Assembly: GCA_012031265.1 (NCBI GenBank)
Contig: JAAUTY010000001.1
Span: forward strand, 186,001 to 250,000
Source: Spirulinaceae cyanobacterium SM2_1_0
Lineage (GTDB): Bacteria > Cyanobacteriota > Cyanobacteriia > Cyanobacteriales > Spirulinaceae
Reading direction: 5' to 3'
DNA length: 64,000 nt
Shown here: in pieces, positions 1-64,000 of the stretch
How positions within the stretch are numbered: position 1 is the stretch's first letter
Layout: every line of letters starts with the position of its first letter
Notes under the pieces: generated by a model
The model's input: only the letters and a program-made list of their open reading frames with translations
What the model was told of the DNA's origin: nothing
Database searches by the model: none
Program-made: the position numbers and the translations under genes

Positions 1-803
1 GCTAGGTGCATGGGCGCGCTATCGGTGCAGAGCATCAGATTCGCTCCAGCGATGAAGGCGGCGAGTTTGCCCACATCCGGCGGCGAAACCGTCTTCAGAT
101 CCGCATTATGGGCGGTGAGCTTGGCAACTAGCTCGCGATCCTCCGGCCCGCAGAGCACGACTACCGGCACGTCCGGCTGCTTTGACTGAATATCGGCGAC
201 AATTTGCCCCCAGCTCTCGGCGGGATAGATCTTGTTGATCCCCTTCGAGAGGGCCAACTGGCTCGAGCCGCCGTGGAGCAGGATGTAGCCACTGTCCTTG
301 ACACCTAGGCGCTGCTGCTCGGCTTCCGCCCACTCGATGTCCGACTTCGGCACGGTCACGCTGACTGGCGGACAGGGGGACTGAATGTCCAGGCCGCGCG
401 TCAGGTCGTGGTACATCTGCGCGGCGTATTGCGCGGGTTTCAGGGGTACGGTGTCGGTGAAAAACCAAGATTTATCCGTTTCGTAGCCTACGCGCCGAGG
501 GATGCCATTGAGCCAGAGCAACAGGCCGACCGTCCAGCGCTGCCCCAGGGCGATCGCCACTTCATACTCGCGATCACGCAGCACGCCCAGCAGATTCAGG
601 TAATCGGCGAGACTGTTGCGATCTTTGTAGTCGAACACCAGTGTTTCATTAACCGAAGGACAGACTCGGTAGGCCGCTTTCGAGCGCGGTTCGACCAAGA
701 CATCAATAGCCGCCTGGGGATAGGTTTGCTTGAGCGTCGTCAGCGTCGGGAAAAAAAGTACCTGATCGCCGATGCCGCCAGGGACGAGAGCCAGTATCCG
801 CAT
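1..803 (-). CDS. Glycosyltransferase family 9 (heptosyltransferase-like), 3' end beyond window
   Basis: This frame is open from an ATG at 803 to the window edge, giving 267 residues with no stop, so the C-terminus is missing. It starts MRILALVPGGIGDQVLF, the glycine-rich opening of ADP-heptose:LPS heptosyltransferases (GT9, GT-B fold). Near the edge it has an ILLHGG stretch, a VVLCGPEDRE stretch and the CTDSAPMHLA motif that binds the nucleotide sugar in this family. Cyanobacterial GT9 proteins are thought to build LPS or other surface glycans; the acceptor here is unknown. It is divergent from ispD, with 77 bp between the two starts. Confidence 0.85.
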   Translation of the reverse strand, partial: MRILALVPGGIGDQVLFFPTLTTLKQTYPQAAIDVLVEPRSKAAYRVCPSVNETLVFDYKDRNSLADYLNLLGVLRDREYEVAIALGQRWTVGLLLWLNGIPRRVGYETDKSWFFTDTVPLKPAQYAAQMYHDLTRGLDIQSPCPPVSVTVPKSDIEWAEAEQQRLGVKDSGYILLHGGSSQLALSKGINKIYPAESWGQIVADIQSKQPDVPVVVLCGPEDRELVAKLTAHNADLKTVSPPDVGKLAAFIAGANLMLCTDSAPMHL

Positions 804-880
804 CGTAGTTCGCCCAGAGCGAGGATTTCCAGCTCAATTTTACGGGATGATAGTGGCAAACTCGTGAACGAAATGTCACC

Positions 881-1564
881 ATGCACCTGTTAATTCCGGC
901 AGCCGGGTCAGGACGCCGCATGGGGAGCGATCGCAACAAGCTCCTCTTGCCCCTGCTCGAACGCCCGTTGTTGGCGTGGACAATCGCCGCCGCCGCCGCC
1001 GCCCAGCACACGGCCTGGATCGGGATTATTGGTCAACCCCACGATTTCGCCGATTTTAGGGCGATCGCCGCTGCTCTCGAGCTGAGTCAGCCGCTCGAAT
1101 TCATCGTCGGCGGCACCACGCGCCAGGAGTCAGTTTACAACGGGTTACAAGCACTGCCACCCACAGCTCAGCAGGTCTGCATCCACGACGGCGCGCGCTG
1201 TCTGGCGACTCCGGAACTGTTTGACCGCTGCGCGATCGCCCTCCAGAGCTGCCCCGGTCTCATTGCCGCGATCCCGGTCAAGGACACGATCAAGGTCGCC
1301 AGCCCAGAATTGATGGTTGCCAGTACGCCGGATCGCCGCCAACTCTGGGCCGCCCAAACACCGCAAGGCTTTCAGGTCGATCTGCTCAAGCAGTGTCACC
1401 AAAAAGGACGCGAGCTAGGCTGGCAAGTCACCGATGATGCGGCTCTCTTTGAGCGCTGCGAATTGCCAGTGAAGCTGGTTGCGGGGGAAGAGACGAATCT
1501 GAAAATCACGACACCCGTGGATCTGGCGATCGCGGCCTTCATCCTACGCCAGCGTCTGGGCTGA
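881..1564 (+). CDS. ispD: 2-C-methyl-D-erythritol 4-phosphate cytidylyltransferase
   Basis: IspD joins CTP and methylerythritol 4-phosphate to give CDP-methylerythritol, the third step of the MEP pathway that supplies isoprenoids for carotenoids, phytol and quinones. The 227-residue length is normal. The N-terminal signature AAGSGRRMGSDRNK carries the CTP-binding Gly-rich loop and Lys. HDGARCL and the AAQTPQGF region are the other conserved blocks, and TDDAALFE precedes the C-terminal GEETNLKITTP motif. The ATG at 881 begins directly at the conserved strand (MHLLIPAAG). A 105-bp dispersed repeat lies about 100 bp downstream. Confidence 0.95.
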   Translation: MHLLIPAAGSGRRMGSDRNKLLLPLLERPLLAWTIAAAAAAQHTAWIGIIGQPHDFADFRAIAAALELSQPLEFIVGGTTRQESVYNGLQALPPTAQQVCIHDGARCLATPELFDRCAIALQSCPGLIAAIPVKDTIKVASPELMVASTPDRRQLWAAQTPQGFQVDLLKQCHQKGRELGWQVTDDAALFERCELPVKLVAGEETNLKITTPVDLAIAAFILRQRLG

Positions 1565-1662
1565 TGGTCATTGCGAGTCAAACGGAGCAACTTCAGCTTG
1601 CGAAGCAACGACTGGGAACGCATCGCAGTGCGGCTAGAGTTTCTCAAAACTGTTGGCAATGG

Positions 1663-1767
1663 CTAGTACCGCTACGCGGAATTTTGAGTTCTGGGTTTTG
1701 AGTGCCTGCAATCCGGGAATCCTGGGGATTTTGAATAGGCATCTCATTTCCGCCCTCTTGTACTAGA
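1663..1767. repeat. Dispersed ~110-bp repeat, copy A
   Basis: The element begins CTAGTACCGCTACGCGG and ends TTGTACTAG, so the outermost 7 bp are inverted repeats (CTAGTAC/GTACTAG). The interior has a run of TTTTGAGTTCTG-type units, then a GAATCCTGGGGATTTTGAAT block, then ATTTCCGCC. Related copies occur at 9663-9779, 13554-13664 and, inverted, at 19504-19617. It is non-coding and lies between ispD and a convergent Uma2 gene. It resembles a MITE or REP-type element; no transposase in the window has matching ends. Confidence 0.75.
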
Positions 1768-1791
1768 GTAATGTCAGGAGTATGGTGATCG

Positions 1792-2370
1792 CTAGCTCCA
1801 GAAGCGGCTGAGATCCAGGACAAAACCGGGTAGCAGCGGGTCGCCGGACAAACTGAGCGGCGCGGACAACATCTCAACGCTTTGGTTGGGTCGATAAACC
1901 TCAGCCAGTTGCGTCCGTCGCGCCAACAACCAACCCCAACGGCAGCCATTTTCCACATACTCGCACAGTTTGGCTTGGGCTTTAGGGAGGCTATCGGTCG
2001 GCGAGAGAATCTCGATCACAAAGTCAGGACAAAGTGGGACAAAGCGTTCTCGCTGCTCGGGGGCGATCGCCTGCCAACGGGCGTGGTCAAGCCAAGCCGC
2101 GTCCGGGGAGCGGTCAGCGCCATTGGGGAGACTGAAGCCCGTTGAGGAGTCAAAGACTTCTCCCCGTTCGGTTTGCTGGTTCCAGAGCCATAACTGAGCA
2201 TTGATACTGGCATTGCGCCTGCCGGTTTCACCACCCGTTGGGGGCATCGCAATCAGTTCTCCGTTAGCGGTACGTTCGAGCCGCAGATCCGGATTCGCCG
2301 CGCACAGGGCATAGAACTGTGCCGGGTCGAGCTGCGCGAGCGGGCTGAGGTCGAGGGCGAGTTGGGTCAT
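1792..2370 (-). CDS. Uma2-family (DUF820) putative endonuclease
   Basis: This is a 192-residue member of the Uma2/DUF820 family, which is greatly expanded in cyanobacteria and has a PD-(D/E)XK nuclease-like fold. Its cellular role is unknown. Family marks are the central PDAAW(L) strand, the FVPLCPDFVIEILSPTDSL block with its acidic pair, and the downstream KLCEYVENGCRWGWLL helix-strand. I chose the ATG at 2370 (MTQLALDL) because the upstream in-frame extension has no family similarity. It converges on ispD, with repeat copy A between them. It is not closely related to the tandem Uma2 pair at 8.4-9.6 kb. Confidence 0.85.
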   Translation of the reverse strand: MTQLALDLSPLAQLDPAQFYALCAANPDLRLERTANGELIAMPPTGGETGRRNASINAQLWLWNQQTERGEVFDSSTGFSLPNGADRSPDAAWLDHARWQAIAPEQRERFVPLCPDFVIEILSPTDSLPKAQAKLCEYVENGCRWGWLLARRTQLAEVYRPNQSVEMLSAPLSLSGDPLLPGFVLDLSRFWS

Positions 2371-2467
2371 CAGATTTTGGCGTTCACGATACGGATTTAG
2401 TCTCAACCGGGTGAGTCGTGCTGAGTTTCGCGGCGTGAAATGGAGAATTGTTACATCAAGTTTACTC

Positions 2468-2484
2468 GCATCGCAATGCGATGC
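2468..2484. promoter_or_regulatory. 17-bp palindrome upstream of the Uma2 gene
   Basis: GCATCGCA-A-TGCGATGC is a perfect 8-1-8 inverted repeat about 100 bp upstream of the Uma2 start at 2370, in the divergent gap before the DUF445 gene. It could be an operator or a small hairpin. Function is not shown. Confidence 0.3.
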
Positions 2485-2622
2485 CTGCCTAGAATTGAGT
2501 GGCGCTGTCCGACCCATCCGCCGCTGCAATGAAAGCGGGCGGTAAGATAGAACTGCGGACAGGCTCGTTAGCCCCAGCTAGCTCAGCCCAGACCGCGCAT
2601 TCGTATTTCAATTCATCGCCTC

Positions 2623-3852
2623 GTGGATCAGTCCGCTCTCTGGCTGCTACTTTTGCCTCCGGTCGCAGGGGGCATTATTGGCTATTTCACCAATGACCTC
2701 GCCATTCAAATGTTGTTCCGGCCCTATCGGGCGCTCTATCTGGGCAAACAACGCCTCCCTTTCACCCCCGGACTGATCCCCCGCAACCAAGAACGTCTTG
2801 CCCGTCGTGTTGCCGACACGATCATGTCGTCCTTGCTGACGCCGCAGGAGTTGCAAAATCTGACCCGGCGACTGCTGGCAACCGAGCGTGTCCAGGGCGC
2901 GATCCTCTGGTTACTACGGTTGGCGCTGGAACAGTTGCAGAGCGATCGCGAAGAAAAAACCGCTCGCCTTGTCGCCGAAGTTCTGCGTGACCTTGCCGGT
3001 GACTCCGTGCCGCGCCTGCTGCGTGCCCTTGCCCGCCGCGAAGACTTTCTCGAAGATCAGATCAACCGCATCTTCGACCGGGTGCTGCTCGACTTTCAGC
3101 TCACCGACCTGCAAGCCCGCCGCCTTGCCGATTGGTTGCTGCAAGTGGCGCTACCGCCTGACCTGCTCCGCCAAGCCCTGATCGATTTCCTCACCGACCG
3201 CAACATCCAAGTAGTTGATGAGGGCTTCCGTGAAAAAACCACCGGCACCACCTGGGTTGTTGCCAACCTTGTCGGCATCCGCAATACGCTTGTCCGCCTG
3301 CGCGCCTTCTGTCTGGATGAAAAGGAGATTGCCAACGCGCGCCTGAAAGAACTGATTCTCTCGCTGGAAATTCGCGATCGCCTGCGCGTCTGGCTACAAG
3401 ACATCTCACTGCAAAACCTCCCCCTCTCCACCGTCCGCCAGTTCCGTAAAACTACACGCGCCACTGTTCGCGACTACGTGGCCGAAAAGGGTAGTCCTTT
3501 GATTCAAGAACTCAGTGCCTCGGTTGACTGGGAGCGCATCGCTCTGCTGTTGATCCGGCGTCTGCGCACCTCAGCGGTCGTCGATTCCTCACTGGAAACC
3601 GTCAGCCTCGAACTGGCGATGATCCTAGAGCGCTATCTCGAAGAAGACCTCGAGCATTTGGTGGCGAAGCTAATTCCGATTCTGTCCATTGATGAAGTCG
3701 TCGTCGAGCGGGTGATGGCGACCTCGCCCGCCGAACTCGAAGCGACGATCCAGGGCATCGTCCGTAGCGAGTTGCAAGCGATCGTCAACCTTGGCGGGGT
3801 TCTCGGTGTCGTGGTCGGCAGCGTCCAGTCAGTAATTCTCTGGTTGCGCTGA
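2623..3852 (+). CDS. DUF445-family membrane protein
   Basis: This 409-residue protein belongs to the DUF445 (YheB/YjiN-like) family of unknown function. It starts at a GTG (2623). The hydrophobic segment at residues 5-21 runs into the family hallmark [15 protein letters not shown], then [13 protein letters not shown]. The middle is long and helix-rich with many charged residues. A second hydrophobic segment (about 385-408, ending [10 protein letters not shown]) closes the protein, so both ends are probably anchored in a membrane with the middle on one side. The last 24 bp overlap the 3' end of the convergent stpA gene. Confidence 0.88.
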
Positions 3853-5139
3853 GGCTGTTTTGCCCACCGCGCGCCGCTGTGCGGCGGTGATGAATAGCTC
3901 AATGTACTGACGATGCCCACCAGGAATTACGGCGTCCAGGACCAACGGGTCATCGGTGTCACGCGGGTCACCCGGCCCGGCGATCGCCCGCTTTTTCCCC
4001 CCTGCTTCGATCAGCTTCAGCGGTCGCCGGTTTTTCACTTCCCCACCGCTACTGTCCACATAGATCACCAGGCTGCCACGCTGGAAGTGGTGGTCGATCG
4101 CCTGGATCAGCGCGAGAAAGTTGCGATCGCTCCCCCCGCGCCGCACCGCCGGCCCAGTGGCGGTGTCTACGACTTGGCTGGTCACCGTATCGCCGACGCC
4201 GACTAGCACCGGCATCGCCGCCGGGTCAAAATGCTGACGCACCAGCGCCAGCAGTTCCGCTTGTGATTTGGGCGCTTCGCGGACGCTGAAGTTTTCACCG
4301 AGCGGATACTGCCCAGTGCGTTGATGATAGTAACGATTGAGCAGCGCCAGCACCCCGGCCTCCTTGATCGCGCCGCGCAACATGAACTGAAAATCGGTCG
4401 TGCCGGAGTCGCCCGCCGTCGCCGGTTTCAAGCGCTCCAATCCCTGAGCGTCACGGCCCCAGTTCGGTGCGTAGTGAACGAAGAAGGACTCGCCCAAGCC
4501 TTGTTCCCCAGCTTTGACCAGAAGTGTTTCCATCAGGCTCTGCATGGTTTGCTGCAAAGCGGGGTAGAGCGTGGCGCGATCGCCCAGCCGTTCGTAAAAG
4601 GTGTTCAGATTAGCGCTGGGCGAGGCGACATTATCGAGCACACTGGCGGCGATCGCCGTTTCCGTCTCGGCTGCCGACCAAGCGGTTAAATCGTCGGCGC
4701 AAAACGCGGCTAACCGCGCCTGAATTTGCTCCGGTACGGCCGCCAGAAACGCTAGCTCGGCTGAGCTAACACCCGGATGGGACACGACCCCATCCCGCTC
4801 CTGCCACTGCACGCCGCCCGCTGCCAGGCCTGGTAAGTAGCCGACTTCAGCCAATGGTTGTCCAGCTGCCTGTGCCGCCCGCTCAATAATGCCATTGACG
4901 CCCCGTCGGCCGATATGCTCGCCATTGGTCAGGACGTAGAAATGACCGTCAAACTGTTGGGTGGCGTGCACATAGTCGAGATCAATTTCCCGCTGCAAGG
5001 GATCTTTGACCAAGCCCATGCAGACACCATCCAGGTCTTGGATCAGCAACAGATTTTCGGTTTCAGCCAGAATCTGGGCAAGACGTGCCTGGTTCAGCGA
5101 GAGCGGCGGTTCCTGAAGCAGCGGATGCAGTGAGGTCAT
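3829..5139 (-). CDS. stpA: Glucosylglycerol-phosphate phosphatase
   Basis: StpA dephosphorylates glucosylglycerol 3-phosphate, the last step in making the compatible solute glucosylglycerol used by salt-tolerant cyanobacteria. The 436 residues match my recollection of Synechocystis StpA almost block for block: [15 protein letters not shown] near residue 32 (DxDG, HAD-like), [76 protein letters not shown] and [12 protein letters not shown]. The partner synthase ggpS is not in the window. The gene ends inside the tail of the convergent DUF445 gene. Confidence 0.93.
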
Positions 5140-5280
5140 AAGTTCTCAGGTCTTGGCGTGGGCAAATTGCTTGGCAGAGTGAGTTGGCATCCGAGCGACC
5201 CCACTCTATCCCGGTCGGTAGTGGTTGGGCAATGGCTGGGGGGGCGGGCTGGGCGGCGATGATTGGGGATCTCTAGCCAT

Positions 5281-5309
5281 TTCACGAGCGGGATGGCAGG
5301 CTCTACAAT
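5281..5309 (+). promoter_or_regulatory. Candidate sigma70-type promoter of the methyltransferase gene
   Basis: TTCACG (5281-5286), a 17-bp spacer, and TACAAT (5304-5309) fit the -35/-10 pattern with 4/6 and 5/6 matches. A start near 5316 would leave a leader of about 32 nt before the ATG at 5348. Confidence 0.45.
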
Positions 5310-5347
5310 AATGGGGATAAATTCGTTACAAAACTTCACATCACCCC

Positions 5348-5992
5348 ATGCTGCTGCGACCTGAGCAACGCGAGAAACTTGATCCCGCTGATGATCGGGA
5401 CTTCTACAGCCTGCCCCGCTTCGTCACCCACGTAGACGACCACTTCATTGACCAATTGACGCAACTGTACCGCGATCGCCTCCAGCCGCAGACCCGCATC
5501 CTCGATCTGATGAGCAGTTGGGTGTCGCATCTGCCGGAGGAGATCGAGTTTGCCCATGTCGAGGGACATGGTATGAATGCGGCGGAGCTGGCGAAAAATC
5601 CGCGCCTGGATCACTACCAGGTGCAAAACCTCAATGCTGACCCGAAGCTCCCTTATCCTGACGCTGATTTTGATGCGGTACTGAACTGTGTTTCGGTGCA
5701 GTATTTGCAATATCCCGAAGCGGTGTTTAGCGAGGTGGCGCGGGTGCTAAAACCCGGCGGCGTGGCGATTGTGAGTTTTTCCAATCGGATGTTTTATCAG
5801 AAGGCGATCGCCGCCTGGCGGGATGGCGGTGAAACCAGTCGCGTGGCTTTGGTGAAGCGCTACTTTCAAGCGGTTCCTGAATTTGGCCCGCCGGAGATCA
5901 TCGCTAACGCGGGGGGTGTCCCAAATATTTTCCAGCTCCTCGGCTTTGGCGGTGCTGACCCGTTCTACGCTGTACTCGCCCAACGGCAATAG
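5348..5992 (+). CDS. SAM-dependent methyltransferase (class I, type 11)
   Basis: This 214-residue protein has a Methyltransf_11-type core. ILDLMSSWVSHLP (about residues 50-62) takes the place of motif I. VEGHGMNAAEL follows as the strand-2 region. DADFDAVLNCVSVQYL (about 105-120) matches motif IV, and EVARVLKPGGVAIVSFSNRMF is the typical post-motif helix-strand. Motif I lacks the usual GxGxG glycines, a variation seen in a cyanobacterial and plastid subgroup. The substrate is unknown. It is divergent from stpA, with a candidate promoter in the gap. Confidence 0.85.
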   Translation: MLLRPEQREKLDPADDRDFYSLPRFVTHVDDHFIDQLTQLYRDRLQPQTRILDLMSSWVSHLPEEIEFAHVEGHGMNAAELAKNPRLDHYQVQNLNADPKLPYPDADFDAVLNCVSVQYLQYPEAVFSEVARVLKPGGVAIVSFSNRMFYQKAIAAWRDGGETSRVALVKRYFQAVPEFGPPEIIANAGGVPNIFQLLGFGGADPFYAVLAQRQ

Positions 5993-6199
5993 TTCTGGGG
6001 CCGGAATGGGGACTGTCACACAGGATCTATTTCGCGCAGTGAAAATGCAAGGATTTGCCCATGACGCCACTGTTCGTTACTAATTAGGTTTAGGAGGTTG
6101 ACAAATCCGATTGCACGATTAGCAATTTTCGGATGTCTAGCGGCTCGACGCTGGACTGTCCCCCAATGATTGATTACCGTGGAGAATTTGGAGATCCCT

Positions 6200-7291
6200 A
6201 TGCCATCATTTCGCAACTTTGGTCTGACACTCTTAGCTTCAGCCGGTCTTGCCCTATCGCCACTCTTAGGCACAGAGCTTGCCCAAGCCCAGCGAGTCGT
6301 CAACGTTACCCCCAGCGGCACCAACCAAGCTGCTCCCGCCGATAGTTCCATTTCCGGCGTCTTCGATACCAGCGACGGTTCGCGTGTCGATGTCAGCACG
6401 GTGCAGATTTTCGTTAACGACCGCAACGTTACCAGTCAGAGCACGATCACGCCCAGCTTTTTCAGCTACAGACCGTCTGGCCCATTGCCACCCGGTTCTA
6501 ACAACGTGCGCGTCGAATTCCGCAACCAAGCTGGTCAGAGCTGGCGTGCTTCTTGGGGCTTCGTTGTCCAGCAGCCGCAAACGGCGCTGAATATCAGCTC
6601 GATCACCCACAATGCCGCGACGCAGCCACTGGGCGCGGGCAGCACCTTCCTCGCGACGATCAATGGCACACCCGGGGCCAGCGGTTCCGTCCTCTTGATT
6701 GCCAACGGTCAAACAATCCGTGAAATTCCGACCCAGGAAGTGTCCTCAGGCGTTTATGTCGCGACGCTGAACCTCTCCTCGGGTGACCAACTGCGGGAAG
6801 GCGTTGTGGTCGGCCGCCTGCAACGACAAGGCAACACGATCTACGGTGCGGCAGCTCAAGCGGCGGCTTTCAATCCGGGTAGCAGCTCAACGCCGGTGAC
6901 CCAGGTTCCCCAAGGGTCGGGCGTCACTCAGACTGGTGGTAATCAAGCTACGCAGACGCCGCTGGGCAATCTGAAGCCGTCCTTCACTTCGCACCAGGAT
7001 GGCGGTACGATCACCAGTGAAGGCTTCACGCTCGTGGGTCAGACGCAGCCGGGAGCACTGGTGCGTGTGCGCGTCTTCTCGCGCCTGCGCGCCCTGGGCG
7101 GTATCGTTAGCATCGGTGGTGATACCCCGCTGGTTGAGCAAGAGGTGCGGGCCGATGCTCAGGGTCGCTTCGAGGTCATTGTGCCCCGCCCCACGGTCGT
7201 CTCGTCTGGGACGCAGTATCGGGTTGAGGCCGCCGCTACGGATGGTGTGCAGGCGAGCGAAGTGACTAACCTGACGTTGACGCAGCGGTAA
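6200..7291 (+). CDS. Secreted protein with Ig-like/beta-sandwich repeats, function unknown
   Basis: The likely start is the ATG at 6200, preceded by GGAG about 7 nt upstream; an in-frame ATG 30 bp earlier is less suitable. Residues 1-31 form a Sec signal peptide (LTLLASAGLALS core, cleavage near AQAQ). The mature protein of about 330 residues is rich in Ser, Thr, Gly, Gln and Val. It has two or three bacterial Ig-like segments, for example VDVSTVQIFVNDRNVT, GSVLLIANGQTIREIPTQ and GFTLVGQTQPGALVRVRVFS, separated by a Gln/Thr/Gly-rich linker near 225-255. No enzyme motif is visible. It is probably a periplasmic or cell-surface protein. Confidence 0.75.
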   Translation: MPSFRNFGLTLLASAGLALSPLLGTELAQAQRVVNVTPSGTNQAAPADSSISGVFDTSDGSRVDVSTVQIFVNDRNVTSQSTITPSFFSYRPSGPLPPGSNNVRVEFRNQAGQSWRASWGFVVQQPQTALNISSITHNAATQPLGAGSTFLATINGTPGASGSVLLIANGQTIREIPTQEVSSGVYVATLNLSSGDQLREGVVVGRLQRQGNTIYGAAAQAAAFNPGSSSTPVTQVPQGSGVTQTGGNQATQTPLGNLKPSFTSHQDGGTITSEGFTLVGQTQPGALVRVRVFSRLRALGGIVSIGGDTPLVEQEVRADAQGRFEVIVPRPTVVSSGTQYRVEAAATDGVQASEVTNLTLTQR

Positions 7292-7407
7292 TCTGGCCAT
7301 CTGGCTGGGGGCGATCGCCCGCTGAGATCGCAATGTTTTAGTCAATGAGGGGGGTGAGTGATCGCCCCTATCGTTGTTTCGGGCGATCGCCAGACTGAAC
7401 GAAATCA

Positions 7408-8397
7408 ATGCCAATCACTCTCACTTACAGCCCTGCCTACACCCTCGTCCCCACCTACGAGTGCTTCAACCGTTGCAGTTACTGTAACTTTCGTCGCGAC
7501 CCCGGCACTGACCCCTGGCTGACACTGACCGAGGCTGAGACCCGCCTACGTGCTTTGCAAGGCTCCGGTGTGGTGGAAATCCTGATCCTCAGCGGCGAAG
7601 TTCACCCCCAGAGTCCCCGCCGCGCTGCTTGGGGTCAGCATCTTTATGACCTCGCGGATTTGGCACTCCGTTTGGGCTTCCTGCCCCACACCAACGCTGG
7701 CCCGCTCAGCCGCGCTGAGATGGCGCAGTTACAGACCGTGAATGTTTCGATGGGACTGATGCTGGAGCAATTGACCCCCGCTTTGCTCGCTACCGTCCAT
7801 CGGCACGCGCCCAGCAAGCTGCCGGAGTTGCGGTTGCAACAGTTGCACCAAGCTGGTGAACTCGGGATTCCCTTCACGACCGGGCTACTGCTGGGGATTG
7901 GCGAGACGGTGGCGGATTGGGAGGCGAGTTTAGGGGCGATCGCCACTTGCCAACAGCGCTGGGGTCATATTCAGGAAGTGATCTTGCAACCCCATAGTCC
8001 GGGCACACAGCAAGCGGAATGGGGCCAGGCGCTGGCGGGCGATCGCCTCCTCGCCGCGACCCATCTCGCCCGTCAGTGCTTGCCACCAGAAGTCGCGATC
8101 CAGATCCCGCCCAATCTCGTGGCGAAGCCGGAGCAGCTCCAGGCTTGCGTCGCGGCGGGTGCGCGTGATTTGGGCGGCCTCAGCCCTAAGGACGAGGTGA
8201 ATCCGGACTACCCTCATCCGACACCCGTGCGATTGGCGCACACTCTCGCACCGGATTATGAACTCGTGCCGCGTTTGCCGGTGTATCCGCAATACATCTC
8301 GCGACTGCCGGAACGGTTGCAACGGGCGATCGCCAGCCGATCAACTGGAGCAAGCTCAAGCCAACAACTCATCCACACCAATGCTGAAACCCAGTAG
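7408..8397 (+). CDS. cofG: 7,8-didemethyl-8-hydroxy-5-deazariboflavin (FO) synthase subunit CofG
   Basis: CofG is the radical-SAM half of FO synthase, which with CofH makes the 8-HDF/FO chromophore used in cyanobacteria as the antenna of some photolyases. The [4Fe-4S]-binding cysteines are C19, C23 and C26 (ECFNRCSYCNF). Further marks are ILILSGEVHP, NVSMGLMLEQ, IPFTTGLLLGIGET and a LSPKDEVNPDYPHP block near the C-terminus. CofH is not nearby. The last 42 bp overlap the convergent Uma2 gene. The final 28 codons differ in length from a second copy of this tail about 0.7 kb downstream, so the C-terminus has been remodelled by a local duplication. Confidence 0.92.
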   Translation: MPITLTYSPAYTLVPTYECFNRCSYCNFRRDPGTDPWLTLTEAETRLRALQGSGVVEILILSGEVHPQSPRRAAWGQHLYDLADLALRLGFLPHTNAGPLSRAEMAQLQTVNVSMGLMLEQLTPALLATVHRHAPSKLPELRLQQLHQAGELGIPFTTGLLLGIGETVADWEASLGAIATCQQRWGHIQEVILQPHSPGTQQAEWGQALAGDRLLAATHLARQCLPPEVAIQIPPNLVAKPEQLQACVAAGARDLGGLSPKDEVNPDYPHPTPVRLAHTLAPDYELVPRLPVYPQYISRLPERLQRAIASRSTGASSSQQLIHTNAETQ

Positions 8398-8950
8398 CGT
8401 GGTTTGCGTGCTCACTGTCTCACCCGCGATAAAAATTTGGCGGTAGGTCGCAGTCACCACAATCAGCCAGCGACTTTCCGGGAAAACGAGCCAGACCTCG
8501 AGGCCGCCCGACTGCAAGTATTCGACGGCGCGGGCAATCACCTCCTCAGCGCGATCCGTCGGTGAGACAATCTCGGCACTGAGCGGGAAACTCTGGGGCA
8601 ACACGGCAACATCGCCGTATTCAGTCACTAATTCGGGGGGTAAATAGGCAACATCGGGACGGCGACCTTGCTGTTGGGTACGGCAGGGAGCATCAGTATA
8701 GATCTCCCCTCCCGGCTCACTCGTCGTGGCATACGCTTCCCAACGAGCAGCAAGTCGGGCTTGGACTTTGCCGTGTTTGAGGGTCATGCCATTCTTCTCA
8801 ACGAGATTGCCATCTAGCCATTCGGTCTGCTCGAGGGGATTTTGCAGCCAGTCGTCCAGGCTTTGGGGTGGTTGAGGGAAGACTAAAGTTGCCGTCATGC
8901 CGAATCTCCAGAAGACGCACGGCTGGTCTCAGCGTAGCATAGGCTTCTAG
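8311..8950. repeat. Tandem duplication, unit 1 (cofG tail + Uma2 gene)
   Basis: Unit 1 runs from GAACGGTTGCAACGGGCGAT inside cofG to the TAGGCTTCTAG just upstream of the first Uma2 gene. It is repeated as 9005-9666. The offset is 694 bp at the left end. Unit 2 has 21 extra bp in the cofG tail. Confidence 0.9.
8356..8898 (-). CDS. Uma2-family (DUF820) putative endonuclease, tandem copy 1
   Basis: This 180-residue Uma2-family protein starts MTATLVFPQPPQSL. Family features are RPDVAYLPPEL, the PLSAEIVSPTDRAEEV block with its acidic residue, and the VEYLQSGGLEVWLVFPESR strand. It is nearly identical to the next gene (9071-9613), except that residues 41-70 are heavily diverged (about 18 differences in 30). 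Elsewhere there are only a handful. Its 3' end overlaps the cofG 3' end by 42 bp on the opposite strand. The role is unknown; a nuclease fold is inferred from the family. Confidence 0.85.
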   Translation of the reverse strand: MTATLVFPQPPQSLDDWLQNPLEQTEWLDGNLVEKNGMTLKHGKVQARLAARWEAYATTSEPGGEIYTDAPCRTQQQGRRPDVAYLPPELVTEYGDVAVLPQSFPLSAEIVSPTDRAEEVIARAVEYLQSGGLEVWLVFPESRWLIVVTATYRQIFIAGETVSTQTTLLGFSIGVDELLA

Positions 8951-9004
8951 CCGTCGCCGCTTGTGTCGGGATTGGTCTGTAGTCTGACCCACTGGGGCTG
9001 ATCT

Positions 9005-9112
9005 GAACGGTTGCAACGGGCGATCGCCGCCTTCACCCCAAAGCATCTGAGTCAATCGGGTCAATCGGCATCAAGCCAACAACTCGTCAACGCCAACGCT
9101 GAAGCCCGGTAG
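9005..9112 (+). pseudogene. Duplicated cofG C-terminal fragment
   Basis: Reading in frame from GAACGG gives ERLQRAIA, then 27 residues ending QQLVNANAEAR and a TAG stop at 9110-9112. This matches the end of the real CofG (ERLQRAIA ... QQLIHTNAETQ). The fragment has no start and no upstream cofG body. It was carried along when the neighbouring Uma2 gene was duplicated. It is 7 codons longer than the tail now on cofG, by an insertion of exactly 21 bp relative to unit 1. Confidence 0.8.
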
Positions 9113-9613
9113 CGTGGTTTGCGTGCTCACTGTCTCACCCGCGATAAAAATTTGGCGGTGGGTCGCAGTCACCACAATCAGCCAGCGATTTTCCGGGAAA
9201 ACGAGCCAGACCTCGAGGCCGCCCGACTGCAAGTATTCGACGGCGCGGGCAATCACCTCCTCAGCGCGATCCGTCGGTGAGACAATCTCGGCACTGAGCG
9301 GGAAACTCTGGGGCAACACGGCAACATCGCCGTACTCGGTGACCAATTGGGGGGTCAGATAGGCAACATCGGGACGGCGACCTTGCTGTTGGGTACGGCA
9401 GGGGACATCGGAGTACACCTTCCCACCGACCTGACTATCGCTGACATAGATTTGCCAATGGGTAGCGAGCCTGACCTGAATCTCACTGTGTCGCAGGGTC
9501 ATGCCATTCTTCTCAACGAGATTGCCATCTAGCCATTCGGTCTGCTCGAGGGGATTTTGCAGCCAGTCATCCAGGCTTTGGGGCGGTTGAGGGAAGACTA
9601 AAGTTGCAGTCAT
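9071..9613 (-). CDS. Uma2-family (DUF820) putative endonuclease, tandem copy 2
   Basis: This is the 180-residue tandem paralogue of the gene at 8356-8898. I chose the ATG at 9613 (MTATLVF) because it aligns with copy 1; an upstream in-frame extension reads into dispersed repeat copy B and is not expected to be translated. Residues 1-40 and 71-180 are almost identical to copy 1, while residues 41-70 are replaced by a different sequence (RHSEIQVRLATHWQIYVSD). The duplicated cofG tail lies antisense across its 3' end, in the same arrangement as at copy 1. Confidence 0.85.
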   Translation of the reverse strand: MTATLVFPQPPQSLDDWLQNPLEQTEWLDGNLVEKNGMTLRHSEIQVRLATHWQIYVSDSQVGGKVYSDVPCRTQQQGRRPDVAYLTPQLVTEYGDVAVLPQSFPLSAEIVSPTDRAEEVIARAVEYLQSGGLEVWLVFPENRWLIVVTATHRQIFIAGETVSTQTTLPGFSVGVDELLA

Positions 9614-9662
9614 GGCCGAATCTCCAGAAGGCGCGCGGCTGATTTCAGCGTAGCACAGGCTT

Positions 9663-9779
9663 CTAGTACCGCTCGTGGAGTTCTGAGTTTTGAGTTCTGA
9701 GTTTTGAGTTCTGAGTCCCTGCAATACGGGGATCCTGTGGATTTTGAATGGGCTGCTTATTTCCGCCGCCTTGTACTAG
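9663..9779. repeat. Dispersed ~110-bp repeat, copy B
   Basis: This copy has the same orientation as copy A: CTAGTACCGCT at the left, several TTTTGAGTTCTGAG units, GGGATCCTGTGGATTTTGAATG, then ATTTCCGCCGCCTTGTACTAG at the right. It is 12 bp longer than copy A because of extra GAGTTCTGAGTTTT units. It sits between the second Uma2 gene and the DUF3386 gene. Confidence 0.78.
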
Positions 9780-9884
9780 TGGGTCGGATTGGTTTATGGC
9801 CTGACACCAGCGAGCATGACCCGATTACAATGGAGCACGAAGCGAGATTCAGCGACTGCAACTGCATCGGGAGAATTGTTTTTT

Positions 9885-10526
9885 ATGACCGCAACGCAAG
9901 TATCGGCGCGCGAACTATTTCAATCCGCCTACGAAAACCGCTATACCTGGGACAAGGACTTTCCCGGCTACACCGCTGACGTGACTTATCGGACGGGCGA
10001 TCGCCACTTCCAAGGTCAAGCCCGCGTCAGCCCCGACCTCAAAGGTGCCGTCAGCGGCATCGAGGATGAGAGCGCGACCAAGGCGATCGAGAATCAGCTT
10101 TGGGAAATCGCGATTCACCGCGTCCGTCGCCCGTTTGAAAAGACCCACGCGGAAAACACCTTCAGCTACGGCAAGACGGATGAGACCGGCGCGATCGAAA
10201 TCCTAATTGGCGGCAAGGGCGAGGGCGACCACTACAAGCTGCGCGACAACGAAGTCTGCATGGTTCACCGCCACATCCACGGCGTCGTCGTCACGATCAA
10301 TACCTTCAGCAGCCACGACACCGGCGCGGGCTACCTCTCACATCGCTATGATTCGGTCTACCACGACCCCAAAACCGGTGCTCAGCGGGGGGGGCGCAGC
10401 GTCTTCACCGATGAGTATGAGTCGGTCGGCGACTACACGCTCCTCAAGCGCCGCCAGATCGAGACGGAAACCGAGCGGGGTACCGAAGTCCAAGAGTTCT
10501 GCTTCAGCAACATGCAGTTGCTCTAG
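9885..10526 (+). CDS. DUF3386-family protein
   Basis: This 213-residue protein belongs to DUF3386, a family I know from cyanobacteria and plants with no assigned function. It starts MTATQVSARELFQSAYENRYTW, then DKDFPGYTADV, a characteristic opening for the family. The ATG at 9885 has GGGAGA upstream, so the longer in-frame extension is rejected. The body reads as alternating strands typical of a lipoprotein-like beta barrel, for example VVVTINTFSSHDTGAGYLSHRYDSVYHD. There is no signal peptide or membrane segment. A small secreted protein gene follows after 6 bp and is probably co-transcribed. Confidence 0.82.
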   Translation: MTATQVSARELFQSAYENRYTWDKDFPGYTADVTYRTGDRHFQGQARVSPDLKGAVSGIEDESATKAIENQLWEIAIHRVRRPFEKTHAENTFSYGKTDETGAIEILIGGKGEGDHYKLRDNEVCMVHRHIHGVVVTINTFSSHDTGAGYLSHRYDSVYHDPKTGAQRGGRSVFTDEYESVGDYTLLKRRQIETETERGTEVQEFCFSNMQLL

Positions 10527-10532
10527 GTCAGT

Positions 10533-10844
10533 ATGAAGATGCCCTCTGCCTTGGGGACTGGTGTGGCGATCGCCAGCATTTTGAACCTGGCGATCGCCCA
10601 ACCGGGTCACGCCCTGCCGCCGCCGGACGAGTTGCCGGAGGAGGTGGCGCGGACTGAGATCATCCTGGGGGCGCGATCGCCTGTGGACGGCGAACCGCTG
10701 ACGGCCGCGGAATATGCCGAACTGCAAGCCCAGCTTCAGGAGTCGGCCTTTGCCCCCGCTGTCAGCCCGGTGGCTCGTGAGCTGATCTTCCTGTTGCGTG
10801 TCCGCGAATTGCTCAATACCCTCGTGCCGTTGGTCAATTTCTGA
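10533..10844 (+). CDS. Small secreted cyanobacterial protein, unknown function
   Basis: This 103-residue protein has an N-terminal signal peptide (ALGTGVAIASILNLAIA, cleavage near GHA-LPPP). The mature part has LPEEVARTEIILGARSPVDGEPLTAAEYAEL and a C-terminal hydrophobic helix (ELIFLLRVRELLNTLVPLVNF). I recall similar short proteins in many cyanobacteria, but no function. It begins 6 bp after DUF3386 and probably shares its transcript. Confidence 0.7.
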   Translation: MKMPSALGTGVAIASILNLAIAQPGHALPPPDELPEEVARTEIILGARSPVDGEPLTAAEYAELQAQLQESAFAPAVSPVARELIFLLRVRELLNTLVPLVNF

Positions 10845-11006
10845 GGGTGATGAGAGCGTGTAAACGGTCGGCTCGCGACTAGACAAAGGCCCCAAAATGC
10901 TAAATATTGAACAGTATTCAGTTGGCTGCTGCGCTTGCCGTGCAGTCGGTTGCTTAGCTGCCTCGACTGGCCCTCATCCTAAATTTTATTGCGTCTGGAT
11001 TTGCTC

Positions 11007-13280
11007 ATGATCGACCCCGAACAGATTGACAAGATTGTTTGGAACCATCACCATGACCCCTTTGAGGTGCTCGGCCCCCATCCCCTGGAGCAAAATGGCA
11101 AGGTCGAAAGCTGGGTTGTCCGGGCCTACTTGCCAAATGCTCAGGCAGCCTGGGTGATTTGTTCGGGCGATCGCCAGGAATACCCGATGCAATCGGTGCA
11201 TCATCCGAATTTCTTCGAGTGCAAGCTCGACCGTCCTGAACTGGCCAATTACCAGTTGCGCGTCCGCGAAGGGAGCCATGATCGGGTCATCCATGATCCC
11301 TATGCCTTCCGCTCCCCGAAGCTAACAGACTTTGATCTGCATCTTTTTTCAGAAGGCAATCACCACCGCATCTATGAAAAGATGGGCGCGCACGTCATGG
11401 AGCAAAATGGCGTCCAAGGCGTCTATTTTGCCGTCTGGGCACCCAATGCACGGAATGCCTCGATCATCGGCGACTTCAACAATTGGGATGGCCGCCAGCA
11501 CCAGATGCGGAAGCGGGAAAACGGCACCTGGGAACTATTCATCCCAGAACTCAGTGCCGGCGCACATTACAAATACGAAATCAAAAACTGGGAAGGGCAT
11601 ATTTACGAAAAGTCCGATCCTTATGGTTTTTATCAAGAAGTTCGCCCTAAAACGGCCTCGATCGTGGCCGACATTGACCACTACGAATGGCACGACCAAG
11701 ACTGGCTAGAACAGCGTCGCAATGGCAAGCCGCTCGAACAACCGATCTCGGTTTATGAAGTACACCTCGGCTCCTGGCGACACAAAGCCTACGAGGAACC
11801 CGCTCGCTATCTCCACGGTGAGGGCGAACCAGTGCAAGTCACTGAGCTAAAGCCAGGCGCACGCTTCATGACCTACTACGAATTGGCGGAAACGCTGATT
11901 CCTTATGTCAAAGAACTAGGCTTCACACACATTGAATTGCTGCCAGTGGCCGAATATCCCTTCGATGGGTCTTGGGGCTACCAAGTCGCTGGCTACTATG
12001 CGCCGACCTCACGTTTTGGGAGTCCCGAAGACTTCATGTACTTCGTGGATCAATGCCACCAAAACGGTATCGGCGTCCTCATTGATTGGGTTCCCGGTCA
12101 CTTTCCTAAAGATGGTCACGGCCTCGCCTTTTTCGACGGCACGCACCTCTACGAGCATGGTGATGCTCGTATTGGCGAGCATAAAGAATGGGGCACACTA
12201 GTTTTCAATTACGGTCGGAATGAAGTGCGGAACTTCCTAGTTGCCAATGCACTCTTCTGGTTCGATAAGTATCACATTGACGGGATGCGGGTCGATGCGG
12301 TGGCTTCGATGCTGTATCTCGACTATTTGCGGCCGCCCGGTGAGTGGGTTCCGAATCAGTATGGCGGCCGCGAAAATCTGGAAGCGGCTGACTTCCTGCG
12401 CCAGGTCAACTCCGTACTATTCGGCTACTATCCTGGCATCCTCTCGATCGCGGAGGAATCTACCGAGTGGCCGATGGTCTCTTGGCCGACCTACATGGGC
12501 GGCCTCGGCTTCAACTTGAAGTGGAACATGGGCTGGATGCACGATATGCTGGATTATTTCCACATGGATCCGTGGTTCCGCCAGTTCCACCAAAACAACA
12601 TCACTTTCAGTATTTGGTATCACCACAGCGAGAATTTCATGTTGGCGCTCTCCCACGATGAGGTGGTGCATGGCAAGAGCAGCATGATTGGCAAGATGCC
12701 TGGGGACGAATGGCAGAAGTATGCCAATCTGCGTGCCCTCTACACTTATATGTATGCTCATCCAGGCAAAAAGACCCTGTTCATGAGTATGGAACTTGGA
12801 CAGTGGAATGAGTGGAATGTCTGGGGTGATCTCGAGTGGCATTTGTTACAGCACGAACCTCACCAAAATCTCGGCCGGTTTATGCAAGAGCTGAATGCGA
12901 TGTACAAACGTGAGCCAGCACTGTGCCAGCAGGATTTTGAAGAGGCTGGGTTTGAGTGGATTGACTGTAGCGATAGTAGTCATAGCGTTGTCGCATTTAT
13001 TCGCCGTAGCCAGACGCCGGAAGAGTTCATTGTAGCGGTCTGCAACTTTACCCCGCAGCCGCATAGTCATTATCGTGTCGGCGTCCCAGAGTTGGGGTTC
13101 TATACCGAGCTGTTTAATAGCGATGCGCGCCAATATGGTGGCAGCAATATGGGCAACTTGGGTGGTAAGTGGGCAGAAGAATGGTCGTATCATAACCATC
13201 CTTATTCCCTCGATCTCTGTCTGCCGCCGCTGGGGGTCTTGCTGTTCAAAATCGATCCGAGCCAGAAGCCGGAAGGATGA
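11007..13280 (+). CDS. glgB: 1,4-alpha-glucan branching enzyme
   Basis: GlgB (GH13) transfers alpha-1,4 chains to alpha-1,6 positions during glycogen synthesis. With the ATG at 11007 it has 757 residues, normal for the family; a TTG 18 bp earlier is also in frame. An N-terminal CBM48-type module (about 1-230, with [23 protein letters not shown]) precedes the catalytic barrel. The nucleophile is D430 ([15 protein letters not shown]), the acid/base is E483 (IAEESTEW) and the transition-state stabiliser is D551 ([10 protein letters not shown]). The upstream gap of about 160 bp probably holds its promoter. Confidence 0.96.
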
Positions 13281-13935
13281 TGTGGGGGGGGGCATCCCGG
13301 CTTAGCAGCCCTAAGTCCAAGCGCCTCTTGGAGTGTTCTAAGGCAATGAGCAGCCATCAGATTGCCGATCTGAGGAATTGCATGGGTCGCCATCGGGCAA
13401 TGGTTTTGTAAGGGGGGATGAAGCCAACGCCTGGTGTGGTCAGAGGTTCAGGGGTCGAGAGCGGACGCTCACAGCATCCCATTGCTATCACAGGGGGGCT
13501 TGTTTCCGAGTCCCTGTGGGGTCTCACTCAGTTGTGAATCGAGTGCTGGATATCTAGTACCGCTACGCGGAATTTTGAGTTCTGAGTTTTGAGTGATGAG
13601 TGCAGACAGTACAGGTATCCTACGGATCCTGAATGGGGATCTCATTTCCGCCGCCTTGTACTAGTCCCTGCTGCTGCAAGGCACTCAGCCGCATTGTGCG
13701 CTTCATGATGGTTGTTATGAACCTCGTGTCGGGAACTAATGGCAGCAAATGGCTGTTCTTTCTTTTTGATCGATAATATGCCTTAGGGGGTGCTTGATGA
13801 GTTTTTGGCCCAGGGGTCTGAGTCGGCTGTTTTGACCAGTGACTGCTTCAAGTCTCTCGCAATCGGCGAGCAGCTTGTTTGGCATGGCGTCGCCTCGGTT
13901 CGGGACTTGCTTCTTGCTTGCCAGCGGGCAATGAC
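13281..13935. other. 655-bp intergenic region
   Basis: There is no supported gene between glgB and the polysaccharide deacetylase gene. The stretch contains dispersed repeat copy C (13554-13664) and a short stem TCAGAT-TGCCG-ATCTGA near 13356. Both flanking genes end here, since they converge, so promoters are not expected. Confidence 0.6.
13554..13664. repeat. Dispersed ~110-bp repeat, copy C
   Basis: This copy has the same orientation as copies A and B. The left end is CTAGTACCGCTACGCGGAAT, the TTTTGAGTTCTGAG units and GGATCCTGAATGGGGATCTC follow, and the right end is ATTTCCGCCGCCTTGTACTAG. It lies between two convergent genes. Confidence 0.78.
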
Positions 13936-14934
13936 TCAGCCTTTCGTCGCTTGCATCTGCTGATGATGCAGCTCGAGTAATTCTGGTACGGTCACAAACT
14001 CGTAGCCTTGCTGGCGTAGGGTGGTGATGATTTGGGGTAGGGCGTTGATGGTGCGATCGCGATCGCCGCCGCCGTCATGGAGCAGCACAATACCGCCGGG
14101 GCGGGCAGTATTGATTACATTGCTGGCGATCTTGGCGCTTGAGGCGTAGTAATCCTTAGAATCACCCGACCACATGACTACGACTTGCCCTTTGCCAGCG
14201 GCATAGGCAGCCATGCCGTTGTGTAGGTAGCCCCCCGGTGGGCGGAATAGTTGGCTCCGAACGCCAGTGGCCTGCTCAATCCAGATGTCGGTGTTGTCAA
14301 TTTGTCCGGCGGCACTGGCGGGCGTCTGCTGGTGGTAGGGGTGGCTCCAACTGTGGTTGGCGATCGCATGACCGTGCTCAGCGACTTGACGTGCCCGCTC
14401 CGGAAAGTTGCGGATGTTGCGGCCCAGCAAGAAGAAGGTGGCGCGAACATCGTGTTTACGAAGAATGTAGAGGATCGCGTTCGTGCTCTCCGGCCAAGGG
14501 CCGTCGTCGAAGGTGAGGGCAATGACTTTGCGATCGCCCGCCAGATCGACGTGGGTGATCGTCTTACCCTGGAAGTGGGGCGGCACAGTAAAACGTGCCT
14601 GCTGTTCCCGCGCAGCCGCTGCCGCAATCTCAGCCGCCAGCCGCGCACTTGCCGCCCGGGACAGACCATTAATGCCGCCGACAACACTGGTCGCGGGTGG
14701 CAGCGAACCGCGCATGATCGCCGGGGCTTGGTTCCGGTCACCTAAGGGCAAGTTAAGACCAACCCAGAAGCTGGTGGCAACTGCGCTCGCCGTTACTAGC
14801 CAGTAGAGTGGTGAACCCCGCTGCCGCCGGGGTGCGACGGCCTTGACCCGGCGCTTCTGGACACCGCGAGATCGGGGTATGCCCGGTGGCACATTGGCTT
14901 TGACGCGGCACTGTGTATTCTTTTTGCTCCTCAC
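13936..14934 (-). CDS. Polysaccharide deacetylase (NodB homology, CE4)
   Basis: This is a membrane-anchored CE4 deacetylase of 332 residues. A basic N-terminal cytoplasmic stretch (1-42) precedes one transmembrane helix (about 43-61). The NodB domain starts near residue 135. TFDDG (141-145) holds the catalytic base and first metal ligand, HSWSHP (194-199) the two metal histidines, and RPPGGYLHNG plus IVLLHDGGGDRD the remaining motifs. Likely substrates are N-acetylated sugars of peptidoglycan or an extracellular polysaccharide, acting in the periplasm. It ends in the intergenic region shared with glgB. Confidence 0.92.
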   Translation of the reverse strand: MRSKKNTQCRVKANVPPGIPRSRGVQKRRVKAVAPRRQRGSPLYWLVTASAVATSFWVGLNLPLGDRNQAPAIMRGSLPPATSVVGGINGLSRAASARLAAEIAAAAAREQQARFTVPPHFQGKTITHVDLAGDRKVIALTFDDGPWPESTNAILYILRKHDVRATFFLLGRNIRNFPERARQVAEHGHAIANHSWSHPYHQQTPASAAGQIDNTDIWIEQATGVRSQLFRPPGGYLHNGMAAYAAGKGQVVVMWSGDSKDYYASSAKIASNVINTARPGGIVLLHDGGGDRDRTINALPQIITTLRQQGYEFVTVPELLELHHQQMQATKG

Positions 14935-15157
14935 TACCGGATTCCTATCCCAACGTCATGGTTTAGTCCTACTCTACGGGCTTACAGTCCCGGCCATTTG
15001 GCAAAGCCTAGATCGACGGCACGCTGCCGCTGAGTTGCTCCAAGCTTAATACAGCCGCTGCCCCGATAGTATCCGGAACTAACCGGATTTGCAGCAAGCA
15101 ATGGGGCTGCACGCTTCAGATCTACCAAAAATACCGCAACTGTTGCCTCAAAACAGC

Positions 15158-16693
15158 TTATTCAGCCAGATCGTGACGGGGATACAAATTGACGATCTGT
15201 GCGACCACGGCAGCGGCGCTCAGGCCGTCGGTATCGATCTCAATGGCATCTGGAGCCTTGCGGAGGGGGGCAATGCGGCGGTGGCTATCGAGGCGATCGC
15301 GTGTGGCAATTTCGGCTTCGAGTTGGGCGAGGTCGAGATCATCGCCGCGACCGAGGGCTTGGAAGTCGTGCCAGCGGCGGCGGGCGCGTTCGCGAACTGA
15401 GGCGGTGAGAAAGATCTTCAGTTCAGCGTCGGGGAAAACGTGCGTGCCAATATCGCGTCCCTCGGCGACGATGCCGCCCTTCTCGCCCCAGCGGCGCTGT
15501 TGCCGCACGAGGTAACGTCGTACTGCGGGAATCTTGGCAACAGCAGAGACCCGCGCCGTCACTTCTGGGCTGCGGATCACCGTGGTGACATCGGTGCCGT
15601 TGGCGATCGCGCGCAGTTTGAGGGTCTGGTCGTCGGTCAGGAGTTGGATATCAGCCTGATGGGCAAGTTCAATGATCGCCGCTTCGTCGTCGAGGGACAG
15701 TCCCGCTTGCCAGACCAGCCAGGTCAGCGCACGATACATAGCCCCCGTGTCGAGATAAAGCAACCCCAGTTGTTGGGCCACCGCCCGCGTCACGGTCGAT
15801 TTTCCGGCCCCAGCCGGTCCGTCAATCGCAATGATCGGACGGCGAGCGCGCAGGATCACGTTGTCGATGAGGCGAGTGTTGCCGACATAGGCGGCGATGC
15901 CAAGCAGACCGGCCGTTTCCACGCTGGCTAGTGGGGTGAGTTGGTGGGGATCGACGAGTTCGACGTACTGAACCGCGACGGCGGGCGAGCGAGCGAGTTC
16001 GTCTTTGGCGGCCGCGATCAGGGCGATCGCCTCCCGTTCACCCGTCTGAAAGAGTTGCTGTGCGCGCTGCAAGCCGCGCCAGAGCGCCAGCGCCTGTTCG
16101 CGTTCGGGGTCGCTGAGGTAGCGGTTGCGGGAGCTATAGGCCAGACCCGATGGCTCACGGACGATCGGGCAAGCGCAGATCTCGCCGGGGAGTTTGAGAT
16201 CATGACCCAGTTGTCGCACGATCGCCAGTTGCTGGGCATCTTTTTCGCCGAAATAAGCGCGCGTGGGCTGCATGAGGTTGAGCAGTTGGGTCACCACCGT
16301 CGCCACACCGGGAAAGTGGCCGGGTCGAAAGGGCGCACAGAGTACTTGTAGTAGCGGGGTAGGTGGCTGTACACGAGTTGTTTCGCCACTCGTCGCGCCC
16401 ATTTCAGCTGCGGTCGGGGCAAAGACCAGATCGGCCTCCAGCTCGGCACAGATCTGACAGTCGGCTTCGAGGCGTTGTGGGTAGCGGTCGAGGTCTTCAT
16501 CGGGGCCAAACTGCAAAGGATTGACATAAATGCTGACCGCGAGGCGATCATTCTCGGCCCGAGCACGTTCGAGCAAACTGATATGGCCGGCATGGAGCGC
16601 GCCCATGGTGGGCACGAAACCAATCTCGCAGCTCTGGCGTCGGTAGCCGTCAACGCAAGAGCGCAAGCCCGCAATTGTTTTCACCAGGCGCAC
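15158..16693 (-). CDS. panC/cmk: Bifunctional pantoate-beta-alanine ligase / cytidylate kinase
   Basis: This 511-residue fusion is characteristic of cyanobacteria. Residues 1 to about 283 are PanC, which joins pantoate to beta-alanine in coenzyme A synthesis: FVPTMGALHAGHISLL near 26-41, and FGEKDAQQLAIVRQL near 148-162. Residues from about 285 are cytidylate kinase, with a P-loop GPAGAGKST (292-300), YLDTGAMYRALTW, AEGRDIGTHVFPDA and RDRLDSHRRIAPL. The two activities share no pathway. The ATG at 16693 begins directly at the conserved MRLVKTI. Confidence 0.96.
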   Translation of the reverse strand: MRLVKTIAGLRSCVDGYRRQSCEIGFVPTMGALHAGHISLLERARAENDRLAVSIYVNPLQFGPDEDLDRYPQRLEADCQICAELEADLVFAPTAAEMGATSGETTRVQPPTPLLQVLCAPFRPGHFPGVATVVTQLLNLMQPTRAYFGEKDAQQLAIVRQLGHDLKLPGEICACPIVREPSGLAYSSRNRYLSDPEREQALALWRGLQRAQQLFQTGEREAIALIAAAKDELARSPAVAVQYVELVDPHQLTPLASVETAGLLGIAAYVGNTRLIDNVILRARRPIIAIDGPAGAGKSTVTRAVAQQLGLLYLDTGAMYRALTWLVWQAGLSLDDEAAIIELAHQADIQLLTDDQTLKLRAIANGTDVTTVIRSPEVTARVSAVAKIPAVRRYLVRQQRRWGEKGGIVAEGRDIGTHVFPDAELKIFLTASVRERARRRWHDFQALGRGDDLDLAQLEAEIATRDRLDSHRRIAPLRKAPDAIEIDTDGLSAAAVVAQIVNLYPRHDLAE

Positions 16694-17073
16694 CGTTGAT
16701 TTCCTCTACAAACTGCAACGTAGACTCAGCCAGAATGGTTTTCGCGATCGCATCACCGCCGAAGTCAGGCTGTCAGTGTTTTTTCAGCCAGCCGCAAAAT
16801 TCGCGGACGCTCCCCGCTTCTGCCTCATAAGCTAACAATCTCAGTCTCTAATCTGCGACAACGCCAGCGATTTTCGGGGCAAATTTCTAATCGGGCGATC
16901 GCGCGGTTGCCGCCAGACTGAGCAGTCGCCTTAGCGTGATCAGGATTCTGCGTGGACGGATCGCAGAGCCGTCTCGGGCAAAAAAGAAAGGACGACATCC
17001 ATCTTGCCAGACGGCAGCAGGATATCGCCCTTCATCCTAACGAGTTTTGGCGCGGTCGGTTATCCCCGCCGCC
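16694..17073. other. 380-bp intergenic region
   Basis: The region lies upstream of panC/cmk and downstream of rlpA, both on the minus strand. I see one GCGATCGC-like site and no convincing gene, RNA or repeat. It presumably holds the panC/cmk promoter. Confidence 0.5.
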
Positions 17074-18147
17074 TTAGCGGCCGAGGACTTCGACCCGCAC
17101 CGGAGCCACGCCACTGCCGAGCATCCCGATGCTGCTGGCGGCGGCACGCGACAGGTCGATCACGCGACCGCCGACAAATGGCCCACGATCATTGATGCGC
17201 ACGACAACGGAACGACCATTATTGACGTTGGTGACGCGGACTTGCGTCCCAAACGGAAGCGTCCGGTGGGCGGCGGTGAGCGCATTTTGGTTGAAGCGCT
17301 CGCCGCTGGCGCTACGCCGGCCGTGGAAACCAGGGCCGTACCAGGACGCCATGCCGGACTGATACAGTCGGGCCGGTGAGCCAACCGCGACCGTGGGGGC
17401 ATAGGCCGCTCGGCGCGCACCGGGCCGTGTAGTCAACTCGCTCATGACGAGTGGCTCAGCATTGCCGAGCCAGCGACGCAAGCGGTTGGTGGCTTGCAGG
17501 ACATCTTGCTCCCAGTTGCGGGTACTGTCTGCAAGGCGCGTTTGCTGATCGACGACCACCAAGGTGTCGTCCGCCACTTTAATGACGTAGGCTTCCTGCT
17601 CGGCGTCCCAGACAGCGGTGATCGCCTCCGCATCGAAATCGCTGAAGTCAATTTCGTTCAGGCGCGCCGCCGCTACGGCAGCCCGCTGGGCAGGGTCAGT
17701 GTCGGTGGTGCCGATGCCCTCGACTTCACCTGCCAGGACGGCAGTGGGATCGAGGAAGCCCAATCGCCGTGGCGTCGTAGCTTTGTCGTCGGTTGCTGTG
17801 ACTGGATCGCCCCAGAAAGTCAGGACAGGCAGGCTCCGCACAAAGAGTGTGACCGCAATTTTGCCGTCTTCTGGGTGATGGTAGATCGTGGCGATCGCCG
17901 ACTCACGAGTCGCCGCCGCACGTACCGTCTGCTGGCGGGTGACCGCCGCATTGACCTCACTGGCATCGGCATCAGCCAAAACAAGGGTCGGTGATACCGA
18001 CTCCTGGGGGCGAGACGCCACCGTCTGGTGGCTGTCGATCCAGGCTCGTGCCGTAGTCTCGGAGGCCTCAGCGGGTCGTGTGCCGACAGTACTCATGCCG
18101 GTGGCGACAAGTGTGACCGCGAGGCTACTTAGGAGTCTGTGCTTCAT
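17074..18147 (-). CDS. rlpA: RlpA-like septal ring lytic transglycosylase
   Basis: This 357-residue secreted protein has a signal peptide (residues 1-28, [15 protein letters not shown] ... EAS). A variable middle of about 220 residues has no motif I recognise. The C-terminal double-psi beta-barrel (about 262-357) is the RlpA domain: [56 protein letters not shown]. The Trp-Tyr-Gly opening and the Asp of NDRGP are the conserved active-site region of lytic transglycosylases that cut stem-less peptidoglycan. It is divergent from purM. Confidence 0.88.
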
Positions 18148-18478
18148 AAGGGTTGGTTAACATCAGGACAGTGACTTGCCAGTCGGTGGCTATTCACAGG
18201 CTGGCTAAGCATTTTTGCTTAGTTTTTCCGATTTTCCGGAAACTGCAACAGACTAGCATGAAGTTTTGTGATTGGGATCCGCGCAGTTAGCGCTGCGGCA
18301 CTCGCCTGAACACAATCAGCTTGCTGGCGATCGCCGCAAATGGTTGCCAGGGCTGACTTGTTCAGCAGGGCGATCGCCATTGATTACAAAAATTAATCAG
18401 CGGCGGATTGACCCGCAAACTGCCTGCTACACTCAAACTCGTCACAGTACAATTGCTCGCCAGAGCAACCCAACCAGC
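18148..18478. other. 331-bp divergent gap between rlpA and purM
   Basis: This gap must contain the promoters of both genes. It holds a terminator-like hairpin on the plus strand (18205-18227), a second weaker TTCCG/CGGAA stem just after it, and several GATCGC motifs nearer purM. The purM reading frame stays open upstream to 18272, but without family similarity, so I treat that part as leader. Confidence 0.5.
18205..18227 (+). terminator. Rho-independent-terminator-like hairpin in the purM leader
   Basis: CTAAGCA-TTTT-TGCTTAG is a perfect 7-bp stem followed by TTTTT. It reads as a terminator only on the plus strand, although no plus-strand gene precedes it closely. It could end a short leader RNA or a transcript antisense to rlpA, or act as an attenuator before purM. 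Confidence 0.5.
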
Positions 18479-19507
18479 GTGGATTATCGAGATGCGGGTG
18501 TGGATATTGAGGCCGGTCGCGAGTTTGTTGAACGCATCCGCCGCGATGTCGCCAGTACCCAGCGCCCCGAAGTCCTCGGTGGACTAGGGGGCTTTGCCGG
18601 TTGCTGCCAGATTCCCAGCGGCTACCGCGAGCCAATTTTGGTAGCAGGCACCGATGGCGTCGGCACCAAGCTCCTCCTCGCGCAAGCACTCAATCGCCAC
18701 GACACCATCGGCATTGACCTAGTGGCGATGTGCGTCAATGATGTTTTGACCACCGGAGCGGAGCCACTGTTCTTCCTCGACTATCTGGCGACCGGTCACC
18801 TCGATCCGGCCGCATTAGCAGCGGTGATCAGCGGCATTGCCGAGGCTTGTCGCCAGAGCGGCTGCGCACTCCTCGGCGGCGAGACGGCGGAGATGCCAGG
18901 CTTCTACGCTCACCAACAGTATGACCTCGCCGGTTTTTGCGTCGGGGTGGTTGAACGAGAGCAGCGGCTGGATGGCTCCCAGGTTCAGGTGGGTGACGCG
19001 ATTCTCGGCCTCGCCAGCCAGGGGGTTCACAGCAATGGCTTCTCGCTGGTACGGCGCATCGTGGCGCAAGCCGGAGCAGCCTGGACAGATTGTCCGCCGG
19101 AGTTGGCTGGGGTGAGCCTCGGTCACGCTCTGCTCGCCCCGACGCAGCTTTATGTCGCGGCTGTCCTCGGTGCCCGGCAGGCTGGCATTGAGCTGCACGG
19201 CTTGGCCCACATCACCGGTGGTGGCTTACCCGAAAATCTGCCGCGTGCTCTCGGTGCGGGACAGGCGGCGCAGCTCGATCCGCAGAGCTGGCCGTGCCCC
19301 CCGGTCTTTGGCTGGTTGGCGACGCAGGGGTCAGTCCCGCCGGCCGCGATGTTTGCGACCTTCAACATGGGCATTGGCTTTGCGGCGATCGTGCCACCCG
19401 CTCAGGTCGAGGCCGGCTTGCACTGGTTCCAGATGCAGAACCTGAATGCGTACCAGATTGGCGAGGTGGTTGCGGGCGATCGCACGGTGCTCGGACTGCC
19501 CAGATAG
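18479..19507 (+). CDS. purM: Phosphoribosylformylglycinamidine cyclo-ligase (AIR synthetase)
   Basis: PurM closes the imidazole ring in purine synthesis (FGAM to AIR, using ATP). I place the start at GTG 18479, which begins [20 protein letters not shown] exactly where the family begins and gives 342 residues. Conserved blocks are [76 protein letters not shown] and [13 protein letters not shown]. The stop codon TAG (19505-19507) lies within the terminus of dispersed repeat copy D, which may have altered the original C-terminus. Confidence 0.95.
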
Positions 19508-19617
19508 TACAAGACGGCGGCAATAAGAGTCCCATTCAAAATCCGCAGAATTCCCAGATTGCAGCAGGGACACAGACCTCGAAATTCAGACCTCAAAATT
19601 CCGCTTAGCCGTACTAG
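19504..19617. repeat. Dispersed ~110-bp repeat, copy D (inverted)
   Basis: This copy is opposite to copies A-C. It begins ATAGTACAAGACGGCGGCAATA (ATAGTAC replaces CTAGTAC, one mismatch) and ends with GCCGTACTAG. Its interior carries CATTCAAAATCCGCAGAATT, and CTCGAAATTCAGACCTCAAAATTCCG, the complement of the TTTTGAGTTCTG units. The left terminus supplies the purM stop codon. Confidence 0.72.
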
Positions 19618-19711
19618 TGGGTTAGCCACGTCGCCACGAGTGAACTGACGGCCGTGCCCCAAAATATGTTACAAATGCTAACCGAATTGACTCCAGGCAC
19701 AGGATACTGGC

Positions 19712-19918
19712 ATGACCGATTCAGGGCAGACTGCAACCGAACTGTCGATTCCGACTTGGACGGAACAAATTATGGTGGCGGGCGAGATTAGCTCCCAAGA
19801 ACATTTCCAGCTCGTCTCGCTGTTTCTCTCAGAACTGGCGACCAGTGAAACTGACCGCCAAGCGATCAACCGCGTGCTGGATGAAATCCAGAGTGGTCGT
19901 CTGTATTTTCGGGATTGA
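19712..19918 (+). CDS. Small conserved cyanobacterial protein, unknown function
   Basis: This 68-residue acidic protein (PTWTEQIMVAGEISSQEH, then FQLVSLFLSELATSETDR, then INRVLDEIQSGRLYF) is predicted to be all-helical and cytoplasmic. I recall many cyanobacterial proteins of about 65 residues with a W-T-x-x-I-M ... I-x-x-x-D-x-I-Q-x-G-R pattern, but no function. It stands alone between repeat copy D and a glycosyltransferase gene. Confidence 0.65.
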   Translation: MTDSGQTATELSIPTWTEQIMVAGEISSQEHFQLVSLFLSELATSETDRQAINRVLDEIQSGRLYFRD

Positions 19919-20000
19919 CCCTCATCAGGATTGAGATTTCTGAATCACTGCCTAACCCAACGCTGCCAACTTTAGGAAAAAGATGATTCATTGAAAAATT

Positions 20001-20789
20001 ATGGTCTACGTGCGTGACTCCTGTGAGGCGGCGATTCTAGTGCCACCGCTCGAAGCGCTGACCCTCAAGCCGCGTCAAACCAGTTTGTCACTGTCGCTGG
20101 TGTTGCCCACTTACAATGAGCGGCAGTCACTTCCGGCTTTGTTGATACAGTTGACATCCCTGCTCGATCGGCTCTTGCCGCTCGATTATGAGCTGATCGT
20201 GGTGGATGACGATAGCCCCGACCGCACTTGGGAATTGGCGGGTGAGCTGGCGCAAAAATACCCGAACTTGCGGGTGCTACGCCGTTGTGGCGAGCGGGGA
20301 CTCGCTTCAGCGGTAGTCCGGGGTTGGCAGAGCGCGCGCGGTGAAATTTTGGGGGTCATGGATGCGGATTTGCAGCATCCTCCGGCGACGCTCCCGGCAT
20401 TACTCCAGGTGCTGGAGCAAGGAGCGGATCTGGCGATCGCCAGTCGCCGAACTGGTCGCGATAGCAGTCCGGGTTGGCCTTGGCTGCGACGCTGGCTTTC
20501 GAGCGGGGCGCGCTGGCTCGGCTGGTTGTTACTGCCACAAGCGGTCAGCCGCACCCGCGATCCCCTCAGTGGCTACTTTCTCGTCCGGCATACCGCCCTG
20601 GTCAATTGTGAGCTGGCTCCAGTCGGTTATAAGATTTTGCTGGAAGTTTTGAGTCGCGGTCACATCCGGGAACTCCGCGATGTGGACTACACCTTCAGCC
20701 CCCGCCGCGCCGGTCAGAGCAAGGTGACCCAGCGCCACTACTGGGACTACCTCCGTCATCTTTGGCGCTTGCGGCGGCAAACGTTGTGA
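20001..20789 (+). CDS. Polyprenol-phosphate glycosyltransferase (GT2, DPM1-like)
   Basis: This 262-residue GT2 transferase is of the dolichol/polyprenol-phosphate mannose synthase type. LVLPTYNERQSLPALL (about 34-49) opens the GT-A fold, VVDDDSPDRTWELA carries the nucleotide-binding Asp pair, and GVMDADLQHPPATLPALL contains the DxD motif. RRAGQSKV near the C-terminus is typical of DPM1 proteins. It lacks the long C-terminal membrane domain of some relatives. It is likely to load a sugar onto undecaprenyl phosphate at the inner membrane. A GT4 gene and an ABC exporter follow on the same strand, suggesting a glycan assembly and export group. Confidence 0.88.
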   Translation: MVYVRDSCEAAILVPPLEALTLKPRQTSLSLSLVLPTYNERQSLPALLIQLTSLLDRLLPLDYELIVVDDDSPDRTWELAGELAQKYPNLRVLRRCGERGLASAVVRGWQSARGEILGVMDADLQHPPATLPALLQVLEQGADLAIASRRTGRDSSPGWPWLRRWLSSGARWLGWLLLPQAVSRTRDPLSGYFLVRHTALVNCELAPVGYKILLEVLSRGHIRELRDVDYTFSPRRAGQSKVTQRHYWDYLRHLWRLRRQTL

Positions 20790-20874
20790 TGCGGCGGCGT
20801 GTCTCGGAATCAGCTTGTTATGATGGCGGTGATTCATTGCGTATGCAAACGCCGCGCGTCGGAGCCAGTGTGCC

Positions 20875-22065
20875 GTGGATTGGGAGAAGCTGAAGATTTC
20901 CATACTTGCCCCCGACCTCGCTGGCGGCGGCGGAACTCGCGTCTATCTGCTCAGCCAGGTTTTGCGTCAGCTTGGCTGCCCGGTTGAAGTGTTGGGCTTT
21001 GCGTTTGGCGATCGCCTCTATCCCGAGCCGCCCGCTGACCTGTCCGTGACTTGTGTGCGCGGCGACAATTATCCGCAAATTTGGCGATCGCTCCGGCAAT
21101 TACTGCCCCAGATTCAGGGCGATATTCTTTACGCGGTCAAACCACGTCCCACTAGTTTTGGTGTCGGCCTGCTGAAGCGCTGGCGACAACGGCGACCACT
21201 CCTGCTCGACATCGATGACTGGGAAATGAGTTGGTTTGGCGGTGACGATTGGCGCTATCGCCCCAACCCCCGCCAACTGGCGCGTGACCTCCTCAAGCCT
21301 CAGGGTGCCCTCCGCAACCCCCAGCACCCGTTCTACCTGCGCTGGCTCGAGCAGCGAACCGCTCGCGCCGACGCCATCACCGTGGATACGACCTTTCTAC
21401 AACAACGCTATGGGGGCGTCTATCTGCCCAATGGCAAGGACACGGACTTGTTCACCCCCGCTCACTACGATCCAGAAGCTAGTCGTGCCCACTACGGTTT
21501 AAGCGGCTATCGCGTGCTCATGTTTCCGGGCACGGCACGACCTCACAAAGGGATCGAGGATGTGGCGATCGCCCTGGATCATTTGCAGCAACCCGACTTC
21601 CGTCTGGTGCTCGTGGGCGGACGCGAGATTGGCGATGGCTATGTTGAACAGCTCTGCGAGCGCTGGCCGCAGTGGCTGATTCGCTTGCCCGCGCAACCCG
21701 TGACTCAGATGCCAGCGGTCGTCGCGGCTGCCCACGTGGTGGTCGTCCCACAGCGTCAAGATCGCACCGCTCTGGCGCAATTCCCGATCAAGCTGACAGA
21801 TGGCATGGCAATGGCAAAACCGATTGTTTCCACCCACGTCGGCGACATTCCCGACATTCTTGACAAGACCGGCTACATCGTCCCTCCGAGTCAGCCCGAG
21901 GCGATCGCCCAAGCGCTGACAGAAATTTTCGCAGACTGGCCAGCTGCCCAGAAACGGGGCGCCGCCGCGCGCCAACGCTGTGTGCAGTACTATAGTGTCA
22001 ATGCCATGACCTCGATTCTGGCTGAGGTACTCGCACCGTTTTGCTCACCCACAAACCGAAGCTAA
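20875..22065 (+). CDS. Glycosyltransferase family 4 (GT-B)
   Basis: This 396-residue GT4-type transferase starts at a GTG (20875). The N-terminal lobe has ISILAPDLAGGGGTRVYLL, the glycine-rich acceptor-side loop. The C-terminal lobe has VLMFPGTARPHKGIEDVAIAL (the R/K that binds the diphosphate), RLVLVGGREIGDGY and, in place of the usual E-x7-E, an AQFPIKLTDGMAMAKPIVSTHVGDIPDIL region with its Lys and Asp residues. Donor and acceptor are unknown. It lies 29 bp before an ABC exporter gene and probably shares its transcript. Confidence 0.87.
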   Translation: MDWEKLKISILAPDLAGGGGTRVYLLSQVLRQLGCPVEVLGFAFGDRLYPEPPADLSVTCVRGDNYPQIWRSLRQLLPQIQGDILYAVKPRPTSFGVGLLKRWRQRRPLLLDIDDWEMSWFGGDDWRYRPNPRQLARDLLKPQGALRNPQHPFYLRWLEQRTARADAITVDTTFLQQRYGGVYLPNGKDTDLFTPAHYDPEASRAHYGLSGYRVLMFPGTARPHKGIEDVAIALDHLQQPDFRLVLVGGREIGDGYVEQLCERWPQWLIRLPAQPVTQMPAVVAAAHVVVVPQRQDRTALAQFPIKLTDGMAMAKPIVSTHVGDIPDILDKTGYIVPPSQPEAIAQALTEIFADWPAAQKRGAAARQRCVQYYSVNAMTSILAEVLAPFCSPTNRS

Positions 22066-22094
22066 GTTCTCAGCGGCTTGGAACTCTCTTCAAT

Positions 22095-24167
22095 ATGTCC
22101 TCTCAAAATCGACTCATCCTTCGCTACACGTTTCGCTACCCCCTTCTAGCCATGGCAACTATAGTGATGGGGTTTTCTGGAGCCTTATTTAATGGGGTTA
22201 GCACGGCTCTCATTGCACCGCTAATTCTCGGCTTCTTGGGACAGGAATTCAATTTCAGAGGCGGCCCGCCCATTTTGCAGAGAACCCTGGGTATTTTTGA
22301 TGGTTTTTCCGGTGATGCCCGCCTCCTCGCCCTCACGGGTGCTGTCATCCTAGCGATTATTCTGAAAAATCTAACCAACTATCTAAACGCAATTCTGTCT
22401 GTTTATTTGTCGATGGAGTTGACCCGCGCGATGCGCTTGGAGGCACTGCGTTTGTTGTTGGATGTCGATATGGATTTTTTCGCGAAGCATAAGCTTGGCG
22501 ACATCATGAATCGCTTCAATGATGAAATTAACCGCACATCCACAGCCGTTCGCACGCTCCTGACCGGTGTCACCCAGATCCTCACGATTCTTGTTTTCCT
22601 GGCAATCCTTGTCTCAATCTCCTGGCAGCTCACAGTCATCTCCACGATCCTGCTTCTGTTCGTCTCAATCTTCAATCAGTTCTTTGTTGAGCGTGCCAAA
22701 AAGTTTGGGCGACAACTCACTGAGACAGGCAAGCAGCAGACCAATAAAGTACTGGAAATCCTGACAGGAATTCGTCTGATCAAAACTGTTAGTACCGAAG
22801 ATATTGAGTATCGAAACCTGGAGCAGTTTATTCGCTTGCGTGAGAAGGCATCACTACAATCGCAAGCCAATTTTGGGGCGGCAGCACCGATTAATGAGGT
22901 AGCTGGGATTATCGCCTTACTCTCGATTGTCCTCATGGGTCGCTTCTTTTTCCTACAGCAGTTGCAGTCAGTCGGGACAATCCTCCTCACCTATCTGGTA
23001 GTACTGTTTCGCTTGCTACCAGTGGTGGGACAGTTAAACAGTATGCGTAGCCGCTATGCTAACCAGTCTTACAGCATCGAAGTGGTCAACGACTTCATTC
23101 GCCGTGATAACAAAATGATCATGGCAAATGGTGAAATTCCTTATGAAAAACTCCAAGCCGGCATTCGCTTTGAAGAGGTTAATTTCAATTATCCTGAACA
23201 TGACCGCCAGGTTTTGAACGCGGTTGATCTCTGGATTCCCAGGGGCAAAACGACGGCGTTCGTTGGGACTTCCGGAGCAGGCAAGTCCACCTTGGTCGAT
23301 CTAGTGCCGCGATTTTACGATCCGGTTAGCGGTCGGATTACGCTCGATGGTGTTGACTTGCGGGATTATGATTTTCATACCTTGCGGCAACGCATCGGTG
23401 CAGTGAGTCAGGACACCTTCCTATTCAATAATAGTGTCCGATTTAATATCGCCTATGGCCGCGATCAGGCGACTGATGAAGAGGTTTTTACAGCGGCTAA
23501 GCGTGCTAATGCCTATGACTTCATCATGGAGTTGCCTGAAGGTTTTGAGACCGAGGTCGGCGATCGCGGTGTGATGCTCTCTGGGGGTCAGCGCCAGCGT
23601 CTGGCGATCGCCCGCGCCCTGCTCCGCGATCCCGACATTTTGATCCTCGACGAGGCGACTAGTGCTCTTGATACCGTCTCCGAGCGGCTAGTGCAAGAGG
23701 CGATTGAGGAGTTGTGCCGCGATCGCACGACCTTAGTAATTGCGCACCGCCTCTCAACGATTCAACGGGCTGACCAAATCGTGGTGATGGAGCAGGGGCA
23801 AGTGATTGAGGTTGGCAATCACGAGCAACTGCTGGCGAAGGAAGGCAAATATGCCAATCTGTATGAAATGCAATTCTCCACCAAGCCGAAGCGCCCCCGC
23901 ATCGTCCTCCCCACCAATGAAGCCTTGATCCGCGCCTCGATTCGTGCCTCACACGAACTCCGAACCCGTCTCTCCTACGAGGTTCGTAGCCGACTCAACT
24001 CGATGCTGGGATCGCTCCAACTCGTCACGGATGATTTGATTGATACTCCCGAAGAGCAGCAAGAGCTAATTGCCGAATCCTATGAATCGGCACTGAAATT
24101 GCTCGATACAATTGCCTATTTTGAGGCAAATGGGGCGCGTTTATCCGCTGACTCTAACCACAACTAA
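22095..24167 (+). CDS. ABC exporter (fused TMD-NBD, HepA/MsbA-like) with a HisKA-like C-terminal tail
   Basis: From the ATG at 22095 (MSSQNRLI) this is 690 residues. Residues 1 to about 310 form a six-helix exporter membrane domain. The nucleotide-binding domain has Walker A GTSGAGKST (391-399), the signature LSGGQ (495-499), Walker B ILILDEATSAL and the H-loop IAHRLST. An unusual tail follows (about 600-690): ASHELRTRLSYEV, with His at 620, then RLNSMLGSLQLVTDD and a helix through TPEEQQELI. This resembles the H-box and dimerisation helices of sensor kinases, without any kinase ATP domain. It is a likely lipid-linked glycan or polysaccharide exporter, given the two glycosyltransferase genes upstream. 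Confidence 0.88.
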   Translation: MSSQNRLILRYTFRYPLLAMATIVMGFSGALFNGVSTALIAPLILGFLGQEFNFRGGPPILQRTLGIFDGFSGDARLLALTGAVILAIILKNLTNYLNAILSVYLSMELTRAMRLEALRLLLDVDMDFFAKHKLGDIMNRFNDEINRTSTAVRTLLTGVTQILTILVFLAILVSISWQLTVISTILLLFVSIFNQFFVERAKKFGRQLTETGKQQTNKVLEILTGIRLIKTVSTEDIEYRNLEQFIRLREKASLQSQANFGAAAPINEVAGIIALLSIVLMGRFFFLQQLQSVGTILLTYLVVLFRLLPVVGQLNSMRSRYANQSYSIEVVNDFIRRDNKMIMANGEIPYEKLQAGIRFEEVNFNYPEHDRQVLNAVDLWIPRGKTTAFVGTSGAGKSTLVDLVPRFYDPVSGRITLDGVDLRDYDFHTLRQRIGAVSQDTFLFNNSVRFNIAYGRDQATDEEVFTAAKRANAYDFIMELPEGFETEVGDRGVMLSGGQRQRLAIARALLRDPDILILDEATSALDTVSERLVQEAIEELCRDRTTLVIAHRLSTIQRADQIVVMEQGQVIEVGNHEQLLAKEGKYANLYEMQFSTKPKRPRIVLPTNEALIRASIRASHELRTRLSYEVRSRLNSMLGSLQLVTDDLIDTPEEQQELIAESYESALKLLDTIAYFEANGARLSADSNHN

Positions 24168-24232
24168 CCGCCAAATCGAGTTGGCCTGCTCAAAATTTTG
24201 TAGTCTGCTCACTGGGCTGTTTCTAAGACACG

Positions 24233-25195
24233 ATGCAATCACTTTATCCTCCGCTCTCCCCCGATCGCGAGGGCAAGCTTCCCGTCTCCAACTTACACGT
24301 TCTGCATTACGAAGAAGTCGGTAACCCGGCTGGTCAGCCCGCTGTCTTCCTGCATGGTGGACCGGGGGGTGGGATTGATGCGATTTACCGGCGCTTTTTT
24401 GACCCGGCGCGCTGGCGACTGATTTTATTCGACCAGCGCGGCTGCGGTCGCAGTACGCCCCATGCTGAGTTGCGCGAAAATACGACCTGGGATTTGGTCG
24501 CAGATATTGAAAAACTCCGCCAACATCTCGGTATTGAGCGCTGGTTGGTTTTCGGCGGTAGCTGGGGCAGTGCCCTGGCCCTCGCCTATGCTCAGACTCA
24601 TCCGGAGTGCTGCTCCGCGCTGATCCTGCGCGGCATCTTTACGCTGCGGCGCTCCGAGTTGCAGTGGTTCTACCAGGCAGGGGCCAGCCATATTTTCCCT
24701 GAGGCTTGGGCGGAGTATCTGGTGCCGATCCCGGTCGCCGAACGCGATGATTTGCTGATGGCCTACTACCGCCGCCTGACGAGTGGCGATCGCCTCGTCC
24801 GCTTGCAAGCCGCGCGTGCCTGGTCGCTCTGGGAAGCCAGTACGAGCAAGTTGCTCCCGGCACCGGAGCTGCGCGACAAGTTTGGCGCGGCTGAGTTTGC
24901 CCTGGCCTTTGCACGCATTGAGTGCCACTATTTTGTGAATGGCGGCTTCTTTGAGCCGGAAACGCAGTTGCTCGACAATGTGGACAGTATCCGACATTTA
25001 CCAGCCGTCATCGTCCAGGGACGCTATGATGTCGTCTGCCCGATGACCACCGCCTGGGAGTTGCACCAGCGCTGGCCGGAGGCGGAGTTTGTTCTCGTGC
25101 CGGATGCGGGGCACTCGGCGACGGAGCCGGGGATTTGTAGTGCGCTGGTAGCCGCGACCGATCGGTTGGCCGTGTTGCTGGCAAGCCAAGCTTGA
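24233..25195 (+). CDS. pip: Proline iminopeptidase (prolyl aminopeptidase)
   Basis: This is a 320-residue alpha/beta hydrolase of the prolyl aminopeptidase family (S33), which removes N-terminal proline from peptides in the cytoplasm. HGGPGGG (oxyanion loop) is at about 41-47, FDQRGCGRSTPH follows, and the nucleophile elbow GGSWGS places the catalytic Ser at 110. The acid is in GRYDVVCP and the His in PDAGHSATEPG. The start MQSLYPPLSPDREGKL fits the family. There is no signal peptide. Confidence 0.93.
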   Translation: MQSLYPPLSPDREGKLPVSNLHVLHYEEVGNPAGQPAVFLHGGPGGGIDAIYRRFFDPARWRLILFDQRGCGRSTPHAELRENTTWDLVADIEKLRQHLGIERWLVFGGSWGSALALAYAQTHPECCSALILRGIFTLRRSELQWFYQAGASHIFPEAWAEYLVPIPVAERDDLLMAYYRRLTSGDRLVRLQAARAWSLWEASTSKLLPAPELRDKFGAAEFALAFARIECHYFVNGGFFEPETQLLDNVDSIRHLPAVIVQGRYDVVCPMTTAWELHQRWPEAEFVLVPDAGHSATEPGICSALVAATDRLAVLLASQA

Positions 25196-25351
25196 CACAA
25201 CCCAGTCTGCGCCGTCACTGGTGAGCAATTGCTGAAGCTGAAGGCTGTGTCAGGTATGATGGCATCTCCACTCGTTGCTGTCGTGATCTGGCTTGGCAGA
25301 CAAACGTGAGGTGATTGACCAGTTGGGAGCCAGCGAGTCGTAGCAGCAGAG

Positions 25352-26917
25352 ATGACGGTCAAAATACGCGGGATTGTGGCAGCGGGCGATCGCCGTACAG
25401 CGGCGGCGGGTCAACAGATTCTCGAAGCGGGGGGCAATGCCTTTGATGCTGCTGTTGCCGCGGTGTTGATGGCTTGTGTCGTTGAGCCAACGCTGACCTC
25501 ACTCGGCGGCGGCGGATTTCTGTTGGCACGCACAGCGTCGGGTCGCAATCAGCTCTTCGATTTTTTTACGCAAACGCCGCAACAGCCCCGGTCAGCGGCG
25601 GATCTCGAGTTTTACCCCGTCGCCGTCGATTTTGGTGACACGGAGCAATGGTTTCATGTCGGGCGGGGCACGATCGCGGTTCCGGGCAATGTCGCGGGTC
25701 TGTGGCAGGTTCATGCTCAGTTGGGTCGGGTACCGCTGGCAGTGGTGGCGCAACCGGCGATCGCCAGCGCAAAACGAGGTGAGCCACTCAGCGAATTCCA
25801 GGAGTTTTGTTTCCAGCAGTTGCTGCAACCGATTCTGCTGGCGACGCCCGAGAGTCGTCGCCTGTTTGCACCGCAGGGACAATTGCCTACGGCGGACGAG
25901 GTGCTGGCGCTGCCGGAGCTGGCGGCGACGTTGGAGTGGCTGGTGCAGGCGGGGGCGCGGGAGTTCTATGAGGGAGCGATCGCCCAGCAACTGGCCGCTG
26001 ACTGTCAAGCCGGTGGCGGGCATTTGACCTTGGCTGACCTCCGCGACTATCGCGTGCAGGTGCGCGCCCCCTTAATGACAACCTATCGAGGTCGGCAGCT
26101 TCTGACTAACCCGCCGCCCAGCTCTGGTGGGGCATTAATTGCCTTTGCGCTCGAGCTGCTGACTGAGCTTGAGCTGGAGGCACTCGCATTTGGCAGTGCC
26201 CCCCAGCGACAGGCGCTGGCTCAAGTCATGGCACTGACCAACGCCGCCCGCGCGGCCGGTTACGACCAGCAGCTCTATCAACCCAATTGTGCATCGCAGT
26301 TTTTAGCCGCGACGCGCTTGCAGCCCTACCGACAGCAACTGCGCGGCAGTGTGAATCAATGGGGCAGCACGACCCATATCAGTGTCCTGGATGCTGAGGG
26401 CAATGCCGCCAGTGTTACAACGTCCAACGGTGAAGGTTCGGGTTATGTGATTCCTGGCACCGGTGTGATGGTCAATAATATGTTGGGCGAGGCGGATCTG
26501 AATCCGCTCGGCTTTCACCGCTGGCCGCGCCAGCAGCGCCTGTCGTCGATGATGTCGCCCACGCTGATCCTGCGGGACGGTCAAGTAGAATTTGTACTGG
26601 GATCGGGTGGCTCCAATCGCATCCGCACGGCGATTTTGCAAGTGGTCGCCAACTTGCTGGTTTACGAGCAATCACTGCAGGCCGCCGTCGCGCAGCCGCG
26701 TGTGCATTGGGAGGCTGGGGTTTTGAATATTGAGCCGCCCTACGCAGCGGGTTTGGCGGCGGATTTAGTGTTGCCCGCAGAGACCGAACTGTTGCTCTGG
26801 CAACAGCAGAGTATGTTTTTTGGCGGCGTCCATGCGGTGGGGCGCGATCGCGCGGGAGCATTTCACGGTGCTGGCGATCCGCGCAGGGGTGGGGCGGTTG
26901 CCGTGGCGCGCGCTTAG
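25352..26917 (+). CDS. ggt: Gamma-glutamyltransferase / glutathione hydrolase
   Basis: Ggt cleaves or transfers the gamma-glutamyl group of glutathione and related peptides. It is made as one chain that cuts itself before a catalytic Thr, here T340 in WGSTTHISVLD. The 521 residues cover both subunits: an N-terminal ASGGNAFDAAVA-type block (EAGGNAFDAAVAAVLMACVVEP), SLGGGGFLLAR, then SSGGALIAFALELL, and the small-subunit glycine loop GSGGSNRIRTAIL. There is no signal peptide, so a cytoplasmic location is likely, unlike the periplasmic E. coli enzyme. It converges on a CsoR-type repressor gene 6 bp away. Confidence 0.92.
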   Translation: MTVKIRGIVAAGDRRTAAAGQQILEAGGNAFDAAVAAVLMACVVEPTLTSLGGGGFLLARTASGRNQLFDFFTQTPQQPRSAADLEFYPVAVDFGDTEQWFHVGRGTIAVPGNVAGLWQVHAQLGRVPLAVVAQPAIASAKRGEPLSEFQEFCFQQLLQPILLATPESRRLFAPQGQLPTADEVLALPELAATLEWLVQAGAREFYEGAIAQQLAADCQAGGGHLTLADLRDYRVQVRAPLMTTYRGRQLLTNPPPSSGGALIAFALELLTELELEALAFGSAPQRQALAQVMALTNAARAAGYDQQLYQPNCASQFLAATRLQPYRQQLRGSVNQWGSTTHISVLDAEGNAASVTTSNGEGSGYVIPGTGVMVNNMLGEADLNPLGFHRWPRQQRLSSMMSPTLILRDGQVEFVLGSGGSNRIRTAILQVVANLLVYEQSLQAAVAQPRVHWEAGVLNIEPPYAAGLAADLVLPAETELLLWQQQSMFFGGVHAVGRDRAGAFHGAGDPRRGGAVAVARA

Positions 26918-26923
26918 GGATTG

Positions 26924-27286
26924 CTATTTGCGCGGTAGAAAACGGTCGAGGGCGGCCTTGAGGTCGTCGATCTCCGCTTCGATGTTGCCTTCGCGAGCCG
27001 CACGGCCGATACATTCAGTCAGGTGCTCGTCGAGGATGAGCCGCGCCACGCGATCCAGTGCTCCACGCACGGCTGCAATTTGGATGAGCACTTCGGGACA
27101 GTGTTGGTCGTTGCTGACCATCGTTTTGATGCCGCGAATGTGCCCTTCGATCCGCGAGAGGCGGTTGACAATTTGCCGCTGGGCGGCAGCATTGTGGACG
27201 TGATGCCGACCGTGGGTGGCAGGGGTATCTGGCTCGGTCGCAGCGGGGAGGGGCGATCGCTCTGAGGTTGGGGTGGTTTGTTTCAC
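26924..27286 (-). CDS. CsoR/InrS-family metal-sensing transcriptional repressor
   Basis: This small all-helical DNA-binding repressor has the CsoR-family core IVNRLSRIEGHIRGIKTMV, then QHCPEVLIQIAAVRGALDR and a DEHLTECI end. The Cys...His-x3-Cys set matches the metal site of CsoR and InrS. A His-rich stretch (HGRHHVH) just before the core recalls the Synechocystis nickel sensor InrS, so nickel or copper is the likely signal. The start is uncertain: I prefer GTG 27286. A GTG at 27334 is also in frame but lies inside a strong hairpin. The target efflux genes are not in the window. It follows rpoC2 on the same strand. Confidence 0.82.
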   Translation of the reverse strand: MKQTTPTSERSPLPAATEPDTPATHGRHHVHNAAAQRQIVNRLSRIEGHIRGIKTMVSNDQHCPEVLIQIAAVRGALDRVARLILDEHLTECIGRAAREGNIEAEIDDLKAALDRFLPRK

Positions 27287-27307
27287 AAGTTCAGTTAAAG
27301 GGGCAAG

Positions 27308-27338
27308 GTCGGTGGCGGGGACTTGCCCCGCCACCGAC
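27308..27338 (-). terminator. 13-bp perfect hairpin after rpoC2
   Basis: GTCGGTGGCGGGG and CCCCGCCACCGAC form a perfect 13-bp stem with a 5-nt loop, starting about 10 bp after the rpoC2 stop. There is no clear U-tract, which is common for cyanobacterial terminators. It separates rpoC2 from the csoR-like gene. Confidence 0.6.
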
Positions 27339-27347
27339 TCAGGTCAT

Positions 27348-31408
<4,061 letters not shown>

Positions 31409-31516
31409 GGATGGGGGGTATCCAGTGACTACGGGTAAATCGGATGGAGTAAGCGCAGCAGGATGCGGGAGTGACTCGCCACAGGATTGGCGAGTCACTC
31501 CCGACGCATGAGACCT

Positions 31517-34500
31517 CTAGACCTCTTCTTCCTGAAGGTCTTCAGCCGTCAGGGATTCGTAGGTGGGGCGGCTGGGAGTACGACGGCGATCGCGGTCAGC
31601 CATCAGATCGACTTCCACATCATTGCTCGTGCCGTCATTGGCGGTCTCCACTTTGTGCACCGCAATATCGAGGCCGAGTGATTGCAGCTCACGCATCAAG
31701 ACCTTGAAGGACTCCGGCGTGCCAGGACGTGGAATTGGCTTACCCTTGACGATCGCATTGAGTGCTTCGTTGCGGCCCTGCATATCGTCTGACTTCACAG
31801 TCAGCAACTCTTGCAAGGTGTAAGCAGCGCCATAGGCTTCCAGCGCCCAGACTTCCATTTCCCCAAAGCGCTGACCACCCTGTTGCGCCTTGCCGCCCAG
31901 TGGTTGTTGGGTGACGAGCGAGTAAGGGCCGGTCGAGCGAGCGTGGATTTTGTCATCCACCAAGTGAACCAGCTTCAGCATGTAGGCGATGCCCACCGTC
32001 ACCGGCTTGTCGAACGGTTCCCCAGTCCGGCCATCCCAGAGTTGGATTTTGCCGGGGTCTTCGGGATTGAAGGCCCACTCCCGATCGGGCTTGTGGCGTG
32101 CCTCATCCAGCTTGCTGTGAACCGTCAGGCGCGAAGCTTCCTCGCCATACATTTCATCAAAAGGTGTCACCTTAAAGCGGGCACCGAGGTTTTCGCCAGC
32201 CCAACCGAGCAAACACTCAAAGACCTGACCGACATTCATCCGCGACGGCACGCCGAGGGGATTGAGAACGATGTCCACGGAGCGGCCGTTGGGTAGGTAG
32301 GGCATATCTTCCAGCGGCAAGATACGGGAAATAATCCCCTTATTGCCATGGCGACCAGCCATCTTATCACCGACCTGGATCTTGCGCTTCTGAGCGACGT
32401 AGACCCGCACCACCATATTGGCTCCCGGTGGCAGCTCGTCACCCTGCTCACGGGTAAAGACCCGCACATCGACGACGCGGCCTTTCTCGCCATTGGGGAC
32501 GCGCAGGGAGTTGTCGCGCACGTCGCGCGCTTTTTCGCCGAAGATGGCGCGCAGCAACTTTTCTTCTGGCGGCTGGTCGGCTTCCCCTTTCGGCGTGACC
32601 TTGCCCACGAGGATATCGCCCGCCTCAACCCAGGCACCAATGCGGATGATGCCACGTTCATCCAGGTGACGGAGGGCATCTTCACCGACGTTGGGGATTT
32701 CACGGGTGATTTCTTCGGGGCCGAGCTTGGTTTGGCGCGCCTCGATCTCGTACTTCTCGACGTGGATGCTGGTGTAGACATCGTCCATGACCAGACGTTC
32801 GCTGATCAGGATGGCATCCTCGTAGTTGTAGCCCTCCCAGGGCATATAGGCGACGAGGATATTTTGCCCCAGAGCAATTTCACCGCCTTCACTCGCCGAG
32901 CCATCGGCGAGTACCTGACCGGGAACCACGTCTTCACCTTGGAAGACCAGCGGCCGCTGATTCAGACAGGTGTCTTGGTTGGAGCGCTGGTATTTTTGCA
33001 GGAGATACTCCACCTCGTAGGGGTCGGGCGTTTCGCCATTTTCATCTGGTTCCGGCTCGACCTGCACGCGGATGCGCTCCGCATCGACATAGGTGGCGAT
33101 GCCGTGGTGGTGGGAGACTACTACCATGCCGGAGTCACGCGCGGCTTGCGCTTCCAAACCCGTTCCGACTAGTGGCCGCTCCGGGCGCAACAGGGGGACG
33201 GCTTGGCGCTGCATGTTAGATCCCATCAGCGCCCGGTTCGCATCGTCATGCTCGAGGAAGGGGATCAGCGAGGTCGCAACGGAGACGATCTGCATCGGCG
33301 AGACCGCGACGTAGTCTACCTGCTCGGGGCCGGTGGTGGAGAATTCCTGGCGGTAGCGCACCGGAATTTGATCACCGATGATGTAGCCTTCCTCATCGGT
33401 GGCAACGTCACCCGGCGCGACGCGCATATCATCTTCTTCGTCGGCGGTGAGATAGACCGGCGCTTCATCTAGACGCACGCGACCGTCTTCAACCCGGTAA
33501 TAGGGGGTTTCGATAAAGCCGTAGGCATTGACGCGGGCATAGGTGGCCAGGGAGCCAATCAGACCGGCGTTGGGGCCTTCAGGTGTTTCGACCGGGCAAA
33601 TGCGACCGTAGTGCGAGGGGTGAATGTCGCGCACGGCGAAGCCTGCCCGCTCGCGGGTGAGGCCGCCGGGGCCGAGGGCTGACAGGCGACGCTTGTGGGT
33701 CAGCTCAGCGAGGGGATTGGTTTGATCCATGAACTGCGAGAGCTGCGAGGAGCCGAAGAACTCCTTGATCGCGGCGACAAGCGGCTTCGGGTTCACCAGC
33801 GAGGCGGGGGTGAGCGAGTCGGCTTCGGAGACAGTCATGCGCTCCCGGATGATGCGTTCGAGACGGTTGAGACCGACCCGTACCTGGTTCTGCAACAGCT
33901 CACCGACCGAGCGGACGCGACGGTTGCCGAGGTGGTCGATGTCATCCGTGTTGCCCGCGTCGAATTCGAGGTTGATCAGGTAGTCGATCGCGGCCAGGAT
34001 GTCGGTGGCAGTGAGGATACGAACGGTGTCGGGGACATTCAGCCGCAGCTTTTTGTTGAGTTTGTAGCGGCCGACACGGCCGAGGTCGTAACGCTTGTTG
34101 TCGAAGAAGCGGGACTCGAGTAGTTGGCGGCCGCCGCTGACCGTCGGTGGTTCACCGGGACGGAGCTTGCGATATAGCTCCATCAGTGCTTCGTCTTCGC
34201 TGGGATTGCCCTCTTTTTCTAAGGTGCGCTGGAAGTAATCGGGGTGGCGGAGGGCATCAAAGACTTCGTTGTCAGCGAGGCCGAGCGCTTTGAGCAGCAC
34301 TTGGGCGGAGAGTTTGCGGGTTTTGTCGATTCGCACCCAGACGAGACCGTTCTTGTCGGTCTCAAATTTGAGCCAAGCGCCCCGGTTGGGGATTAGTGAG
34401 GCTGAGTAGGTACGGCGACCGTTTTTGTCGGTTTCTGATTTGTAATAGACGCCGGGCGATCGCACGATTTGATTCACGATCACGCGCTCTGCCCCGTTGA

Positions 34501-34834
34501 TGATGAAGGTGCCGCGATCAGTCATCAGGGGCAGGTCGCCGATGAAGACCTCTTGCTCTTTGATCTCACCGGTTTCCTTGTCGATCAGGCGCGTGGGCAC
34601 ATACATCTGCACGGCGTAGCTGCTGTCCCGCCGTTTGGCTTCGTCTACGTCGTACTTGGGGGCGTGCAACTTGTAGCGATCGCCAATAAAGTGTAGTTCC
34701 AGCTTGCCGGTGTAGTCGGTGATCGGCGAGAAGCTATTCAACTCGTCAATCAAGCCGGTTTCCAGAAACCAAAGAAAACTCGAACGCTGAATTTCAATGA
34801 GGTCGGGCAGCAGGTTGTGAATCAGGGTGCTCAT
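31517..34834 (-). CDS. rpoB: DNA-directed RNA polymerase subunit beta
   Basis: This is a full-length RpoB of 1105 residues, normal for cyanobacteria. It begins [20 protein letters not shown]. The rifampicin-pocket region reads [22 protein letters not shown] and is followed by [38 protein letters not shown], the GKVTPKGE block, [13 protein letters not shown] and [14 protein letters not shown]-type residues ([14 protein letters not shown]) mark the active-centre face. The order rpsT-tatD-rpoB upstream is the usual cyanobacterial one. The next gene is rpoC2, 108 bp away, where rpoC1 would normally lie. Confidence 0.97.
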
Positions 34835-35181
34835 AAGTCGCTCGGGATCAAAACAAAATTAGCTCGCCAGAGGCGCGGTCAATCGGCTGGGCGGGGGTCA
34901 AGCCGCTAGCCAGCGCCCAACGCAGCAAACCCCTAGCGCGTCGGCGAACGCGCTAGGGTCAATGAGTTTAGTCATTGGGGATAGCTCGCACGCTGACCAT
35001 GCGAGGGGATGCTTGTGGCTGCAGCCACGGTTGAGTCGGAAATCGACGATGATAATCGCTCGGAGAGCAAATTGAGAATGGGTTGCCTTACCAGCCGCCA
35101 GGGGTAGAACAGCAATTGCACAGTGTCAATCCTCATTATGCCGCAATCGGGAACTTTGCCCAGGGCTGGACAACCGGCCCA
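34835..35181. other. 347-bp tatD-rpoB intergenic region
   Basis: There is no gene. It contains a strong hairpin (34931-34958) and presumably an internal promoter for rpoB-rpoC2. I could not pick out a convincing -35/-10 pair on the minus strand. Confidence 0.5.
34931..34958 (-). promoter_or_regulatory. 10-bp perfect hairpin about 100 bp upstream of rpoB
   Basis: CCCTAGCGCG and CGCGCTAGGG form a perfect 10-bp stem with an 8-nt loop. There is no T-run on either side. It could be a terminator or attenuator between tatD and rpoB, an mRNA processing site, or a leader element controlling rpoB. Confidence 0.5.
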
Positions 35182-36000
35182 TCAGACTAGGGTGCCAGGA
35201 ACGGTTTCGACTGGCAGCGTCGCCAAACCAAACAAGCGACGGGCATTAGCGGTCGTTTGGGCGGCGATCGCCTCCACTGCGGTCTCCCGCAAGGCTGCCA
35301 CCGCTGCCGCTACGTGACTCACGAACGCCGGTTCGTTGCGCTTGCCACGTCGGGGAACCGGTGCCAGGAAGGGACAGTCGGTCTCAATCAGCAAACGCTC
35401 AGCGGGAACCAGCTTCGCCGACGCCTGTACCGTCGTCGCTTTTTTGAAGGTAACGATGCCGCTGAAACTGATGTAGAAGCCTAGGTCGAGAAACCACTGG
35501 GTCTCGGTGGGCGTGCCACTCCAACAGTGCATGACCCCGCGCAGGCGCTGACCGCGGCTCTGATTCACGGCGACAATCAGATCGCGCAGCGGTTCGGCGG
35601 CGTCGCGGCAGTGGATGATCACCGGTTTGTCGAGGGCGATCGCCAGCTCCATTTGTGCGCGGCAGAGGTCTTGTTGGTGAGCCACATTGTCCGCCTTGTA
35701 AAAATCCAAACCCAGTTCGCCGATGGCAACGACCCGGGGATCAGACTGAGTGTGCTGGCGGATGAGGGCGATCGCCGCGTCCCGTTCCCATTTGTGAACA
35801 TCCAGCGGGTGCAGACCCACCGCGAAGCTCAGCTCGGGACAACGATCGGCCAGCGCCTGAGTAGTCGCGAACTCAGTCGGCTCGACGCAAGAGTGAACCA
35901 ACTGGACAACGCCAGCCTCCTGCCAGCGCGATCGCACAGCTGCGAAATCTTCCTCAAAGGTCGCAAAATTGAGATGAACGTGAGTGTCGATTAACGGCAT
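35182..36000 (-). CDS. tatD: TatD-family metal-dependent DNase
   Basis: This is a 272-residue TatD-family TIM-barrel hydrolase. The metal-binding set is complete: DTHVHLN (His7, His9), [11 protein letters not shown] (bridging Glu), [17 protein letters not shown] and [10 protein letters not shown] (Asp). Family members have 3'-5' exonuclease or DNase activity, and a repair or DNA-fragment-clearing role has been suggested. It lies 65 bp after rpsT and before rpoB on the same strand, the usual cyanobacterial order. Confidence 0.94.
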
Positions 36001-36065
36001 GGTGGCTTGCTATGCGAGTTCAGCAGTAAGGCAGGCAGTGAAAATACTTGAGGCAAGCCGTTTGC

Positions 36066-36791
<726 letters not shown>

Positions 36792-36952
36792 CTACGAGCT
36801 GAGTAAATAGTGCCTCGATCCTACGCAGCCTAAGAATCCGAGCTAAGCTATACATTGAGTGTTGTGCTTAACCGGTGATTCGCCGTGTGGCTGAGCGAGC
36901 GTCGGTGCCCCTCACTCCCCACCCCGATGTAGCAAAGGCAGTCTTAACTCAT

Positions 36953-38284
36953 ATGCTGCGAATTATTACCCAGCAGTCTGAGGCTCGTGCGGAACTCCAG
37001 CGCATCGGCGATCGCCTCCACGACGACCAGATCGCTCAGCAAGAGGTGGCCGTGCGCGAAATCCTGGCTGCTGTCCAGCAACGCGGCGATCGTGCCCTCC
37101 TCGACTACACCGCCCGCTTTGATGACCAGACCCTCACGCCTCAACAGTTACGGGTCAGCGGCTCGGAGCTAGACGCTGCTTATCAACAGGTTTCCAAAGA
37201 ATTGCTGGATGCGATCGCGCTTGCCCATGATCGTATTCATGCCTTCCACAACCAGCGCATCCCCAAATCCTGGGTGCAGTTTGGCGACGATGACATCGTA
37301 CTCGGCAAGCGCTACGTCCCCGTTGAGCGCGCCGGTCTCTACATTCCTGGCGGTCAAGCGGCCTATCCCAGTACGGTGTTGATGAATGCCATCCCGGCTC
37401 AAGTCGCGGGCGTCGAACGCATCGTCATGGTGACGCCACCCGGGGCCGAGGCGAAAATTTCCCCAGCGGTCTTGGTCGCCGCTCAGGAAGCCGGAATCAC
37501 AGAGATCTATCGGGTCGGTGGCGCGCAGGCGATCGCCGCCCTCGCCTATGGCACCGAAACCGTCCCCAAGGTGGACATCATCACCGGTCCGGGCAACCTC
37601 TATGTCACCCTCGCCAAAAAGCAGGTCTACGGGACTGTCGGCATCGACTCCCTGGCTGGCCCCTCCGAGGTGCTGATTGTCGCCGACCACCAGGCCAACC
37701 CGATTCACGTCGCTGCCGATTTACTCGCTCAGGCTGAGCACGATGCCATGGCAGCCGCGATCCTGATCACCCCTGACGAGACGCTCGCCAAGCAAGTGCA
37801 ACAAGCGGTGAGCGAGCAGCTTCAGGATCATCCGCGCCGGGTGTTGACCGAGAAGGCGATCGCCCACTACGGCTTAATCGTCGTGGTCGAATCACTCGAG
37901 AGCGCCATTGCTCTGTCGAATCAGTTTGCTCCCGAGCATCTGGAGCTGGAAGTCGCTGACCCCTGGGAGTTGCTAGAACGGGTTCGCCATGCTGGAGCCA
38001 TCTTCCTGGGCAATGCGACTCCCGAAGCCGTCGGCGACTACCTCGCCGGCCCAAACCACACATTACCGACGTCGGGGGCGGCGCGCTATGCCTCGGCGCT
38101 TGGCGTTGAGACCTTCCTAAAGCACTCCAGCTTGATTCAGTACTCACCGACGGCTTTGCACAAAGCGGCGGATGCCATCCAAACTCTGGCGCGGGCTGAA
38201 GGCCTGCACTCCCACGCCGAATCGGTGCGCTTGCGGCTGTCCAATGTGCCGCTACCGTCGCCCGTTGAGGAGCAGCCTCGCTAG
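36953..38284 (+). CDS. hisD: Histidinol dehydrogenase
   Basis: HisD carries out the last two oxidation steps of histidine synthesis (histidinol to histidine, NAD+- and Zn-dependent). From the ATG at 36953 (MLRIITQQ) it has 443 residues, normal for the family; the longer open frame upstream has no similarity. Conserved blocks are YVPVERAGLYIPGGQAAYPS, RVGGAQAIAALAYGTETVP, DIITGPGNLYVTLAKK, IDSLAGPSEVLIVAD, LLAQAEHDAMAAAILIT (Gln/His Zn ligands) and FAPEHLELEVADP. It is divergent from rpsT. Confidence 0.96.
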   Translation: MLRIITQQSEARAELQRIGDRLHDDQIAQQEVAVREILAAVQQRGDRALLDYTARFDDQTLTPQQLRVSGSELDAAYQQVSKELLDAIALAHDRIHAFHNQRIPKSWVQFGDDDIVLGKRYVPVERAGLYIPGGQAAYPSTVLMNAIPAQVAGVERIVMVTPPGAEAKISPAVLVAAQEAGITEIYRVGGAQAIAALAYGTETVPKVDIITGPGNLYVTLAKKQVYGTVGIDSLAGPSEVLIVADHQANPIHVAADLLAQAEHDAMAAAILITPDETLAKQVQQAVSEQLQDHPRRVLTEKAIAHYGLIVVVESLESAIALSNQFAPEHLELEVADPWELLERVRHAGAIFLGNATPEAVGDYLAGPNHTLPTSGAARYASALGVETFLKHSSLIQYSPTALHKAADAIQTLARAEGLHSHAESVRLRLSNVPLPSPVEEQPR

Positions 38285-38330
38285 GCTGCTCGTTTCGAGA
38301 AACTTTTGACTTGATTTTGCGCCCTTCAGC

Positions 38331-40100
38331 ATGGCTGTAGCCTCTCACAGCGCGATTCTCTTCGATGCGACGACCCAACGCTGGCTGCACTTTCAGCACC
38401 CGACCGCAATCTTGGTCGCGACGAGCCAGACCGAGGTTTTGCCCTTGCTGACCCGTGTGCAACAGGCAGTCACTCGCTCCGGCGTTTATGCCGCTGGGTT
38501 TCTGAGCTACGAAGCCGCTCCAGCCTTTGACCCTAGCCTGGTGACGACAGCGGCTGACGACTTCCCGCTCGCCTGGTTTGGGCTGTATCGGCCGCCGGAA
38601 ATCATGACCCTGCCCCTCCCTGTGGCTGCCCCTGCGCTCGCTTGGCAAGCTTCGCTTTCATCTGCGCAGTATGCGGCGGTGATCGCCCGGATCAAGCATC
38701 ACATTGCCCACGGCGACTCCTACCAGGTGAATTTTTCCTACCGCCTACGTGCTCCCTTTCCCGGTGATCCCTGGCCGTATTTCAGTCAGCTCATCGCCGC
38801 CCAAGCTTGCCAATACGGCGCGTTTATCGAGCTGCCCGACTGGGCGATTTGCTCGGCTTCGCCGGAACTCTTTTTTCGTTGGCAGGGGCAACAGCTCACC
38901 TGCCGCCCGATGAAAGGCACGCGGCCGCGTGGCTTGACGGCGGCGGGTGATCGCCAGCAAGCCCAGAGCTTGCAAGCTTCACCAAAAGATCGCGCCGAAA
39001 ATTTGATGATTGTGGACATGATTCGCAATGATCTCGGCCGCATCGCCCACACCGGCAGTGTCCAAGTCGAGCAGCTCTTCGCTCTGGAGCAATACCCTAC
39101 CGTCTGGCAACTCACCTCACCCGTCCATTGCCGCACCGACGCGACCCTGCCAGCCATCATGGCCGCGCTTTTTCCCTGTGCCTCGATTACCGGCGCACCG
39201 AAAGCCCGCACGATGCAAATTATTGCCGAACTGGAAACCGCGCCGCGCCGCATTTATACCGGGACGATCGGCTTTTTGACGCCGCACCAGACGGCCCAGT
39301 TCAACGTCGCCATTCGCACCGTCGTCATCGACAAGCGCCAAAAACAGGCGGAATACGGCGTCGGCGGCGGGATTGTCTGGGACTCACAAGCGCCAGCCGA
39401 ATGGGCCGAATGTGTGACGAAGGCGCGGATTCTTGCCCAACCGCGCCCAAAGTTTGACTTGCTGGAGACTATGCTCTGGCAGCCAGAACGAGGGTACTTT
39501 TTGCTTGATTTACACTTGCAACGCCTGGAAAGTTCTGCCGCTTACTTTGCCTACGATCTAGATTTGGCGATGGTACGCGATCGCCTAAAATCCCTCACCC
39601 AAACCTTCACCCCGGAGTCGCAGCGGGTGCGCCTGCAAGTGAGTCCAACGGGAACGATTGTGCTGACCGCAACGGCCGGTGATTTCCGGGCGCGATCGCA
39701 GCCCTGGCGCTTGGCGATCGCCCACACCCCCGTCGATCCCCATGATCCTTTCCTGTACCACAAAACCACCCACCGCCAAATCTACGAGCGAGCCAGTCAG
39801 GCGCAGCCCGGCTACGACGATATTTTGCTCTGGAACTCTCAGGGCGAACTCACGGAAACCTGCCGCGCCAATCTTGTCGTTGAATTGGATGGACAATGGT
39901 TGACGCCGCCGGTAGAATGCGGTCTACTCGCCGGCACCTATCGGGCATGGCTGCTTCAGCAGGGCAAGCTCCAGGAGCGGGTGTTGCGGCGCACCGATCT
40001 CGCCCGCTGTTCACAGCTCTGGGCGGTCAATTCAGTCCGGCAAATGCAAACAGCCGTGATCGCCTGCGAGCCAGCTCGCTCAATGCAGCGGCCGGTGTAA
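38331..40100 (+). CDS. pabB: Aminodeoxychorismate synthase component I fused to aminotransferase class IV (PabB-PabC)
   Basis: This 589-residue fusion supplies p-aminobenzoate for folate. Residues 1 to about 375 are the chorismate-binding PabB domain: SFSYRLRAPFPGDPWPYF-type region (FSYRL), CSASPELFFRW, RPMKGTRPRG, ENLMIVDMIRNDLGR, SITGAPKARTMQII, YTGTIGF and YGVGGGIVWDS. Residues from about 376 are a class IV PLP lyase (PabC): FDLLETMLW, the PLP-lysine region LYHKTTHRQIYERA, LLWNSQGELTETCRANLV and PPVECGLLAGTYRAWLL. One chain can therefore go from chorismate to PABA if glutaminase PabA supplies ammonia. Its last 21 bp overlap the convergent aroH. Confidence 0.94.
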   Translation: MAVASHSAILFDATTQRWLHFQHPTAILVATSQTEVLPLLTRVQQAVTRSGVYAAGFLSYEAAPAFDPSLVTTAADDFPLAWFGLYRPPEIMTLPLPVAAPALAWQASLSSAQYAAVIARIKHHIAHGDSYQVNFSYRLRAPFPGDPWPYFSQLIAAQACQYGAFIELPDWAICSASPELFFRWQGQQLTCRPMKGTRPRGLTAAGDRQQAQSLQASPKDRAENLMIVDMIRNDLGRIAHTGSVQVEQLFALEQYPTVWQLTSPVHCRTDATLPAIMAALFPCASITGAPKARTMQIIAELETAPRRIYTGTIGFLTPHQTAQFNVAIRTVVIDKRQKQAEYGVGGGIVWDSQAPAEWAECVTKARILAQPRPKFDLLETMLWQPERGYFLLDLHLQRLESSAAYFAYDLDLAMVRDRLKSLTQTFTPESQRVRLQVSPTGTIVLTATAGDFRARSQPWRLAIAHTPVDPHDPFLYHKTTHRQIYERASQAQPGYDDILLWNSQGELTETCRANLVVELDGQWLTPPVECGLLAGTYRAWLLQQGKLQERVLRRTDLARCSQLWAVNSVRQMQTAVIACEPARSMQRPV

Positions 40101-40493
40101 AACCGGCGCGATCGCCGCGAGGCTCCAGTCTGGGCGTAGGTTCTTGGCTTCGCCGAGGTAGGCGTGGATCATTTCGCGTTGGGGATGGGGCGTGTTGACG
40201 TGGATGAGCACGCGGATACAGCGAGGCAGAGCACCCTTGACATGAAACTGCTGGACATCAAGCAGCGCCACATTATCCCAGCCCGGGCGATCGCGCGCTA
40301 CAGAGGCGGGAAAGATCGCGTCGAGGTCGGGCGTGGCGGTGAAAATCGCGCTGACAATCTCTTCCGGGTCGAGCCGATTGCGGGTCTCGATCTCATCGAT
40401 CAGCTCGCGCACCGCCGTGCGAATCGCTGGGGCTGAGTTTTCGGTTACGGTCGTTGCCCCACGAATCGCTCGAACTTTCCAGGCCGATGTCAT
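40080..40493 (-). CDS. aroH: Chorismate mutase, AroH type
   Basis: This is a 137-residue monofunctional chorismate mutase of the AroH (B. subtilis) trimer type, turning chorismate to prephenate for Phe and Tyr. VRAIRGATTVTENS opens the fold, SAIFTATPDLDAIFPA is the central block, and GALPRCIRVLIHVNT contains the conserved active-site Arg. I chose the ATG at 40493, which has AGAGGAG upstream. It lies 45 bp after sppA on the same strand, a pairing common in cyanobacteria. It competes for chorismate with the PabB-PabC product encoded opposite it. Confidence 0.94.
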   Translation of the reverse strand: MTSAWKVRAIRGATTVTENSAPAIRTAVRELIDEIETRNRLDPEEIVSAIFTATPDLDAIFPASVARDRPGWDNVALLDVQQFHVKGALPRCIRVLIHVNTPHPQREMIHAYLGEAKNLRPDWSLAAIAPVLHRPLH

Positions 40494-40538
40494 TGGTGCT
40501 CCTCTACACTTCACCCAATTGTGCCATGCGGCTCAACG

Positions 40539-41366
40539 CTACGGTCGATAGAGCCACAGAGGCTGACCGCTAGTAGCCAGTTCAAATTCTAGCCAATCCA
40601 AGGTCGGTGCCCAGGGCGATCGCGCCGTGATCTGACCCCCCGGTAGCAGGCGTCTCGCCAGCGGCTTTTTCGCCTCAATCGTGCGGCACTTGGTTTTCTC
40701 GGGGTCGAGGTTGAGGAGTTCGGCCAGCCAGCGGCGAGCGTCTTCCTCGCTGCCGAGGCGATCGACGACGCCCAGAGCCAGCGCCTGCTGTCCAGTGAAA
40801 ATGCGGCCGTCCGCGAAGCTCCGCACCGCTGCCTCCGACAACTGACGACCCTCGGCAACCGTGGTGACAAATTGTTGATAGCTGGTGTCGATCAGTTCCT
40901 GGAGGATCTGCATTTCCGCGTCGGTTGCGGGTCGATCGAAGGCAAAGATGTCCTTGTAAGGGCCGGACTTGACGGTTTTGAAGGAAATGCCAATTTTGTC
41001 CAGCAGACGTTCGAGGTTATTACCCCGCAGGATGACGCCGATGCTGCCAGTGATGGTGCCGGGATTGGCGACAATCCGCTCCGCCGCCACACCGATATAG
41101 ACTCCACCCGAAGCGGAGATATTGCCGAAGCTGGCGACGGTGCGGATGTCCTTGGTGCGCAGGCGCTGGAGGGCGGCGTAGATTTCCTGGGAGTCGCTGA
41201 CGGTGCCACCGGGCGAGTCGATGCGGAGCAGCAAACCTGGATAGCCTTCGTCTTCAACGACTTTCAAGGCTTTGAGAACGCGCTTGCGGGTATCGGCGGC
41301 GATCGCGCCGGTGATTTCTAGACGAGCGAGTTGCTTGCGTTTTTTAGTTTTGAAGGGCCAGACCAT
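40539..41366 (-). CDS. sppA: Signal peptide peptidase SppA (short, single-domain)
   Basis: This 275-residue SppA-type serine protease (S49) degrades cleaved signal peptides at the membrane; plant and cyanobacterial SppA have also been linked to high-light acclimation. The Ser-Lys dyad is visible: S86 in NISASGGVY and K138 in SGPYKD. LLLRIDSPGGTVSDSQEIY is the substrate-side strand. There is no strong N-terminal membrane helix (MVWPFKTKKRKQLARLEI), so it may be peripheral or cytosolic. aroH follows 45 bp downstream. Confidence 0.92.
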   Translation of the reverse strand: MVWPFKTKKRKQLARLEITGAIAADTRKRVLKALKVVEDEGYPGLLLRIDSPGGTVSDSQEIYAALQRLRTKDIRTVASFGNISASGGVYIGVAAERIVANPGTITGSIGVILRGNNLERLLDKIGISFKTVKSGPYKDIFAFDRPATDAEMQILQELIDTSYQQFVTTVAEGRQLSEAAVRSFADGRIFTGQQALALGVVDRLGSEEDARRWLAELLNLDPEKTKCRTIEAKKPLARRLLPGGQITARSPWAPTLDWLEFELATSGQPLWLYRP

Positions 41367-41475
41367 TAATTAACTCTGCGTCGAAATTATTGCGAGGGGA
41401 CTGCATCCATTTTTACTGTTATAGGCGATTTAGCGGCGATCGCCCCGTGACCATCGGCCGTCACCCAACCCGCCA

Positions 41476-43035
41476 CTACAGCGTGGCGAAGGCGTAGAAG
41501 AAGTCGCGCACAAATTCAATCAGCAGCGATTTGGCTGGCAAGACAATCTGCGTGGCGGCAGCCGCTGTGGTCTGGAGCGGCGAGCGGCGCTTGCCAAACC
41601 CAGCGCTCTGGTAGATTTGAATGGTTTTGCCGCGAGAATTGGTCGCATTGACCTGAGTCGGTGCGCTTAGAAACTTGGCAGCGGCGGGGTCAGCATGGGT
41701 CTGATACTCCCGACGGCGCTCGCGCAGGCTCTCCACTGCTTGCTCGAAGGCGAGGCCGAGGTGACGGACTTGTTCGCATTCGCGGGCACTGAGCACGTCC
41801 GAGCGCAACCCTTGCAGCACTTGTAACAGGGCTTGTAGGTGGCGGCTGACGGCAATGCCATCGGCAAAGGGTAACAGCGCACAGTAGGCGATCGCCAACA
41901 GGTGCTCATTTTCAGCGACCGGAAACCGCAGTGAGGTGCGGCGTGCCCCCAGCGTCAGGTCGGGTGGCCGCGTCAGCGCTGGACAAACCGCCGCGATCTG
42001 GTGATAGAGCGTCGCCATCGTGACGTGTGCCGTCAAATCCAGCGGGGCATCGACGGTCAGTTGCAGCACGGGCGGCGTGGCATTGAAAAACTGTTCCAGT
42101 TGCTCCGGCGGCAACTGCTGCACCTTACTTTGGTCACCCTCGGGGCTGAGATCGACCCAGGCACAGGTCAAGTTGCTCAGTTTCAGACCGAAGCGCGCGA
42201 CGCCATACAACTTCGCTCCCGTCAGTGTTGCCCCCGTCAAGTCCGCGCCGCTCCATTCCGCCCGCATCAAGCGGGCACGACTGAGATCCGCGTGAACGAG
42301 GCTGGTATTGACCAAATTGGTACTACTCAAGTCTGCCCCCGTCAAATTTGCGCCACTCAACTTCGCCTCACTCAGATCCGCGAGGTGCAGCTTTGCCCCA
42401 CTCAGATCCGCCCAGCGCAAGTTCGCACCGCGCAGATCCGCGCCGGTCAGGTTGGCCAAACTGAGATTGGCACGGCTCAGGTCGGCTTCACTCAGGCAAG
42501 CACCGCTGAGGTCAGCGCGATTGAGGCTGGCACTGCTCAGGATCGCTTCCGCAAAGTTGGCCTCGCTGCCGCTACAGTGGCGTAGGTTGACGGCGGCTAG
42601 ATTGGCGCGACTGAGATTGGTGCGATAGAGCTGGGCCTCGTGGAGGTTGGCATGGCTGAGGTTGGCTCCACTCAGATCGGCACGGCTGAGGTTTGCCCGT
42701 ACCAGTTCGGCGTGCAGCAGATCGGCGTCGTTCAGCTTGGCGCGGTTGAGGTCAGCTTGGATCAGGTTGGCGACGTTGAGGCGGGCGCGGCTGAGGTTGG
42801 CACCACTGAGATTGGCGGCACTGAGGCGGGCGACATGGAGCGAGGCGTCGCAGAGATCGGCGCGGCTGAGGTCGGCACCACTGAGGTTAGCGACCTTCAG
42901 GTTGGCGCGACTGAGCACCGCGCCGCTGAGATTGATGTTTTTCAAATCAGCTTCGTTGAGATCGAAGGCTCCGAAGTTGCGGATGCCATTCTCATAGAGC
43001 TGCGCTAACTCTCTCGCTCTTTCTTTGACTTTCAT
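41476..43035 (-). CDS. Pentapeptide-repeat protein with a C-terminal domain of unknown function
   Basis: This protein has 519 residues. Residues about 18-290 are a long run of A(D/N)LSxx/A(N/D)L-type pentapeptide repeats (ANLSGADLSRADL and similar), which fold as a right-handed quadrilateral beta-helix. The remaining 230 residues have no repeat. They contain helical stretches such as LTAHVTMATLYHQIAAVCPAL and CEQVRHLGLAFEQAVESLRERR, and end with a hydrophobic segment (LLIEFVRDFFYAFATL). No enzyme motif is seen. Such proteins are abundant in cyanobacteria with mostly unknown roles. The repeats leave long open frames on the opposite strand, which I regard as shadows. Confidence 0.88.
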   Translation of the reverse strand: MKVKERARELAQLYENGIRNFGAFDLNEADLKNINLSGAVLSRANLKVANLSGADLSRADLCDASLHVARLSAANLSGANLSRARLNVANLIQADLNRAKLNDADLLHAELVRANLSRADLSGANLSHANLHEAQLYRTNLSRANLAAVNLRHCSGSEANFAEAILSSASLNRADLSGACLSEADLSRANLSLANLTGADLRGANLRWADLSGAKLHLADLSEAKLSGANLTGADLSSTNLVNTSLVHADLSRARLMRAEWSGADLTGATLTGAKLYGVARFGLKLSNLTCAWVDLSPEGDQSKVQQLPPEQLEQFFNATPPVLQLTVDAPLDLTAHVTMATLYHQIAAVCPALTRPPDLTLGARRTSLRFPVAENEHLLAIAYCALLPFADGIAVSRHLQALLQVLQGLRSDVLSARECEQVRHLGLAFEQAVESLRERRREYQTHADPAAAKFLSAPTQVNATNSRGKTIQIYQSAGFGKRRSPLQTTAAAATQIVLPAKSLLIEFVRDFFYAFATL

Positions 43036-43154
43036 GGTGTGGTAGAAGCACTGGTTAGGGGTTGGGCGGTTTGCCGGTCTGACCGCCGCATCATGGCAAC
43101 GAGGCGATCGCCAGTCTCAGTTCAAGCATCCAATTGCCAGCCGAGCGAGACCAG

Positions 43155-44021
43155 ATGACAACAACGAGTGTGGGAATTGTGGGTTTGGGGTTGATTGGCG
43201 GCTCGCTCGGCTTGTCGCTGCGCGCCCAGGGCCGTGAAGTGATTGGGATTGCTCAGCGGGAGGAGACTTGCCAGCTCGCGCTCGCCCGGGGTGTGGTGGA
43301 TGTCGCCAGTACCCAACTATCACGGCTAGCCAGCGCGGCAGTTATCTTTATTTGTACGCCAATTCCGGCGATCGCGCCAACCGTCAAACAACTGGTTCCG
43401 CATCTCGCTCCGACGACCATCCTGACCGATGTCGCCTCGGTGAAACAGCCGATCCTGACGGCGATCGCCCCACTCTGGGATAACTTTGTCGGCGGTCACC
43501 CGATGGCGGGCACGGCGGCCCAAGGCATTACCGCCGCCCAAGCCGATCTCTTCGTCGGTGCGCCCTACGTGCTGACCCCAGAGCCGCAGACCCCGGCCGC
43601 GAGCGTGGCGCAGGTCGCTGCTTTGATAGAAAGCCTGGGAGCGCGGCTTGCTTATTGCTCAGCGGCTGACCACGACCGTGCTGTCGCCTGGATCTCGCAT
43701 CTGCCGCTCTTTGCCAGTGCGACGCTGATTGCCGCCTGCGAGGCCGAGCCAGAGGCGACGGTACTCGCCCTAGCGCGCCAATTTGCCAGCTCGGGGTTCC
43801 GGGATACCAGCCGTGTGGGGGGTGGCAATCCGGCGCTGGGGGAGGCGATCGCCCGGGCTAACCGTGAGGAACTACTGCGTGTCCTGTATCGCTACCGGCA
43901 GACTCTGGATGGGGCGATCGCCCAGATCGAGGCAGCAGATTGGGCGGGACTCGAACAGTGGTTGACCGCCACGGCGCGGGCGCGACCGGATTACCTGCAA
44001 ACGAACCCCGATTCCCCGTAA
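43155..44021 (+). CDS. tyrA: Prephenate/arogenate dehydrogenase
   Basis: TyrA makes the tyrosine precursor by NADP-dependent oxidative decarboxylation; cyanobacterial enzymes usually use arogenate. From the ATG at 43155 (MTTTSVGIVGLG) it has 288 residues. The Rossmann motif GLGLIGGSLGLSLR is at the N-terminus. DVASVKQPIL, the active-site GGHPMAGTAAQG, and the helical C-terminal dimer domain with GFRDTSRVGGGNP follow. There is no ACT domain. It is divergent from the pentapeptide gene. Confidence 0.94.
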   Translation: MTTTSVGIVGLGLIGGSLGLSLRAQGREVIGIAQREETCQLALARGVVDVASTQLSRLASAAVIFICTPIPAIAPTVKQLVPHLAPTTILTDVASVKQPILTAIAPLWDNFVGGHPMAGTAAQGITAAQADLFVGAPYVLTPEPQTPAASVAQVAALIESLGARLAYCSAADHDRAVAWISHLPLFASATLIAACEAEPEATVLALARQFASSGFRDTSRVGGGNPALGEAIARANREELLRVLYRYRQTLDGAIAQIEAADWAGLEQWLTATARARPDYLQTNPDSP

Positions 44022-44196
44022 ACCTGCGGAATCTCTGGAATGCTGAGCCGCGCAATGGGACGCGACTTTACCAAAACTTCAACGAATTCACGGCAAAGCT
44101 TTACCGAACTCTCACAGATCACTCCGTGTATCCGCGTAAACTTGAAGCCAGGAGACAAGCAGCCGGTCACTTGTACCGCTCGGAGATTCAGCCGTC

Positions 44197-44880
44197 ATGA
44201 AGAATTTTGCATCTCAACTCGCCATTTTCGGAACCGCCGCGATCGCCACCAGCACTGTCTGGAGCTTCGCTAGACCAGCCCAGGCGAATATGCTCACCTT
44301 CGACTACGATGCCCTGATCACGGGTGAGGTTGATTTCAACAACACCGCCTTGCTGGCAATCGAGCAGTTGCTAGCGGTTGACCTAGATGACCCTACCGCG
44401 CTCAACAAGTCACTCTCAGGCAGCTTCACGACCCTGAGCGACCCCAATCAATACCTGGACGGTGATCTTGAATTGGGCCGTGACTTCTTGACCAGCCTCT
44501 TCGGGGTCGATCCCAGTTTCCTCGACCCCTTCGATGCCCTGCTCGACCTTGATCTCAGCGGGACGGGCACCCTGGCAACCACAGGCGGCGATCTCGATTT
44601 CACCATTGGCTATGACAGCCTCCTCGATACGCTGCTGTTTAGCTTCGATGCGGCGAATGCGAGCTTGATTGACAACTGCTTGGTCGGCACTTGTATCGCT
44701 GACGCGATGTTGGATTTGACCATCCTCTTGGCGGGGCCGGACACTGAGGTCGCCAGTGGCTCGCTGACACTACTGGCAGAGATCGAGCCGCGCGCAGCCA
44801 GTGTCCCGGAACCCTCAGCCGTGCTGGGCTTTTTGGCAGCGGCTGGTGTCTTCGCGACTACCCGCCGCCGAGCGGCTTAA
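44197..44880 (+). CDS. PEP-CTERM sorting-domain protein
   Basis: This 227-residue exported protein has an N-terminal signal peptide (IFGTAAIATSTVWSFA ... AQA). The C-terminal PEP-CTERM signal is complete: VPEPSAVLGFLAAAGVFATTRRRAA, that is PEP, a hydrophobic helix and a basic end (quoted here for its key parts only). It should be processed by an exosortase, which is not in this window. The middle is acidic and rich in Leu, Asp and Thr (LDDPTALNKSLSGSFTTL, DALLDLDLSGTGTLATTGG), probably a beta-rich extracellular protein. Function is unknown. Confidence 0.85.
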   Translation: MKNFASQLAIFGTAAIATSTVWSFARPAQANMLTFDYDALITGEVDFNNTALLAIEQLLAVDLDDPTALNKSLSGSFTTLSDPNQYLDGDLELGRDFLTSLFGVDPSFLDPFDALLDLDLSGTGTLATTGGDLDFTIGYDSLLDTLLFSFDAANASLIDNCLVGTCIADAMLDLTILLAGPDTEVASGSLTLLAEIEPRAASVPEPSAVLGFLAAAGVFATTRRRAA

Positions 44881-44929
44881 GGGCCGAGCGAGCGCATAAG
44901 GTGATGGAGTAAGCTGCCGCGATCGCCGG

Positions 44930-45853
44930 ATGTTCTCTCAATTCTTTCCCGCTCGCTCTCATCACAGTCTGGGACTACTGCTCAGTGGCTTGCCGCTACT
45001 GCTGGGCTGCCAGATCGCGCCACAGCCCAACCGCTCGCCTTTGCCAACACTGGCAGCGACAGAACCCGCTGCGATCGCTACGCCCGCTCCCGCATTGCGC
45101 TATGAGGTCATTGAGCAACCGCAGGCAAAAATTCACCTCCTGCTGATTCCTAACCATCCCGATTTCACCGTTGTCCCCGTCGTTGCGCCCACGCTAGCCC
45201 CCTTGGCAGAACTGGTCACGGAACACCAGGCGATTGCCGCGATCAATGGCGGCTTCTTCGATCCGCAGAATGGTCAAACAACATCCACCGTTATTCGTGA
45301 TCGGCTTCTGGTGGCAGATCCGCGCCAGAACCCACGGCTTACCCAAAACCCCGACCTCACTCGCTTCTTGCCGCAGATTTTCAACCGCAGCGAATGGCGA
45401 CGCTACCGGTGTGCCGAGGGCGAGCGTCAGGCGATCGCCGCCCGCACGGCGGCGGCTCCCAATGGCTGCCGCTTGCAACACGCCCTGGGAGCAGGGCCAC
45501 GTCTACTACCTGAGCTGGCCGCAGCAGCGGAGGGTTTTGTCGCGACGGCGGGGGGACAGGTGGTACGCGATGCCCTGGGACGCGATCGCCCCAATGCCCG
45601 CAGTGCGATTGGCCTCACCGCTGACGGCACTCTCATCTTGGCGATGGCAAGCCAGGAACCCGCTGGTGTTTCCTTACCGGAGCTGGCAGCGATTCTCGAA
45701 GCGCAGGGGGCGATCGCTGCGCTGAATCTCGATGGGGGCAGTTCTTCGAGCCTTTACCATCAAGGCAAGTTTTACACTGGCCAACGGGATGCAGACGGCA
45801 ATGCGGTGCTGCGTCCGCTCAAGTCAGCACTGATCGTGCGGCGATCGCCCTGA
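44930..45853 (+). CDS. Lipoprotein with phosphodiester glycosidase (NAGPA/DUF2233) domain
   Basis: This 307-residue protein has a lipoprotein signal: a hydrophobic core then LLLGC, with the acylated Cys at 27. The rest is the phosphodiester glycosidase (NAGPA-like) domain: AIAAINGGFFDPQNGQ, then GCRLQHALGAGPRLL, RSAIGLTADGTLILA and the hallmark AALNLDGGSSSSLYHQGKFY. The family hydrolyses phosphodiester-linked sugars; bacterial substrates are mostly undefined, possibly wall or capsule glycans. It is likely periplasmic and membrane-anchored. It starts 49 bp after the PEP-CTERM gene. Confidence 0.87.
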   Translation: MFSQFFPARSHHSLGLLLSGLPLLLGCQIAPQPNRSPLPTLAATEPAAIATPAPALRYEVIEQPQAKIHLLLIPNHPDFTVVPVVAPTLAPLAELVTEHQAIAAINGGFFDPQNGQTTSTVIRDRLLVADPRQNPRLTQNPDLTRFLPQIFNRSEWRRYRCAEGERQAIAARTAAAPNGCRLQHALGAGPRLLPELAAAAEGFVATAGGQVVRDALGRDRPNARSAIGLTADGTLILAMASQEPAGVSLPELAAILEAQGAIAALNLDGGSSSSLYHQGKFYTGQRDADGNAVLRPLKSALIVRRSP

Positions 45854-46008
45854 GTTGGAGCGGCTGAAATTGGCGGTGCTTGTCCTGAGCAGCATGGGAT
45901 ACTTGGGGCGTTGCATGTGAGGTTGTGCCTAGACGCAACCCCACGCGGCTGTTCATGGCCTGCACATTATTCTTTCTCGTGCCAGCCGCCGTTAAGCTGG
46001 TTTTCCGA

Positions 46009-47145
46009 ATGTACTCCGTTGAACAGCAAAAAACGACGCCTCGCTTCATTAGCCAAACTGAATATGCCAAAGCGCTGCGCCCGCTCCTCCCGGCCGCCGC
46101 TTTTGCTCCTGATCCCAGCAAACTGCTGATCCTGCTGATCAATCTCGGCATTGTCGGGCTGGGCTGGGCGATCGCCGCTCACCTCGATCGCTGGCCAGCG
46201 TACTGGCTCTGGCTCTACCTGCCATTGACCATCATCATGGCGAATAGCGTTGTCGCGCTCCTGTTCACCTCCCACGATCTGATGCATGGGAGTGTTTGGC
46301 GATCGCGACGCTGGAACTATCCCATTAGTTTTTTGGGCTTAACCTTGTTGTGGATGCCGCCAACGCTTTGGAAAGTGATCCACAACCGGGTTCATCACTC
46401 AACCACAAATTCCCTTGACGATCCCGATCGCAACTATTTGTCCTCACAACCAGCAACTTGGGGCAAGTGGATTCAGGATGCGTTTGTCCCCTCGAATACG
46501 GTGTCAAAACTCGGGTTACTCTTGGGAATGCTGTCAGCCTGGGGCGTGCATGGTTTCCGCAATCTCACTTCAGTCATTTTCTTCAATCACAAGCACGCCA
46601 ACTACGTCCCGGCTCCCTTCGTCGTCAGCCGTCGCGATCAGCGTTGGATCTTGGGCGAGGTGCTGGTGATGCTGGGTCTACACCTTGGCATTCTGAGCTA
46701 CTTGCAATTTGACCCGATTAAACTGATTCTCGCTTACTTCTTGCCAATTGGTTTGGGTTATGCCGGGGTTATGGCCTACATCTACACCAACCATATGCTC
46801 TCACCGCTGACTGAGGTGAATGATCCTCTGCTGAATAGTGTTTCGTTACACGTCCCACCCCTGCTTGACCTGCTACATTGCAACTTTTCCTACCATGCCG
46901 AGCATCATATTTTCCCCAGCCTAAACTCCAACTATTACCCCCAAGTTCGGGCCTTACTGGCTGAGCATTATCCCGAGCGCATGGGCTACACCCTGGGCGC
47001 ACGCGCGGCCTGGCGATTCCTACTCACTACCCCCCGACATTACCAAGATGCGACGACCTTCACGGATGCGAGTGGTCAACTGACGGCGGCTTGCCAGATG
47101 AATCCGGTGATGGAGTCATTGGAGTGCTCAGCCTCTAAGACATGA
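46009..47145 (+). CDS. Membrane fatty-acid desaturase-type protein
   Basis: This di-iron membrane desaturase/hydroxylase has three His boxes: HDLMH (H89, H93), HNRVHH (H125, H129, H130) and HAEHH (H296, H299, H300). Hydrophobic pairs lie between them (LLILLINLGIVGLGWAIA, WLYLPLTIIMANSVVALLF, LILAYFLPIGLGYAGVMAY). From the ATG at 46009 it has 378 residues; the frame is open upstream to a GTG at 45925, and the true start is uncertain. The substrate could be an acyl lipid or a carotenoid. An acyl-ACP/CoA synthetase gene follows, favouring a lipid role, but it is not obviously DesA, DesB, DesC or DesD. Confidence 0.82.
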   Translation: MYSVEQQKTTPRFISQTEYAKALRPLLPAAAFAPDPSKLLILLINLGIVGLGWAIAAHLDRWPAYWLWLYLPLTIIMANSVVALLFTSHDLMHGSVWRSRRWNYPISFLGLTLLWMPPTLWKVIHNRVHHSTTNSLDDPDRNYLSSQPATWGKWIQDAFVPSNTVSKLGLLLGMLSAWGVHGFRNLTSVIFFNHKHANYVPAPFVVSRRDQRWILGEVLVMLGLHLGILSYLQFDPIKLILAYFLPIGLGYAGVMAYIYTNHMLSPLTEVNDPLLNSVSLHVPPLLDLLHCNFSYHAEHHIFPSLNSNYYPQVRALLAEHYPERMGYTLGARAAWRFLLTTPRHYQDATTFTDASGQLTAACQMNPVMESLECSASKT

Positions 47146-47428
47146 TGGCGGTCTAGCGCCGAATTTTTCTCTGGCATAGCCAGGGCAGCGATGGGGTGAG
47201 GGTGCAAGGTATCACCGAATAGAGGCTTCCGAGCCGCGACGCAGTTTTGCCTGTGCCGCCCAGATGATGTACGGCGATCGCCAATATGTGACAATCATCG
47301 GCAAGGTTTGTCAGTTCGGGGCGATCGCCACCCCAGGCGCGGGTTGACGCTCACCGCAGGCTCGGAGATTGCCAACTGCTTGCCACTGCGTTGCTAGAAC
47401 CCAATTAACCCCATCGATTCCTGTTGCC

Positions 47429-49330
47429 ATGTCTGCTGATTACTCTGATCTCACTGCCCTGAGTCAACTTTGGCCGCGCGTTGCCCAGCGTTATCGCGAC
47501 ACGCTCGCGCTGCACGATCCGCATAGCGAACCGGAAGTCCGCCTCACCTACTCCGAACTGGCGGCCCAGATTCAGCAGTTTGCGGCCGGTCTGCAAGCCC
47601 TCGGCATCGAGCCAGGCAATAAGATCGCCTTATTCGCTGACAACAGCCCGCGCTGGTTCATCGCTGACCAAGGCACGATGGCGGCGGGTGCAGCCAATGC
47701 CGTTCGTTCTGGTCAGGCGGAGCGGCAGGAGCTGCTTTACATTTTTCGTCACAGCGATAGTCAGGCACTGATCGCCCACGATCTCGAGACCGTCAACCGC
47801 TTGCAGCCAGATCTGGACGATCTGCCAGTGCGTTTCATCATCCTGCTCTCGGATGAGGAGCCGCCCACGGAGGCGGTGCTACCGATCTTCAACTTTGTGC
47901 AGGTGATGGCGAAAGGGCGCGATGCCACTTTGCAACCCGTCGAGCAGAATAAGGCGACACTCGCCACGCTGCTCTACACCTCGGGCACGACGGGTCAGCC
48001 CAAGGGCGTGATGCTGACTCACGGTAACTTGTTGCATCAGGTGACCGGCGTGGTGGCGGTGCTCACGCCCACACCGGGCGATCGCGCCCTCAGCATCTTG
48101 CCCAGTTGGCACGCCTACGAGCGCTCGGCGGAATATTATCTGCTCTCACGCGGCTGCACGCTGGTTTACACCAGTATTCGCCATTTCAAAAACGATCTAC
48201 GTCACCACCAACCCCACTACATGGTCGGTGTGCCGCGCCTTTGGGATTCACTGTACGAGGGAGTTCAGCGCACGTTCCGCGAGCAGCCCGCCTCGCGGCA
48301 ACGGCTGGTCAAGTTTTTCTTTGGTATCTCAGAGCAGTATGTGCGGGCGCGGCGCGTGGCGACCAATCTAGATCTCGATCGCCCGGAGCCGTCGGCGGGC
48401 GATCGCTTCCTCGCCCGTCTCAAAGCCCTGCTGCTCTTGCCCTTGCACGGGTTGGGCGATCGCCTGGTCTACCGCAAAGTCCGCGCGGCGGCAGGCGGGC
48501 AACTGCGCTGCGTGATCAGCGGCGGCGGCTCGCTGGCGCGACACTTGGATTTGTTCTACGAAATCGTCAATATCCCCCTGCTGGTCGGCTACGGCTTGAC
48601 GGAGACTGCACCGATCACCAATGCCCGGCGTCTGGCTCGCAACCTGCGCGGCGCGTCCGGCCCGCCGCTGCCCGATACGGAGTTTCGCATCGTTGACCCG
48701 GTGACCCGCCAAGCACTGCCGCCTCGTCAGCAAGGCTTGGTCTTGCTGCGTGGCCCGCAAGTAATGGCAGGGTATTACAAAAATCCGGACGCGACGGCGA
48801 AGGCAATCGATGCCGACGGCTGGTTTGACAGTGGTGACCTGGGGATGCGGAGCCACGGCGACCAACTGGTGCTCACCGGCCGCGCCAAGGATACGATCGT
48901 GCTGGCGAGTGGCGAGAATATTGAGCCGCAGCCGATCGAAGATGCCTGTGTCCGCAGCCCTTACATTGACCAAATCATGCTGGTTGGGCAAGACCAGAAG
49001 CAGCTCGGGGCGCTGATCGTGCCGAATGTGGACGCGCTGCGGCAGTGGGTGACGCAACAGGGCTTGGCGCTGAAAATTCCTGATCTGGGGGCGATGGAGC
49101 GGGGTGATCTCGATGACCCGGCGATCGCTAAGCTCCTCCGCAGCGAGCTAGTCCGCGAGATCAAGGATCGGCCGGGCTACCGTCCGGATGATCGCATTGG
49201 GCTGTTTTATCTACTCTTAGAAGCGTTTTCAATCGAGGCGGGAACCTTGACGCAGACGCTGAAAATTCGCCGTCCGGCGATCACCAGTCGCTATCAGGAG
49301 ATTATCGACGGTTTATTCGGGCATTCGTAA
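47429..49330 (+). CDS. aas: AMP-dependent long-chain acyl-ACP/acyl-CoA synthetase
   Basis: This 633-residue ANL-superfamily enzyme begins MSADYSDLTALSQLWP (ATG 47429). The ATP loop YTSGTTGQPKG is at 183-193, then LPSWHAYERSAEYYLLSRG, LVGYGLTETAPITNARR, DGWFDSGDLG and LTGRAKDTIVLASGENIEPQPIE. In cyanobacteria the single gene of this type (Synechocystis slr1609) is an acyl-ACP synthetase that recycles free fatty acids, which is the likely role here. The desaturase gene lies 283 bp upstream. Confidence 0.92.
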   Translation: MSADYSDLTALSQLWPRVAQRYRDTLALHDPHSEPEVRLTYSELAAQIQQFAAGLQALGIEPGNKIALFADNSPRWFIADQGTMAAGAANAVRSGQAERQELLYIFRHSDSQALIAHDLETVNRLQPDLDDLPVRFIILLSDEEPPTEAVLPIFNFVQVMAKGRDATLQPVEQNKATLATLLYTSGTTGQPKGVMLTHGNLLHQVTGVVAVLTPTPGDRALSILPSWHAYERSAEYYLLSRGCTLVYTSIRHFKNDLRHHQPHYMVGVPRLWDSLYEGVQRTFREQPASRQRLVKFFFGISEQYVRARRVATNLDLDRPEPSAGDRFLARLKALLLLPLHGLGDRLVYRKVRAAAGGQLRCVISGGGSLARHLDLFYEIVNIPLLVGYGLTETAPITNARRLARNLRGASGPPLPDTEFRIVDPVTRQALPPRQQGLVLLRGPQVMAGYYKNPDATAKAIDADGWFDSGDLGMRSHGDQLVLTGRAKDTIVLASGENIEPQPIEDACVRSPYIDQIMLVGQDQKQLGALIVPNVDALRQWVTQQGLALKIPDLGAMERGDLDDPAIAKLLRSELVREIKDRPGYRPDDRIGLFYLLLEAFSIEAGTLTQTLKIRRPAITSRYQEIIDGLFGHS

Positions 49331-49629
49331 GCTGGTTGGCTTGTTTTGGGCGATCGCGGCTCATCCGTTGTTCATGACGGCAATGTCGGCGATCGCCCCG
49401 AAAACACGATTGTAATGAGTAAAAATACTTGCTAAACAACCAGCCAAAACAGTCATTGCAAAGGCTTGTAAAGCCGTTGTGTAAACTTTGATGTGCTGCA
49501 TATCGCTCGCCGAAATCCCCCTGTTAGGATGCAGCTTCAAGGTTTTGATCTCGCGCGATTCTTTCCGAAGAAATTATTAAGTTTGCGCGACGAGGAACCA
49601 CAATCAGCAGCAAGTTGGGCGGCGAGCAA

Positions 49630-49950
49630 ATGAAGCATTTCAATACCGATTGGATCAATGAGTGGTGCGGCGAGCACGGCTGGACCGACTTAGCTGTGGT
49701 CGGCTATGACACGTATTGGGCATTTCCGCCCGGCGCGGTGATGCCGGAGCCGATTCCACCCACGGCGCTGCGAATGATTAAGGCACAGCGCGGTCTGTGC
49801 AAACAAGAGCGACGCATCGTGCTCGCTGCGCTGGGACTGACATTGTTCGCGGCGATCGCCAGCTATGTAGTGCGATCGCCCATGCCCTTAGTGATCGCCT
49901 TCTGCGCTGATGCGCTGGCGGCGGCCAGCTTAGAAGTGGACGACCTTTAG
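49630..49950 (+). CDS. Small conserved cyanobacterial membrane protein, unknown function
   Basis: From the ATG at 49630 (MKHFNTDWINEWCGEHGWTD) this is 106 residues. The N-terminal half is soluble with many Trp and aromatic residues and a PPGAVMPEPIPPTALR stretch. The C-terminal half has a hydrophobic helix pair (LAALGLTLFAAIASYVV, MPLVIAFCADALAAA). I recall similar cyanobacterial proteins but no function. The 299-bp gap upstream shows no gene or RNA I can name. Confidence 0.68.
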   Translation: MKHFNTDWINEWCGEHGWTDLAVVGYDTYWAFPPGAVMPEPIPPTALRMIKAQRGLCKQERRIVLAALGLTLFAAIASYVVRSPMPLVIAFCADALAAASLEVDDL

Positions 49951-50213
49951 AGTATCGGTTCAGTAGTCCGAGAAATCCGGTTGCTTCGTGGGCTGGCGAA
50001 CGAGCTTTCGTGCTTCCCAGAGCCGCAACTGGGTTTCCGTACCGGCGCTCTGGGGAGCGCCAAAGCGAAGTTTTTGGGTTGCCAAATTCTCATCTTGAGG
50101 TTTGCATGAGGGCCGTCAGCAACCATTGCGAATTTTGCGCCTTGACGACCCGCGCTAGCTTGGCTGTGGACAACCTCTAGAGCGAAGCAGACGCTCCCCA
50201 CTGCCAATCGCGT

Positions 50214-51143
50214 TCAAAGCGCCTGTGCCCGCAGCCAAGCGATCGGCAAGCAGAGGAGTTTACGGGGGGTCGGCACAAAGGCGCGGCGCGTGAAAACGTC
50301 ATAATCATTGCGTTCAATGACGTCCAAGATGCCTTGGTAGAGCATTAGCGCCGTCCAGACTGGCCAACGTGCGTCAGGATTGAGGGCTGTGATACCACGT
50401 TGCGCCGAGCGATAGAATTGGCGGGCGCGCTGAATTTCGAACTGCATCAGTGCCCGCCAACGATCATCGATGCGGCGGGCGAACAAATCGGCTTCGGAGT
50501 AGTTGAAGCGGGCTAAATCCTCAAGCGGTAAGTAAATCCGACCGCGCTGGGCATCCTCGCCGACATCGCGCAGGATGTTGGTGAGTTGGTTGGCAATGCC
50601 GAGGGCGATCGCCTCCTCAGTGGCAGTCTGTAAATCAGCATCATGCCAGGGCGCAGTCTGGAGGCTGCGGTCGAAGCCGAGTACCGGACTCGTCATCAAG
50701 CCGACCGTCCCCGCGACCCGATAGCAGTAGAGATTGAGTTCCTCGAAGGTCTCGTAGCGGCTGCGATAGAGATCCATCCGCTGACCGGCGATCATGTCGC
50801 GGAAGGGTTGGATATCGAGGGGATAGTTGGCAACGGTATCCACCAGTGCCACATCCGCATCCTCAAGCGGCTGCCCCGCAAAAACGGACTCAAGCTGCGC
50901 CTCCCAAGCATCAAGGGTCTCCGGAGTGGTGAAGCGAGATTTCGGCCCATCGACCAATTCGTCGGTGCGGCGACACCAGTCATAGATCGCCCAGATCGCC
51001 TGCCGCTTGGCGGACGGCATCAGCAATGTACCGATATAAAACGTCTTCGAGTAAGTCGCCGTGACCTGACGACAGTACTCATAAGCCTCCGCTTTGGAGG
51101 CAAGCGGGCGAGTCGAGGATTGAGACTTAGGCAGTTGCAGCAT
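50214..51143 (-). CDS. crtB: 15-cis-phytoene synthase
   Basis: CrtB joins two geranylgeranyl diphosphates to phytoene, the first carotenoid step. The 309 residues carry KTFYIGTLLMPSAKRQAIWAIYDWCRRTDELVD, with the first Asp-rich motif near its end (quoted for location; key residues DELVD), YCYRVAGTVGLM, and the second motif region ALGIANQLTNILRDVGED (NxxxD) followed by GRIYLPLEDL. The gene lies 184 bp downstream of crtP on the same strand, the common cyanobacterial crtP-crtB order. Confidence 0.95.
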   Translation of the reverse strand: MLQLPKSQSSTRPLASKAEAYEYCRQVTATYSKTFYIGTLLMPSAKRQAIWAIYDWCRRTDELVDGPKSRFTTPETLDAWEAQLESVFAGQPLEDADVALVDTVANYPLDIQPFRDMIAGQRMDLYRSRYETFEELNLYCYRVAGTVGLMTSPVLGFDRSLQTAPWHDADLQTATEEAIALGIANQLTNILRDVGEDAQRGRIYLPLEDLARFNYSEADLFARRIDDRWRALMQFEIQRARQFYRSAQRGITALNPDARWPVWTALMLYQGILDVIERNDYDVFTRRAFVPTPRKLLCLPIAWLRAQAL

Positions 51144-51327
51144 TCATCGCAGGCTGAAACACGATCGGCTCGAACAGGTAAACGACGCTCCGCGTCCGCC
51201 TGCCCGACTGTTGGCGGCTAATTAATGAATTGTCCCATTAGCGGGGCAATCTGCAAATCTAGAACTGTATTTTTCATTAAAGCCAGTCCATCAAGCGACG
51301 GAGAACAACAGCATGACAGTTGCTGAT

Positions 51328-52767
<1,440 letters not shown>

Positions 52768-52792
52768 TTATTTACGTTCTGACTCCTTCGTC

Positions 52793-52798
52793 ATTATA
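52793..52798 (-). promoter_or_regulatory. -10 box (TATAAT) upstream of crtP
   Basis: On the minus strand the sequence is a perfect TATAAT 53 bp before the crtP ATG at 52740. No good -35 lies 16-18 bp further upstream, as in many cyanobacterial type 2 promoters that depend on an activator. The 337-bp crtP-thrC divergent gap (52741-53077) otherwise holds the thrC promoter and an inverted repeat. Confidence 0.45.
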
Positions 52799-52989
52799 CG
52801 TTGCACTTCGTTACATTTCCTTGGCCTTGACAAATTCGCTGGCATTGGCGTGGTTTTGGGGCGTCTTGAGCGATCTTGGGGTGATCGCGGCGCGCTCGTC
52901 GTGATTTTCCAGCGGGCGATCGCCAAACCACGGGAAAATTGCCCCCGTCCGCGCGCCACAAGCCGCTCCCAGTCAGCGCTCGGCTGAAT

Positions 52990-53008
52990 CCCGACAAAAA
53001 TTGTCGGG
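52990..53008. promoter_or_regulatory. Inverted repeat upstream of the thrC promoter
   Basis: CCCGACAA-AAA-TTGTCGGG is a perfect 8-3-8 inverted repeat ending 5 bp before the candidate thrC -35 box. It is well placed for a dimeric regulator, or could form a hairpin ending leftover transcription. Confidence 0.45.
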
Positions 53009-53013
53009 TATGT

Positions 53014-53043
53014 TTGACGGTGATTTTACGGTCGTGCTAGTAT
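53014..53043 (+). promoter_or_regulatory. Candidate sigma70 promoter of thrC
   Basis: TTGACG (53014-53019), an 18-bp spacer and TAGTAT (53038-53043) match the consensus at 5/6 and 4/6. A start near 53050 gives a leader of about 28 nt to the thrC ATG. Confidence 0.55.
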
Positions 53044-53077
53044 CGTGCGACCACAGCCAGACAGAGGATCGCGCGCC

Positions 53078-54382
53078 ATGACTCAGCTCCTACAAACCCC
53101 CGTCAAAAGTCCCAGCGGCACATTTACCAAACTCGTCTCCAAAGAAGGCGGCACCGAGTATGAACCGCTGCCCATCCACATCTGCGAGGAAACCTTCGCG
53201 CCGCTCGAAGTCGCCTATGACTACGATGCGATTCGTCGCCTGGTCAGCCGCGAGAGCATTGCCGCCGGCCCCAACTCGATCTGGCGCTACAAAGCCTTTT
53301 TGCCGGTCGCCACCGACAACCCCATCGATGTCGGCACCGGCATGACGCCACTGGTGAAGTCCACCCGCTTGGCACGCCGCCTCGGCCTCAAAAATCTCTA
53401 CATTAAAAATGACGCCGTCAATATGCCGACGCTCAGCTTCAAAGACCGTGTGGTCTCGGTGGCGCTGACGCGGGCGCGTGAATTCGGCTTCTCGACGGTC
53501 TCCTGCGCTAGCACCGGCAACTTGGCCAACTCGACGGCGGCGATCGCCGCCCACGCCGGTCTCGAATGCTGCGTCTTCATTCCCGCTGACCTGGAGGCAG
53601 GCAAGATCCTCGGCACGCTGATCTACAACCCCACGGTCATGGCGGTCAAAGGCAACTACGACCAAGTGAATCGCCTCTGCTCCGAAGTCGCCAACACCTA
53701 CGGCTGGGGCTTCGTCAATATCAACCTGCGCCCTTACTACTCCGAAGGCTCCAAAACCCTCGGCTTTGAGGTGGCGGAACAACTCGGCTGGCAACTCCCC
53801 GATCATGTGGTTGTCCCCGTGGCTTCTGGCTCGCTCTACACCAAGATTTACAAAGGCTTCCGCGAATTTGTCAAAGTTGGTCTGGTAGACGACAAGCCGG
53901 TGCGCTTCAGCGGCGCACAAGCCGAGGGTTGCTCGCCGGTTGCCCAGGCGTTTAAAGAAGGTCGCGACTTCATCTCGCCGGTCAAGCCCAATACGATCGC
54001 CAAGTCGATCGCGATCGGCAACCCGGCTGATGGCGTCTACGCCCTGGAACTAGCCCGCAAAACGGGCGGTCAAATCGAAACGGTCACCGACGCTGAAATC
54101 ATTGCCGGTATCAAGCTGCTGGCGGAGACCGAAGGCATCTTCACAGAAACCGCTGGTGGCACAACGATCGCTGTGCTCCAGAAGCTCGTCGAGGCAGGCA
54201 AGATCGACCCTGAGGAGACGACGGTGGCCTACATCACTGGCAACGGCCTCAAAACACAAGAAGCGATTCAGGGCGCGATTGGCGAGCCATTCGCCATCGA
54301 TGCCAATCTGGGCAGCTTCGAGCGCGCCTGGGAACGGGCGCAAACCCTGGAGCGCCTGGACTGGCAGCAAGTGCTGGTTTAA
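53078..54382 (+). CDS. thrC: Threonine synthase
   Basis: ThrC is a PLP enzyme that turns O-phosphohomoserine into threonine. From the ATG at 53078 (MTQLLQTPVKSPSG) it has 434 residues. The PLP lysine is in PTLSFKDRVV; CASTGNLANSTAAIAAHAG is the phosphate-binding loop region, and PVASGSLYTKIYKG and the ETAGGTTIAVLQKLVEAGKI end follow. A MoaD/ThiS-like gene follows 150 bp downstream on the same strand, a linkage seen in several cyanobacteria. Confidence 0.94.
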   Translation: MTQLLQTPVKSPSGTFTKLVSKEGGTEYEPLPIHICEETFAPLEVAYDYDAIRRLVSRESIAAGPNSIWRYKAFLPVATDNPIDVGTGMTPLVKSTRLARRLGLKNLYIKNDAVNMPTLSFKDRVVSVALTRAREFGFSTVSCASTGNLANSTAAIAAHAGLECCVFIPADLEAGKILGTLIYNPTVMAVKGNYDQVNRLCSEVANTYGWGFVNINLRPYYSEGSKTLGFEVAEQLGWQLPDHVVVPVASGSLYTKIYKGFREFVKVGLVDDKPVRFSGAQAEGCSPVAQAFKEGRDFISPVKPNTIAKSIAIGNPADGVYALELARKTGGQIETVTDAEIIAGIKLLAETEGIFTETAGGTTIAVLQKLVEAGKIDPEETTVAYITGNGLKTQEAIQGAIGEPFAIDANLGSFERAWERAQTLERLDWQQVLV

Positions 54383-54532
54383 GATTTCTGGCTAGCGATC
54401 ACGGTAAGCCATGAGAAGTATGCCTAGAGATGCAATGTCGGGCATTTCCAGGCGAGTATCCTTCGTCCGAATCGCCAAGCAATAGCGAGCGCGATCGCCC
54501 ACTCTCGAACTATTCAGAATGAGTCAAACATT

Positions 54533-54808
54533 ATGGCAGTCAAAGTTCTCATCCCCACTCCGCTACAAAAGTTCACCAATAACGAAGCTAGTATCGAAGT
54601 TGGTGGCGGCAATATTGCGGAGCTAATCGATACCCTCGAGCAGCATTTTCCAGGTATTAAGGCGCGGATTTGCGATGAAAATGGTCAGGTGCGCCGCTTC
54701 CTCAATCTCTATGTCAACGAGGAGGATATTCGCTTCCTGGATGGCGCGAATACAACGCTCAAGGACGGTGATGAAGTGAGCATCGTGCCTGCTGTTGCTG
54801 GGGGCTGA
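54533..54808 (+). CDS. MoaD/ThiS-family sulfur carrier-like protein
   Basis: This 91-residue beta-grasp protein starts [17 protein letters not shown] and ends SIVPAVAGG. The terminal Gly-Gly is required for adenylation and thiocarboxylate formation in MoaD, ThiS and Cys[32 protein letters not shown] resembles the middle of CysO-like proteins (given for its [14 protein letters not shown] core). Its link to thrC, which encodes a PLP enzyme, hints at a carrier role in amino-acid or sulfur metabolism rather than molybdopterin synthesis. The partner is not shown. Confidence 0.85.
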
Positions 54809-54871
54809 GCCGTGAGCAATAGTAGTCTGCCCTCCTAATTCTGCTGTGGCTTAGCACATGGAAGGGGTTAC

Positions 54872-55126
54872 TTAAAAAGTCTGGATTGAGTTCGGAATAT
54901 AGTCGAGCGTTTGCTTCAAGTTGTCCAACCGACGCAAACTTCTCAGCAATCCTGATCGGAGGAGTTCGCGGCGAACTTCATAATCTGAAATTTCGGGAAT
55001 GGCCACCCTTTCTCCGCGTCGTAAGAGGGATTTCAGCCATAGTTGACAATCAAGGGGAATGCCTGTGGCTTTTGAATTTGTGACCATTCCCAGTGGTCCA
55101 GAATCCAGCAAAATCAGACGACTCAT
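54872..55126 (-). pseudogene. Truncated PIN-domain (VapC-like) toxin
   Basis: MSRLILLDSGPLGMVTN has the first PIN acidic residue (D8), and VAIPEISDYEVRREL supplies the next conserved acidic block. The frame ends after 84 residues (DYIPNSIQTF). PIN proteins of this type normally run to about 140-150 residues and need later Asp residues to bind metal, which are absent. It overlaps the upstream gene by 4 bp (ATGA). It is probably an inactive toxin remnant. Confidence 0.65.
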
Positions 55127-55425
55127 GGGAATAAAGGGCGATTGGACAATCGATCTTCATCTAGAGCCGTTTTCAAAAAGTCCCAAGCTTGCTGATGTTC
55201 CGATGCCTCCTCAGTCTCACCCAGCCATGAATCTAGAAGAGCGATCGCTGCCTGATTTTTTCGGGCTTGCTCTGCATCAACAACAGGCTTAGCAGTTGAT
55301 GGGATTTTCTGTCGGAACTGGCGTAAAGCATCTAGCAAATCTGCCCAATATTCTCTAGGCGTTGCTTCGATCTCATGAAGCAGCAATTCAAGAGAGGTTG
55401 GAGGTGAGCTAGAACGGTCTGCCAT
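55123..55425 (-). CDS. Putative antitoxin partner of the truncated PIN protein
   Basis: This 100-residue, mostly helical acidic protein contains SLELLLHEIEATPREYWADLLDALRQF and ends AWDFLKTALDEDRLSNRPLFP. It begins just upstream of, and overlaps by 4 bp, the PIN remnant, the usual antitoxin-first layout. I do not recognise a named antitoxin family or a clear DNA-binding motif. It may survive after loss of its toxin. Confidence 0.6.
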   Translation of the reverse strand: MADRSSSPPTSLELLLHEIEATPREYWADLLDALRQFRQKIPSTAKPVVDAEQARKNQAAIALLDSWLGETEEASEHQQAWDFLKTALDEDRLSNRPLFP

Positions 55426-55482
55426 ATCTGCAAAGCTTCTGTAGTTATATCAATTTAACGCAAGTGATCGCTTACTTATACT

Positions 55483-55657
55483 GTAACTATTCAGGTCATG
55501 GGGTTGCGTTGAGAGGCAATCTGTGCATTTAGGCAGCAGATCTCTCAAAAATGTATCTTTGGACACGAAATCCAGTCTTGGAGCGACTAGATCTAACTTT
55601 TTCGGGGTTGACTGCACAAAAAAGTCACCCTGTCAATGCCAGCACCTGAATAGTTAC
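55483..55657. repeat. 175-bp segment bounded by 13-bp inverted repeats
   Basis: GTAACTATTCAGG (55483-55495) and CCTGAATAGTTAC (55645-55657) are perfect inverted repeats. The right one overlaps the stop codon of the transposase fragment. The interior has no reading frame of note. It may be a MITE or the end of a decayed insertion sequence. Confidence 0.55.
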
Positions 55658-55785
55658 TGCTTGAGTAACTTCACGATAAAGCTCAGGGCTACCCGAAACC
55701 GCTTGGCTAACTGACGCTGCGAAATGGGTTCATTCTCGTAGGTCTCAAGGATTTTCTGCCGTAAATCCGTGCTGTAAGCTTTCAT
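55654..55785 (-). pseudogene. IS630-type transposase, N-terminal remnant
   Basis: The frame from ATG 55785 gives MKAYSTDLRQKILETYENE, then PISQRQLAKRFRVALSFIVKLLKQ and a stop: 43 residues matching the helix-turn-helix start of IS630-family (Tc1/mariner-like) transposases found in cyanobacteria. The DDE catalytic domain is gone. The stop lies in the right arm of the 13-bp inverted repeat, so the truncation coincides with that element's edge. Confidence 0.75.
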
Positions 55786-55871
55786 CTCACCCCTTTGATT
55801 CTTTCCTCTTTGGGTGTATCACACTTTTACTCAATCTGCTCTAAGAACAGTCACTACCAAGATGATAAGCC

Positions 55872-55959
55872 AGCTAACGTTGCCCATCACCCGCCGCAGA
55901 TAAACCTTGATATTCATAGATAACCTTTCGGCGGTCGGTGTGCATGGGCATTGTTAGGC
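55872..55959 (-). other. attC-like site 1
   Basis: The outer arms AGCTAACGTTGCCCAT and ATGGGCATTGTTAGGC pair with few mismatches, ending in the GTTAGGC (GTTRRRY) core. The inner arms are CACCCGCCG and CGGCGGTCGGTG. Total length is 88 bp. It lies about 50 bp beyond the 3' end of the P-loop gene, as expected for a cassette. Confidence 0.72.
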
Positions 55960-56009
55960 TATGACTACTTGCCTCAAGAAATTTATGAGCTGATCAGGAC
56001 TGTCTGAGT

Positions 56010-56552
56010 TCATCTCTTGGATAACGGGATGTTGGCTTGCACTGCGATGGTTTGGTAGAACTGATCGATGTCTTGAGGCGATCGCAAATGATAAACCTGC
56101 TTTGTTACCTTCGCGTGCTCCACATATTCCCGGTATTTGGGCGTTAGTTTGGTATGGCATAGCCAGACGGTATAGTAACTGTTCAGCGTGCCTCGTAAAA
56201 GTGGACTGTTTTCCGGCCAGCCAGCAGGCAACACCCAGCCCCCTTGTAGGAATCGTTTCGTGACCCACCAGTAGTGCAGCAATACTGGCATATCGAGATA
56301 CACCAGGGTATCGGCCACTTCTAGTCGTCGCCATGCGGTATCCAGGGAGCCAAAGCCATCCACAATCCACTGGTCTTGTTGCAGCAACACATCGTGGGCG
56401 GCTTTGAACTCGGCATGGGGGACTTCGTCGCCACCGGGTTTGTATTTCATGGAATCGAGCGGCACCCAGGGAAGCCCTGTCATATCCGCCAAACGTTGGC
56501 TGAGAGTAGACTTTCCCCCGCCCGCATTGCCAAAGACAGCAACTTTTTTCAT
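56010..56552 (-). CDS. P-loop NTPase, adenylate-kinase/topology-modulation-like
   Basis: This 180-residue small P-loop protein begins KKVAVFGNAGGGKSTLSQRLA (Walker A GNAGGGKST). GLPWVPLDSMKYKPGG, QWIVDGFGSLDTAWRRLEVADTLVYLD and FLQGGWVLP match the family annotated as adenylate kinase-like or DNA topology modulation (FlaR) proteins. Real substrates are unknown; a small-molecule kinase is likely. It is the last gene of cassette one, 22 bp after the DUF1772 gene, with attC-like site 1 beyond its stop. Confidence 0.83.
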   Translation of the reverse strand: MKKVAVFGNAGGGKSTLSQRLADMTGLPWVPLDSMKYKPGGDEVPHAEFKAAHDVLLQQDQWIVDGFGSLDTAWRRLEVADTLVYLDMPVLLHYWWVTKRFLQGGWVLPAGWPENSPLLRGTLNSYYTVWLCHTKLTPKYREYVEHAKVTKQVYHLRSPQDIDQFYQTIAVQANIPLSKR

Positions 56553-56574
56553 GGGTTTTTCCTCATCGTATCTA

Positions 56575-57069
56575 TTAAAGCTTGAATTCCATGCTGATCA
56601 ACAGCGCTGACGTAAGAATTGCGAGTATAGTCCTGATAGAGTTCCATTGAATCCAGCGCGGTTCAAAATTCACTCGAACCTCTCGTAATGCAAGGTCAGT
56701 CATCGCATCGAGCTTCTGCATTTGTAGCTGATTATTCAACGGCACATTAATAGTAAAGATGGGCAATTGAACGCCGAGCAAATAAATAGCTGCAGCAGTA
56801 CCGATGAGCAGTCGATTAACGCCATCGAACTGAACCATACCAATCAGGGCCGCCGCTACCAATCCCAAAATTGACCCCAGCCAGACCAAACTAAAGATCG
56901 GTTGATTATTTTGAATGACGCGATCGATCGCTTTGAAAGCTTGAAGAAAATCGTGGTCGTCCAGGTTTCTAATGCCTGGCATCACAACAATAGCGAAAGC
57001 CAGCACAAAACCTGCAACTAGGGAACACAATAATGTTGCCAGTGTTAATGCAATTTGAAGTAGATCCAT
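56575..57069 (-). CDS. DUF1772-family membrane protein
   Basis: This 164-residue membrane protein has four hydrophobic segments (about 5-31, 58-80, 85-106, 143-160). AIVVMPGIRNLDDHDFLQAFKAID after the first helix is the DUF1772 signature, and NVPLNNQL in the third loop is also typical. The family includes fungal anthrone-oxygenase-like proteins, but bacterial roles are unknown. It is part of the cassette that carries an AraC regulator and an NmrA-like reductase. Confidence 0.83.
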   Translation of the reverse strand: MDLLQIALTLATLLCSLVAGFVLAFAIVVMPGIRNLDDHDFLQAFKAIDRVIQNNQPIFSLVWLGSILGLVAAALIGMVQFDGVNRLLIGTAAAIYLLGVQLPIFTINVPLNNQLQMQKLDAMTDLALREVRVNFEPRWIQWNSIRTILAILTSALLISMEFKL

Positions 57070-57177
57070 GACTTGTCCTCTTGGTAGTGTAGGGTTCGGT
57101 AAATGTTTCCAGATAGTTATGGTGCGAGCAGTACGTTCGCGAAGCGTTGCAAGCAGATCACACTGCCCTGAAGTCGA

Positions 57178-57558
57178 TTAGACGGGTTTGAGACGCAGCA
57201 GGAAAACAACACACAACCCGCCAATTGCCAGTTCTACCACCGCTGCTGCTATCAGCGAGGATGACGGCAATCCGTCCAACCCCATACTGAGCAGCCGCGA
57301 GAGGCCAAATGAGCCATAGACGATCGCACTTAGTATCAGTGGGGTTTGCGTCATGCTCTGCCGGAAGGCACCTAGCAGGATAGCGATCGCACATCCGATC
57401 AGCAGACCGCCCGGAGCCCTGATCTCTGACAATAGGCCGGGGTCGTTTCCTAACGTGATGCCCTCTGTGGCAAAGAAGGCATGAGGTTGCAACAACGTCG
57501 CAGTTCCGACAAGGAGCAGAAGCACTCCAGAAACGCTCAGTAGAATCCGATTCATCAT
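57178..57558 (-). CDS. Small four-helix membrane protein, DUF4345-like
   Basis: The ATG at 57558 shares its A with the TGA stop of the upstream NmrA-like gene (TGATG), indicating translational coupling. The 126 residues have four hydrophobic segments (ILLSVSGVLLLLVGTATLL, APGGLLIGCAIAILLGAF, LILSAIVYGSFGLSRLL, LIAAAVVELAIGGLCVVFLL). The FATEGITLG...IRAPGG pattern recalls DUF4345. No function is known. The longer reading frame upstream of this start overlaps the NmrA gene and is rejected. Confidence 0.72.
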   Translation of the reverse strand: MMNRILLSVSGVLLLLVGTATLLQPHAFFATEGITLGNDPGLLSEIRAPGGLLIGCAIAILLGAFRQSMTQTPLILSAIVYGSFGLSRLLSMGLDGLPSSSLIAAAVVELAIGGLCVVFLLRLKPV

Positions 57559-58424
57559 CAGACAGTTAGGGTAACCCCCCTCCATAGACCTGTGGCAGCC
57601 ACCGCTTTGGCATACTCTGCAAAATCTTTGGGTGGGCGGCCTAAGGCACGCTGAACGCCATCGATGAGGTGGGCGTTGCGGCCATCCAGCACCGTGTTGA
57701 ACAGGTAGTCCAACATCCAAACCACTTCTTTAGGCGCACCTGATTCTTTAACGCCAGCCACAAAGGCGTCGTGGGGAACGGAAATATAGGTAATCTCACG
57801 GCCAGTGGCGTTTGACAATTCAGTGGCAATGTCAGCGAAGGTCATCAGGCGAGGGCCAGTGACTTCGTAGACTTCTCCGGCATGCCCCGGCTCTGTAAGC
57901 GCAGCGACGGCGACCTCAGCGATGTCGTCCACATCGACAAAGGGTTCTGCGATATCGCCTGCCGGGAGCGTGATTTGACCATCCACGACCATATCGAGAA
58001 ACGCGCCTTCCGAGAAGTTTTGGTTGAACCAGCTCGCCCGCACAATCGTCCATTCCACACTGCTCTCCTGCACGATCCGTTCACAGGCTTGGGCTTCGGC
58101 TTCCCCCCGACCCGACAGGAGCACTAGGCGCTGGACGCCATGGCGCTTGGCTCGATCGACAAACGCCTGAATCGCATCCGTTGCCCCCGGCATAGCAAGA
58201 TCGGGTGCGTAGTTGATGTAGACAGCTTCAACATCTTGCAGGCAAGCATCCCATCCAGCCTCATGGTGCCAATCAAAAGCTGGAGTCGCTGAGCGCGAAC
58301 CCATCCGAGTCGGTACGCCCTTTGCCTGTAAGGAAGCGGCAATGCGTCGGCCTGTTTTGCCAGTGCCACCGAGAATGAGGGTCACTCCGCTTAAATTTTG
58401 AATTTGATCGTGAATCGTGTTCAT
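57558..58424 (-). CDS. NmrA-like NAD(P)-binding reductase (atypical SDR)
   Basis: This is a 289-residue atypical short-chain dehydrogenase/NmrA-family protein with an N-terminal Rossmann loop LILGGTGKTGRRIAASL. VYINYAPDL, LVLLSGRGEAEAQACE, WTIVRASWFNQNFSEG and PFVDVDDIAEVAVAALTE are the family blocks. It lacks the YxxxK catalytic pair of classical SDRs. I chose the ATG at 58424, preceded by AAGGGAAGC. Homologues are often next to AraC- or HxlR-type regulators and act as redox sensors or quinone reductases; the substrate here is unknown. Confidence 0.88.
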   Translation of the reverse strand: MNTIHDQIQNLSGVTLILGGTGKTGRRIAASLQAKGVPTRMGSRSATPAFDWHHEAGWDACLQDVEAVYINYAPDLAMPGATDAIQAFVDRAKRHGVQRLVLLSGRGEAEAQACERIVQESSVEWTIVRASWFNQNFSEGAFLDMVVDGQITLPAGDIAEPFVDVDDIAEVAVAALTEPGHAGEVYEVTGPRLMTFADIATELSNATGREITYISVPHDAFVAGVKESGAPKEVVWMLDYLFNTVLDGRNAHLIDGVQRALGRPPKDFAEYAKAVAATGLWRGVTLTV

Positions 58425-58531
58425 AGCTTGCTTCCCTTCGTGGGTTAACTGCAAGCTCACTATAGGAAGTCTGACCCAGGCATTTCTTGACAGCCGCTGC
58501 CGAAATTTTGACCTGACGCGCCAAGGTCAAT

Positions 58532-59545
58532 TTAAGTCGATTTGGAGGGGGGGCTCAGGCGAAACGATCGCGGCGTTTGCCCGGCCCAGCGCTTGAATGC
58601 CCGCGTGAAGGCACTTTGTTCGGAAAATCCCGTCATGAAAGCCACTTCCGCCAGGGAATAGTCGGTCTGCTGCAAAAGCCGTTCAGCTAACTGACGTCGT
58701 GATTCATCTACCAGGGTTTGATAGGAGTAGCCCAGTTCAGATAGTCGGCGTTGTAACGTGCGCCCGCTCATGCTGAAGTGCCCCGCGACATCCGAGATCG
58801 TGGGCACGCCTTCACTCAAGCATCGCGAAACGTGAATGCGAACCCAGTGTTCGAGGGAATTGGGGTCTGCCAGTTTAGAAAGCTCAGCCTCTAGATGGGT
58901 ATCGAAAAACTGGGAAATACTTTCGTCACCGAGCTGATTAGGGGTCTGTAGCGATGTATGGGAAACCAACAACGCATCTCTATCTGAGTCAAAGTGAATT
59001 GGACAGCCAAAATAGGCTTCATGCCCCTCGATGCGTTTAGGGGCAGGATGCTTGAAATAAACAGCCAGCGGTGTGAACGGCTGGGTGGAAACTTGCTGAC
59101 TGATGGAAACGATGCTGGCGATTGTGGCCTCATTGGAAAGCCGCATCCCCAGGTGGCGATCGCCCTCTCGGTGCAGGTGCATAAATGCTCCCTGGTCTAC
59201 CCGCTCCACTTCATAGGTCGAAACGCTCGTCAGCACACGGGCATAGCGTTCTGCCCGTTCATAAGAGCCGCGCAGATTCGTAGCGGACTTCCAGGCTAAG
59301 CCAAAAGCACCGTAATCATCACAACGCATGGCCGCTCCCGCTCTGAGTGGCAGAGTTGTGCCATTGGTTTCGGCTGTCGCAATCCTTTCTAAAAAGGCAT
59401 AGTAGTCTGCTGCAGGCACCATGTGTGAGGGGTCAACGGGGCTGTCTGGCTCAATGCCGAGCGATTGCAATAAGGCATCTTTGTCGATGCCATCTTCGAC
59501 TTCTCCAACGACCTTCCTAACGAATAACGAGGTAATTTGTCCCAT
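58532..59545 (-). CDS. AraC-family transcriptional regulator (Arabinose_bd-type N-terminus)
   Basis: This 337-residue regulator has two parts. Residues about 20-205 form the OruR/ArmR-type ligand-binding domain (GAAMRCDDYGAFGLAWKSATNLR, PLAVYFKHPAPKRIEGHEAYFGCPI, given for location). Residues about 240-335 are the AraC double helix-turn-helix (VPTISDVAGHFSMSGRTLQRRL, YSLAEVAFMTGFSEQSAFTRAFKRW). It lies 107 bp upstream of the NmrA-DUF4345-DUF1772 genes on the same strand and probably controls them. It is the first gene of cassette one, close to attC-like site 2. Confidence 0.92.
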   Translation of the reverse strand: MGQITSLFVRKVVGEVEDGIDKDALLQSLGIEPDSPVDPSHMVPAADYYAFLERIATAETNGTTLPLRAGAAMRCDDYGAFGLAWKSATNLRGSYERAERYARVLTSVSTYEVERVDQGAFMHLHREGDRHLGMRLSNEATIASIVSISQQVSTQPFTPLAVYFKHPAPKRIEGHEAYFGCPIHFDSDRDALLVSHTSLQTPNQLGDESISQFFDTHLEAELSKLADPNSLEHWVRIHVSRCLSEGVPTISDVAGHFSMSGRTLQRRLSELGYSYQTLVDESRRQLAERLLQQTDYSLAEVAFMTGFSEQSAFTRAFKRWAGQTPRSFRLSPPSKST

Positions 59546-59630
59546 TCAACGAGAATATCTTTTTTTCTCCAACATCAAGTCAGACTTTGGTGACAGACGA
59601 TGCATTACTTCTGTAGCAAAAAACAAAGCC

Positions 59631-59716
59631 GCCTAACGGTGAAGTGCAGCGGCGGCAAGCAACTTTGGACTAAGCACCAGCATTTTTCGTCCGTCCGCTG
59701 CCACGCAGTGTTAGGT
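59631..59716 (-). other. attC-like site 2
   Basis: The outer arms GCCTAAC (59631-59637) and GTTAGGT (59710-59716) extend to AGCCGCCTAAC/GTTAGGTGGCT with one mismatch. The inner arms GTGCAGCGGCGG and CCGTCCGCTGCCAC pair with one extra T in the right arm, that is, an extra A in the first arm read on the minus strand. That asymmetry is a hallmark of attC and agrees with the minus-strand gene direction. It lies 11 bp after the restriction gene's stop. Confidence 0.8.
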
Positions 59717-59727
59717 GGCTGTTTCCT

Positions 59728-60696
59728 CTACAAACTGCATAACCAGCGAGAAATGGATGCAACCTGGTTCTCCTCATTTAAGTTTGCAGCATTACTGAGC
59801 GTCCCGCTTTCTAGTTGTTCCCAAATTTCACCAGCCATCCTTCTCTCGATCGCTGCTCCCACAAAAAATGTAAGAGGTGAATGACCAGCATCAGCGAATG
59901 CTTGTCGTATGCGATTGAGTGCCGCTTGTGCCGTTTTCCAGTGTTCGTCAGCACCCGCTGGATCAATTCCACCCTTCAGTTCCCCCAAAGCAACTGTATA
60001 AGGCTCAACCTCAACAGGTTTGATCTTGCTGGACTTATTTACTGGCAGTGCATCTGGAGCAAGATTGAACAAACAGAGATCTACATTACTCTTGACTAAT
60101 GGGATATTTAGGTTGTAGATAAGTGTACGTCTACCATAATCACTTTCCCAAGTTAGTCCACGTAAAGACAATTCAATTTCTGCATCATCGTTTGTCATTG
60201 CTATCCACTTTTTTGTCTTTGAATGTTGCCAATGATATCGTTGACCTGCAATTGTAAGACTTGAGAGGATAGCACGAGTCAGTTTCCTTTGAGCCATCGC
60301 TCCACCAACATTCCGCATTGAACCGCCAAGCGTATCCCCGCGAGTCAATAGAAATCTAAAGACTAATTCCTCCACAAAGTTTGCACCTGCTGGTTCAAGA
60401 AAGTTTTTGATTAAACCGTTAATCGCGTCAACTTTATCCTCCGGCATCAAATGAGCGAGAGACTTGTCAGATAATCCTGCCGCAGTCAGTAATCCCATCT
60501 CAATACCCTGAATGCTTAGCAAATCAGCAGGGTTTTTAGCTTGATTTGCCGCCTCTTGCAGCGCCCTTGCTTCTGCCACATAAGGGGTAGCTCGTCGATT
60601 CTTTTCAAGCGCAAGTGCTACAAACCCTGCACGAGTTGCCTCATAGGTTGTAATAAGATCATCAATAGACTGAAGATGATTACGATAGGTACTCAT
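59728..60696 (-). CDS. Type II restriction endonuclease, AvaI/BsoBI family
   Basis: This 322-residue protein matches the AvaI/BsoBI family (target CYCGRG), whose members are 315-323 residues. The block [26 protein letters not shown] (108-132, quoted for position) is characteristic. Active-site residues are visible: D206 in SNVDLCLF, E239 and K241 in GELKGG, and H252 in DEHWK. The E-x-K-x10-H spacing equals that of BsoBI as I remember it (E240, K242, H253). The partner methyltransferase gene ends 9 bp upstream on the same strand. The pair fills one integron-like cassette. Confidence 0.88.
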
Positions 60697-60705
60697 AAGA
60701 TTGGG

Positions 60706-62139
60706 TTACTGCTTTTTCCATACGTAAACGCACTTTCTTAAAGGATCACGACCATGATTTCCCATTTGCTGGCTACTGTTACCCTTGTTGCCAGGTAAAA
60801 CGAGGATATTTTCAACTATAAAACCTAGTTTCTCTGCAAAGTCAGAGAGGATCATATCCACTGAAATACTTACGCCAGAGTAACGCACATTGTCATTGAC
60901 CATAAACAAAAGTGCTCCAGGTTTAAGTACGCGAGAACACTCTTGTATAACGCAAGCCATTTCGTAAAAATAACCTCTTACCATTCTGGGTATTCCGTTA
61001 TTATTCAATACACCTTGAAGCTTCTGATCATCTAAATAGCTCAAAATAGATTGCAATAGAGTTTGTGAATTTGCAACTTCTACAGCCAAGTTCCAATTTG
61101 GATTAATAGTCAGCAAGTCCTTTGAGCGATTTTCGACTGTGCAGCTTAACATTTCTTGTCTGAGATCGATAAGTCTCTTTTCCGAAATATTTAACAAAGC
61201 AAGCTCTAGTGCATAAGTGCGAGTGTAGTCATACCGATTGCAATATGGTGGAGACGTAATCACAGCATCATAGACTGCATCAGGTAAAGTCGGTAGCAAT
61301 TTGAGGCAGGATCCTTTGTAAAGCTGAATTTCACCTTGAGATCGCTTAACGGGAAAAAGTTCTACTTGATGAGTAGAAGGTTCTAGATCATTGATAATTT
61401 CTTCGATTTTCCTAGTGATCGCATAATCAAAATCCAAGATCTCACCTTTGTTGAAAAGCTTCTTTCCTTGTCCACGACCAGAACGATGATCCCAGCGGAG
61501 GTATTGCCCATCTTTGCGAGTGTAACTTACAGACTCCAGAACACAAAGCAAAGCAAAGAGTAAAACTTCTCGAACCCTTTCATTTTCCTGAGACAGAGCA
61601 CCAAGGTATTGCTCAATTAATCTCCTGTTCTCTATAGAATACGCGCCTTTTGTAATCCTAAATTCTGGTAGACAGAATTCTTGTTCAAACTGTTTCCATA
61701 TCTGGAATTTTAACCAAGTCTTTAAGCGTTCAAGATCATCAGATGTAAATTCGATATCGAGAATATTCTTCGTTTCAATAATTTGTTGACCAATAGGTAA
61801 CAATTCAATACCATTAGCATCAAACCCCAAATCAGTAGCAGCAAATAAAGCAGTTCCGCTACCTGCAAAAGGATCTAGTATCTTGCCCTGACTAAGCTCA
61901 TATTTTTGAAGTAAAAGCTCAACAAGAGAAGCAGAGAAGGCTTCTTTATACTTGTACCAACGGTAAATAGGTCTTGTTTTATTAGCTTGAAAACTGACTA
62001 AAAGCCTAGTAAGGGCAGGCTGAACTAGAAACTTAGCTTGAAAATAATGTTGTAATTGTTTGTCAAGTTTATCAATTTCTCTAAGGTCACCATTTTGCAC
62101 TTCAGGAGCGATATCGGAGATGCTTGATAGACTTGTCAC
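60706..62139 (-). CDS. DNA methyltransferase of the AvaI-like system (amino-methyltransferase)
   Basis: This 477-residue type II modification enzyme has the SAM-binding motif DPFAGSG at 89-95 and the catalytic TSPPY at 295-299. The (T/S)PPY form indicates methylation of an exocyclic amino group (N4-cytosine or N6-adenine); N4-cytosine is expected for an AvaI partner. The motif order I...IV differs from the beta-class order. A long spacer between the motifs probably holds target recognition. It precedes the restriction gene by 9 bp, so methylase is made first. Its A+T-rich codon use differs from the core genes to the left. Confidence 0.9.
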
Positions 62140-62261
62140 AAGTATCAGACCCTATGAAATATGAACCTGCTTATTATATCAGTGCGTCCAGTATTCTGCC
62201 GAATCCAGGCGGGCTACATTGTATAGCTCATCAATATTGCCCTAACAGGTATGTGGAAGCC

Positions 62262-62347
62262 AGCTAACGGTGAAGTTGTGCGGCGGCAGATGACCTCGAA
62301 TTCTCACCAATAACCTCTGTACCGTCCGCACCAACGCAGTGTTAGAG
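62262..62347 (-). other. attC-like site 3
   Basis: The arms CCAGCTAACGGTGAAG and CGCAGTGTTAGAGGGCTGG enclose GTTGTGCGGCGG and ACCGTCCGCACCAAC, with the same extra base in the right arm as sites 2 and 4. It lies 15 bp after the ParE-like toxin gene's stop and about 120 bp upstream of the methyltransferase start. Confidence 0.75.
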
Positions 62348-62362
62348 GGCTGGCAGCTTCGA

Positions 62363-62653
62363 TTACTTGCGGCTTTTCCAGTAACCAGGCTCACGGCTGC
62401 AATGCATGACCGCCAAAATCAAAATGTAGTCTTGCTCAATTGTATAGAGAACGCCATAAGGAAACTTACGTGCCATACAACGCCGAACATCTTCATCAAT
62501 CGCAGCATAGCGGGTTGGGGCTTCCCTGATCCGATAAACCGTATCCTCGATAGCATTTATGAACGCTTGAGCAACCTCAACCCTCTGCTCGGTATAGTAT
62601 TGAACTGCTTCAGCATACTCACTCAGTGCTTCAGGATGAAATACATACTTCAT
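62363..62653 (-). CDS. ParE/RelE-family toxin
   Basis: This is a 96-residue ParE-type toxin. The start MKYVFHPEALSEYAEAVQYY, the central IREAPTRYAAIDEDVRRCMARKFPYGVLYTIEQ (key: RRCMARKFPYGVLY) and the end ILAVMHCSREPGYWKSRK are all canonical. Relatives inhibit gyrase or cut mRNA. It overlaps the antitoxin gene by 4 bp (ATGA) and is the last gene before attC-like site 3, a common position for stabilising modules in integron arrays. Confidence 0.9.
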   Translation of the reverse strand: MKYVFHPEALSEYAEAVQYYTEQRVEVAQAFINAIEDTVYRIREAPTRYAAIDEDVRRCMARKFPYGVLYTIEQDYILILAVMHCSREPGYWKSRK

Positions 62654-62880
62654 GGCTCGATCAGCCGTCTGACCTGAGCTAGAGCATCTTCACCTAGAAT
62701 TGGTTGAATAGAACCATTTCGCACCTCATCTCTTCGGCGCTTGGCTTCAGTTACCCAAACTGCCTGAATTGCTGGGTCGGTATCGAACTCCAAGCTTTCC
62801 ACTAACTTGTCTGCTAGGAGTGCTCTTGACTCACTAGGCAGGGATAATATTTCCTCAGTCAGTTGCTCAATTGACCGCAT
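62650..62880 (-). CDS. Addiction-module antitoxin (TIGR02574-like)
   Basis: This 76-residue antitoxin has the family pattern IEQLTEEILSLPSESRALLADKLVESLE, followed by VWVTEAKRRRDEVRNGSIQPILGEDAL (key: W...EA..R..E...G), typical of the short antitoxins that pair with ParE/RelE toxins. It starts at the ATG at 62880 and precedes the toxin with a 4-bp overlap. Confidence 0.88.
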   Translation of the reverse strand: MRSIEQLTEEILSLPSESRALLADKLVESLEFDTDPAIQAVWVTEAKRRRDEVRNGSIQPILGEDALAQVRRLIEP

Positions 62881-62986
62881 AATATCAAGCTCTTACAGAA
62901 AACTGGTTCTCAAATAATTGTATCAAAATCCGACAGGAGAAGAACTTCATTAAGCAGGCGTTCACCGCAGAGACTATATGGGGCGG

Positions 62987-63670
62987 TCAAAACTCCAAAA
63001 CACGAAGTCGAGACAAACCTGCCTGTGTTGCAAGCTCTGGAAAATTCTTCTGTACTTCCTCAAGCGTTAAAGGTGGATCTGGATCAATATCAAGATTTGC
63101 ACCTATCAATCTGGCACATCCATAATCTGCGCGATGAATCCAATTGTGATAGACAATATACCGACTGTCTGCAATTTGATAGAGTTCGTAAGAATGTGGA
63201 CTCAAAGAATCTTTGTAAATCACATACTCAGCAATTAACTGTGCCTTGAACTGAATAATTTCAATTGTTACAGGGTAGTTTGCATAGTTAGACCAGAGCG
63301 TACCAACCTCCTTTTCTATAAGTTCTATATCTTGACCGTTGGGGATTAAGTTTAATGGGTGCTTCTCATCATCATTAGGTCTAAGCTCAGGGTCAAAGGT
63401 TTCATAATATTTCCACCAAGCATCGCGATGTTTCCTTAACTCAGTAGCAGCGTATTTTGTACCGCGAGGATGGCGTGGATTATAGTGCCCTGCTTCTGCG
63501 TGGCATTTGAAGCAGAGAACAATAGCATTTTCTAAATCGTTAGAACCACCATCAGCTTCTTGAATAATGTGGTGTACTTCTGCATTACGACCTGCGTGTT
63601 CATGACATACACAGCAGTACCGGCCTGATTTAACTAGCGCAGTTTCCCTTATATCTTTTGGAAAAGGCAT
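62987..63670 (-). CDS. HNH endonuclease-domain protein
   Basis: From the ATG at 63670 (MPFPKDIRETALVKSGR) this is 227 residues. The N-terminal HNH domain has zinc cysteines C19/C22 and C53/C56 (RYCCVCHEH, VLCFKCHAEA), the catalytic HH at 33-34 (EVHHI) and the Asn of GGSNDLENAI. The remaining 150 residues have no motif I know. It may be a defence or mobile-DNA nuclease. It heads cassette three and is separated by about 105 bp, with no attC, from the toxin-antitoxin pair. Confidence 0.85.
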   Translation of the reverse strand: MPFPKDIRETALVKSGRYCCVCHEHAGRNAEVHHIIQEADGGSNDLENAIVLCFKCHAEAGHYNPRHPRGTKYAATELRKHRDAWWKYYETFDPELRPNDDEKHPLNLIPNGQDIELIEKEVGTLWSNYANYPVTIEIIQFKAQLIAEYVIYKDSLSPHSYELYQIADSRYIVYHNWIHRADYGCARLIGANLDIDPDPPLTLEEVQKNFPELATQAGLSRLRVLEF

Positions 63671-63834
63671 CCCGAAACCTCTCAGCCACCGCTCATCCAA
63701 CTATATTGCTAGCACAGAAAGTTGACTTAGTGCTTCCAATAACTTTGAAGTACCGCCGCGTCCTGATTTCAGGCTGATTGGTCTTGGCAATCACAGATAA
63801 GCTAACGGCTACGCCCCCACCGATAGCTGAAGCC

Positions 63835-63921
63835 GCCTAACGTTCCCCTTCAGCGGCGGCAAGTAGCCTCAAACTCAGCACCGACGACTTGCAACCGTCC
63901 GCTGCAAGGGGGTTGTTATGC
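63835..63921 (-). other. attC-like site 4
   Basis: GCCTAAC (63835-63841) and GTTATGC (63915-63921) are the outer boxes. GTTCCCCTTCAGCGGCGG and CCGTCCGCTGCAAGGGGG form the stem, with the extra T in the right arm. A further half-site-like GCTAACGGCTACGCCCCCACC lies just left of it at 63801. Bases 63922-64000 show nothing recognisable; the 63671-63834 stretch holds only the upstream region of the HNH gene. Confidence 0.76.
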
Positions 63922-64000
63922 TTTTCAACCGAGAACTTTGATTTGAGAGAAATCATTCAAAATCAACTCCTAAACCCTAAACTCTACACCATATTATTAC

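Follow-up and report, generated by a model that had tools for sequence, protein, structure and literature searches.

The window, a stretch of 64,000 nucleotides from Spirulinaceae cyanobacterium SM2_1_0, carries ten minus-strand genes that fall into groups of five, two and three (cassettes A, B and C; Table 1), as an earlier note made from the letters alone had read them. The four attC-like sites proposed in that note were all located, in minus-strand sense and with TAAC...GTTA ends, and each begins shortly beyond the stop codon of a gene (about 47, 8, 12 and 72 nt). Site 4 is part of the next upstream cassette, where a gene of 420 aa is found (locus L003, 13998-15260), and the array runs past the edge of the window to two further attC on the same contig (L003, 15286-15378 and 17413-17506), the six sites being spaced at 1.5 to 3.8 kb. 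A transposase suspected on reading at 55654-55785 gained no support from Pfam.

Table 1. Features of the cassette array, in window coordinates.
Feature	Position	Strand	Remarks
attC site 1	55869..55962	-	3' end of five-gene cassette; R1 87.4 bits, R2 69.4 bits (E 1e-10)
attC site 1 cut point	G55878|T55877	-	placed by sequence only
Cassette A	55878..59636	-	3759 bp, five genes; runs from the site 2 cut to the site 1 cut
P-loop kinase-like protein	56010..56552	-	AAA_28 below curated cut-off; relative annotated adenylate kinase
DUF1772 / anthrone-oxygenase-like membrane protein	56575..57069	-	PF08592, E 4e-12
DUF4345 protein	57178..57558	-	PF14248, E 2e-24; longest ORF 57178-57720
NmrA-like NAD(P)-binding protein	57558..58460	-	PF13460, PF05368; GTG start of longest ORF, later ATG at 58424
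AraC-family regulator	58532..59545	-	PF12625, PF12833
attC site 2	59628..59719	-	R1 87.4 bits, R2 83.6 bits
attC site 2 cut point	G59637|T59636	-	comparison with G094
Cassette B	59637..62267	-	2631 bp, two-gene type II restriction-modification unit
AvaI/BsoBI-type restriction endonuclease	59728..60696	-	PF09194, E 5e-168; PADLOC REase_II
DNA methyltransferase of cassette B	60706..62139	-	PADLOC MTase_II, E 7e-158; GTG start
Promoter-like site, cassette B leader	62173..62202	-	extended -10 TATAAT
attC site 3	62259..62350	-	R1 82.5 bits, R2 87.0 bits
attC site 3 cut point	G62268|T62267	-	comparison with G094 and G303
Cassette C	62268..63840	-	1573 bp, three genes; runs from the site 4 cut to the site 3 cut
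ParE-type protein of toxin-antitoxin pair	62363..62653	-	PF05016, E 2e-11
Antitoxin (Unstab_antitox)	62650..62880	-	PF09720, E 4e-15
HNH endonuclease-like protein	62987..63700	-	PF01844, E 2e-8
attC site 4	63832..63924	-	R1 90.1 bits, R2 82.7 bits
attC site 4 cut point	G63841|T63840	-	placed by sequence only

The sites were evaluated with two covariance models, of which the first (R1) includes the window's own sites, and is hence circular for those, and the second (R2) was built from 40 attC of other genomes only. R2 recovered all four sites at 69-87 bits (E 1e-10 to 5e-14) and gave no match at E ≤ 0.1 on the plus strand of the window, where R1 found weak matches for two of the four (18.6 and 16.2 bits vs 87 and 90 on the minus strand). 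Rfam, at its gathering scores, returned no match to the sites. The inverted ends and the stem of an attC are named R''/R' and L''/L', respectively, and both were found here together with unpaired bases in one arm. In an alignment of 13 attC of the source genome, the window's four among them, 9 of 17 predicted pairs showed pair-keeping changes on both sides, and the TAAC/GTTA pairs were unchanged in all 13. In the 5' arm, columns 20 and 28 hold invariant bases that stayed unpaired across the 13 sites and thus fix the orientation of the attC, a point that had previously been argued from an extra base in the same arm. Folding of the single bottom strands, suggested as a further check, gave a mixed outcome: the bottom strand folded more favourably than the sense strand for two sites, equally for one and less so for one.

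Recombination at the G|TT point could be read by comparison for sites 2 and 3. The homology of cassette B to two other genomes (G094 and G303) begins at the G of the site 3 cut, and in G094 it stops three bases past the site 2 cut, within the shared GTTA. In G094 the cassette adjoins an intact intI, whereas in G303 it sits between two parts of a ParE-like gene; the same start is therefore seen in three settings, counting the present array. The target in G303 is neither attI nor attC, and upstream of the cassette, in locus L299, there was no match to the attC model. As far as comparison of these genomes can tell, the G|TT junctions show that cassette B moves as a unit, with the same ends in different contexts. 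A copy of its two genes in a further genome (G219) is without attC. Carriage by plasmids was considered and rejected: three plasmid records matched, none over more than 80% of the cassette, and the match on a Kovacikia plasmid was the attC stretch alone. Cassette B is probably expressed from its own promoter-like leader, in which the TATAAT is kept in 7/7 aligned copies; this call rests on conservation because promoter-like sites, like terminator-like ones, were fewer than in shuffled sequences.

A search of the whole genome for further attC, proposed in the earlier note, gave 29 sites in all at E ≤ 1e-7, on 17 contigs. The natural insertion in G303, where a cassette entered a chromosomal gene at G|TT, supports off-target integration as one source of such scatter. 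Somewhat less than an even chance is left for the scattered arrays being instead one large array split by insertion sequences. Such a split would suit contig C27, which opens with the end of an ISL3 transposase some 1 kb ahead of an attC, but 11 contigs break off upstream of an attC and continue for more than 5 kb with no other, and these can hardly derive from one array; the G303 cassette, single and with G|TT ends in its ParE-like gene, likewise speaks for off-target insertion, albeit in another genome. When 18 ends of attC contigs were compared, matches ranged from 74 to 95% and none joined two contigs.

That a cassette can hold several genes was upheld for cassette B by its G|TT junctions and is supported for cassette A by partial recurrence near attC. 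Large parts of cassette A were found again at 85-89% nucleotide identity in a Nodosilinea (L097) and in a second locus (L098), the 3' end being common to L098 and the leader after the cut to L097, and the five-gene unit, without its last gene or with this shortened, adjoins attC in Nodosilinea and in strain CCP3. No single genome compared held both ends plus all five genes. On these alignments cassette A is well supported as a putative mobile multigene cassette, although its 3' part is not constant, because a different stretch replaces the last gene in L097.

The multigene intervals might alternatively be fused single-gene cassettes that have lost their inner attC, rather than operons captured whole. 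Fusion has a precedent in class 1 integrons, described in passages of PMC4670013, and would fit the replacement of the kinase gene in L097, an Acaryochloris plasmid on which that gene is found away from the operon, and cassette C, in which a toxin-antitoxin pair stands with a seemingly unrelated HNH gene. We consider it unlikely, as 58 of 80 fetched loci have AraC directly upstream of NmrA in the same orientation, only three of the 80 having an attC at E below 1e-6, so that the pair is common without attC; operon copies lacking attC have 74-82% nucleotide identity. The gaps between the genes of cassette A are moreover about 110 nt at most, and the restriction and modification genes of cassette B belong together and were moved whole. 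Cassette C, a candidate multigene cassette, had no close relatives among 388 genomes searched with the HNH protein as only query; outside the source genome this protein gave four partial matches (45-49% identity).

With TIGR02249 and a relative's IntI as queries, no intact intI in the source genome exceeded the cut-off of 265 bits, and a XerC-like protein on contig C29 was rejected as IntI at 74.7 bits. What was found is a decayed intI N-terminus of about 36 residues at the end of contig C146 (71/101 nt and 20/36 aa matching the IntI of G094; the genome-wide E was 0.13 for one query and 2e-4 for a more closely related one). A complete integron has an intact intI beside attI and array, of which the search here recovered just an N-terminal intI remnant, in line with the earlier failure to see an integrase. 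The draft has 149 contigs (99.98% complete), and among its 29 best attC there are 11 at less than 1 kb from a contig end, so intI could be in an assembly gap and the organism could possess a complete integron that the assembly has split, a loss of which a passage in PMC9024848 warns for drafts. This is improbable: only the decayed N-terminus was recovered, intI is not expected to be a repeat, and genomes of the order with few contigs also have many scattered attC, some with a truncated intI only.

We therefore read the array as a CALIN, that is, integron cassettes without an integrase, each of one to five genes plus an attC, with a probability of roughly 0.93. A CALIN has at least two attC close together and no integrase in the element; here six lie on one contig and no integrase passes the cut-off genome-wide, the view upstream ending at the contig end. 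This reading, already suggested in the earlier note, is backed by the independent R2 model, by the intI remnant and by relatives with intact intI and attC. That the stem-loops are ordinary dispersed repeats and no recombination sites is highly improbable, for although they are scattered over the chromosome even in few-contig genomes, 90 of 91 neighbouring pairs less than 6 kb apart share a strand (44 loci, selected for their attC), the sites are placed after stop codons, intI adjoins them in relatives (where intI is intact, the attC take the divergent side, the standard layout, at 12 of 13 loci examined), cassettes in other genomes have junctions at G|TT, and none of nine fetched relatives has an attC after moaD at the thrC-moaD locus (E ≤ 1, within about 6 kb), contrary to what conservation in all relatives would have demanded. 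A clean empty site was also sought there; thrC-moaD is kept in 9/9 relatives, but the sequence after moaD differs among them, so that none could be read.

Under the CALIN reading, each cassette would have been a DNA circle with a single attC and between one and five genes. By analogy with established integron biochemistry, the tyrosine recombinase IntI would fold the attC bottom strand into a hairpin and recombine it at G|TT with attI, a second attC or a secondary site in the chromosome. The packages were apparently put in place by an integron integrase that is now a broken remnant in this genome, or else by one that may have acted in trans, and the array would now be fixed unless an integrase arrives. 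Among 243 sampled genomes of the order, 159 had attC and 24 an integrase above the cut-off. Tentatively, and with the odds somewhat against it, we suggest that the integrons of this order may be operon carriers: cassettes, often multigene and with their own promoter or regulator, would need no cassette promoter and be useful wherever they landed, and integrases would be gained and lost as cassettes reached many places in the chromosome, host genes among them. Such a history would account for attC in most genomes and intI in few.

Integron research has centred on the single-gene resistance platforms of Gammaproteobacteria, and the default distance between attC in IntegronFinder is 4 kb. The present array resembles a CALIN in having several attC within 4 kb in one orientation, no intI nearby and relatives with full integrons, but differs in that its cassettes reach five genes and 3.8 kb, and in that attC occur, singly or in arrays, on 17 contigs of a genome that yielded no intact intI. 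Passages of PMC8352920 present a covariance model of cyanobacterial attC and chromosomal integrons; the likeness lies in attC of the same phylum and relatives with intact intI and attC, the difference in the lack of an intact integrase here. Class 1 fused cassettes, as far as PMC4670013 describes them, also have several genes that share an attC and travel together, but these are two resistance genes, unlike the operon-like units with their own regulator or promoter seen here. The G303 cassette resembles the attG insertions (Loot 2024) outlined in parts of PMC12901181 and PMC12444791, being joined at G|TT to a target that is neither attI nor attC; the likeness is one of junction and target, and the difference is that the event was natural and its cassette has two genes. 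Integrons in cyanobacteria are already known, and scattered operon cassettes without an intact integrase are an uncommon variant. In contrast to the single-gene platforms, the cassettes hold a regulator-bearing operon and, behind its own promoter-like leader, a restriction-modification pair, and the attC-free AraC-NmrA copies allow a direct comparison of how a gene acquires an attC.

The earlier note read four attC-like sites in the window, at least three of them with an extra base in the same arm, each just beyond the 3' end of a gene, and ten genes, all on the minus strand, grouped five, two and three between them. Covariance model R1, built from 13 attC sites of the same genome (G000), is circular for the window's sites; model R2 was built from 40 sites, all of other genomes. 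R2 recovered all four sites at the claimed places, with E values from 1e-10 to 5e-14, and had no plus-strand match in the window at E<=0.1; R1 gave weak plus-strand matches (18.6 and 16.2 bits) for two of the four. The ten genes and their grouping were as described (cassettes A, B and C), and a stop codon precedes the start of each site, by about 47, 8, 12 and 72 nt respectively. In a fold of the 13 aligned own-genome sites, 9 of the 17 pairs showed changes on both sides that preserve the pair, and in the 5' arm two bases that never vary lacked a partner. A rough negative control for R1 (80 loci, 0.91 Mb, chosen by an NmrA protein) returned 9 matches at E<=1, six of them within three cyanobacterial loci and the remaining three at E 0.1 or worse. 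Folding as single-stranded DNA, the check proposed for the bottom strands, gave a divided result: the fold of the bottom strand was the better one at two sites, the two strands were level at a third (-18.5 and -18.4 kcal/mol), and at the remaining site the sense strand folded better. Where the array ends on its 3' side, a short frame for which Pfam names no family is flanked by inverted repeats of 35 nt with 77% complementarity (window 55472-55668 and 55654-55785); the element looks like an insertion sequence remnant.

Features of the cassette array and the putative integrase remnant (R2, score with the model from other genomes)
Feature	Position	Strand	Description
attC site 1	55869-55962	minus (sense)	R2 69.4 bits
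attC site 2	59628-59719	minus (sense)	R2 83.6 bits
attC site 3	62259-62350	minus (sense)	R2 87.0 bits
attC site 4	63832-63924	minus (sense)	R2 82.7 bits
Cassette A	55878-59636	minus	AraC, NmrA-like, DUF4345, DUF1772, kinase-like protein
Cassette B	59637-62267	minus	AvaI/BsoBI-type endonuclease, methyltransferase
Cassette C	62268-63840	minus	HNH protein, ParE-type toxin-antitoxin pair
Putative intI remnant	G000:C146:16830-17100 (L095)		at contig end; close to IntI of G094

Ordinary intergenic repeats would be expected at the same place in all relatives. The genes thrC and moaD, which lie to the left of the array, were present in 9/9 fetched relatives (thrC was found in 12), and in none of the nine did the roughly 6 kb past moaD contain an attC at E<=1; the sequence after moaD differs among relatives. 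The array is a genuine CALIN, as had been supposed, and it is one part of a wider scatter. Over the draft genome (5.03 Mb, 149 contigs), R1 found 35 attC at E<=0.1 when 150 of 2070 first-look candidates were scored. By our count 29 of them, spread over 17 contigs, reached E<=1e-7, and 13 of the 29 are the sites from which R1 was made; 11 of the 29 lie less than 1 kb from a contig end. Two further sites are on the window's own contig, C47, beyond the window. The earlier note saw no integrase, and a genome-wide search with the integron integrase family TIGR02249 gave nothing over cut-off, the best match being a XerC-like protein on contig C29. With a relative's IntI as query, the end of contig C146 was found (E 0.13). 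This stretch starts MQPPPKKLLD, identical to the start of IntI from genome G094, and matches it over 71/101 nt (E 6e-9, two-sequence comparison) and 20/36 residues (E 2e-4 at genome size); a stop and an apparent frame shift interrupt it. We read it as the remains of a decayed intI start.

Other integrons are known to carry restriction-modification cassettes. The endonuclease of cassette B had matches in 60 of 388 genomes of the order, own included, and among 30 such loci searched, 6 (own included) had an attC starting 8 nt past the stop codon and in one more the attC lay some 1 kb farther downstream. In G094, homology with the window runs from 62268, the G of the G|TT of site 3, to 59634, a position within the GTTA of site 2, with 84% identity over 2647 columns, and the flanking sequences differ. 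There, what immediately precedes the cassette is the stretch in front of an intact, divergent intI (L298 7257-8219, 471 bits), where attI has its place. The chromosome of G303 is a single contig; in it, cassette B begins with this G as well, the local alignment ends within the attC, and unrelated sequence follows the attC at its GTT. A ParE-like gene, split in two, flanks it (one part has a Pfam ParE match at E 0.003, under the curated cut-off; the shorter part has none), and we take this for a natural off-target insertion. Chance coincidence of the ends is unlikely because the frequency of GTT is here about 0.02 per base. Copies in L300, L302 and L303 have partial or degenerate ends, and G219 (L301) carries the genes without attC. 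TATAAT occurs in the leader of 7/7 aligned copies, two of which had been cut out by that word itself, seen beforehand.

The earlier note's reading that cassettes here hold several genes was supported: movement as a unit is shown for cassette B and well supported for cassette A; cassette C has no close relative, its HNH protein having four partial matches outside the genome (45-49% identical, 388 genomes). Relatives of cassette A were sought with its NmrA protein, and the 80 top loci out of a longer list were used; in 58 of them AraC preceded NmrA by less than 1 kb in the same orientation, and attC with E below 1e-6 was found at three. Nodosilinea sp. LEGE 07088 (L097) has four of the five genes between two attC (89% over 3025 columns), with a different stretch in place of the kinase gene. 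Strain CCP3 (L098) has all five, the kinase with a large internal deletion, and the attC after it aligns with site 1 (81% over 170); there is no attC at the upstream end of the unit before the contig end. In strain CCP5 (L100) one attC lies upstream, and a weak attC-like match separates AraC from NmrA (3377-3471, 27.2 bits), in a stretch of ~580 nt missing from the window copy. Copies of the AraC-NmrA operon from Richelia, a Calothrix plasmid and a Picosynechococcus plasmid had no attC in the fetched stretch; therefore an operon existing without attC became part of a cassette. Group II intron ends (Rfam RF00029) lie upstream of the cassettes in L097 (185-267) and L098 (1-72). On the Acaryochloris marina plasmid pREC3, typed conjugative, a gene related to the kinase gene of cassette A adjoins a methyltransferase gene (L316 4001-5165), and that stretch has no attC; by eye, a methyltransferase piece seems to occupy the kinase position in L097.

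In 44 loci selected for their attC, neighbouring sites less than 6 kb apart were on the same strand in 90/91 pairs. With a crude ORF finder, 45 of these 90 same-strand intervals held two or more sense ORFs of >=100 aa, 13 three or more and 14 none, numbers that are possibly inflated because the model may miss attC sites; the median interval was 1574 bp (92 intervals <8 kb). One multigene interval, bounded by two attC sites (L098 3682-6189), holds a YCII-like protein, a glutathione S-transferase and a sigma factor-like protein. Among 13 genomes of the family, own included, attC at E<=0.1 was found in 10 and an integrase over cut-off in 4, one with a stop. Of 243 genomes sampled from the order, 159 had attC at E<=1e-4 and 46 an integrase at E<=1e-30 (24 over cut-off), counts that, like the hand counts that follow, are rough because of draft assemblies, stricter filters and the limit of 17 scored candidates per genome. 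Hand counts gave attC in 23/24 genomes with an over-cut-off integrase, and no such integrase in 136/159 attC-bearing genomes; by our count 8 of the 24 best matches had a stop or were fragmentary. Twelve genomes of 1-10 contigs, picked for having attC, carried 7 to 49 each, spread over the chromosome among the places listed. At 13 inspected loci with intact intI, attC lay on the divergent side in 12, as in integrons, two of these resting on weak matches (L313, 40 bits; L315, 24 and 26 bits); G145 had none at its locus, and L309 had an additional weak match on the non-divergent side. G201 has three intI copies in tandem, two without stops and one with, and attC nearby (C1:4486109-4498212; L233, L234). 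An attC of 76.9 bits lies on the 1.2 Mb plasmid pA of Kovacikia minuta (Leptolyngbyales; L317 4005-4096).

The interest lies in the operon cassettes and their chromosome-wide scatter without an intact integrase, and in the natural off-target insertion in G303, another genome. The part of the open-licence literature covered yielded no paper about cyanobacterial operon cassettes or scattered cyanobacterial CALINs. Integrons have been reported in Cyanobacteria (PMC2426708, PMC8618304), an attC model for them exists (PMC8352920, PMC9176274), and Gammaproteobacteria made up 93% of complete integrons in one survey (PMC9024848). Two-ORF cassettes, some of them toxin-antitoxin (PMC8618304), and fused cassettes (PMC4670013) are known, and CALINs outside the integron locus, integrons that lose their activity progressively, and attG sites have been described (PMC12444791, PMC12901181).
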